NCBI GenBank assembly: GCA_018302685.1
Contig: JAGVZK010000010.1
Span: 1-34,241, forward strand
Direction: 5' to 3'
From: Candidatus Woesearchaeota archaeon
GTDB lineage: Archaea; Nanobdellota; Nanobdellia; SCGC-AAA011-G17; GW2011-AR20
DNA: 34,241 bases
Below are positions 1 to 34,241 of this stretch, in pieces. The translations under genes and the position numbers were made by a program. The notes under the pieces are model-generated. The model had not been told where the DNA came from. It worked only from the letters and a program-made list of their open reading frames with translations, and ran no database searches. Within the stretch, counting starts at the first letter, position 1; the number at the start of each line of letters is the position of its first letter.

Positions 1-516
1 GCAATGTCTGGAGAGGGAATGGACTGGAATGGACTAATGGAGCTTTTTGAGGCTGCGAGGTGGGCGCCATCCTCATACAACAACCAGCCATGGAGATTTA
101 TTTATGCGTTAAGAAATACCGAGCACTGGGAAAATTTATTTGAGCTCATGATTGATTTCAACAAGTCATGGGCAAGGAATGCTGCAGCCCTTGTCGTTGT
201 CATTTCAAAAAAAACTTTTGACCACAATGGCGAGGACTCAATAACCCACAGCTTTGACGCCGGAGCTGCATGGGAAAATCTGGCGCTCCAGGCTTCAGCC
301 AATGGGCTGATAGCACACGGAATGCAGGGATTTGACTATGAAAAAGCCAGGAATACCTTAAAAATACCTGACGGCTATAAAGTTGAAGCAATGATAGCGA
401 TAGGCAAAGTTGGGAAAAAGGAAGATTTGCCTCAGGAATTACAGGAGAGAGAATTTCCATCCGACAGGAAAAAAATAAATGAAATTGCCTTTGAAGGCAA
501 ATTTATGGGGGAATAA
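1..516 (+). CDS. Nitroreductase family protein, 5' end cut by window
   Basis: FMN-dependent nitroreductase-fold oxidoreductase; its substrate cannot be told. The motif [14 protein letters not shown] near the visible N-terminus is the family's FMN-phosphate-binding segment, and [15 protein letters not shown] followed by [16 protein letters not shown] matches the central and C-terminal core. The codon before the first visible ATG (position 4) is in frame and not a stop. The usual first helix with its R-R-S-x-R motif is missing, so the true start almost certainly lies upstream of the window and the 170 visible residues are a C-terminal portion of a protein of about 190-200. The stop is two bases before the superoxide dismutase start, so the two are probably co-transcribed, which suggests a redox or oxidative-stress role. 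Family certain, function unspecific. Confidence 0.85.
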
Positions 517-518
517 AA

Positions 519-1106
519 ATGTTCGAACTGCCAAAATTGAATTATGAGTACAATGCACTTGAGCCTTACATAGATGAAGAAACGATGAAAATACACCACA
601 CAAAACATCATCAGGCTTATACTGACAATTTCAACAAAGCCATAGGGGGAACAGACAAAAGCGCCGAGGAAATAATTGCCGGCTTGAATGAAGTTCCTGA
701 AGACAAGAGAGTTGCTGTTAGGAATAATGGCGGAGGCTATGTCAACCACAAATTGTTTTTCAGCATTCTAAAAAAAGATGTCGAGTGCGACGGCAAAATC
801 ATGAATGAGATCAACAAAGAATTTGGAAGCCTTGACAAGTTTAAAGAAGAATTTTCAAATGCTGCGTTAACACAGTTTGGCTCAGGCTGGGCATGGCTGG
901 TCGTCAGCAGGGGGAAACTTGAAATCATAAAGACAGGAAATCAGGATAGCCCATTAACAGAGGGAAAAAAGCCAATACTCGGAATTGACGTATGGGAGCA
1001 TGCATACTACCTTAAATATAAGAATAAAAGGGCTGAATATGTGGAGAATTTTTTCAAAGTCATTAACTGGGGCAGGGTAAATGAATTGTATCTTAAAAGC
1101 AAATAA
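519..1106 (+). CDS. sod: Superoxide dismutase, Fe/Mn family (Mn-like signature)
   Basis: Converts superoxide to oxygen and hydrogen peroxide in the cytoplasm. The 195-residue length is typical. The four metal ligands of the family are visible: H26 (in [11 protein letters not shown]), H77 ([10 protein letters not shown]), D157 and H161 ([10 protein letters not shown]). Gly at 72-73 together with Gln142 in GNQDSP is the arrangement known from Mn-type enzymes, whereas Fe types carry the active-site Gln earlier, so Mn or cambialistic use is inferred. The usual GGHxNH motif reads GGYVNH and the following FW reads FF; neither changes a ligand. The gene follows the nitroreductase by two bases, and GGGG lies just before the ATG as a possible ribosome binding site. 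A T-rich stretch follows the stop. Confidence 0.95.
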
Positions 1107-1134
1107 TTTCTCTTTAGTTGTAAACTGAGATTAG

Positions 1135-1150
1135 AAATATATATAAATAG
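1135..1150 (+). promoter_or_regulatory. TATA box for the orphan gene at 1193
   Basis: An A/T-only run, AAATATATATAAATAG, about 45-58 nt before the ATG. It would place the transcript start near 1170 and leave a short leader that includes a GGTGG ribosome-binding-like motif eight bases before the start codon. Confidence 0.5.
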
Positions 1151-1192
1151 AATAAGAGGGGCTGTTACAGAAAATTTTTTGAGGGTGGTAGA

Positions 1193-1585
1193 ATGGGGTA
1201 TACAATAAATGGCAAAGACATAGAGTTCTTAACTGGTTTGAATGGATTAACAGAAAAGCTGAATAATGATCAATTTCGAGAGTTCGTTAGAATTCTAAAC
1301 AGTGGAGATTGCTTTGTTCCATATGTTATGATAAGCTATGGCGGATCCTATAATCTCAGCACTTTAATTGGGAGGCTGGAAGAACTGAGGAATAGCCACA
1401 CTAATTTCGGAGTGAATGTTGCATTGGTTCAAGGAAGTTTGAGAAAGCAATTAACATCAATATCAAACACAAGGATGCCTGAGGATCAAGAAAGTCTTAG
1501 TTTACTTTATAAGGCTCTCTTTAATTCTGAAAACGTGGGAAGAGTGAGGAGTTATATATTAGCTCCGTTTGAGGATTTATTTTAG
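1193..1585 (+). CDS. Hypothetical protein, 130 aa
   Basis: I do not recognise this protein. It is soluble in appearance, with no signal peptide, membrane segment or cysteine-pair motif. Predicted helices alternate with the segment FVPYVMISYGGSYNLSTLIGRLEEL, and a second strand-like segment is NFGVNVALVQGSL. It has its own likely TATA box (1135-1150) and a GGTGG motif shortly before the ATG, which argue that it is expressed. It sits alone between the dismutase and the GH10-like lipoprotein with no overlap to either. No function is proposed. Confidence 0.6.
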   Translation: MGYTINGKDIEFLTGLNGLTEKLNNDQFREFVRILNSGDCFVPYVMISYGGSYNLSTLIGRLEELRNSHTNFGVNVALVQGSLRKQLTSISNTRMPEDQESLSLLYKALFNSENVGRVRSYILAPFEDLF

Positions 1586-1619
1586 CAAAGTTTATTAAGA
1601 AAAAATTGTAACCAAAGAC

Positions 1620-2786
1620 ATGAATTTCAATAGGTTTGCAATTATATTTTTGATTTTTGCTTTATTACTTGGATTTTTAACTGGCTGCACGGCAAAACAA
1701 ACTCCAGGGATTAAGCCGGGAAACTTTTTCGAGGAAGGACAGTGCGAAGGCCCAGTAATAGGAACAATGGTGAGAAGCAACGTACTGCTGAGCAATAAAT
1801 TCTACAGGGAGGGTTTTACAGACAACTTTGAGTGGGGAACTATTCCTGGGAAGCACGAATTTGAGATCATCCATCCATCCGGCAGCGAGTACCGATTTGA
1901 AAGCGCAGATGCGGCTCTAAGCCTTTTAGAAAACAGCAACAAACATTATGGAATATATCACAATCTCATTACGTCAAGGGACATCAGAATTCCTGACTGG
2001 TATAAATTGCTGAGCCAGGAAGAGAAAAGAGCCTTTCTTGAGAATCACATAAGAACAATGGTTTCACGATACAAAGGGAGAATTCCTGTCTATATTGTAG
2101 TCAATCATCCCTTGCTGTGGGAATGGAAGTCTGCAAATGATTTCATGGGAACCGGGTGGAACAGGGTTGATGCCCTGAGCAATTTCTTCACATGGGCTCA
2201 TGAAGAAGACCCTAAAGCAATCTTGATATTAAATGAAGGAGGGGACTCAAGTCTTGAAACAGGAGTTATCATCAACCAGAGCAGAGGGCAGGAGTATGTT
2301 GATTTGATAAATGAGCTTTTAGACAGGGAAGTTCCAATCCACGGAATCGGGCTTATGGGGCACTTTGGATTGGGCGACGGGACTCTACCTCCTGACGAGC
2401 ACCTTATTAATATTCTGGATTTATATGAGTCAACAGGGCTTCCAATCTTCATAACTGAATTGGATGTAAGCTATGACTGGACAAGGGCATTTGCAAACCC
2501 TGAAGATTCTGAATATCCCTTTAATCCTGAAACTGAATTTGAGGGTGATGGGATGAAGTATGAAAACTATTGGGAGTATCAGGCATATGCATACAAGCAT
2601 GCGATTGAATTATTTTCATCCCATAAGAGCGTCGTGGCAATCTATCTTTGGGACATTGTAGAAAGCCCAGAATCATGGAGAACCGGAACAGGAATATATT
2701 TTAATGACGGCAAGCCAAAGCCCGCCTACTATTCAATCAAGCCACTGCTTGATGATGCCAAAGGAAGGAAACTATGCATCACCTAA
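1620..2786 (+). CDS. GH10-like (xylanase-fold) lipoprotein with altered acid/base residue
   Basis: Secreted, probably lipid-anchored relative of glycoside hydrolase family 10. Residues 1-23 form a hydrophobic signal ending in a lipobox (LTGC, Cys23). The GH10 landmarks follow in order: YHNLITSRDIRIPDWY (usual GHTLVWH...PSW), YIVVNHPLLWEW (usual WDVVNE), IHGIGLMGHFG (usual IDGIGLQSH), LPIFITELDVSYDW with nucleophile Glu280, and a C-terminal VVAIYLWDIVES...GKPKPAYYSI. The acid/base Glu that should follow Asn162 is His163 (codon CAT at 2106-2108). The nucleophile is kept, so the protein may be inactive on normal xylan, may act by another mechanism, or may only bind glycans. Length (388 aa) is normal for one catalytic domain plus signal. 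Confidence 0.85.
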   Translation: MNFNRFAIIFLIFALLLGFLTGCTAKQTPGIKPGNFFEEGQCEGPVIGTMVRSNVLLSNKFYREGFTDNFEWGTIPGKHEFEIIHPSGSEYRFESADAALSLLENSNKHYGIYHNLITSRDIRIPDWYKLLSQEEKRAFLENHIRTMVSRYKGRIPVYIVVNHPLLWEWKSANDFMGTGWNRVDALSNFFTWAHEEDPKAILILNEGGDSSLETGVIINQSRGQEYVDLINELLDREVPIHGIGLMGHFGLGDGTLPPDEHLINILDLYESTGLPIFITELDVSYDWTRAFANPEDSEYPFNPETEFEGDGMKYENYWEYQAYAYKHAIELFSSHKSVVAIYLWDIVESPESWRTGTGIYFNDGKPKPAYYSIKPLLDDAKGRKLCIT

Positions 2787-2827
2787 GAGGGAATAGAAGC
2801 ACTTAAAAAGGGCATTTACAACCCTAC

Positions 2828-2839
2828 TTACAATTGTAA
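2828..2839. promoter_or_regulatory. 12-bp perfect palindrome before zinc-ribbon gene
   Basis: TTACAATTGTAA is a perfect 12-bp palindrome 12 bases before the ATG at 2852, directly followed by an AAGGAG ribosome binding site. It could be an operator or merely a small hairpin; nothing else supports a regulator. Confidence 0.3.
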
Positions 2840-2851
2840 AAAGGAGATAAA

Positions 2852-3070
2852 ATGAGACAAGAAGACAATAAAAGGTCAGGCAGAAATCGTGATTCTGGCG
2901 GATACGGAAGCAATTATGGTTCAAGGGATTTTGGCTCCGAACAGAGAGAAATGCATAAAGCTGTTTGCTCCGAGTGCGGAAATGAATGCGAAGTTCCATT
3001 CAAACCAACAGAAGGCAAGCCAGTATACTGCAAATCATGCTATGCTAACCACAAGCCAAAAAGATTTTAG
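2852..3070 (+). CDS. Small zinc-ribbon protein, CxxC-x17-CxxC type
   Basis: A 72-residue protein with a low-complexity, Gly/Arg/Ser/Asp-rich N-terminus (residues 1-35) and a C-terminal zinc ribbon. The ribbon has CSEC, exactly 17 residues, then CKSC, with VPFKPTEGKPVYC between. This is the CxxC-x17-CxxC family seen in several archaea and candidate-phyla bacteria; its role is not established. The basic, glycine-rich tail suggests nucleic-acid binding (inference). A clear ribosome binding site (AAGGAG) lies eight bases before the ATG. Confidence 0.8.
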   Translation: MRQEDNKRSGRNRDSGGYGSNYGSRDFGSEQREMHKAVCSECGNECEVPFKPTEGKPVYCKSCYANHKPKRF

Positions 3071-3170
3071 ATAAACCTAAGTTTTGGATAAAATCACAAA
3101 AATTTATTTCTTATTTGTTGAAGTCAATTCCACCGGAACAAATTAATATTCTAAATCACTCCTGTTACAA

Positions 3171-3662
3171 ATGAACTGGAAGAGCCATTTATTCATCAGC
3201 GCTGTTTTGACTGCCCTAATCTCCTATCTTTTGAAAATAAACCTGCTGTCGATGGAAATCATCCCCTTGGTTATTGCAGTCGTGGCATTCAGCCTCCTTC
3301 CAGATATTGATCACCCAAAATCAAAGATTTCCTCATGGTTCAGGATTTTCTACATTCTTCTCGGGATTTATTCCATCTATGGAATAATTAATGGAGAACT
3401 TGTTTATTCAGTGTCACTAGCATCGGCCATTTTGCTGTTCATTTTTCACGCCGGAATTTCAGAGAACAGCTACAGGCACAGAAAGTTTCCGCACAGCTTT
3501 ACATTTGGGGTTATTGCCTCAATGATATTATATGCCTTCACAGGGTTAATTATTGCACTTATAGGTTTTGGATGCTTTACAATTCATCTTTTACTAGACA
3601 ACCATGTTTTAAGGGCATTCAATTATGATATCAAACTATGGAGAAAGCTTTTAAGAAGATGA
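3171..3662 (+). CDS. YdjM-like metal-dependent hydrolase family membrane protein
   Basis: An integral membrane protein of 163 residues with about four or five hydrophobic segments. Conserved polar motifs are LLPDIDHPKS after the second helix, HRKFPHSF in the middle and HLLLDNH near the C-terminus. This His/Asp pattern is that of the YdjM/LexA-regulated membrane-bound hydrolase family (PF04307), whose substrates are unknown. Seen: the helices and His/Asp motifs. Known: the family is thought to bind metal. Inferred: hydrolase activity at the membrane. It stands as a single gene on the plus strand before pepF. Confidence 0.7.
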   Translation: MNWKSHLFISAVLTALISYLLKINLLSMEIIPLVIAVVAFSLLPDIDHPKSKISSWFRIFYILLGIYSIYGIINGELVYSVSLASAILLFIFHAGISENSYRHRKFPHSFTFGVIASMILYAFTGLIIALIGFGCFTIHLLLDNHVLRAFNYDIKLWRKLLRR

Positions 3663-3703
3663 CTGTTAGTTAAGCTTTTATATTAATTTCATTCCCTAAA
3701 TAA

Positions 3704-5416
3704 ATGGATCGGAAAAACATCACGTGGGATCTGTCTGATCTTGGCAAGCTGGAAAATATTGACAAGGAAGTTTCTGAAATAAGGAAATTAGCGGACAAAA
3801 TAGAAAAATACAGAAAAAATTTCAATGAGAACATTTCCTCTAAGGAATTTCTTAAGATACTGAATGAGACTGAAAAATTGATGGTCCGCCTGTCAAAAAA
3901 TGCCTCTCTGATCCATCTCAATTTTTACAAGGACACAAAAAATCCTAAATTCCACTCGTTAACATCAAAAATAGACACTCTCGGAGCTGAAATCAGCAAC
4001 AAACTCATGTTCATCAGCCTTGAATTCAAAAAATTCAGCGAAAAAAACGCAGAGAGGCTAATCAAGGAAACTCCAAGCCACAGCTACTATTTGAAAAGGC
4101 TGCGGGAGCTGAAGGATTACACTCTTGCCGAAGAGGTTGAGAAGGTTATTAATCTGAAGGATGTTAGCGGAATCAACGCATTAATTTCAATCTATTACAT
4201 CTTTGTCTCTGAATTCAAATATGAATTTGAAGGCAAAAAAATAACGCAGGAGGAACTGCTGAAGCATGTCAAGGATACTAATCCAAAAAGGAGGGAAAGG
4301 GCATATGAATCTTTATTGGGGAAGTACAGGGAAAATAAAAATATCATCTCATTGATATATTCCAATGTAGTCAACAACTGGATGACGGAAATTCAGCTGA
4401 GGGGATACAAAAGCCCAATCTCAATAAGGAATGAGGCAAACGATCTTGAGGATGAAGATGTGGACACCCTTCTGAGAGTCTTTGAAAAGAATATTGACAT
4501 TTTCAGGGAATACTTCAATGCCAAAGCCAAAGCCCTTGGAGTGAAAAAGCTCAGGAGGTACGACATCTATTCGCCTATGTCAAAAATAAAAAAGGAATTT
4601 GATTTCAATAAAGGAAGAAATCTTGTCATTGATTCTTTTTCAGGCTTTGACGACTTTAAGAAAATAGCGGAGGATATCCTTAAGAATCATGTTGACAGCG
4701 AGGTAAAGGAAGGAAAGAGGGGAGGAGCCTTCTGCCACTGCCCCAATCCCAAAACAAAGCCATTCGTGATGATGAGCTACACAGGAGATTTAAAATCGGT
4801 TGAGACGCTTGCACATGAACTTGGACATGGAATACACTTCAGCCTATCAAGCAAGAATAATATTTACTCTCACGATGCAGTGCTTCCTATGGCCGAGACC
4901 GCATCAACTTTCTGCGAAACCCTCTGGCTCAGCCACATGAAGAAAAAATTCCGGGACATCAGAAGAGACCTTATTTTCACCGAGCTTGACGGTGCATACG
5001 CTTCGATTGCAAGGCAGTTTAATTTCGTCATCTTTGAAAAGAAGGCTCATGAGCTGATAAAAAACGGCGGAAGCTCAGAGGATATTGAAGAGTTATACCT
5101 TGACCTGCTGAAGAGGCATTTTGGCGACTCTATAGAACTGAATGATATATTCAGATATGAATATCTTTACATTCCCCATATATTTGAAACTCCCTTCTAC
5201 TGCTATGCCTATGGTTTTGGACTGCTGCTGGCGCTGAGCCTCTACAGGAAATACCTTGATGACAACAGCTTCAAAAAAGACATTGTGAAGATATTTAAGA
5301 GCGGAAGCAATGATTCTCCGAGGAATATCCTTAAAAAATCTGGGATCGAGATGAATGGAGAGTTCTGGCAGAACGGCTTTGATTATCTGAGAAGTCTCGT
5401 GAAAGATTTGAAATGA
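3704..5416 (+). CDS. pepF: Oligoendopeptidase F, M3B metallopeptidase
   Basis: Cytoplasmic zinc peptidase of family M3 that cuts short peptides, likely downstream of the proteasome encoded in this window. The zinc motif is AHELGHGIHF, with His371, Glu372 and His375. The third ligand is in PMAETASTFCE, with Glu398 the candidate. The N-terminus MDRKNITWDLSDLGK matches the family's standard opening (WDLSDLY). Length (570 aa) is normal. The ATG lies about 24 nt after a TTTTATATTA stretch, so a leaderless or near-leaderless message is likely. The last four bases overlap the start of the endonuclease III gene (ATGA), so the two are translationally coupled. Confidence 0.95.
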   Translation: MDRKNITWDLSDLGKLENIDKEVSEIRKLADKIEKYRKNFNENISSKEFLKILNETEKLMVRLSKNASLIHLNFYKDTKNPKFHSLTSKIDTLGAEISNKLMFISLEFKKFSEKNAERLIKETPSHSYYLKRLRELKDYTLAEEVEKVINLKDVSGINALISIYYIFVSEFKYEFEGKKITQEELLKHVKDTNPKRRERAYESLLGKYRENKNIISLIYSNVVNNWMTEIQLRGYKSPISIRNEANDLEDEDVDTLLRVFEKNIDIFREYFNAKAKALGVKKLRRYDIYSPMSKIKKEFDFNKGRNLVIDSFSGFDDFKKIAEDILKNHVDSEVKEGKRGGAFCHCPNPKTKPFVMMSYTGDLKSVETLAHELGHGIHFSLSSKNNIYSHDAVLPMAETASTFCETLWLSHMKKKFRDIRRDLIFTELDGAYASIARQFNFVIFEKKAHELIKNGGSSEDIEELYLDLLKRHFGDSIELNDIFRYEYLYIPHIFETPFYCYAYGFGLLLALSLYRKYLDDNSFKKDIVKIFKSGSNDSPRNILKKSGIEMNGEFWQNGFDYLRSLVKDLK

Positions 5417-6057
5417 TTGATGAAATCCACAAAATCCTGAAGGAAGAGGTGAGGAATTACAATGTTCCGATTGCGGAGCTCATTAAATTAAAAACTGAGA
5501 GCAAGTTCAAAACTTTAATAATAACAATACTGTCCTCAAGAACAACGGACAAAACACTGCTTAAGATCCATGACAGGATATTCTCCGAAATTAACGGCTT
5601 TGACGACCTTAAAAGGCTTTCAGCCAGCGAGATTGAAAAATTGATATATCCAGTTGGATTTTACAGGAACAAGGCGAAATACCTCAAAAGACTGCCTGAT
5701 GTGATCGAGAAAGAATTCAACGGCAGAATTCCAGACAATGTTGATGATCTGATGAAGCTGCCCGGCGTCGGAAGAAAAGTCGCGAATGTAGTGAGTGTAG
5801 TCGCATTCGGCAACTATGACATTGGCGTCGATACACATGTCCACAGGATAATGAACAGACTAGGATATTTAAAAACCAAAAATCCCGACGAGACTGAAAA
5901 AACACTGAGGAAGAAGCTTCCAAAAGAATACTGGAAAGACATAAATTACATCCTGGTTGCTTTTGGCCAGAACTTATGCACTCCGATAAGCCCACACTGT
6001 AGCAGGTGCCCGATAAGAAAATACTGCAAAAGAGTTGAAGTCAAGAAATCAAGATAG
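5413..6057 (+). CDS. nth: Endonuclease III (thymine glycol glycosylase / AP lyase)
   Basis: Bifunctional base-excision repair enzyme that removes oxidised pyrimidines and nicks the abasic site. The helix-hairpin-helix is LPGVGRKVANVV with catalytic Lys122, and the catalytic aspartate is Asp140 in GVDTHVHR. The C-terminal 4Fe-4S cluster motif is complete: Cys189-x6-Cys196-x2-Cys199-x5-Cys205. Length (214 aa) is typical. It starts inside the last codons of pepF (4-nt overlap) and its 3' end overlaps the convergent orphan gene by nine bases. A second HhH glycosylase, Ogg2, lies 0.4 kb downstream. Confidence 0.96.
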   Translation: MIDEIHKILKEEVRNYNVPIAELIKLKTESKFKTLIITILSSRTTDKTLLKIHDRIFSEINGFDDLKRLSASEIEKLIYPVGFYRNKAKYLKRLPDVIEKEFNGRIPDNVDDLMKLPGVGRKVANVVSVVAFGNYDIGVDTHVHRIMNRLGYLKTKNPDETEKTLRKKLPKEYWKDINYILVAFGQNLCTPISPHCSRCPIRKYCKRVEVKKSR

Positions 6058-6423
6058 CTCAGTCTTTAAATCCCCCCACAATTGACTGAGTTTCTTTACA
6101 AATTCTTCCAGGCTAAGTTCTTGGAGATTCCTAATTTCGTTGTCTTTGAGTGAAATCATTTTCCCATTTGAGGCCACCAAATCTATATACTTTTCTCCGA
6201 CCATTCCATTCATGTCTGTAGTTGTGGTGCATGAATACACCAAGCACAACTTAAGATTGTTTAAGCAGTATGCTAACCTAAGGACTGAATTTGTAGTACT
6301 TTCATCGGTAAAATATATTTCATGATCCGGTTTCAGCACCTGCCCACCCATAATTACAACTATCTCCCTTAGACCAGAATCAAGCTTACCGGCCAAATAC
6401 ACTGAAAAATCAAATTTCACCAT
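6049..6423 (-). CDS. Hypothetical protein, 124 aa
   Basis: I do not recognise this protein. It begins with a strand-like segment (MVKFDFSVYLAGKL), has a hydrophobic middle (REIVVIMGGQVL) and a region with Thr/Cys (CLVYSCTTTTDMNG), and ends in an acidic amphipathic helix. It has no signal peptide or clear metal motif. It is divergent from ogg2 and convergent with nth, overlapping the end of nth by nine bases. The perfectly palindromic TATA (6445-6454), 22-31 nt before its ATG, supports it as a real leaderless gene. Confidence 0.6.
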   Translation of the reverse strand: MVKFDFSVYLAGKLDSGLREIVVIMGGQVLKPDHEIYFTDESTTNSVLRLAYCLNNLKLCLVYSCTTTTDMNGMVGEKYIDLVASNGKMISLKDNEIRNLQELSLEEFVKKLSQLWGDLKTELS

Positions 6424-6444
6424 TCTAAATCATGGATTAAAAGA

Positions 6445-6454
6445 TTTTATAAAA
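6445..6454. promoter_or_regulatory. Palindromic TATA box shared by divergent genes
   Basis: TTTTATAAAA reads the same on both strands and sits between the orphan (ATG at 6423, minus) and ogg2 (ATG at 6481, plus). Distances to the two ATGs are about 22 and 27 nt, right for leaderless archaeal transcription in both directions. No second TATA-like motif is seen in the 57-bp gap other than TATATA directly at the ogg2 start. Confidence 0.55.
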
Positions 6455-6480
6455 CTTATTGCCCTATTCCAAAGTATATA

Positions 6481-7089
6481 ATGGAAAAACTAATTGGCCA
6501 TATAAACCTTCTCAGAAGAAGTTCAATCAAAAATAAAATAGACAGTAGGCTAAAAGAATTTGAAAACAACAACGAATGGTTTTCCGAATTGTGCTTCTGC
6601 ATCCTGACTGCCAACTCAAAGGCAAAGACCGCAATAAATATCCAAAATGAGCTTGGTGAGGATGGATTCCTCAATTATGGTTTAAGTAAAATAAGGGAAT
6701 CAATAATAAGGAACAAGCACAGATTTCCAAACAACAAATCAAGATTCATAACTGAGGCCAGGAAATTCAAAGACATCAAAAATATATTAAATGGCAAGGA
6801 TGAATTTGATGCGAGAGAATTTCTGGCAAAAAATGTCAAAGGCATTGGGTACAAGGAGGCAAGTCACTTTCTGAGGAATGTAGGCTATAAAAATCTTGCA
6901 ATTCTTGACAGGCACATAATCACCCTTATGGCTGAAAATAAACTCATTGAAAAGCCAAAAAACCTGAATAAGAGAAATTACATTAAGATTGAGGGTGAAT
7001 TCAAAAAGATATGCGACAGGACAGGAATGAGTTGCGCAGAGCTTGACATGTACATGTGGCATCTAAAAACAGGAGAAGTCCTAAAGTAG
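6481..7089 (+). CDS. ogg: 8-oxoguanine DNA glycosylase/AP lyase, Ogg2 family
   Basis: Removes 8-oxoguanine from DNA. It matches the archaeal Ogg2 family (Methanocaldococcus jannaschii type). The HhH segment is NVKGIGYKEASHFLRN with catalytic Lys125, and the catalytic aspartate is Asp143 in ILDRHI. The protein ends exactly on a lysine (GEVLK, Lys202), a family feature in which the C-terminal Lys contacts the oxidised base. Length (202 aa) fits. Together with nth it gives the window two oxidised-base repair enzymes flanking an orphan. Transcription likely starts from the palindromic TATA at 6445-6454. Confidence 0.92.
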   Translation: MEKLIGHINLLRRSSIKNKIDSRLKEFENNNEWFSELCFCILTANSKAKTAINIQNELGEDGFLNYGLSKIRESIIRNKHRFPNNKSRFITEARKFKDIKNILNGKDEFDAREFLAKNVKGIGYKEASHFLRNVGYKNLAILDRHIITLMAENKLIEKPKNLNKRNYIKIEGEFKKICDRTGMSCAELDMYMWHLKTGEVLK

Positions 7090-7094
7090 AAATG

Positions 7095-7104
7095 TTTATA
7101 AATA
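7095..7104 (+). promoter_or_regulatory. TATA box for the SpeD-like gene
   Basis: TTTATAAATA, beginning six bases after the ogg2 stop codon and 20-29 nt before the ATG at 7124. It implies separate, leaderless transcription of the SpeD-like gene. Confidence 0.6.
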
Positions 7105-7123
7105 AAAATTCTAAAATTTTTGG

Positions 7124-7417
7124 ATGAAAGCGGAGATATTCAACTTCAACAGATGGATAAATGAAACAAATTCCGCAAAGTTAAGGGATAAATTCGACAA
7201 AATTCTCAGAAAGTCCGGATTTACTGTCCTTAATCTTTCAGAGCATCATTTCCAGCCATATGGTTACACCGCGCTATGGCTGCTTGGGGAGAGCCACTTT
7301 GCAGTCCACACTTTTCCCGAAGAGAACAAAACTTACATAGAGCTTTCAAGCTGCAACAGGAAGCTTTACAATAAATTTCTCAAACTTTTGCAGGATGGCG
7401 GGACGCTGTTCAAATAA
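7124..7417 (+). CDS. speD: SpeD-like pyruvoyl decarboxylase, minimal form
   Basis: Relative of S-adenosylmethionine decarboxylase proenzyme. The self-cleavage/pyruvoyl serine is Ser57 in LGESHFAVHTFPE, followed by His62 and by Cys77 in IELSSCNRK; these correspond to the Ser, His and Cys of the prokaryotic SpeD active site. The protein is only 97 residues, compared with about 120-130 in typical class 1b enzymes, and it ends soon after the Cys. It may therefore be a minimal SpeD. SpeD homologs are also known that have become pyruvoyl-dependent ornithine or arginine decarboxylases, and substrate cannot be assigned from sequence alone. No spermidine synthase gene lies nearby. The gene has its own TATA box and stands alone. 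Confidence 0.8.
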   Translation: MKAEIFNFNRWINETNSAKLRDKFDKILRKSGFTVLNLSEHHFQPYGYTALWLLGESHFAVHTFPEENKTYIELSSCNRKLYNKFLKLLQDGGTLFK

Positions 7418-7442
7418 ATAATAGGAACGTTTTTATGTACTG

Positions 7443-7739
7443 ATAAATATTGGTATTGTATTTGGGCAGGCAGCCAAAACATTTAACATAAGTTTGACTG
7501 GGTATCCTGTTTCAAGTTATGAAAGAACAATCGACTTTTCTTAAATCTTATTATACTCTAATGCGGTATGTTGATGACATTGTAGATAGAAATGCTCCTC
7601 TTCCAGTTAGATTTCAATCTTCAGTTGAATTTGTTGAAAAAAAATTGATTTTGCTAAACATGCAACAAATCCACGAAATTCTGCAGATTGTTTAATGTTG
7701 TATTGTTTTCAATTAGCAAATAAATTTGGACAAGAATGA
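7443..7739 (+). pseudogene. Frameshifted relic of a squalene/phytoene synthase family gene
   Basis: Three plus-strand pieces in changing frames join into one protein-like sequence. Frame 3 gives FGQAAKTFNISL near 7461. Frame 1 (7519 to about 7640) gives TFLKSYYTLMRYVDDIVD, the first Asp-rich motif of trans-isoprenyl head-to-head synthases. After an A-rich tract near 7640 the reading returns to frame 3 and gives IDFAKHATNPRNSADCLMLY..., ending at TGA 7737-7739. About 95 codons remain of a gene normally near 280-300 codons, so the C-terminal two thirds, with the second Asp-rich motif, is missing. It fills most of the otherwise gene-free stretch 7418-7777. Confidence 0.6.
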
Positions 7740-7777
7740 GAATCTACGAAGCTTACGAAGGATAGAATAACAATTAA

Positions 7778-9661
7778 TTATCTAATTCTGACAGCATCTA
7801 ATGTTCTTGGCGCTATGGTCTCAATTCTGAATGTCTTATGGATGCTTGAGGCCAAATCAAGGCACTTTGAACTTTCCCCATGAACCAATATTATCTTCTT
7901 GGGCTTTGGATCAAGCCTCTTGACAAAATTCATCAGCTGGTCCCTGGAAGAGTGGCCTGAAAATCCCTTGAGCGCAAAAATTTTGAGCTTGACGCTGATG
8001 GTTTCATCCTCGCTGATTCTTATGTCTCCGTCCCCGTTTTCAAGCCTTCTTCCCAATGAACCAGGCCCCTGATAGGAGACTAGAACAAGAGAATTTCTCT
8101 CAGAATTTGCAAGCTCCTTGAAATACTCAACAGAAGCTCCTCCGGTCATCATGCCAGAAGTGGCCAATATGACGCACGGCCCACCCTCTATCACTTCCTT
8201 CATTTCTTTCTGTGAGCCCACATGATGGAATATCTTGCTCAGGAATGGATTGTGATCCTTGTGGAATATTGATTTTTTTACCAGTGAATTGAAGAAATCT
8301 GGATAAGCAGTGTGGATTGCGGTGACATCCCACACCATCCCCTGGACATAAACAGGTATTTCGGGAATCAGCCCGTTCTTGTGCGACTTTTCGACTATCA
8401 GCATGATCTCCTGGGCTCTTCCAACTCCAAGGACAGGGATAAGGCATTTGCCTCTTTTCTCAATAGTCTCTTTGATTATTTTGACTAATTCATTTTCGGA
8501 GTCCTTTCTTGTCGCAGGATTGTCGTCCTTTCCTCCATAAGTTGCCTCCATGATTACTGTTTCCAGCCTCGGAAATTTTGTTATTGCCTGTGATAATAAA
8601 TTGGAATTCTCATAATTTATATCTCCAGTGTAAAGGAGATTATGAAGGCCGTTTCCAACATGAAGATGGATCATTGCGCTTCCAAGGGTGTGTCCGGCAT
8701 TGTATAGAGTAATCCTTATATCTGGAGTGATGTCTGTAACCTCTTCGTAATCTAAGACAACAGTGTGCTTCACGACTTCTTTAATGTCTGTTGAAGAGTA
8801 AATTGAATCCTTGGCTTCCTTCTGCGATACTGAGATGTAATCCAGCGTAAGCAGAGCCGCAATATCCCTTGTCGGGGCCGTGCAGTAAACCGGGCCTCTG
8901 TAGCCCATCTTGAATAGGTAGGGAAGAAGTCCGACATGATCCAGATGGCTGTGGCTTATGATGACGGCATCTAGATCGTTTATGTTGAACTCTGGAGCCT
9001 CCAGATATGGAAATGCATCCTGTTCATTTGCAATGTCAATTCCGCAGTCAAGCAGGACTCTTGATTCTGGGGTCTGCAGCAGTATGCACGACCTTCCGAC
9101 GTGCCTTGCAGCCCCGAGGAAAGTGGCTCTTATCCACTGCGACCTCTTTTCCCTTGTCCATCCGTCATATATTCTTTTTCCTATTTTGTTGAGGAACCTT
9201 CTTCTGTAGTCATTGTTCTCATACAGGACTCCTCTTATGTTCTCGATTAATTTTGATCTTATTGAGGGTGTTCTCTTGATCTGTGGAACCCAAAGTGTTT
9301 TTTCCCTTATGTCTTTCAGAACTTCTCCAGCTTTTCCGATTGCAACTCCCGGCTTCTCAACTTCTATAATCACAATTGACCTTTGAGGATCAAATATCAT
9401 TTGGGACAGTCCAGCATCCCCAGGAATCAGTTTTCTTATCTGCTCTTCAGCCTTTTCAATTCCCATTGTCATGCTCGGGTCAGGCCTGAGCTCAACTCTC
9501 TTCTTGATGCTGTCAACGATCTTCTTGATCACTCCATTGCTGTTCAGAAAAAAATCCTTGGTTTTTGTATAAACAACTATGTTGGCCCCTTCAAATAATG
9601 TGTCAGAAATATCTACATTACTTGGTATTTCCTTTAATACTTCTTTTATTATATCTGCCAT
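7778..9661 (-). CDS. fttA: Transcription termination factor FttA (aCPSF1, KH/beta-CASP ribonuclease)
   Basis: Archaeal CPSF73-type nuclease that cleaves nascent RNA at U-rich sites and terminates transcription. Residues 1-140 carry two KH-like domains, with the GxxG turn IGKAG at 108-112. A metallo-beta-lactamase domain follows, with HSHLDH at 237-242, the later motif YNAGHTLGSAMIH and the Asp of LYTGDINYE. A beta-CASP insert (LIPVLGVGRAQEIM) follows, and the C-terminal motifs are GFSGHSSRDQL and ILVHGESSK. Length 627 aa is normal. Its start lies 19 bases downstream of psmB, so the two form an operon, an arrangement seen in other archaea that would tie proteolysis and mRNA 3'-end formation together. 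Confidence 0.97.
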   Translation of the reverse strand: MADIIKEVLKEIPSNVDISDTLFEGANIVVYTKTKDFFLNSNGVIKKIVDSIKKRVELRPDPSMTMGIEKAEEQIRKLIPGDAGLSQMIFDPQRSIVIIEVEKPGVAIGKAGEVLKDIREKTLWVPQIKRTPSIRSKLIENIRGVLYENNDYRRRFLNKIGKRIYDGWTREKRSQWIRATFLGAARHVGRSCILLQTPESRVLLDCGIDIANEQDAFPYLEAPEFNINDLDAVIISHSHLDHVGLLPYLFKMGYRGPVYCTAPTRDIAALLTLDYISVSQKEAKDSIYSSTDIKEVVKHTVVLDYEEVTDITPDIRITLYNAGHTLGSAMIHLHVGNGLHNLLYTGDINYENSNLLSQAITKFPRLETVIMEATYGGKDDNPATRKDSENELVKIIKETIEKRGKCLIPVLGVGRAQEIMLIVEKSHKNGLIPEIPVYVQGMVWDVTAIHTAYPDFFNSLVKKSIFHKDHNPFLSKIFHHVGSQKEMKEVIEGGPCVILATSGMMTGGASVEYFKELANSERNSLVLVSYQGPGSLGRRLENGDGDIRISEDETISVKLKIFALKGFSGHSSRDQLMNFVKRLDPKPKKIILVHGESSKCLDLASSIHKTFRIETIAPRTLDAVRIR

Positions 9662-9680
9662 TATTATAGAACTTTATTCC

Positions 9681-10316
9681 TTAAGCTGAAATATCCATCT
9701 GGTTGTCTTTGTTGAAAACTTCCTTTATGCCACTTTTTGTCACTTCATAAACTTCAATTCCATTTCCTGATGCGGCGTCTCTCTGTATTGCTGCGTTCAC
9801 TGCCTGCACTGCAAGTTTAATAGCATCCGGGGAGTTCATGTTCCTTCTGTAATTTGACTCAAGCGTCCCTGTGGCATACATCATTCCTGAGCCGTCAGTA
9901 GAATAATCATCAAACTTTATTACGGAGCCGTCCATCCCGATTGAATATAAATGTGCTCCCTCACCGTCCCTTCCAGCAACTAAGAACTCAACCACTGAAG
10001 GGATATACTGCCTTGCGCTTCCATAAAGTATATTTGCCAGGAAATTCACCGACTCCTTGACAGAGTGAGCCTTATTTCTCCTGAGCTCTGTCAGCTTCAG
10101 GTTAGCTCTTAAAAATCTTCCAAGCAACTGTGCATCAGATACTGAGCCAGTCATTGCAATGAGGAGATTATCATTGACTTTGTATATTTTCTTGAATTTT
10201 TTATCCACAACTATTCTCCCTGCTAGAGTAACCCTCTTGTCAGCCGCCAAGATGACCGAATCTTTGGCGCATAAGCCCACAATCGTGGTTCCTGTTTTCT
10301 TGATTTCTTTTTCCAT
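9681..10316 (-). CDS. psmB: Proteasome beta subunit
   Basis: Catalytic subunit of the 20S core particle, an N-terminal threonine hydrolase. The propeptide is very short: cleavage after Gly9 in KKTG-TTIVGL exposes Thr10. Asp26 and Lys42 (in KFKKIY) correspond to the Asp17 and Lys33 of the family's active site. Length 211 aa fits. It is the first gene of the psmB-fttA operon. A TATA-like TTTATAAAC on the minus strand (about 10360-10370) is consistent with a leader of roughly 20 nt. The alpha subunit is not in the window. Confidence 0.96.
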   Translation of the reverse strand: MEKEIKKTGTTIVGLCAKDSVILAADKRVTLAGRIVVDKKFKKIYKVNDNLLIAMTGSVSDAQLLGRFLRANLKLTELRRNKAHSVKESVNFLANILYGSARQYIPSVVEFLVAGRDGEGAHLYSIGMDGSVIKFDDYSTDGSGMMYATGTLESNYRRNMNSPDAIKLAVQAVNAAIQRDAASGNGIEVYEVTKSGIKEVFNKDNQMDISA

Positions 10317-10403
10317 CTTGAATCACTTAGAAACTCACTGGTTTATCTGTGTCTGAATTTGTTTATAAATTTTTTGGTGATGTTCCCCGGAAGAAAATTA
10401 TAA

Positions 10404-10676
10404 TTAGTTTATGATTTCAATTTTTAATGCATTGTACATCCATCTATGAAGTAGACAATGTCGTGCAGTCACTCTAATCTCTTTTTGTGGTTTCAATGAT
10501 TCTATGTATTCATCACACCAATTAAGCAAATAAAAACCAAAACAAAGGTCTTTCCCCCCATAATCAACTTTAGGTAAGATGTTCAAATAAAAAACCGGCT
10601 TTTTCAAACGTTGCCTTTCTTTCACTCCATCAAGAGCAACTGTTCCTTCAAATATCCTTTCTCTTAACCCTAACAT
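10404..10676 (-). CDS. Hypothetical protein, 90 aa
   Basis: Not recognised. I chose the ATG at 10676 (MLGLRERIFEG) over upstream in-frame ATGs (10724 and 10748) because a strong TATA box at 10701-10714 lies 25-38 nt before it. Transcription would then begin downstream of the longer start sites, and the overlap with the upstream gene disappears. The protein has a hydrophobic strand pattern (KKPVFYLNILPKV, LCFGFYLLNWCDEY) and a His/Trp-bearing end (ARHCLLHRWMYNAL), with no signal peptide or known motif. It may be functionally linked to the orphan just upstream (25 bp gap, same strand). Confidence 0.5.
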   Translation of the reverse strand: MLGLRERIFEGTVALDGVKERQRLKKPVFYLNILPKVDYGGKDLCFGFYLLNWCDEYIESLKPQKEIRVTARHCLLHRWMYNALKIEIIN

Positions 10677-10700
10677 CTTAATCACTGTTAAGTTGTGAAG

Positions 10701-10714
10701 GTTATTTATAAACT
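10701..10714 (-). promoter_or_regulatory. TATA box inside the 3' end of the upstream gene
   Basis: On the minus strand this reads GTTTATAAATAAC in the middle of the block and overlaps the stop codon (10702-10704) of the 98-aa orphan. It lies 25-38 nt before the ATG at 10676 and decides that start. Confidence 0.55.
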
Positions 10715-10998
10715 TTTTGGTCATTTGTAAATTCAATCCATAATGCAAGAGGATAGTAATGTCCCCCGCTACTTTTTCTCATGAACAAATCCGTTACCAA
10801 CGCTTTAACACCGTCTGCTAAATAAATTTTATCTTCCTCAGGGGCTATATAAAATAACCTTCTGGGAGACTTGCCCTCAAGATTACCAGTATCAGAACTC
10901 TCCAAATTGATGTAGCATACTTTTAGAATCCCAAAAAGATGTTCTTCAGATTCGCGCCATTTTTTTATTCGCCCTTCAAGTCTTCTTATGAGTGCCAT
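10702..10998 (-). CDS. Hypothetical protein, 98 aa
   Basis: Not recognised. A longer open frame reaches back to 11157, but it would run antisense through the PIN gene. The ATG at 10998 (MALIRRLEGRIKKW) is preceded by a TATA box at 11013-11027 and is the likely start. The protein opens with a basic amphipathic helix, continues with FGILKVCYINLES, then RRLFYIAPEEDKIYLADGVKALVTDLFM, and ends near HYYPLALWIEF. No membrane segment or metal site is seen. It shares its promoter region with the divergent PIN-rpo7 operon, which would couple their expression. Confidence 0.5.
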   Translation of the reverse strand: MALIRRLEGRIKKWRESEEHLFGILKVCYINLESSDTGNLEGKSPRRLFYIAPEEDKIYLADGVKALVTDLFMRKSSGGHYYPLALWIEFTNDQKVYK

Positions 10999-11012
10999 GA
11001 ACTCAACCAAAG

Positions 11013-11027
11013 AAATATTTTTATAAG
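11013..11027. promoter_or_regulatory. Bidirectional TATA box between orphan and PIN-rpo7 operon
   Basis: AAATATTTTTATAAG reads as a TATA element both ways. It lies 21-30 nt before the PIN ATG (11048, plus) and 15-29 nt before the orphan ATG (10998, minus). Only 49 bp separate the two start codons. Confidence 0.5.
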
Positions 11028-11047
11028 CATTGTGGTAATGCAATAGC

Positions 11048-11383
11048 ATGAAAAAAGTAATTCTTGATACAAATTTTATTTTATCCTGTCTAAGCTTTAA
11101 GATAGACTTCATTGTGGAAACAAGAAAGCTGGTTCCAAATTCTACATTGAGCATCATGAAGGGAACGCTTCACGAATTGGAAAATAAGAAGCTTGGAAAT
11201 CTTGCATTGCAGATATTGGGCGAAAAAAAAGTAAACGTGATTGATTCAGGGGATTACGTCGATAATGAAATACTGAATCTGAAAGGAGATTATGCGGTGG
11301 CAACTAATGACAAGGAACTGATTAAAAAATTAAAATTCCCAATAATAAGGATCAAGCAGAAAAAATATCTAATTTTGCAGTAA
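11048..11383 (+). CDS. PIN-domain ribonuclease, Fcf1-like
   Basis: Small PIN nuclease of 111 residues. Acidic residues of the metal site are Asp7 in ILDTNF, Glu43 in LHELENKK, and Asp81 and/or Asp88 in GDYAVATNDKEL. The DTNF opening and ATND motif match the archaeal group related to rRNA-processing Fcf1/Utp24 rather than typical VapC toxins, and no antitoxin gene is adjacent. A PIN gene directly upstream of rpo7-spt4-rps24e-rps27ae is a recurring archaeal arrangement, which supports a housekeeping RNA role such as rRNA maturation (inference). It is 41 bases before rpo7. Confidence 0.85.
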   Translation: MKKVILDTNFILSCLSFKIDFIVETRKLVPNSTLSIMKGTLHELENKKLGNLALQILGEKKVNVIDSGDYVDNEILNLKGDYAVATNDKELIKKLKFPIIRIKQKKYLILQ

Positions 11384-11423
11384 GAGTTAACTTTAAAAAC
11401 CTTAAACGTTCAATTTAAATAAA

Positions 11424-11960
11424 ATGTTTTATGAATACGAATTAAGGAGTCATATAAGGGTTGACCCAAAGAACTTTCAGGACGATGTCAACAAGGCGGT
11501 TCTCAAGCAGTTGAATGAAACCTTTGAGACATTCATAGGGAAAGATTTGGGGATTGCGATAGGAGTTTCTGAATTGATTGAGGTGGGAGAGGGGATAATA
11601 ATACCTGGGGACGGGGCAGCTTATTATGACACCAGATTCAAGCTCCTGACTTTCAAGCCAGAGCTTCAGGAAGTGTGCCTCGGAGAAATCTCAGACATAA
11701 CTGATTTTGGGGCTTTCATAAACTTAGGACCTATAGACGGGATGATTCATGTGTCCCAGACAATGGATGATTATGTGACTTTTGCAAAATCAGGCGTTTT
11801 AACCGGAAAGGAAACTAAGAAAAGTTTAAAAATAAAGGATTTGTGCAGAGCTAGAATAGTTGCAATAAGCTACAAGAATATAAGGGACCCTAAAATCGGA
11901 TTGACAATGCGTCAGGCTGAGATGGGAAAATTGTCCGATTTGAAGGAGAGTAAAAAATGA
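11424..11960 (+). CDS. rpoE: RNA polymerase subunit Rpo7 (RpoE')
   Basis: Stalk subunit of archaeal RNA polymerase, partner of Rpo4, involved in promoter opening and RNA binding. The N-terminal tip domain (residues 1-80, MFYEYELRSHIRVDPKNF...) is followed by an S1 RNA-binding domain (about 82-165: GEISDITDFGAFINLGPIDGMIHVSQ). Length 178 aa is normal for the family. Its last four bases overlap the spt4 start, so the subunits are translationally coupled. Members downstream are spt4, rps24e and rps27ae. Confidence 0.96.
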   Translation: MFYEYELRSHIRVDPKNFQDDVNKAVLKQLNETFETFIGKDLGIAIGVSELIEVGEGIIIPGDGAAYYDTRFKLLTFKPELQEVCLGEISDITDFGAFINLGPIDGMIHVSQTMDDYVTFAKSGVLTGKETKKSLKIKDLCRARIVAISYKNIRDPKIGLTMRQAEMGKLSDLKESKK

Positions 11961-12139
11961 AAAAAGTGTGCAAGAAATGCGGGTTATTCGTCGAAAAAGA
12001 CAAATGCCCAAATGATGGGGGCGATAGTTTTAGCGACAGCTGGAAAGGCCGTCTGTTCATATTTGACGCTAACAAGTCAGAAGTTGCAAAGAATTTAGAC
12101 ATTAAAATGAAGGGGGAGTACGCAATCAAGATAAAATGA
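11957..12139 (+). CDS. spt4: Transcription elongation factor Spt4 (RpoE'')
   Basis: Zinc-binding partner of Spt5, promoting processive elongation. The 60-residue protein has the family zinc-ribbon layout, but only three of the four cysteines: Cys5, Cys8 and Cys17. The fourth position, in the usual CPxC motif, is Asp20 (KCPNDGGDSFSDSWKG). Aspartate might still ligate zinc, or zinc may have been lost. The rest (W29-KGRLFIFDANKSEVAKNLDIKMKG) matches the Spt5-binding core. It overlaps rpo7 by four bases upstream and rps24e by four bases downstream. Confidence 0.93.
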   Translation: MKKVCKKCGLFVEKDKCPNDGGDSFSDSWKGRLFIFDANKSEVAKNLDIKMKGEYAIKIK

Positions 12140-12420
12140 AAGTTCTGAGCCAATTTAAAAATAATTTGATGGGAAGGGTTGATTATGAAATTGATGTGGG
12201 CCACGACAAGTCCTCCACTCCAAAGAGGGATGAAATAATTAAAAAATTGGCTGAATTCTTCAAGGTGAATCCCAAATTGGTGAAATTGAGGGCAATTAGC
12301 CAGAAATACGGCTTTCCAAAGAGCAGAATCAAGGCCTCTATCTATGAGTCAGAAGAGGGATTTAAGGTTGAGGTAACAAACAAGAAGAAAAATGGCAAAA
12401 AAGAAGAAACCAAAAAATAA
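12136..12420 (+). CDS. rps24e: Ribosomal protein S24e
   Basis: Archaeal/eukaryotic small-subunit protein. The core [28 protein letters not shown] followed by [20 protein letters not shown] is characteristic. Length 94 aa is normal, with a lysine-rich tail. It overlaps spt4 by 4 nt, and its lysine-rich tail overlaps the rps27ae coding start by 29 nt in another frame. Confidence 0.95.
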
Positions 12421-12574
12421 AAGCCCGAGCAAGAAATCCGCTAAGTATAAGTTGGAGGGATCTAGCCTTGTTAGGGGTAGAACCTGCCCAAAGTGCGGTC
12501 CAGGAGTATTCCTGGGAAAGCATAAAGATAGGCTTTACTGCGGCAAGTGCCATTACGTTGAGATGGGTAATTAA
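12392..12574 (+). CDS. rps27ae: Ribosomal protein S27ae
   Basis: Small-subunit zinc-ribbon protein without the eukaryotic ubiquitin fusion. Zinc ligands are Cys32, Cys35, Cys50 and Cys53 (TCPKCGPG...LYCGKCHY). The N-terminal 20 residues are almost all Lys, Ser and Pro. The start at 12392 gives an unusual 29-nt overlap with rps24e; no later ATG is available before the conserved core. It ends the PIN-rpo7-spt4-rps24e-rps27ae operon. Confidence 0.93.
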
Positions 12575-12635
12575 TTTTCTTTAAAAATCATTATCTCTTG
12601 AGGCAATGAATCCTCTGGATTAAAATTAGAATTGC

Positions 12636-12725
12636 ATCACCTCCAATTATTGTGTCACAAACTTATTATAAAACCCGAAGAAGCTCCATCCGAAGACAGA
12701 GACTTCTTGGGAAAAAAGAGGTGAT
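12636..12725. ncRNA. Candidate structured RNA element between rps27ae and scpA
   Basis: Two nested stems are visible. The outer stem is ATCACCTC (12636-12643) with GAGGTGAT (12718-12725), eight perfect pairs. The inner stem is CCCGAAGAAG (12674-12683) with CTTCTTGGG (12703-12711), nine pairs with one bulged G and a 19-nt loop. The 5' arm, ATCACCTCC, equals the known 3' terminus of 16S rRNA (anti-Shine-Dalgarno) and the 3' arm equals a ribosome binding site. No open frame uses either. A TATA-like TTATTATAAAA lies inside the element, so the whole may be coincidental. Confidence 0.35.
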
Positions 12726-12793
12726 TAATATTGGGATAATCTACTAGTATATAAACCTTTCGGTTAGTTCTTATTTTAAAGTAGTTACATAAT

Positions 12794-12803
12794 CTTATAA
12801 AAC
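12794..12803 (+). promoter_or_regulatory. TATA box for scpA
   Basis: CTTATAAAAC, 21-30 nt before the scpA ATG at 12824. There is no ribosome binding site between, which fits a leaderless message. Confidence 0.6.
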
Positions 12804-12823
12804 GTTAGTAGTATCTTTCACTC

Positions 12824-13546
12824 ATGCACCAAGAAATATATAACATGCTCATTCAAAGAGACGAGATTACGTGGCAGTCAATTCTTATGGATTTGATAAA
12901 ATCAGAGCAGATGAGCCCATGGGACATAGACGTTTCCCAGCTGGCAAAGATGTATCTCAAAAAAGTTAAGGAGATGAAAGAGGCAAACCTTCACATTTCA
13001 GGCAAGATAATCCTTGCATCAGCTATGTTGTTGAGAATCAAGTCAAACAAGCTGGCAAACGAGGAAGTGTATAATTTTGATTCTATGCTCTTCAAGGAAG
13101 ATGATACTTATGAGGAGCTTGAAGACTTATTTGATTCCGCTCCAGATCCTTCAAAGGGCTCGTTCAGGCCCCAATTGACAATAAAGACGCCGATGCCGAG
13201 GAAGAGAAAAGTCACATTGAATGATCTTGTGTCTGCATTGAACAAGGCCCTTGAGATAGAGAAGAGAAGAACTATAAGAAACCAGCTTAATCAGATTGTC
13301 AATGTAAAAATTCCAGAGAAAAAAGTTGACATTTCCCAGTTGATTAAGGATGTTTATGACAAGATTGTGACTCTCTTCCAGACTAAGGAAAAATTGAAAT
13401 TTTCAGCGCTTGTGAATTCTGAGAAGAAGGAGGACAAGATAATGACATTCATTCCGGTTCTTCACCTTGCAAATCAGGAAAAGATAACAATAAATCAGGA
13501 GCAGGAATTTGGTGAGATAGACATAGAAATGTATCGCCAAAGCTGA
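12824..13546 (+). CDS. scpA: Segregation and condensation protein ScpA (kleisin)
   Basis: Kleisin subunit that bridges SMC heads in chromosome condensation. The N-terminal segment ITWQSILMDLIKSEQMSPWDIDVSQLAKMYL is the signature SMC-neck-binding helix pair, followed by HISGKIILASAMLLRIKSNKL. A variable acidic linker spans residues about 85-115, and a winged-helix C-terminus ends with EFGEIDIEMY. Length 240 aa fits. No scpB or smc lies in the window. It is a single gene with its own TATA box. Confidence 0.92.
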   Translation: MHQEIYNMLIQRDEITWQSILMDLIKSEQMSPWDIDVSQLAKMYLKKVKEMKEANLHISGKIILASAMLLRIKSNKLANEEVYNFDSMLFKEDDTYEELEDLFDSAPDPSKGSFRPQLTIKTPMPRKRKVTLNDLVSALNKALEIEKRRTIRNQLNQIVNVKIPEKKVDISQLIKDVYDKIVTLFQTKEKLKFSALVNSEKKEDKIMTFIPVLHLANQEKITINQEQEFGEIDIEMYRQS

Positions 13547-13611
13547 AATAGAATTTAAAACCACAAAAGATTTATAAAAAAATAAAACAGACAAAAAAGG
13601 GGTGAAAAACT

Positions 13612-14337
13612 ATGAGTTTCAATTATTTGGGTGCAATAAAGAGGCCTTTTGCAGATTTTAACAAGCTTTTAATCGGAGTTTTGTTTTTATTAATACCAAT
13701 AGTCAATATAGCGACGGGATTCTTTGTGAGGGGGTACAGGCTTGAGGCTGCCAAGAATTACAATAAGAAGCTTCCTGAATGGAAGGACTTCGGAAAGTTG
13801 TTTGTTAGGGGTTTGCTGTCTTGGGTCATCGCGATAATATACATGATCCCCGCATTCATTCTGTTGTTCGTTTCAATAGGAAGGATTATCTATGATGTGA
13901 TTATCCAGTATGGCTTGAGTCAGGGATTGAGCACGGATAATCCTCTGTCGGATTCCATAATTCAGAATTTCCTCCTGAGCAATACAGGGCTGATACCTGT
14001 GTTCTTCATAGGATTGGTTCTGATGGTGATGGCTGCTTATATAACTCCGATTGCAGTCATGGGGTACATTCAGAAGTACAATTTTAAGGATGCATTTAAG
14101 CTTGGTGAAGTGTTCAGGAAGGCATTTACAGGGAAGTACTTCGTTGCAATCCTGGCAATACTGCTCTATGGCTTTATAGTAAGCCTGGTGTTGAATGTGC
14201 TGCAGATGGGGATAGTTTTGATAGGTGTCCAGTTCATTGCGGTCGCCTTGACTCTGATAGTGACTTCATTGGCGTCATATATGCTGATGATAACAAACTA
14301 TACAGTCTTTGGGGAAGTCTATCCAAAGATTAAGTAA
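13612..14337 (+). CDS. DUF4013 family membrane protein
   Basis: Polytopic membrane protein with an N-terminal amphipathic stretch (IKRPFADFNKLLIG), a first helix pair, the family motif GYRLEAAKNYNKKLPEWKDFGKLFVRGLL, and four or five further hydrophobic helices. The LPEW-x-DFGxLFxRGL pattern is diagnostic of DUF4013, common in archaea and of unknown function. A TATA-like TTTATAAAA (about 13570) and a GGGGTG ribosome binding site precede the ATG. A T-rich terminator-like run follows the stop. Confidence 0.82.
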   Translation: MSFNYLGAIKRPFADFNKLLIGVLFLLIPIVNIATGFFVRGYRLEAAKNYNKKLPEWKDFGKLFVRGLLSWVIAIIYMIPAFILLFVSIGRIIYDVIIQYGLSQGLSTDNPLSDSIIQNFLLSNTGLIPVFFIGLVLMVMAAYITPIAVMGYIQKYNFKDAFKLGEVFRKAFTGKYFVAILAILLYGFIVSLVLNVLQMGIVLIGVQFIAVALTLIVTSLASYMLMITNYTVFGEVYPKIK

Positions 14338-14352
14338 TTTTTTTCTCTTTCT
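14338..14352 (+). terminator. T-rich terminator after the DUF4013 gene
   Basis: A run of seven T directly after the stop codon's TAA, then CTCTTTC. U-rich tracts of this kind are the known archaeal termination and FttA cleavage signal. Confidence 0.5.
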
Positions 14353-14398
14353 AATTGAATAGAGAATTATAGCCAAGCCCCCAAAATTCTTTTGACTT

Positions 14399-15238
14399 TC
14401 ATTTGTAAAATTTTATTTCTATTTTTTTATCAATGCTTAGAATTGCGAATTGCCCTTTGTCCGCCTCGCCTGGATTGACTAGCAAACTTTTGCCTATTTT
14501 TGCAGTTTTTTGTGAATACTCATGCATGTGGCCGCAAACAACAATCTTTGGCTGATATTTTCTTATATACTTTAAATAATACTCGTCCCCAAGATTTTTT
14601 CCATACATCGGGCTCTCTTTACACAGTATTTTATCCAGATGGTTTAAGGGAGGATCATGAATTAAAAAAATAGAATTATCAAAAGTTTCCACTTGAGAAA
14701 ATATTCTTTTTAATCTTTTATCCCACATTGAATTTGTTCTCGCAATTCCTTTTTTAATGTATTTGTTAAACTTAAGTTTTTCCTTTCCTTTTTCAGTAGG
14801 AAACCTGTATCCTGAATTAGCAATTAATGTAAAATCTTTTCTTTTAATTGTTCTAGCGTCCAACAATTCCAAATTTTTATATTTCTTAACTTCTTTTGAC
14901 AAAGAAACCAAAGAAGGTTTTTTGTTTCTTGAGTTCTTTTCCAAATCAAAATTGCCCCTTATAATATAAACTTTTTTCCCAAGCGAATTCAGAAATTTCA
15001 GCGTATTAATTAGGGTTTTACTTGACCTAATCCTTATTTTATTATATTTTTCTTTTCCGATTATTTTTTCCAAAGGTTTTTTGTCAAGTTCATTCCAATA
15101 TTTGAAAATGTATTTTCTCAAACCTCCGTCCGAAACGAGGTCCCCATTGCATAGGGCATATTCAAAATCTAAATTATAAACTCTATTCAACTTAGAATGT
15201 ATTTTTCCATGGAAATCACCAATCAATAAGAATTTCAT
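14399..15238 (-). CDS. Metallophosphoesterase (calcineurin-like)
   Basis: Di-metal phosphoesterase fold. Motifs in order are GDFHG (Asp8, His10), CNGDL (Asp33), IIRGNFD, FLIHDPPLNH and VCGHMHEYS. The final part (LLVNPGEADKGQFAILSID) resembles YfcE/MJ0936-type archaeal phosphodiesterases. At 279 residues it is longer than minimal enzymes; a lysine-rich insertion follows the NGDL motif (about 45-85). The start overlaps the hisS stop by four bases, so it is the last gene of a tRNA-His-hisS-phosphoesterase unit. The link to histidine charging is unknown. The substrate cannot be deduced. Confidence 0.88.
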   Translation of the reverse strand: MKFLLIGDFHGKIHSKLNRVYNLDFEYALCNGDLVSDGGLRKYIFKYWNELDKKPLEKIIGKEKYNKIRIRSSKTLINTLKFLNSLGKKVYIIRGNFDLEKNSRNKKPSLVSLSKEVKKYKNLELLDARTIKRKDFTLIANSGYRFPTEKGKEKLKFNKYIKKGIARTNSMWDKRLKRIFSQVETFDNSIFLIHDPPLNHLDKILCKESPMYGKNLGDEYYLKYIRKYQPKIVVCGHMHEYSQKTAKIGKSLLVNPGEADKGQFAILSIDKKIEIKFYK

Positions 15239-16374
15239 TTCATTCTCTTAATTAAATCCTCTCTCTTCAGCAGGTCTTCTTTTCCAGATTTCATGTCCTT
15301 CAGTTTGAATTTTTTGTTTTTAACTTCGTCAGAGCCGGCAAATACAACATATGGAATCCCCATTTTGTTTGCATACTCAAGCCCCTTGCTTATTTTGTCA
15401 AGAACAATTGTCCTAAGCCCGTTGTCCCTTAAGAATTCGCCCAATTTAATTGCATCCCTATCCTGTTTTATATTGACAATCAGGCACTGAAGATTATCCA
15501 TTTCAATTTTGGCTAGTTTCTGGAGCCTGTCCAGCCCGAAAGCCAGTCCGGTGCACTGAACCCCGTCAATCAGATATGACCCCCCTGCAACAACAGTTTC
15601 TTTCATGCCTTCTGATTTTACTTCAAAAACATTCCTGTTATAGTAGCTTAAGCCCCTTGCCAGAGTTGGCAGGAATTTTATCCTAACGCCGAAGTATCTG
15701 CAGTACTTCTCCAGCTCCTCAATGTCGCTGTAATTTTTATATTCCTTGAAGTTAGTTTTCTTTAATTTGTCAATCAGCCTGTCAGCATTGTATGCCTTTA
15801 GATTATCCTTGACCTCTTTTTCACTGAGCTTATCTAGTTTGTCTATCTCTCTTATGACCTCTTCTTTCTTCTTGATTCCTTCCTTGTCCAGAATCTCGTT
15901 CAGCAGTCTTCTGGAGTTTACATAAATCTCGTATTTTATTCCCAGCTCATCCAGAACTTTTGAGGTTATCTTTAGGACTTCAGCATCATCTATGTAGTCG
16001 GAGCCAACAACGTCAATATCGCACTGAGTGAACTCCCTGAATCTGTTTGAGGATATTGGCTCGTCCCTGAATACGCTTCCAATCTGGAATCTCTTGTACG
16101 GAAGCCTCTTGTTCTTGGAAATTCTCTTGAGCTGAAATGTGAACTCATATCTCAGGGCAAGATCCCTCTTTCCCTTGTCTTTAAGCCTGAAGATATCGGA
16201 GATTACTTCATCGTTTTCATTTCCTTTTTTTACGAAGCTCTCAAACTCAACTATCGGCGTCTCAGCGGGCTCGTATCCATACAACCTGAAATTATTTGCC
16301 AGAATCTCCTTTATCTTGCCCCTCTTGATTGCGTCTTCCCCAGTTACATCCTTGAACCCTTTGACAGTTTCCAT
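15235..16374 (-). CDS. hisS: Histidyl-tRNA synthetase
   Basis: Class II synthetase. Motif 2 is seen around RFQIGSVFRDEPIS...REFTQCDIDVVG, the histidine-specific motif is LARGLSYYNRNVFEV (residues 238-252), and motif 3 is TGLAFGLDRL. The usual RGLDYY reads RGLSYY: Ser replaces the Asp, while the arginine is kept. The anticodon-binding domain begins near 295. At 379 residues it is short for the family (about 410-430). The tRNA-His gene ends 10 bp upstream, so synthetase and its own tRNA are probably made from one transcript. It overlaps the phosphoesterase by four bases. Confidence 0.95.
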   Translation of the reverse strand: METVKGFKDVTGEDAIKRGKIKEILANNFRLYGYEPAETPIVEFESFVKKGNENDEVISDIFRLKDKGKRDLALRYEFTFQLKRISKNKRLPYKRFQIGSVFRDEPISSNRFREFTQCDIDVVGSDYIDDAEVLKITSKVLDELGIKYEIYVNSRRLLNEILDKEGIKKKEEVIREIDKLDKLSEKEVKDNLKAYNADRLIDKLKKTNFKEYKNYSDIEELEKYCRYFGVRIKFLPTLARGLSYYNRNVFEVKSEGMKETVVAGGSYLIDGVQCTGLAFGLDRLQKLAKIEMDNLQCLIVNIKQDRDAIKLGEFLRDNGLRTIVLDKISKGLEYANKMGIPYVVFAGSDEVKNKKFKLKDMKSGKEDLLKREDLIKRMK

Positions 16375-16384
16375 CTTTTATAAA

Positions 16385-16471
16385 AGCGGTGACGGGGACT
16401 TGAACCCCGGACTTAGGATTTCTGTTGGTGAAAACCACAGTCCTAAATTATACCAACTTAACTATCACCGC
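16385..16471 (-). tRNA. tRNA-His(GTG) with 15-nt intron
   Basis: The cloverleaf is complete on the minus strand: acceptor GCGGTGA/TCACCGC, D loop AGTTGGTA, anticodon stem TAGGA/TCCTA, and T arm CGGGG-TTCAAGT-CCCCG. The anticodon GTG is at 16438-16436. A 15-nt intron (16434-16420) follows position 37, and the junctions form a canonical bulge-helix-bulge: CTGT pairs with ACAG (4 bp), with 3-nt bulges GGT and AAA cut between their second and third bases. The base before position 1 is G (16472), the encoded G-1 expected for tRNA-His. Position 73 is T instead of the usual archaeal C. CCA is not encoded. A TATA-like stretch lies near 16505-16515. Confidence 0.9.
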
Positions 16472-16733
16472 CATAAACCTCCAGATTTGATATAGAATTA
16501 CCTAAATAAAAGTCTTTTCTATTGGTGAAAACAATCAACTCGTGCCATTGTACAATTGAAGAGAATCAATGGTTTATAAAATTTGTTATTTCATCGCTGA
16601 ACATTGCATTCCAAAAGTTTCTCATAGTCTTTCACCAAAATGCCATCAGGAGATAATTAGTCTTTAATGAACAACCATTCTTGAAATAAAACTTTCCAAA
16701 ACCTTTTTAAATTCAGTTCTTCCAAAAATTCCT

Positions 16734-16991
16734 ATGGAAGCGGTAATATCAAGTTTCAGGAGAGGAAGGCACACTCAGTATACCAGTCAGATGATTATAG
16801 AGCCTAACATGGACAGTGAGAAGGCAAAATCCTTGATAGGAAAAACAGCTGTCTGGACATCGCCAGGGAAGAATAAGAAGCAAATAAAAGGGAAGATAAA
16901 GAAACTTCATGGAAACAAAGGAAGATTGAGAGTTCATTTTGAGACAGGAATGCCCGGCCAGTCATTAGGGGCAAAGGTAAGGATAGAATAA
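16734..16991 (+). CDS. rpl35ae: Ribosomal protein L35Ae (eL33)
   Basis: Small archaeal/eukaryotic large-subunit protein. The signature is FRRGRHTQYTSQMIIEP followed by LIGKTAVWTSPGKNKKQIKGKIKKLHGNKG and VHFETGMPGQSLGAKVRI. Length (85 aa) is complete. The gene is followed after one base by rpl10e, so the two are co-transcribed. The 240 bp upstream, between this gene and tRNA-His, holds no gene I can recognise. Confidence 0.95.
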   Translation: MEAVISSFRRGRHTQYTSQMIIEPNMDSEKAKSLIGKTAVWTSPGKNKKQIKGKIKKLHGNKGRLRVHFETGMPGQSLGAKVRIE

Positions 16992-16992
16992 G

Positions 16993-17520
16993 ATGGCAAG
17001 CTTAAGAAAAGGAAAATGCTACAGAAAGCAGGTAAGACCCTACACCAGAACATCTAAGGTTAAAGCAAAGTCATTCATAAAGACAAGACCTGCAAACAGG
17101 ATTGTAAGGTACAACATGGGAAATTCCCAGAAAGATTTCAAGTACGAAGTTCTCATAGTTTCAAAGGAGGATATCCAAATAAGGCATAATGCTCTGGAGT
17201 CTGCAAGGCTTGTTGTCTTCAGAAGACTGCAGAAGCTTGGCAATACTAATTTTTATTTTCAGATTAATGTTTTCCCTCATCAGATTCTTAGGGAGAACAA
17301 GATGCTTTCAGGGGCAAGGGCAGATAGGCTGCAGACAGGTATGAGCCATGCTTTTGGGAAGCCGATGGGGCTGGCGGCGAGGGTGAAAAAGGGGAAGGTT
17401 ATCCTGTCAACAAAGGTTGACTCTGAAAATCTTGAAGCCGTGAAAGATGCCATGAAAAAATCAATACCAAGGCTGCCTTGCAGGTGTTCAGTTGAAATTA
17501 AGAAGATTGATTCTTCATAA
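16993..17520 (+). CDS. rpl10e: Ribosomal protein L10e (uL16)
   Basis: Large-subunit protein near the tRNA sites. The N-terminus MASLRKGKCYRKQVRPYTRTS and the middle VSKEDIQIRHNALESARLVVFRRLQ, then VFPHQILRENKMLSGARADRLQTGMSHAFGKP, are clear matches. Length 175 aa is normal. It forms a two-gene unit with rpl35ae; pcm converges on it with an 18-bp gap. Confidence 0.96.
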   Translation: MASLRKGKCYRKQVRPYTRTSKVKAKSFIKTRPANRIVRYNMGNSQKDFKYEVLIVSKEDIQIRHNALESARLVVFRRLQKLGNTNFYFQINVFPHQILRENKMLSGARADRLQTGMSHAFGKPMGLAARVKKGKVILSTKVDSENLEAVKDAMKKSIPRLPCRCSVEIKKIDSS

Positions 17521-17538
17521 ATATTTTTGAATATAAAA

Positions 17539-18123
17539 CTAAACCATCCTTACGAACACAAATTCGCCAAAATCTTCTTTGACCAGCCCGTTTTTACTCT
17601 TAGTTATTTTTATCATTTTTTGGAGATATTTTCCGATGGGCCCGATGAGGATTCCACCCTCTTTCAACTGTTCAATTAATCTCTCAGGGATTCTTTCAGG
17701 GGCAGCTGTTAAGATTATCTTGTCAAATAGGGATTTCTCTTTTAATCCTTCGTATCCATTTCTGTTGAAGATTTCAAAATTTGTTATCCCTTCTTTTTGG
17801 AGATTTGCCTCAGCGAGGTCGATCAGTTCCCTGTGAATCTCCAGAGAGTATGCTTTCCTCACCATTGAGCATATCAGGGCCAGATTGTATCCTGAGCCCG
17901 TCCCAATCTCGAGGACTTTGTCATTTCTCTTTAGTTCAAGCGCCTGAAGCATTATCATAATTGTAGTCGGCTGGGAGATTGTCTGTCCGCACTTGATTGG
18001 AAGTGCACTGTCAATGTAGGCCTGGCTCCTGTTCAGGACGAAATTCTCCCTCTCAACTCTCCGGAAAGCTTCAATTAATCTATCATCATGAACAATTCCA
18101 TTGGCCGTCCAATAGTCTATCAT
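17539..18123 (-). CDS. pcm: Protein-L-isoaspartate O-methyltransferase
   Basis: Uses S-adenosylmethionine to repair isoaspartate in damaged proteins. Motifs are GQTISQPTTIMIMLQAL (substrate-binding/preceding helix), VLEIGTGSGYNLALI (SAM motif I), FDKIILTAAPERIP and LKEGGILIGPIG. I chose ATG 18123 (MIDYWTANGIV) because family members begin about here and a TATA box lies about 30 nt upstream; an upstream in-frame start at 18213 would run past the divergent gene's promoter. This gives 194 residues. It is divergent from the PIG-L gene. Confidence 0.92.
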   Translation of the reverse strand: MIDYWTANGIVHDDRLIEAFRRVERENFVLNRSQAYIDSALPIKCGQTISQPTTIMIMLQALELKRNDKVLEIGTGSGYNLALICSMVRKAYSLEIHRELIDLAEANLQKEGITNFEIFNRNGYEGLKEKSLFDKIILTAAPERIPERLIEQLKEGGILIGPIGKYLQKMIKITKSKNGLVKEDFGEFVFVRMV

Positions 18124-18150
18124 CTGCTCTTTTCCAATCACGCAATAAAC

Positions 18151-18165
18151 AATATTTAAAAATAG
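18151..18165. promoter_or_regulatory. Shared TATA region of pcm and PIG-L genes
   Basis: AATATTTAAAAATAG lies 19-33 nt before the PIG-L ATG (18184) and about 30-40 nt before the pcm ATG (18123). No other A/T block lies in the 60-bp gap, so both directions probably use it. Confidence 0.45.
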
Positions 18166-18183
18166 ATAAACCTTTTTGTATTC

Positions 18184-18813
18184 ATGAAAAACATCATTGT
18201 ATTCTGCGCGCACAGCGATGATTCTGAGATTTCAATAGGGGGGACAATATTGAAATATTCCCTAGATTATAACATCATAAAGCTGATCCTTTCTTCAGGG
18301 GAAAAGTCAACGCCGCACCTTCACGAGGAGTACATAATAAATGAGAGAATAAAGGAGACTGAGAGAATATCCAGGAAGATGGGGATAAAGGAAAATATTT
18401 ACTTTCATTTAATCGACGGGAAACTGCAGAAGTTCAAGAATGATGAGGGCATATTAAATCAGGTCAGGGATATAATCCTAAAATACAGGCCGGCGAAGAT
18501 ATTCACTTTGACTCCTATAGACCCGCATCCAGACCATAGGGCGGCTAATGAGATAACACTGAATGCCCTGAAGCTTTCCAAATATGAATGCCCTGTTTAT
18601 GGGTATGAAGTGTGGAATTTGATAAAGTTAAGGCAGCCGATGGTTTATGAGGATATCACCGAATTCTTCAGGAAAAAGGTGCAGCTCATGAGGGAATTCA
18701 GGTCCCAGTGGATATCCATTTATGCCTTGTTGATCCCGACATACATAAGGGCAATAAGGAACGGGGGAAAGATAAAAAAGAAATATGCTGAGAGGTTTTT
18801 CAAGCTGAAATGA
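18184..18813 (+). CDS. PIG-L/LmbE family deacetylase
   Basis: Zinc-dependent N-acetylglucosaminide deacetylase family. The N-terminal metal motif is FCAHSDDSEIS (His10, Asp13; the usual AHPDDE has Ser in place of Pro), and the second motif is IDPHPDHRAANEI. Length 209 aa is typical. The stop overlaps the following glycosyltransferase start by four bases (ATGA). The pair resembles pathways where a sugar is transferred and then deacetylated, as in GPI or bacillithiol synthesis; here a surface glycolipid or small glycoside is an inference. Confidence 0.9.
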   Translation: MKNIIVFCAHSDDSEISIGGTILKYSLDYNIIKLILSSGEKSTPHLHEEYIINERIKETERISRKMGIKENIYFHLIDGKLQKFKNDEGILNQVRDIILKYRPAKIFTLTPIDPHPDHRAANEITLNALKLSKYECPVYGYEVWNLIKLRQPMVYEDITEFFRKKVQLMREFRSQWISIYALLIPTYIRAIRNGGKIKKKYAERFFKLK

Positions 18814-19844
18814 AATACTTATTCATAATAACAGGAGTTGCATACGGCCATCTGACGAGGCAGGAGTCTATCATAAGCAGGCTGGAGAAGCTGGACAGGA
18901 ATGCAGAGATAGTGATTGCAGGTTATAACACTTCTTACAATTATTTTAAAAAAAAGTATAAAGTCATAAAGCTTGAGCCGATTTATTTTGGGAGTGAATG
19001 TCCACGGGTAAAAACATTTGAAATCCTTTCGAAGAACAACAGGCTCATCTCAAACTGGATTAAAAATTATCACATAATAAAAAGCTTCAGGAAAAGCTTC
19101 AATCCCAACGTTACAGTTTCTGACTGGGAGCCTTTTTCCCTTTTCCTGAAGGACTGCTACATGACATGGAATTACAAGCCATTTCCGGCCAGAACGCTTT
19201 CATTCATATTCCAGAAGTTTTTGCTGAATGTCCTTTTCTCGGTAATAAAGCTGGTAGATAAGAGGATAATCATTCCAAGCATAATGGAAATGAATGACAC
19301 AAAGAACTTCCTTTATTTCCCTTTGATAATAAGAAAATTCCCAGATGAAGTAAAGGAAAAAAAAGGGTATAAGAATTCAATAGTTGTCATGATTGGCGGC
19401 TCTGACTTTGGAATTTCACTAGCAAGAAAAATAAGGAATGTCTCCAAAAATTTCAATGAAAAATTCGTTTTCTTTGGTTTGAAATGCAAATCTGAGAACT
19501 GCATCGGATTTAGGGGATTCAGGGGCGATTATCTGTCGTTTTTGAAGTCATCAAAGGCTGTGATAAGTCTGGCAGGATACTCCGGATTGTCGGAGGCATT
19601 GGTTTACAAAAAGCCTAATTTGATTTTCCCGATAAAAAACTGGATAGAGCAGGATTCTGTCGCAAGGGAGTTTGAAGATTATGTTAAAGTTGGGAGCATA
19701 GAGTCATCAGAGGCTGAAATAAAGGATATACTTGAGAATTTTCTTTTGAATCTTGAAAACTACAAGAAGAGGCTCGACAGTTTGGAGATCAAGGATGGAG
19801 CAAGAGAAGTGGCGGAATTCCTGTATAGAGAGGCTAGTTCTTAG
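18810..19844 (+). CDS. GT-B glycosyltransferase (MurG/UGT-like)
   Basis: A 344-residue glycosyltransferase of GT-B fold. The N-terminal domain opens with KYLFIITGVAYGHLTRQESIISRLEKL, the loop that holds the acceptor site in MurG-like enzymes. The C-terminal donor domain has IVVMIGGSDFG, VFFGLKCK, and SLAGYSGLSEALVYKKPNLIFPIKNWIEQDSVAREFEDY, corresponding to the family's nucleotide-sugar motif ending in EQ. A hydrophobic patch near residues 130-150 could contact the membrane. It is coupled to the PIG-L deacetylase by a 4-nt overlap, pointing to transfer of an N-acetyl sugar that is then deacetylated. The donor is not determined. Confidence 0.85.
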   Translation: MKYLFIITGVAYGHLTRQESIISRLEKLDRNAEIVIAGYNTSYNYFKKKYKVIKLEPIYFGSECPRVKTFEILSKNNRLISNWIKNYHIIKSFRKSFNPNVTVSDWEPFSLFLKDCYMTWNYKPFPARTLSFIFQKFLLNVLFSVIKLVDKRIIIPSIMEMNDTKNFLYFPLIIRKFPDEVKEKKGYKNSIVVMIGGSDFGISLARKIRNVSKNFNEKFVFFGLKCKSENCIGFRGFRGDYLSFLKSSKAVISLAGYSGLSEALVYKKPNLIFPIKNWIEQDSVAREFEDYVKVGSIESSEAEIKDILENFLLNLENYKKRLDSLEIKDGAREVAEFLYREASS

Positions 19845-19877
19845 CGAGGTAATTTCCCATTCTTCTTATCAATATGA

Positions 19878-20018
19878 ACCAATACTCTGCTTAAGGGAGA
19901 TATGAAATGTTCAAGAAGAGTCCATGTTGATAAATCATTTGTTTTAACGTATGAATTGGATGGAGAGAATAAAGTTGTGAGACTTCAGGATTATGAGTAT
20001 CATAGTAATTTTTATTAA
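19878..20018 (+). pseudogene. C-terminal relic of a RelE-type toxin
   Basis: An open frame from just after a TGA (19875) to TAA (20016-20018) encodes TNTLLKGDMKCSRRVHVDK followed by SFVLTYELDGENKVVRLQDY. The LKGDM...RRVHVDKSFVL...V pattern resembles the C-terminal half of archaeal RelE/ParE-superfamily toxins. The N-terminal half is not found in the preceding sequence, and no antitoxin gene is visible. An ATG at 19902 could give a 38-residue peptide, but I read it as decay. The remaining 307-bp gap (19845-20151) contains nothing else I can name except the rpoK promoter. Confidence 0.5.
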
Positions 20019-20121
20019 GTGGCTGTCAGCAGAATATTTCTTAAAGCAGCTCTGCAAAAAAAGCCATACATAGTAAAGTGACAAATGTCATTTCAGACCA
20101 CAACTAAAAAAAAGCCAAAAC

Positions 20122-20131
20122 TTTTATAAAC
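20122..20131 (+). promoter_or_regulatory. TATA box for rpoK
   Basis: TTTTATAAAC, 21-30 nt before the ATG at 20152; a near-consensus archaeal TATA element consistent with a leaderless message. Confidence 0.65.
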
Positions 20132-20151
20132 CCTTTTTTAGACCTTAATCC

Positions 20152-20352
20152 ATGGAATTCACGAAGTTTGAGAAGGCAAGGATCATTGGGGCAAGAGCTC
20201 TTCAGTTGGCGATGGGTGCGCCTGTTCTGGTCAAGCTGGATAAGAAGGACTTTGATAGGATTAAGTACAATCCAATTGAAATTGCAAAGATGGAATTCGA
20301 AAAGGACATTCTGCCGATAACAATCAGAAGACCTATGCCGGCAAAGTTATGA
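20152..20352 (+). CDS. rpoK: RNA polymerase subunit Rpo6 (RpoK)
   Basis: Small polymerase assembly subunit, homolog of bacterial omega and eukaryotic Rpb6. The conserved core [24 protein letters not shown] is intact, and the C-terminal [11 protein letters not shown] is the family ending. Length 66 aa suits the archaeal form without the N-terminal extension. It stands before enolase, part of the conserved archaeal rpoN-rpoK-eno-rps2 string; rpoN is absent here and rps2 is displaced by about 3.3 kb. Confidence 0.96.
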
Positions 20353-20387
20353 ATAAATTTAAATAACTTGATTTTCTCTTAATACCA

Positions 20388-21479
20388 ATGTTAAACGCCG
20401 CCAAAATACTTAATTCTAGAGAGGAGCAGACCATTCAGGTGAACTGGAATGGATTCATCGGGAGCGCTCCGGAGGGCAAGTCAAAGGGGAGCTTTGAGGC
20501 AAAGCCCTATTTAACAAACATTGATGATGAAATCTCAAAGCTAAGGGAGATAAACCTTCCGGAAATTAATTCTTTTGAGGATTTTAGGACTGTTGAAAGG
20601 CTGTCCAAAGACCTTGGAAGTGTTGCAAGAATTGCTCTAGAATTTGCTATCATCCAGTCTAAGACATACAAGCTGTTTGACGGAAGGAAATTGCCGAGGC
20701 CACTTGGAAATGTTATTGGAGGCGGGCTTCACAGAGAGAATTCGACATTAGAGTTTCAAGAGTTTCTGGTCATTGACTCAAAGAGCAGGAGTTTTGTCAA
20801 GGCTGCCGAGAACAACATGAATTTTTACAATTTCATTGGGGAGAAGCTTGGCGCAAAATTGGACAATTTTGATGGAGGTAGAACAGATGAGGGGGCATGG
20901 AGCCCTTATATGAATAATGAGGATGTTCTGGATCTACTTTCAAAGTATTCCAAAAAATTCGGATTGAGGATAGGCATTGACATGGCTGCCTCAAGTTTTT
21001 TCAGGAACAACCTTTACACTTACAAAGATAAGGAGTTGACCAAGGACGAGCAGATAGACTACGTCAATTCATTGATTAAAAAGTACGATTTATATTACGT
21101 TGAAGATCCGCTTCACGAGAATGATTTCCTTGGATTTTCTCACATCAACAAGAGGGCTCTGGTTGTCGGTGATGATTTAACTGTTACAAACATGACCAGA
21201 TTGAAGCAGGCTCTGCAGCTGAGCTCCGTCAATGCATTCATTGTGAAGCCCAATCAGTGCGGTTCTTTGGTTGAAGTCAGGGAGATAGCTGATTATGCCA
21301 AGGGGCTCGGTGTTGTCCCAATTATAAGCCACAGGTCCGGAGAGACCATGGACACTTCAATAAGTCATCTTGCTGTTGGCCTTGAAATCCCAATCATTAA
21401 ATGCGGAATCTTTGGGAAAGAAAGAGAAGTCAAGATTAAAGAGCTTATTAATATCGAAAAAGAAATTTCTTCAAAATAG
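20388..21479 (+). CDS. eno: Enolase, compact form
   Basis: Converts 2-phosphoglycerate to phosphoenolpyruvate. The barrel-domain catalytic residues are present: Asp198 (GIDMAAS), Glu239 (YVEDPLHEND), Asp262 (VGDDLTVTN), Lys287 (FIVKPNQCGS) and the SHRSGET loop at 314-320. The protein has 363 residues against about 420 in most enolases. The N-terminal domain is shortened and divergent: the usual DSRGNPTVEV reads NSREEQTIQV and the mobile SGASTG loop reads SAPEGKSKG. GRTDEGAWSPY replaces the usual GDEGGFAP. Activity is likely but loop function may differ. A short TTTAAATA element precedes it. Confidence 0.93.
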   Translation: MLNAAKILNSREEQTIQVNWNGFIGSAPEGKSKGSFEAKPYLTNIDDEISKLREINLPEINSFEDFRTVERLSKDLGSVARIALEFAIIQSKTYKLFDGRKLPRPLGNVIGGGLHRENSTLEFQEFLVIDSKSRSFVKAAENNMNFYNFIGEKLGAKLDNFDGGRTDEGAWSPYMNNEDVLDLLSKYSKKFGLRIGIDMAASSFFRNNLYTYKDKELTKDEQIDYVNSLIKKYDLYYVEDPLHENDFLGFSHINKRALVVGDDLTVTNMTRLKQALQLSSVNAFIVKPNQCGSLVEVREIADYAKGLGVVPIISHRSGETMDTSISHLAVGLEIPIIKCGIFGKEREVKIKELINIEKEISSK

Positions 21480-21591
21480 ACTTTTAAAAAGAATCTGATT
21501 CATCACTTTAAAATAAAAAGTATAAATCGAAAGATATATAAGATAAAATTGTGGTTTAATTATATACTTTTAAAAAGGAGGTGTATTTATA

Positions 21592-22272
21592 ATGGCATTG
21601 GATGCTGTCACAGCAACGGGTTCTTTGATATTGAATCCCCTCGTCAATCTATGGGTTGGGTTCATAAACATTCTGCCGGGCATTGTTGCAGCTATTATTA
21701 TTCTGATAATCGGCTACTTCATATCTTTGGGGCTTGGCCACTTGGTTAGAATAATCTTAGAAAAGGCGGGATTGAACAAATATTCAGAGACGCACAAGAT
21801 GGCGGGAATTGTGGGTCACATAAGGCTGAGCCATTTGTTTGGAGAAATCATAAAATGGTACGTTTTCGTCGTGTTTATCAGTGCGGCTGTAGGTGTTCTA
21901 AATTTGGGGCAATTGTCAACAATCCTCAATGAGTTTGTTTTGTGGCTGCCTAATGTTATCGTTGCGGCTATAATAATAATATTTGGAATTGCACTGGCTC
22001 ACTTTGTAAGCATGAAGATTGAGGAGCATACGGAGATGAAAGGGACAAGGTTCCTCGTTAAGATTTTCAAGATTGTGCTGATATACATAGTGGCCGTAAT
22101 CGCATTGAACCAGATTGGTGTTGACGTTGGAATTTTGGAGAATACGTTCTTGATCCTAATAGGTGCTTTGGCTGTTGGAATAGCTGTGGCATTGGGAATC
22201 GGATTGGGAAAGTCATTCGGGCCTCAGGGAAAGAATATAATAAAAGACCTTGAAGATTTAATGCACCACTAA
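21592..22272 (+). CDS. MscS-like conserved TM-helix membrane protein
   Basis: Integral membrane protein of 226 residues with about five hydrophobic segments. Glycine-rich helices such as LPGIVAAIIILIIGYFISLGLGHLV and LPNVIVAAIIIIFGIALAHFV are two copies of the conserved TM helix (PF05552) found at the N-terminus of some small-conductance mechanosensitive channels. The last helix, GALAVGIAVALGIGLGKSFGPQGKNII, resembles the MscS pore helix, but the cytoplasmic MscS beta domain is missing. A strong AAAGGAGGTG ribosome binding site precedes the ATG, with a TATA-like AGATATATAAG near 21530. High expression is suggested. Channel function is inferred. Confidence 0.78.
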   Translation: MALDAVTATGSLILNPLVNLWVGFINILPGIVAAIIILIIGYFISLGLGHLVRIILEKAGLNKYSETHKMAGIVGHIRLSHLFGEIIKWYVFVVFISAAVGVLNLGQLSTILNEFVLWLPNVIVAAIIIIFGIALAHFVSMKIEEHTEMKGTRFLVKIFKIVLIYIVAVIALNQIGVDVGILENTFLILIGALAVGIAVALGIGLGKSFGPQGKNIIKDLEDLMHH

Positions 22273-22302
22273 TTTCTTTCTTTTTTTATTTTTGTTTCTA
22301 AA
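22273..22302 (+). terminator. T-rich terminator after the MscS-like gene
   Basis: A pyrimidine-rich tract with runs of seven and five T directly after the stop codon, the usual archaeal termination signal. Confidence 0.55.
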
Positions 22303-22370
22303 AATGCATTATTGCCTAAGCGGGACTTGACTGAACATTTAATTGTAATTTCTTAGCAGTAAACATAGTA

Positions 22371-22380
22371 TTTTATAAAC
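22371..22380 (+). promoter_or_regulatory. TATA box for the DUF115-like gene
   Basis: TTTTATAAAC, 23-32 nt before the ATG at 22403. Confidence 0.6.
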
Positions 22381-22402
22381 CCCTTTCTAAGGATTTTTCT
22401 CA

Positions 22403-23083
22403 ATGATATCAGGTTTTAGGGATTTATACAAAAATTCTACAATTGCAATACTTGGTTCAGGACCATCGATTGGATTGTATTCAGAAAAAGAGGATATCGC
22501 CATTTCTGTTAATGGAGCATCCTTGTTGACAGGCAAAAAATATAATTTCTTTTTAGCCGGAGACGTTAGGGCGCCAGAAAGAAAATGGTGGCTTGCTTCT
22601 AAAGGTTTGGAAAATGTAGTAAGAGTAGTGTCTTCATACATTGCTCCGTTTGATCCAATTCTTTACCCGGATGAAGACGTTCGCAATTCCATTTTAAAGA
22701 AATACAATAGTTTTGTCGAATTGAATCCTTATATTAATTTTGTGCCAGAACATATTCCTGAAAGGCCCAATGCATTTTTTAGGTTTGGGGGTTTTGGTAA
22801 GGAATATGTGGAAAGAATTTCAAGAAAGCAGGATCTGCTATACTGGGGAGGCACAATATCATCAATCGCCCTGCAATTTTCTATTATTCTTGGAGGAGAA
22901 GATATTCACCTGTACGGATGTGGTCTTGATAACCACACAGGCAAAAATTATCATTATCCCGTCCATGATAATGAAAGAGGAGGGATTGAAAATGAGCAGG
23001 TTGAAATTATGCAGGCGACAATAGATAAAATAAGGGGCATGAAGATTAGCATATCAATCCACGGAGAGTCGAGAATTAAATAA
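22403..23083 (+). CDS. DUF115/MptE-like Rossmannoid protein
   Basis: A 226-residue cytoplasmic protein whose N-terminus, TIAILGSGPSIGLYSEKEDIAISVNGAS, is the glycine-rich GSGPS loop and following strand of the DUF115 superfamily (which includes archaeal 6-hydroxymethylpterin diphosphokinase MptE and flagellin-glycosylation proteins). The second motif is GGEDIHLYGCGLDNHTG, followed by a long C-terminal helix. Length agrees with MptE, but the specific pterin-binding residues are not something I can confirm. It may instead be a sugar- or nucleotide-dependent transferase. It converges on metG, overlapping its 3' end by eight bases. Confidence 0.55.
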   Translation: MISGFRDLYKNSTIAILGSGPSIGLYSEKEDIAISVNGASLLTGKKYNFFLAGDVRAPERKWWLASKGLENVVRVVSSYIAPFDPILYPDEDVRNSILKKYNSFVELNPYINFVPEHIPERPNAFFRFGGFGKEYVERISRKQDLLYWGGTISSIALQFSIILGGEDIHLYGCGLDNHTGKNYHYPVHDNERGGIENEQVEIMQATIDKIRGMKISISIHGESRIK

Positions 23084-24530
23084 TCTTCTCAAACAGTATC
23101 TCCGGCTCCCCAACTTTGTAGATTTTTATTTCATTGTTGAATCCTTTTAAATCCTGCATTTCAATGTTCAGCAGTGAGGATATTTTTTCTGATGTCGAAG
23201 GTATGAAAGGCCACAGCAATATTGATATCCTTCTTATCGATTCAAGGCATGTGTACATTACTTTTTCCAGTTCCCCGTCCTGCAATTTCCATGGCTCCTT
23301 CTGGTTGATGTACCTGTTTGTGTCCTGGACATATTTCCATATCTCATTCAATGCTTCAGTTATTTTGTAATTTTTCATTAATTCTTCAATGTTTTTTATT
23401 TCAAATTTGATTTCAACCGGCGACTTCTTTATCTCAGGCAGTTTTTTGCACAGGCTTAAAGTTCTTGACACCAGATTGCCAAGCTCATTCGCCAACTCAT
23501 TGTTAATCCTATTTTTCAGCGATTCCTCGGAAAAGTCGCCATCATCATAAAACATAACCTCTCTGGCCAAAAAGTATCTTATGCCGTCAACAGAGTACTT
23601 CTCAGCAAGTTTTACAGGGCTTATAGAATTGCCGAGCGATTTTGATATCTTCTGCTTGTTGAATGTCAGAAAGCCGTGTATATAAACTGTTTTAGGTGGC
23701 TTGATGTCTGCCGAGAAAAGCATTGCAGGCCATATTACCGCGTGGAACCATCCATTGTCCTTCCCAAGAAGATGAATGTCCGCAGGCCAGTATCTCTTGA
23801 ACGTCTCTTTTGGATATTCAATTCCGGACAAGTAGTTTATCAGGGCTTCCCACCAGACATAGGTCACGTAATTTTCATTCAGTGGAAATGGAATCCCCCA
23901 CTCAAGGCTTGATTTCAACCTTGTTATATTGAGGTCGTTGAGCCCCTCTTTTATCCTATTTATTATTTCGTTCCTTCTTGCCTTTGGCTGTATGAATTCT
24001 TCATTTTCCTTTATGTGCTTCAGCAACCTATCTTTGTATTTGCCTAATCTGAAGAAGTAGCTTTCTTCTTCCAGAATCTCCGGAACTTTGTTGTGGTGTG
24101 GGCATTTTCCATCAACCAAGTCTTTTTCAGTGATATAAGCTTCGCATCCCTTGCAGTACAGCCCCTTGTAAGTGCCTTTGTAAATATCGCCTTTCTTGTA
24201 TATCTTCATAGTTAATTCTTGGGCTGTCTTGATGTGATCCTTGTCAGTCGTTCTGATGAATCGGTTTGGTTTTATGTTGAGAAGGTTCCAGACGTGTTTG
24301 AATTTTGAAGAGTTCTCATCAACAAGCTCTTTAGGGGTTAGCCCTTGGTCTTTTGCTGCATCCGCTAATTTTTGGCCGTGCTCATCAGTTCCTGTCAGGA
24401 AAAATACATCATCCCCTAGATTTTTATGCCATCTTGATATAATATCAGCTATTACCTTTTGATAAGCATGCCCCACATGCGGAATAGAATTTACATAATC
24501 TATTGCGGTGGTGATGTAAAACTTTCCCAT
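23076..24530 (-). CDS. metG: Methionyl-tRNA synthetase (single-zinc type)
   Basis: Class I synthetase. HIGH motif is HVGH (18-21 from the chosen start), KMSKS is KISKS (294-298), and the single zinc site has Cys126, Cys129, Cys143 and His145/146 (YCKGCEAYITEKDLVDGKCPHH). This layout is of the Thermus type rather than the two-zinc archaeal/E. coli type, implying ancient transfer from bacteria. I chose ATG 24530 (MGKFYITTAID), four codons inside the longest frame, because family members start there. Length 484 aa. It lacks a C-terminal tRNA-binding (EMAP) domain. It interrupts the conserved enolase-rps2 neighbourhood on the opposite strand. Confidence 0.94.
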   Translation of the reverse strand: MGKFYITTAIDYVNSIPHVGHAYQKVIADIISRWHKNLGDDVFFLTGTDEHGQKLADAAKDQGLTPKELVDENSSKFKHVWNLLNIKPNRFIRTTDKDHIKTAQELTMKIYKKGDIYKGTYKGLYCKGCEAYITEKDLVDGKCPHHNKVPEILEEESYFFRLGKYKDRLLKHIKENEEFIQPKARRNEIINRIKEGLNDLNITRLKSSLEWGIPFPLNENYVTYVWWEALINYLSGIEYPKETFKRYWPADIHLLGKDNGWFHAVIWPAMLFSADIKPPKTVYIHGFLTFNKQKISKSLGNSISPVKLAEKYSVDGIRYFLAREVMFYDDGDFSEESLKNRINNELANELGNLVSRTLSLCKKLPEIKKSPVEIKFEIKNIEELMKNYKITEALNEIWKYVQDTNRYINQKEPWKLQDGELEKVMYTCLESIRRISILLWPFIPSTSEKISSLLNIEMQDLKGFNNEIKIYKVGEPEILFEKII

Positions 24531-24736
24531 TATATTCCACATCTTCAGTATTTTTTAAACCTTTTTATGCGGGAGAATGTGAAGAAAACATAAGAGGGAC
24601 TTTGTTTAAAAAGTAGTAATTTGATTTGGCTATTGGTTGAGATGAGCAATATTGTTCACTCTAAATGTATTAACCAGCTATCTTAATTAGTTGAGCAGAC
24701 CGTTTTTGATAGCACATTCAAAATATTTTCCAATAG

Positions 24737-24746
24737 TTTTATAAAT
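24737..24746 (+). promoter_or_regulatory. TATA box for rps2
   Basis: TTTTATAAAT, 22-31 nt before the ATG at 24768. The rest of the 24531-24767 gap shows only the metG upstream A/T block. Confidence 0.6.
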
Positions 24747-24767
24747 CCATTTTTTCTCAAACTTTCA

Positions 24768-25358
24768 ATGACAACCAATGAACAGGAGCTGTTGGTTCCG
24801 CTTGAGGCTTACCTAAAATCAGGAATTCACATAGGAACCAAGTATAAGAACAGTTACATGGAGCCGTTTATATACAAGATAAGGAATGATGGCCTGTTTG
24901 TTCTTAATGTTCAAGAAGTCGATAAAAGATTAAGGCTGCTGTCAAATTTCATAAATCAGTACAGCCCTGGTGAGATGGTCATCGTCTGCAGAAGGGAAAA
25001 TGGATGGGATGCGGTTAATAAATTCTCGGAGATCACTGGAATAAAGGCATTTATAGGGAGATATCCCCCAGGCATGCTGACGAATCCTAATCTTGAGAGG
25101 TTTACTGAGACAAAAATGATATTTGTAGTGGATCCCATTCCAGACAAGAATGCTGTGAAGGACGCCGCGAAAATAAGGGTTCCTGTAGCTGCACTGTGCG
25201 ATACAAACAATGACAGCTTGAATGTTGATTTCTGCTGTCCGTGCAACAACAAGGGCAAGAAGAGCCTTGGTTTGGTGTTCTTTATTTTGGCAAGGGAATA
25301 TCAGAGTTCCAGGAAAAAAGAGTTCAGCGCCAGCATTGAAGATTTCGAAAAGGAATAA
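24768..25358 (+). CDS. rpsB: Ribosomal protein S2 (uS2)
   Basis: Small-subunit protein. YLKSGIHIGTKYKNSYMEPFIYKIRNDGLFVLNVQEVDKRL is the archaeal S2p signature, continuing with FIGRYPPGMLTNPNLERFTETKMIFVVDPIPDKNAVKDA and PVAALCDTNND. Length 196 aa is normal for archaea. In most archaea rps2 directly follows enolase; here it is separated by three genes and has its own TATA box. The secreted-protein cluster begins 35 bp downstream. Confidence 0.96.
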   Translation: MTTNEQELLVPLEAYLKSGIHIGTKYKNSYMEPFIYKIRNDGLFVLNVQEVDKRLRLLSNFINQYSPGEMVIVCRRENGWDAVNKFSEITGIKAFIGRYPPGMLTNPNLERFTETKMIFVVDPIPDKNAVKDAAKIRVPVAALCDTNNDSLNVDFCCPCNNKGKKSLGLVFFILAREYQSSRKKEFSASIEDFEKE

Positions 25359-25393
25359 AAAGATTTTTAAATTCAAAAATACAATCATTTCCC

Positions 25394-26773
25394 ATGAAGA
25401 GGTTGATTTTTGTTTTTCTGGTTTTGGTTTTTTCTATGGGTGTAAGTGCCGCGGTCTATGATGTCGAGGTGAATCCAGTTAAGGATGTCATCTTTTATGG
25501 CGAGAAGGCAGTCTTTGATGTCACGATAAAAAATCTGCAGGATGTCAACGATAAAGTCACATTTTCAATAAGCGATCTCGACTGGGGGTGGGACAAAAAG
25601 TTCTTTGACATTGGAAGCGGCGGGCAGATTGGCTTCAATCTTGGGCTAACGCCTCCTGAGGATGCACCGATGGATGTCTACAGCTTGGGATTCAGGATTT
25701 ATTCAGTCAATGATCCAGGCAATTATGTGTACAGCAATCTGATTGTCAACCTTGTTGATAATGAAGACCTTCTCGAAGTGAAGAGAATTGACTATGGGAA
25801 TGGGCTTGATCCAAGCAAGGACAGGAGTATTCTCAAGCTGACAATGAAGAATGTCTATAATTTTGAACTGAATGACCTAGAGGTTTATCTTGACAGCGAT
25901 GCATTCAGCGCAATGCAGACCGTGAGCTTCGGCGATTCTGAGCTGAAGACAATTGAATTCGAGGTTAATGTTGATGACAATTCCCTTGAGGGAGATCATG
26001 ACTTGAGGATCCTTGTGAAGAAAGGGGACTCAATTTACATAGATGAAGTGCAGAATGTGAAAATAGGACAGTATCCAAATCTCATGGAGGATGTTGTTGA
26101 AGATTATGGATTCCTCACAAAAGAAATTAATGTAATAAAAAGAAACGGAGGAAACACAGTTGCGGGTGACAGCTATACAATGGCTTTAGGTTATTTTGAC
26201 AGGGTTTTCAGCAAGGTCAGCCCAAGGCCTGACTTGATCGAGAAGGAGAACTGGCAGTACTTTTACACCTGGAATTTCCAGCTGGGCCCTGGCGATGAAT
26301 TCAACGCAAGGCTCTTCGTTAACTACAGGGATCCATTGTTCCTGCTCATCGCCGTCATAATAATAATATATTTTATATATTACATGTCTGAAAGAGGGAT
26401 AATCCTCAATAAGAAGGTCCTGACAGTAAAGACAACCCAAGGAATAAGCCAGATGAAAGTTCTGCTTTATGTCAAGAACAAGGGCAAGAGAAGAATAAAG
26501 GATGTAAGGATTGTTGATATTCTTCACGGGGTTGAAAAGCTGCCGAATGAGTACGGCTCCTTGAGGCCCAATAAGATCAAGAGAAGGGGGAATGATGTTG
26601 TTCTTGTTTGGAATGTGAGTCTTCTCGGAAAGGAGGAGAGGATACTGAGCTACAAGATAAGTGCCGAGACTGCAATAAAGGCTCCAATGAAGCTGCCGGG
26701 TGCTATGGCAAGATTCAAGATAGGCGGCAGGCAGTATATCGTGAAGTCAAATTCAAACGTTATCTATTCTTAA
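25394..26773 (+). CDS. Secreted/membrane-anchored protein with Ig-like domains
   Basis: Signal peptide at residues 1-19 (MKRLIFVFLVLVFSMGVSA, cut near Ala-Ala). Two or three beta-rich modules follow, resembling NEW3/CARDB-like Ig folds (VKDVIFYGEKAVFDVTIKN and ILKLTMKNVYNFELNDLEVYL). One transmembrane helix, DPLFLLIAVIIIIYFIYYM, lies near residue 315-335. The C-terminal 120 residues form another beta module (LLYVKNKGKRRIKDVRIVDILHG), which simple topology would place in the cytoplasm; that is odd for such a fold. No enzyme motif is seen. It opens a cluster of envelope genes and may act in the cell surface or pilus assembly (inference). Confidence 0.7.
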   Translation: MKRLIFVFLVLVFSMGVSAAVYDVEVNPVKDVIFYGEKAVFDVTIKNLQDVNDKVTFSISDLDWGWDKKFFDIGSGGQIGFNLGLTPPEDAPMDVYSLGFRIYSVNDPGNYVYSNLIVNLVDNEDLLEVKRIDYGNGLDPSKDRSILKLTMKNVYNFELNDLEVYLDSDAFSAMQTVSFGDSELKTIEFEVNVDDNSLEGDHDLRILVKKGDSIYIDEVQNVKIGQYPNLMEDVVEDYGFLTKEINVIKRNGGNTVAGDSYTMALGYFDRVFSKVSPRPDLIEKENWQYFYTWNFQLGPGDEFNARLFVNYRDPLFLLIAVIIIIYFIYYMSERGIILNKKVLTVKTTQGISQMKVLLYVKNKGKRRIKDVRIVDILHGVEKLPNEYGSLRPNKIKRRGNDVVLVWNVSLLGKEERILSYKISAETAIKAPMKLPGAMARFKIGGRQYIVKSNSNVIYS

Positions 26774-26774
26774 G

Positions 26775-26784
26775 TTTTATAAAC
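26775..26784 (+). promoter_or_regulatory. TATA box for the pilin-like pair
   Basis: TTTTATAAAC begins two bases after the TAA of the preceding gene and ends 22 nt before the ATG at 26807, so the pilin-like pair can be transcribed on its own. Confidence 0.55.
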
Positions 26785-26806
26785 TTCTAATTTAATAGTT
26801 TATGCT

Positions 26807-27352
26807 ATGGAAAGGGGCCAGTTCTGGTACAATGATTTTATGCTTGCGTTTTCAATCCTGGCTGTAATTGGACTGATATTTGTCGCTTCGATGATTGATA
26901 TCAGCTCAAGGGATGACGATGTGGATGTTCTCTACGATGAGGCCGTGTCAATAAGCAGCAGCCTGATGAGCAAGGGATACAATCCAGGGGAATGGAGCCA
27001 GCTTGATGGAAGAGTGGGGATCGTTGAAGGAAGCAAAGTCAACATTGAAAATCTCCAGAGTTTTTATAGCCTAACCCAAGGGACTAATCCTGAAGAGGAA
27101 TTCATTTCAACAGTAAAGCCACTGTTGGGGGTCAATAACGATTTTGCCTTTTATTTTGAGGACAAGATGGGAAGTGTGGTCTCAGAATTTTCCTATGATT
27201 TTGGGGATGGGTACTTTGGGCATCCATCATTCAGTGGAATTAGTAGTCTTGACGCTGATAATGTCCTATTCTTTATAAGGTTTGTTTATCTTGATGCTGA
27301 TTCCGACGGGAAGGGGGAGATAGTGAAGATGGTGGTGGCAATATGGAGCTGA
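26807..27352 (+). CDS. Pilin-like single-pass surface protein, 181 aa
   Basis: Short polar N-terminus (MERGQFWYND) followed by one hydrophobic helix (FMLAFSILAVIGLIFVASM) and a long outside domain rich in Ser, Asp and Gly. This layout, with a Gly-Gln-Phe motif before the helix, resembles archaeal type IV pilin precursors (class III signal), where cleavage falls before the helix; the exact site is not certain. A possible acidic loop is LDADSDGKGE near the C-terminus. It overlaps the next gene by ten bases, so the two are probably made together and may be partner subunits. Confidence 0.55.
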   Translation: MERGQFWYNDFMLAFSILAVIGLIFVASMIDISSRDDDVDVLYDEAVSISSSLMSKGYNPGEWSQLDGRVGIVEGSKVNIENLQSFYSLTQGTNPEEEFISTVKPLLGVNNDFAFYFEDKMGSVVSEFSYDFGDGYFGHPSFSGISSLDADNVLFFIRFVYLDADSDGKGEIVKMVVAIWS

Positions 27353-27780
27353 ACAAAAAAGGGATATTCTTCACAATGGATGCGTTCATGGGGTTGAGCC
27401 TGTTTATCCTGATTCTTGTGACTCTGTACATTTTCTTCATAAGCGCGGGGACTTTGGAGCAGCAGTACTATATATCTGAGGACTTCTTTGATGTTTTTTC
27501 AAATATAAAATTCGATGAATTGGATACAGAAAAGTATGATGGGGTCTTTGCACTTCTCGTCGAAGGGAAGATAAACAATACAGATTATACCCTTTCTGAG
27601 CAGATAATCATTCTCAGTTCAGAGGGTAATGATGCAAATGCATCCCTCCTGGTAGGCGATTTCACGGAGGGCCTGCTGGATGAAAGGTTTGGCTTTAGCT
27701 TTGAGCTAGAAGATGAGATATATGCAAGGGAAAATAAAAAAAATTCCCTGGTTTCAAGGGGAAGATTATTGACTGGCTAG
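27343..27780 (+). CDS. Pilin-like single-pass surface protein, 145 aa
   Basis: N-terminus MELNKKGIFFTMDAFMGLSLFILILVTLYIFFIS has KKG followed by a hydrophobic helix, again like a type IV pilin precursor cut after Gly. The outside domain is acidic and helix-rich (LEQQYYISEDFFDVFSNIKFDELDTEKY). It overlaps the upstream pilin-like gene by ten bases. Its stop codon shares the palindrome CTAG (27777-27780) with the stop of the convergent gene, so the two coding regions overlap by four bases. Not a known named family to me. Confidence 0.55.
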   Translation: MELNKKGIFFTMDAFMGLSLFILILVTLYIFFISAGTLEQQYYISEDFFDVFSNIKFDELDTEKYDGVFALLVEGKINNTDYTLSEQIIILSSEGNDANASLLVGDFTEGLLDERFGFSFELEDEIYARENKKNSLVSRGRLLTG

Positions 27781-28736
27781 CCCTGGATAGGAAATAGTAA
27801 TCCGTACATTATCAGATACTCACCGGTTAGATAAAAGTCAGGATAATCATCAAGATAAACCTGCTGGTTATCTTCCGAGTTTTCAGTGAAGTAATAGTAG
27901 TCTGTGGTCGTGTAATGGTTTGGATTTGCATAGTATCTTGTGTTTATGAAGGATGCTATTCCATATGGCGATGGTGATGACAGCTGGCCTGTCAGCCTTT
28001 GAAGGAATGAAGGCGCGGTTGTCGAAGCTACATAAGTGATGGTTTCTATGTCGGAAATCAGTGCACTCTCGTTCCATTCCTGATGCTTGGCTTCAAATAT
28101 TGTGACGTTTCTTGCAGCCAATCCCAAATTCTCATTTTCAATTATTCTCGCAGGATCCCTGAAATTGTAAAGCGGAATCTTCGCAGTTACATTCTGATTA
28201 GGGTAGTAGAAGAACGTATCCTGATCCTTTGATGAGATGTTGTAGTACACATTTAGCGATATTGTGAGGTAGAAAGGCTCCTCCTGATAAACATCAATTG
28301 AATTTATGTTTGCATAATTGAAATCAATCCCTGTTAAATTTGCAAGATAGCCCACCTCATCAAATAAATATCTTAAGGTGTAATTGTACCCCTCTTCAAA
28401 CATTAGGTCCTGCTTTGTTTCGAGAAAATATCCATCCTTCATTATCGCATCATATATTATGTCTGGATTTGTCTCAGGGTTAAGATAGGCTCCTGTATTT
28501 TCAATGTATTTTACTATTGATCTTGTTGCCTGGATTCCTGACAGCTCTATAACCTTGGGGATGTATTCCTCGTTTGCTGCCTTTATGAAAGCATTCAGTG
28601 TCTGGACCTCGGAATTTGCCGTCTGCGTCCTTATGCTTGACTGGTTGTTCGAAACTATAAGGAAAGTCAGAAGAATAATAGAAAGGAGTATAGTTGATAT
28701 TAAAGTGAAGATCACTGACTTTTTGTTCATAACCAT
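27777..28736 (-). CDS. Pilin-like membrane-anchored surface protein, 319 aa
   Basis: N-terminus MVMNKKSVIFTLISTILLSIILLTFLIV is a short basic head plus one hydrophobic helix, comparable to the pilin-like proteins on the facing strand. The rest is outside: a helical stalk (QTLNAFIKAANEEYIPKVIELSG) and a beta-rich, Tyr/Asn-rich C-terminus with several N-x-S/T sites (NYT, NLT, NIS, NVT, NES) that could be N-glycosylated. Start could also be the second Met (codon 3). It overlaps the cysteine-rich gene upstream by ten bases. Function unknown; a large pilin-like or adhesin subunit is inferred. Confidence 0.55.
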   Translation of the reverse strand: MVMNKKSVIFTLISTILLSIILLTFLIVSNNQSSIRTQTANSEVQTLNAFIKAANEEYIPKVIELSGIQATRSIVKYIENTGAYLNPETNPDIIYDAIMKDGYFLETKQDLMFEEGYNYTLRYLFDEVGYLANLTGIDFNYANINSIDVYQEEPFYLTISLNVYYNISSKDQDTFFYYPNQNVTAKIPLYNFRDPARIIENENLGLAARNVTIFEAKHQEWNESALISDIETITYVASTTAPSFLQRLTGQLSSPSPYGIASFINTRYYANPNHYTTTDYYYFTENSEDNQQVYLDDYPDFYLTGEYLIMYGLLFPIQG

Positions 28737-29752
28737 ACTTTGATTCTCGCCAATATTGTCTTGAATAAGTTGGATGAAAATATGGAGCAGTCATCCACAC
28801 AGGGGGGATTTGGGTTGTTTAATGAAAATAATACCTCATCTGAAACTGAATTCAGGACATCTGATATTTTTATTTCAAGTTTGTAATCTCTATTGTCACA
28901 TGTCGTCGAATCCCAATTGTAAGTCACTTCCTCATTTTCATTTCTTGGAATGCTATAATCTGTGTATTCATTGATCAAATTGCAGTTCTCAGCCTGGCAG
29001 TTCATTGTGCAAGTGTCAGCATTTACTGGCACATAATCTTGATGTGATTCGCTGTACTTGTAAAGGTAATATTTCACAAACTGTATATTTTCTGGGGCAA
29101 ATTCATAAGGAAGAAGATTGCTCTCTGCATTTATGCTTATTTCAACTGCCCCTGACTGCTCTGAATTTTGAATGGGATTGTTTATAATTAACACAGGGGT
29201 TGTAGCTCCGGTTATTGTGACGTATTCAAATGAAGTGTACTCTTGTCCATTTATCTGCCCTAATTCCACAGAATAAGTAAATGACTGTCCGCCTTCATTA
29301 GGTGCATCCACTGGTACAGATAGTTCACAAAATGAATCTGTGCATACAATTCCTGCAAATGCATTCTGCTCGCTGTTGTAGTAAATCAGTTGATAATTTA
29401 TTTTAGAAGGGTTTGTCACATTTGTCAATATTTCAAACTGCTGGCCTGGAGATGGAAAAGAAGGGCTTAAAGATATATCAAGAGCTCCGCACTGTCCGCA
29501 ATCAGGATCACAAGGAAGGCATTTTACCCCCTCGTAAATATTGTCATTGCATCCGCTCCAGTCTCCATAATCCTGGGGGCATATGTCATCAACAGTTCTT
29601 GAGCAGACATTTTCATAATCGCCCCCGCAGAAGGATGCTGTCGAGCAGAATGTCCCGATTCCTATAGAAGCAGTTTGCCCCCCGACCGCGGCGTACGAAA
29701 CATTCAAACTCACCAAAAGTACAAAAATTAATGGAAATATCTTCTCAAGCAT
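28727..29752 (-). CDS. Secreted cysteine-rich protein, 341 aa
   Basis: Signal peptide at 1-21 (MLEKIFPLIFVLLVSLNVSYA). A cysteine-rich module (about residues 35-90) has repeated pairs: FCSTASFCGG, VCSRTVDDICPQDYG, GCNDN, KCLPCDPDCGQCG. Ig-like beta modules follow (LDISLSPSFPSPGQQFEILTNVTNPS...), with further cysteine pairs (CTMNCQAENC) and a C-terminal CVDDCSIF before a basic, hydrophobic tail (LFKTILARIKVWL) that may sit at the membrane. The many pairs suggest disulfides in the extracellular domain. Neighbours overlap on both sides (8 and 10 nt), giving a three-gene minus-strand operon. Unnamed. Confidence 0.6.
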   Translation of the reverse strand: MLEKIFPLIFVLLVSLNVSYAAVGGQTASIGIGTFCSTASFCGGDYENVCSRTVDDICPQDYGDWSGCNDNIYEGVKCLPCDPDCGQCGALDISLSPSFPSPGQQFEILTNVTNPSKINYQLIYYNSEQNAFAGIVCTDSFCELSVPVDAPNEGGQSFTYSVELGQINGQEYTSFEYVTITGATTPVLIINNPIQNSEQSGAVEISINAESNLLPYEFAPENIQFVKYYLYKYSESHQDYVPVNADTCTMNCQAENCNLINEYTDYSIPRNENEEVTYNWDSTTCDNRDYKLEIKISDVLNSVSDEVLFSLNNPNPPCVDDCSIFSSNLFKTILARIKVWL

Positions 29753-30191
29753 TAAGGCACACCTCTTTTGATTCTTGGCTAGCTATGTTGTCACAGTATG
29801 ATTTGTCATTCTTTATCAGAGACTGTATCAAATACAGCCTGTCTTTGCATTGAATGTCATTCCCACAGTCATCAATAGTCTCGGCTATTATAGAACTCAC
29901 AACCATTGTGCACTCCGCCTTATCCTCCTTATCATTTATTTCATTGCACTTCTTGATGTCCTTACTCCTTGCAGCCTCATTTTGGATTATGAAATTGCAT
30001 GAGGTTATGCATGCAGAATTGCCATTGCACCTTGAAATACATGATGAATCCTGAACAGTTTGAGATGGTTCAGAAGCCTGAATAGCATCATCTTGAGACG
30101 GAGGAGCATTAAAAATAGAGAAAATCACAAGGACCACAAACAGGACAGCGACTCCGATGATTATCTTTACAGGAGTATTTATAGCAATCAC
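29745..30191 (-). CDS. Single-pass membrane protein with cysteine-rich outer domain, 148 aa
   Basis: One N-terminal helix (KIIIGVAVLFVVLVIFSIF) then a polar linker and a helical domain with ten cysteines in pairs (CISRCNGNSACITSC, KKC, AECTM, DDCGNDIQCKD, YCDN, VCLNA). The spacing suggests a small disulfide-rich helical bundle outside the cell. The listed start is GTG at 30191, which overlaps a GAGGTGAT ribosome-binding-like motif; an ATT or ATA just downstream is a less usual alternative. A TATA-like GTTTATAAATTT at 30216-30227 precedes it. It is the first gene of the minus-strand surface operon. Confidence 0.6.
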   Translation of the reverse strand: MIAINTPVKIIIGVAVLFVVLVIFSIFNAPPSQDDAIQASEPSQTVQDSSCISRCNGNSACITSCNFIIQNEAARSKDIKKCNEINDKEDKAECTMVVSSIIAETIDDCGNDIQCKDRLYLIQSLIKNDKSYCDNIASQESKEVCLNA

Positions 30192-30215
30192 CTCTCTGTT
30201 TTAGCTTGTTTTTTT

Positions 30216-30227
30216 GTTTATAAATTT
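30216..30227 (-). promoter_or_regulatory. TATA box for the minus-strand surface operon
   Basis: On the minus strand AAATTTATAAAC lies 25-36 nt before the GTG at 30191 and would drive the three overlapping genes down to 27777. Confidence 0.55.
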
Positions 30228-30314
30228 AATCCCTGACGCTCTCTTTAGCAATAATTATCATAAATTTATTTATTTAGATGAATTAATCAGAAAATTGTCC
30301 GATTTGAAGAGTCT

Positions 30315-30575
30315 TTGCGTTTTGATGCGAGCGTAGATGTTCCAGGCATTAGTGCGGGATTGCTTGCTTTAGGAGGTCTTAGCGTATATATAAATCCAGA
30401 GAAAATAATACTCCTTAGGGTTTTTGATTTTTACAATCCTTCATATCCTTCTGCTGAAGTGGAAAGAATTTACAAGATGAAATGGTTTATTGATGGGATT
30501 GAACCCCTTAAAGGAGTCCTTAATGACAGAGGAGTAAGTTTGGAAAAGATATTCTCCATCAGTGAGGGGATCTAG
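30315..30575 (+). CDS. Small hypothetical protein, TTG start, possibly decayed
   Basis: An 86-residue frame beginning at TTG 30315 (reads L/M-RFDASVDVPG); no in-frame ATG exists before the conserved-looking part, and the frame is open only back to a TGA at 30279. A TATA-like A/T stretch lies near 30260-30275, which fits a transcript starting close to the TTG. The segment GISAGLLALGGLSVYINPEKIILLRVFDFYNP is strand/helix-like. Unknown family. It could be a real non-ATG gene or a remnant whose start was lost. Confidence 0.35.
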   Translation: MRFDASVDVPGISAGLLALGGLSVYINPEKIILLRVFDFYNPSYPSAEVERIYKMKWFIDGIEPLKGVLNDRGVSLEKIFSISEGI

Positions 30576-30655
30576 TGGATCTTCTCTGCCTGTTGCCAAT
30601 GTTACCATAGCCCCCATTTGGCATTTTGCATATAGAAGAATGCGGGCTCCAGCAT

Positions 30656-31750
30656 TTAATTCTTTAGCATGAACTCCCTCAGCTTGTCTTTTGCCTCTTC
30701 TCTTTTATCCTGGTGCTCTTCCAGAAATTTATTCAGTTTAACAATCAATATCTCTTTGATTTCTGACGTCAGCAATTTTCCTGATTTGTAATCATCATAA
30801 ATCTTCTTCAGCTTATTGTCATTGGGCTCAAAGAACATCCTCAGGTACTGGTAGCTTACATCTATGTCTGGATTTCCCCCTTTCTCCTTGTGCTCCTTTA
30901 TTGTAGATCCCCCGCCTGAAAATGCGTATTTTTTTATCTTATCTTCAACTTCTCTTTTTGAGTCGCTCAGGAATATGCTTCCTTCCTTTGACGATGACAT
31001 TTTAGGATTTCCATGAAGGGAGGGGATGAACTTGGCATGAAGTGCTGCAGGCTTCTCAAAGTTGAAATCCTTGTGATCTGCTATGTCCCTGGTCAGCCTT
31101 ATGAATGGATCCTGATCTATCCCTATTGGAACCACACTCAAGTGCCTTCCTTCATTGAACTGTGGGAAAAGAATATGAGCGGCCTGCATCGCCGGATAAA
31201 AGCTCCATCCTATGTTGCTTTCATTCTTCAGCCCAAAAGCGGCCTTGGCTGTGGAGTAAGTTATCCTCTTTGCAATCATCCCAGCATACTTGTACATTTT
31301 TGTGTAGACAAAGTCCTCAAATATGAAAGTCCTCTTTGGCTTGAACCCCAATGCGATGAGATCAAGTATGTTGTCCTTTGAATATTCCAAAGCATCATCA
31401 AAAGTCAGGTTCTCTTTCACGTAAAACTTTTCATCATCGGAGATAGGAATATAAACGTTGCAGTTGAAACTGTCTTGGAGGGACTTAGCGACAAGAAAAG
31501 GCACTAGGTGACCAAGATGCATCCTTTCAGAGGGTCCTCTTCCAGTTATGACAGAAACCTTCATTTTTTTGTCATGATTGTCGAGCCATTTGTCAAAATC
31601 CCTGTGCGAAAAATAAATCCCCCTTCTTAACAGGGGATGAGTGCCGTCAAGCCTTTTTTTAATTCTGTCATTTATCAGAGAAACCCCAAAATCCTTGACG
31701 AGCTTGCTGTAGTCAACCTCACCTTCAACTTCCCAAGGAGTAACTTTCAT
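30656..31750 (-). CDS. trpS: Tryptophanyl-tRNA synthetase
   Basis: Class I synthetase of the archaeal/eukaryotic type. The N-terminal module GTHPLLRRGIYFSHRDFDKWL is specific to this type. The HIGH motif is MHLGH (His78-His81), KMSKS is KMSSS (250-254), and Trp-site motifs include PIGIDQDPFIRLTRDIA and SFYPAMQAAHILFPQ. Length 364 aa is normal. It is a single gene; a CTTAAATATT element lies about 25 nt upstream on the minus strand. It marks the last clear core gene before the atypical region. Confidence 0.96.
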   Translation of the reverse strand: MKVTPWEVEGEVDYSKLVKDFGVSLINDRIKKRLDGTHPLLRRGIYFSHRDFDKWLDNHDKKMKVSVITGRGPSERMHLGHLVPFLVAKSLQDSFNCNVYIPISDDEKFYVKENLTFDDALEYSKDNILDLIALGFKPKRTFIFEDFVYTKMYKYAGMIAKRITYSTAKAAFGLKNESNIGWSFYPAMQAAHILFPQFNEGRHLSVVPIGIDQDPFIRLTRDIADHKDFNFEKPAALHAKFIPSLHGNPKMSSSKEGSIFLSDSKREVEDKIKKYAFSGGGSTIKEHKEKGGNPDIDVSYQYLRMFFEPNDNKLKKIYDDYKSGKLLTSEIKEILIVKLNKFLEEHQDKREEAKDKLREFMLKN

Positions 31751-31813
31751 GGAAATTTTCAGATTTAGGAATATTTAAGTTTTTGGTTGTTCGACTTTGT
31801 TAAATAAGATGTG

Positions 31814-31822
31814 TTTATAAAG
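31814..31822 (+). promoter_or_regulatory. Candidate TATA box before the structured spacer
   Basis: TTTATAAAG on the plus strand, pointing into the gene-free, hairpin-rich spacer and not toward any open frame of note. It would start a transcript near 31845. Confidence 0.4.
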
Positions 31823-31844
31823 CTTTCTATTTGTTACTACTAAT

Positions 31845-32072
31845 AAAAGACTATCTAACTATAAGTTCCCCTCCCTTTACGTCTTTATGTGGTGGGGCTT
31901 CGCCATTGAAGACAGCATTCTCAAAAACTTTGATTTTTTGCCTTCGGCATCGTTGCACTAAATTTCAGCCCCACAGGGAATATAACAGCGGACGCCGTCC
32001 CTTGTTAAGTTCGTTTCCAGCTTTTACGAAGTTCTGGAAACTTGCGTCCGCAAAGTACTTTTTAGTGGCTAG
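31845..32072 (+). ncRNA. Candidate structured non-coding RNA or palindromic element
   Basis: The trpS-to-TrmB spacer (31751-32148) has no convincing gene but strong foldable sequence. Stem 1 pairs GTGGGGCT (31892-31899) with AGCCCCAC (31967-31974), enclosing a TGCC-TTC-GGCA hairpin. A composite hairpin follows: GCGGACGC (31988-31995) with GCGTCCGC (32044-32051), and inside it GTTTCCAG (32013-32020) with CTGGAAAC (32034-32041), both perfect 8-bp stems. The element then runs into the 16-bp inverted repeat. It could be a transcript from the TATA at 31814 or a palindrome-bearing mobile-element end. I see no match to SRP or RNase P RNA. Confidence 0.4.
32056..32071 (+). repeat. Left copy of 16-bp inverted repeat
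   Basis: TACTTTTTAGTGGCTA, whose exact reverse complement lies at 33664-33679. The pair bounds the TrmB-like regulator and the cis-prenyltransferase-like gene. Outside and inside flanks do not match, and no target duplication is visible. Confidence 0.85.
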
Positions 32073-32148
32073 TGTTCAATAGAAAGAGCGAAGAGACACA
32101 TCAAGAACAAATATTAAGGGGACATTTCGTAGTGATTGTAGATGTGTA

Positions 32149-32865
32149 TTATTTTTTACTTACACTCCAAAGAATATTAAAATATATTTTGAACGTGTCT
32201 GCAAACTCTTTTCCCCTAATAACTATTGAAACAACTTCAGTTTCATCAAGTTTTCCAATAATTAGATTGTTTTCATAAATTACAAATCCTACTGAAGAAG
32301 AAAATCTTTCAGGCAAAAATTTATATTCTATCTTTTTAAAGAATTTTAATCTTTCAGATATATTTTTAGTATCTGGTTGTAGTAGTTTTATCTTTAATTG
32401 TTCAAATTTATCTCGTATGTACTTTGAAAACTTAAAACTTTCAACAAGATGTAAACCTCCGCCAACCCAATAGACTTCTTTTCCATTTTCAATTGCATCT
32501 TCTAAGATTGTCTTTATTCCTTGTTTTCCCGTTAATATTTCTATTTTTGTGTTGTTGAATTTTGATTTTTGTAAATTTTGTAAAATAGGCAGAATTGTCT
32601 CTAATGTGAATACTTTTTCATCTATTAATTGTTTTAGTGTTTTAACATCATTCGCATTGAAAAATTTTGTCCCATTAACAATATTATATGTTAATAGACC
32701 TTTAGTGATTAATAATTCTAAGTTATCATAAATAGTTCTTCTGTTGATTCCCGTATTTTTAGAGAGTGTGACTGTTGTTTGTTGCGGAATTTTTAATAAA
32801 GATAAATATATTTTTGATTCTATGGTATTTAATCCTAATTTTTTTAATTCTTCATAGAGTTCCAT
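32149..32865 (-). CDS. TrmB-family transcriptional regulator
   Basis: A 238-residue regulator. The N-terminal winged helix is typical of TrmB (MELYEELKKLGLNTIESKIYLSLLKIPQQTTVTLSKNTGINRRTIYDNLELLITKGLL), followed by a coiled linker (LKQLIDEKVFTLETILPILQNLQ) and a C-terminal TrmB sensor-like domain (KIEILTGKQGIKTILEDAIENGKEVYWVGGGLHL). I chose ATG 32865 rather than 32964 because a TATA (GCTTTATATATTTG, 32883-32896) lies just upstream and the longer form would overlap the divergent gene. Codons are AT-rich (AAA, TTA, AGA) compared with trpS. It probably controls the divergent prenyltransferase-like gene (inference). Confidence 0.85.
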   Translation of the reverse strand: MELYEELKKLGLNTIESKIYLSLLKIPQQTTVTLSKNTGINRRTIYDNLELLITKGLLTYNIVNGTKFFNANDVKTLKQLIDEKVFTLETILPILQNLQKSKFNNTKIEILTGKQGIKTILEDAIENGKEVYWVGGGLHLVESFKFSKYIRDKFEQLKIKLLQPDTKNISERLKFFKKIEYKFLPERFSSSVGFVIYENNLIIGKLDETEVVSIVIRGKEFADTFKIYFNILWSVSKK

Positions 32866-32882
32866 ATCATCAAGGATTCGTT

Positions 32883-32896
32883 CAAATATATAAAGC
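32883..32896 (-). promoter_or_regulatory. TATA box for the TrmB-like gene
   Basis: Minus-strand GCTTTATATATTTG, 18-31 nt before the ATG at 32865; it decides the shorter start. Confidence 0.5.
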
Positions 32897-32952
32897 TTAC
32901 GGGGGATTTCCCACACATTGATTATTATACTTAATGATGATACCCTTCGATA

Positions 32953-33621
32953 ATGATAAAACACATACTGTTTATGCCTGATGGAAACAGACGATTTGCT
33001 AAAGAAAAAAACATTTCTCTTGAAGAATCATATCTTGTAGGTGCTAAATCTCTTAGATTATTTAGTGATTTTTTTCTTTTAGAAAATAATTGGAATATAT
33101 TAACGATGCATTGGATGTCTAGATACACGCATGGTAGAAATGATGGGAGTCTTAATCCTATCTATGATGCACTATATAATGAATTTACAAAATTACATGA
33201 TGAGAAATATTTTTCTAAAAAAGATATTAAATTCAAGTGGATTGATCATTCTAATAAACTGCCTAAAAATTTGGTAGAACTGTGCCAAATATTAGAGAAA
33301 GAATCCAGTTATGGGGACAAAATATGCTATAATTTATTGGGTTATGATTTGGAAACAGATGAACGAATAGCATATGAACAAACAAATAATTATGAAGATT
33401 TTACAAAAAATAGATTAATTCCTGATATAGATTTGATTATTCGAACTACTGAGATGAGATTATCAAAAGGTCCAGTTTATGCTATGTCTCAAGCACAGAT
33501 GCTCTTAGTTCATAAACTTAATCCAGAATTAACAAGAGACGATTTGGAAAGATCATTACATGAATATAATGCTCTTGTAGAATACAGAAAGATAACGAAT
33601 CCCATTCATTTATCTACTTAA
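32953..33621 (+). CDS. Divergent cis-prenyltransferase (UppS-like) protein
   Basis: Related to undecaprenyl/polyprenyl diphosphate synthases. The first motif HILFMPDGNRRFAK (Asp10, Arg13, Arg14) matches HIAxIMDGNxRWA, and the later DIDLIIRTTEMRLSKGPVYAM matches DLLIRTSGExRLSNF (Arg164 and Arg169 kept, one residue shorter). The Glu that binds magnesium in the usual YAE is Gln182 (SQAQMLL), and the STENW segment is unrecognisable (LTMHWMSRYTHGRN). It may have changed activity or act as a non-catalytic partner. Length 222 aa is close to normal. It is divergent from the TrmB-like gene within the 16-bp inverted repeats, and AT-rich. Confidence 0.75.
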   Translation: MIKHILFMPDGNRRFAKEKNISLEESYLVGAKSLRLFSDFFLLENNWNILTMHWMSRYTHGRNDGSLNPIYDALYNEFTKLHDEKYFSKKDIKFKWIDHSNKLPKNLVELCQILEKESSYGDKICYNLLGYDLETDERIAYEQTNNYEDFTKNRLIPDIDLIIRTTEMRLSKGPVYAMSQAQMLLVHKLNPELTRDDLERSLHEYNALVEYRKITNPIHLST

Positions 33622-33663
33622 ACTTTTCTTTTGTAGTCTAAATGTCCCATTCTCCGTCATTCG

Positions 33664-33679
33664 TAGCCACTAAAAAGTA
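33664..33679 (-). repeat. Right copy of 16-bp inverted repeat
   Basis: TAGCCACTAAAAAGTA, exact reverse complement of 32056-32071. It starts 42 bp after the prenyltransferase-like stop. The bounded segment is about 1.6 kb. Confidence 0.85.
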
Positions 33680-33718
33680 TTGAAATTAACATTGCTTGAC
33701 CTGAAGCGAAGCGGAAGG

Positions 33719-33746
33719 CACGAGTGGAGCAAGAAGCGACCTCGTG
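33719..33746. repeat. Hairpin CACGAG...CTCGTG in spacer
   Basis: CACGAG (33719-33724) pairs with CTCGTG (33741-33746). The inside, CGAGTG-GAGCAAGAAGCG-ACCTCGT, resembles CGAGTGAAACGAGCAACCTCGT near 34209-34230, so a related copy lies on the far side of the 78-aa gene. The 228-bp spacer 33622-33849 contains no gene. Confidence 0.45.
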
Positions 33747-33759
33747 AGTTGAGATTTCG

Positions 33760-33824
33760 TTCTCAGCCGATTTCGTAGCGTAGTTGCTGAAAGTGTATTA
33801 ATTTTAGAGTAGCGAAAGATTTAT
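33760..33824. repeat. Left arm of degenerate inverted repeat around the 78-aa gene
   Basis: Holds, in order, TTCTCAGCC (33760-33768), TTGCTGAAAG (33784-33793) and TAGCGAAAGATTTAT (33810-33824). Exact reverse complements occur in mirrored order at 34197-34205, 34103-34112 and 34083-34097. The innermost 15-bp block also supplies part of the TATA box of the enclosed gene. Confidence 0.7.
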
Positions 33825-33828
33825 AAAC
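33820..33828 (+). promoter_or_regulatory. TATA box for the 78-aa gene
   Basis: TTTATAAAC, 22-30 nt before the ATG at 33850, overlapping the end of the inverted-repeat arm. Confidence 0.55.
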
Positions 33829-33849
33829 GAAATGTTTTTCTTCTAAATT

Positions 33850-34086
33850 ATGGAAGAACTTTATAGAAAAATTAAGAGCGAATTCTATAAGATAATGAAT
33901 ATTGCTTCAATAGCAGGATTTTATATAGGCGGTGCGATGCAATTAAAAGGAATGAACGCCAATAATGATAAGCTGATTGAAGTTGGATTATATACTACTC
34001 TCCTCTCGGCAGGTTATTATTTAGGCAGAAAATTTGCGGAAAAACAATTTAAAAAAGCTTCTAATCTTGAAAATAAACTAAAATAA
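33850..34086 (+). CDS. Small membrane protein, 78 aa
   Basis: Not recognised. An amphipathic N-terminus (MEELYRKIKSEFYKIMN) is followed by a Gly-rich hydrophobic segment (IASIAGFYIGGAMQL), a polar turn with NANNDK, a second hydrophobic segment (VGLYTTLLSAGYYLG) and a Lys-rich tail. This suggests a small two-helix membrane hairpin. The gene is flanked by mirrored repeat arms; the right 15-bp copy (34083-34097) overlaps its stop codon. A clean TATA box supports expression. Small membrane proteins of this sort occur in mobile elements as toxins or holin-like factors, but nothing here proves that. Confidence 0.6.
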   Translation: MEELYRKIKSEFYKIMNIASIAGFYIGGAMQLKGMNANNDKLIEVGLYTTLLSAGYYLGRKFAEKQFKKASNLENKLK

Positions 34087-34205
34087 ATCTTTCGCTAAAT
34101 TTCTTTCAGCAATTTCGTTAAAGCTTTGTTAGACAAAGTTGCATAGCAATTTTGTAAATTTTCTTTGTGTGGCTTTAACGAAGCGAGAAATCATAAGGCT
34201 GAGAA
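34083..34205. repeat. Right arm of degenerate inverted repeat
   Basis: Mirror of 33760-33824: ATAAATCTTTCGCTA (34083-34097), CTTTCAGCAA (34103-34112), GGCTGAGAA (34197-34205). Between the second and third block is an extra nested hairpin (34114-34182), which makes this arm about twice as long as the left. Confidence 0.7.
34114..34182. repeat. Nested hairpin in the right arm
   Basis: TTCGTTAAAGC (34114-34124) pairs perfectly with GCTTTAACGAA (34172-34182). Inside, ACAAAG (34133-34138) pairs with CTTTGT (34163-34168), and a TTGC-ATA-GCAA hairpin sits at 34139-34149. It could be a transcript end structure of the 78-aa gene or a recombination site. Confidence 0.55.
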
Positions 34206-34241
34206 TTGCGAGTGAAACGAGCAACCTCGTTGGGTGGGTGG

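Follow-up and report, generated by a model that had tools for sequence, protein, structure and literature searches.

A GH10-derived predicted lipoprotein of a Woesearchaeota archaeon with histidine at the acid/base position and a remodelled active site

Main finding

The stretch of archaeal DNA analysed here (34,241 nucleotides, referred to as the window) codes for a 388-residue protein that is homologous to the xylanases of glycoside hydrolase family 10 (GH10) and has a histidine, His163, at the position of the general acid/base glutamate. The nucleophile glutamate, Glu280, is kept. Six further active-site positions, all constant or nearly so in the family, are replaced. The observation is confirmed, in a somewhat stronger form than the preliminary description of this DNA gave it, as that of an orphan protein with a remodelled site, and it rests on one genome. 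The most likely reading, to which we give about an even chance on the evidence of this single genome, is that of an exported, lipid-anchored GH10-derived protein that would have lost the classical xylanase mechanism and would act as a glycan-binding pseudo-glycosidase at the cell surface.

Family assignment and predicted export

The protein matches a single Pfam family, PF00331 Glyco_hydro_10, with a score of 120.3 bits (cut-off 22.1), and it scores 176 bits with a profile of 174 GH10 members that was built without it. A phmmer search of solved structures matched 136 distinct sequences, and among the matches listed nearly all are GH10 xylanases. The homology extends from residue 45 to residue 373, and over the catalytic domain the score exceeds the curated Pfam threshold, while identity to any GH10 found is about 33% at most. 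By homology the protein is GH10-derived, yet, judged by its active-site residues, it would not be a functional member of the family.

Read by eye, the amino terminus features a hydrophobic helix followed by LTGC23, which fits the prokaryotic lipobox [LVI][ASTVI][GAS]C and predicts lipidation. Besides the lipobox Cys23, the mature chain has just two cysteines, Cys42 and Cys386. They lie at opposite ends of the barrel and may form a disulfide clasp, consistent with export. The coordinates of these and of the active-site features are listed in Table 1.

Table 1. Positions in the window of the GH10-derived gene and of the residues discussed in the text (Cex, reference GH10 numbering)
Feature	Position	Strand	Basis
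GH10-derived lipoprotein ORF (P0001), 388 aa	1620..2786	+	ORF call, Pfam, host-like codon usage
N-terminal hydrophobic signal up to the lipobox L-T-G-C23, whose Cys23 is the predicted lipidation site	1620..1688	+	Sequence; helix 4-20 in model
Cys42, possible disulfide partner of Cys386	1743..1745	+	Putative pairing
Residues 76-80, PGKHE, vs GH10 ENxxK (Cex E43, N44, K47; -2/-1 subsite)	1845..1859	+	Profile alignment, ungapped
His114, Cex His80 equivalent, kept	1959..1961	+	Profile alignment; phmmer to 4k68
Thr118-Ser119 vs GH10 Trp84-His85	1971..1976	+	Profile alignment
Asn162, Cex Asn126 equivalent, kept; codon aat	2103..2105	+	Asn in 174/174 GH10s
His163 at acid/base position; codon cat	2106..2108	+	Glu in 173/174 GH10s, Asp in 1
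Glu168, beta4-alpha4 loop, candidate relocated acid	2121..2123	+	Sequence; loop length
Met246 vs GH10 Gln203	2355..2357	+	Gln in 174/174
His248, Cex His205 equivalent, kept	2361..2363	+	Homolog alignment
Glu280, nucleophile, Cex Glu233 equivalent, kept; codon gaa in ITELDV	2457..2459	+	Glu in 174/174
Asp282, Cex Asp235 equivalent, kept	2463..2465	+	Homolog alignment
Trp344, Cex Trp273 equivalent, kept	2649..2651	+	Homolog and profile alignments
Cys386, possible partner of Cys42	2775..2777	+	Putative pairing

The catalytic pair

In retaining GH10 enzymes the acid/base residue protonates the leaving group and activates water. Positions are compared here with those of Cex, which also provides the numbering and the subsite roles. 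The register that sets the Glu of the VVNE motif (Cex Glu127) on His163 is identical in the phmmer alignments to solved GH10 xylanases, in the MAFFT alignment and in the profile of the 174 GH10s. Since this position is Glu in all but one of the 174 homologs and Asp in the remaining one, His163 is not a chance reading. The Asp of the family WDVVNE motif, four residues before the acid/base position, is Ile159 in the window protein. Note that the sole other exception among the homologs (L174), a GH10 from the search of the phylum Planctomycetota, reads VIND.

The preliminary description had reported the acid/base Glu replaced by His163 with the codon CAT, and the nucleophile Glu280 intact within ITELDV. 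Both readings agree with the ORF, and the substitution recurs in every alignment made. Its view that only one catalytic residue was lost holds for the catalytic pair and fails for the active site as a whole, where six further substitutions are found.

Other active-site positions

The replaced positions are E43, N44, K47, W84, H85 and Q203. The ENxxK motif of the -2/-1 subsite is absent, the window protein having P76, G77 and E80 at columns where, among the 174 homologs, E is found in 154, N in 156 and K in 163 (about ten homologs do not cover these columns). At the -1 site, Trp84, His85 and Gln203 are replaced by Thr118, Ser119 and Met246. The kept set comprises the equivalents of His80, Asn126, His205, Glu233, Asp235 and Trp273. 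A first MAFFT register had placed His109 at the Cex His80 position; it needs a gap of four residues that homologs do not typically show and was rejected in favour of His114, whose HNLI is aligned with HNLV by phmmer (4k68) and also by the independent profile.

Divergence is not confined to the active site. Across 94 homologs, 34 columns reach a conservation of 95% or more. The window protein retains 19 of these in the MAFFT register and about 20 after the His114 correction, while almost all homologs keep a fraction of at least 0.9. Losses are about equally frequent at active-site columns (6 of 12; P of at least six = 0.44) and at the remaining conserved columns, as expected under relaxed catalytic constraint. 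The retention of all six nucleophile-side residues has a hypergeometric P of about 0.02, which is weak because the set was chosen post hoc and the column count is the uncorrected one. A fast-evolving pair of GH10s, from Nostoc (L011:439-1599, within an exopolysaccharide synthesis cluster) and Neorhizobium (L010:1201-1899), has an altered ENxxK motif and intact catalytic Glu residues.

Predicted structure

Structure prediction, which the preliminary description had proposed as a check, gave a confident GH10-type TIM barrel. The AlphaFold2 model, built with 41 relatives in the alignment, has a pLDDT of 81 and a pTM of 0.83. It is a (beta/alpha)8 barrel with the catalytic positions at the ends of strands 4 and 7: the strand formed by residues 157-162 ends at Asn162, position 163 follows directly, and Glu280 lies inside strand 276-284. 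In the model His163 and Glu280 thus occupy the places that the acid/base and the nucleophile have in clan GH-A. The best 50 solved structures listed by Foldseek are all GH10 folds, one of them a computational design. The agreement of the model is to be taken as a consistency check that is not fully independent, the alignment behind it being itself one of GH10s.

Distribution and divergence

The comparison set was assembled from plasmids, genome contigs, viral contigs and whole-genome searches and amounts to 174 distinct homologs. Degenerate patterns, chosen with the help of a synthetic consensus row that served for pattern choice only, gave 80 loci; an earlier degenerate-pattern scan for GH10 loci had no matches.

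No other GH10 was found in the 103 genomes searched of the same order, the family included, and no other true GH10 in a phylum sample of 371 genomes. The preliminary description, which called secreted xylanase-like proteins unexpected in this host, is borne out by these counts in that GH10 is very rare there. Weak PF00331 matches in four genomes of the phylum were rejected as GH10s: the motifs are GH1-like in three of them (G178, G199 and G313) and GH5/GH39-like in the fourth (G173). The last is an exported lipoprotein with a WNEPN motif (L003:1249-2526), so glycosidase-fold lipoproteins occur beyond the source genome.

Single-protein scans of genome and viral contigs yielded no homolog of the window protein in sister genomes. 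Exhaustive per-genome searches in the phyla of one archaeal, one Bacteroidota, one Planctomycetota and one Bacillota relative yielded nothing closer, the best match having about 93 bits and 32-34% identity. The window protein falls outside all groups of the tree, on an end branch of 4.9 changes per column (median 0.17). A search of the literature on catalytically dead GH10s, on His-substituted GH10s and on GH10 in Woesearchaeota or other DPANN found nothing specific.

Gene neighbourhood

The gene is a full-length ORF of 388 codons with no frameshift and no stop. Its codon usage and GC content are mid-range among the window genes and, as in its neighbours, arginine is encoded almost exclusively by AGA/AGG. 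The flanking genes are archaeal and code for a CPSF-type exonuclease, a proteasome beta subunit, ribosomal proteins and tRNA-His. The superoxide dismutase (SOD) gene found just upstream (519-1106) codes for a protein 78% identical to the SOD of the closest relative (G011).

In that relative (L121:1842-4581) the SOD gene is followed directly by genes for a PIG-L deacetylase and a glycosyltransferase. In the window these two lie at 18184-19844, 17 kb away from SOD, which places the GH10 gene in a rearranged, lineage-specific stretch. An M3-family oligopeptidase (PepF-like; 3704-5416), encoded 1 kb from the GH10 gene, is matched in none of the family's 12 other genomes and is thus as lineage-specific as that gene. 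The 130-residue protein encoded directly upstream of the GH10 gene (1193-1585) has no Pfam match and no match in 50 relatives. Toward the other end of the window, the genes for a TrmB-like regulator and a UppS-like prenyltransferase (32149-33621) have a GC content of 0.26 and 0.29 and a third-position GC of 0.18-0.19, the rest of the window being at about 0.40; they were possibly acquired recently.

Function and rival explanations

In the favoured account, a xylanase-type GH10 TIM barrel would have been acquired long ago and would now be orphaned. The predicted lipobox LTGC would have it exported and lipid-anchored outside the cell of a DPANN-type archaeon. The classical GH10 retaining mechanism would have been lost, with His as acid/base residue and with ENxxK, W84, H85 and Q203 gone. 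A sugar-sized pocket would be left on the nucleophile side, lined by the equivalents of His80, Asn126, His205-Glu233-Asp235 and Trp273. The protein could then serve in cell-surface glycan binding or adhesion without catalysis, perhaps helping the cell to attach to or recognise a host cell or a biofilm polysaccharide. From established GH10 chemistry, the absence of Glu127 together with the rebuilt -2 side makes ordinary xylan hydrolysis unlikely. Such a role has a parallel in the GH1-like domains of Klotho, clan GH-A pseudo-glycosidases in which one catalytic Glu is missing and binding replaces hydrolysis. The window protein shares with them the retained barrel and the missing Glu; it differs in belonging to another GH family and another kingdom, and its own binding role is a proposed one. 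Two considerations speak against a pseudo-glycosidase: the retention of all six nucleophile-side residues may mean that some chemistry is still under selection, and the acid may have been relocated, Glu168 and Glu80 being candidates.

A possible, though clearly less probable, explanation is that the protein is still an enzyme of altered chemistry or specificity. Glu280 would then be the nucleophile for another glycan, with the acid/base role falling to His163 or to a relocated carboxylate such as Glu168, or being dispensable with a good leaving group. The last case is that of the myrosinase-type GH1 enzymes, whose good leaving group makes an acid/base unneeded. Besides the complete nucleophile side, the loop that follows His163 and contains Glu168 is slightly longer than usual (length 17; homolog median 15). 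General acids that are His are documented in other glycosidase families: in GH117, with the Asp232-His324 pair of Bacillus subtilis NagZ (GH3) and a GH156 sialidase also named (PMC11574756). What they would share with the window protein is a His in, or close to, the place of the general acid. They are unrelated families, however, and their His is paired with an Asp, whereas the possible dyad partner in the window protein, the Asp of WDVVNE, is replaced by Ile159. The six other changes of the active site also argue against a working enzyme, and a phosphorylase is unlikely for an extracellular lipoprotein. The narrower proposal of a GH10-fold surface enzyme with His or a relocated acid in place of the acid/base carboxylate, which would retain its nucleophile Glu together with the surrounding -1 sugar contacts and act on a non-xylan glycan, is rather improbable.

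The preliminary description had offered a changed mechanism, non-catalytic glycan binding or transglycosylation; the first two come naturally from the residues found. Transglycosylation or thioglycoligase-like behaviour is less likely than a broad remodelling. A retaining glycosidase whose acid/base is replaced becomes a thioglycoligase (PMC8836076), and GH10 mutants of this type share with the window protein the kept nucleophile and the removed acid/base Glu, but they are engineered single changes with a full xylan-binding site, while the subsites of the window protein are remodelled too. The six further substitutions and the long end branch make the simple behaviour of an enzyme that lacks only its acid/base the less likely case.

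Another reading, that of a xylanase gene gained by horizontal transfer that no longer has a function and is drifting towards loss, would account for the very long branch, for the absence of the gene from all other family and order genomes sampled and for the adjacent genes being lineage-specific too. It is unlikely, as the ORF, the signal and the lipobox are intact, the codons are host-like, the core motifs and fold are coherently retained, and a neutral gene would not remain open across such divergence. An ordinary xylanase that merely looks different is very unlikely. Its one argument is the GH10 score far above the cut-off. The window protein does share with GH10 endo-beta-1,4-xylanases (4k68, 3emc and the Thermotoga maritima XynB 1vbr) the TIM barrel, the nucleophile Glu, the Asn before the acid/base, the His and Asp near the nucleophile and the Trp273 equivalent, but it has His for the acid/base Glu and is devoid of ENxxK, W84, H85 and Q203. 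The least likely explanation of all is an artefact of sequencing, binning or assembly, either one wrong codon or a chimeric contig joining a bacterial gene to archaeal ones. The genome is a draft (473 kb recovered in 28 contigs, 78% complete) and the gene is found in no sister. A point error is unlikely because GAA/GAG and CAT differ by two bases or more and because more than a dozen further conserved positions are changed as well; a chimera is countered by the host-like codon usage and GC content and by the archaeal flanks, among them the CPSF exonuclease, the proteasome beta subunit and the conserved SOD.

Implications

Few residues of glycosidases vary as little as those of the GH10 active site: Asn126, Gln203 and Glu233 are invariant in the 174 sequences. 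If the proposal of a GH10-fold surface enzyme with His or a relocated acid were true, clan GH-A would have, in a DPANN-type archaeon, a case of the acid/base being replaced in nature. The host is a very small, probably host-dependent archaeon, and the remodelled GH10 protein could be a glycan-recognition pseudo-glycosidase in an archaeal symbiosis. Alternatively, it may be a natural test of how a retaining glycosidase can work without an acid/base carboxylate.
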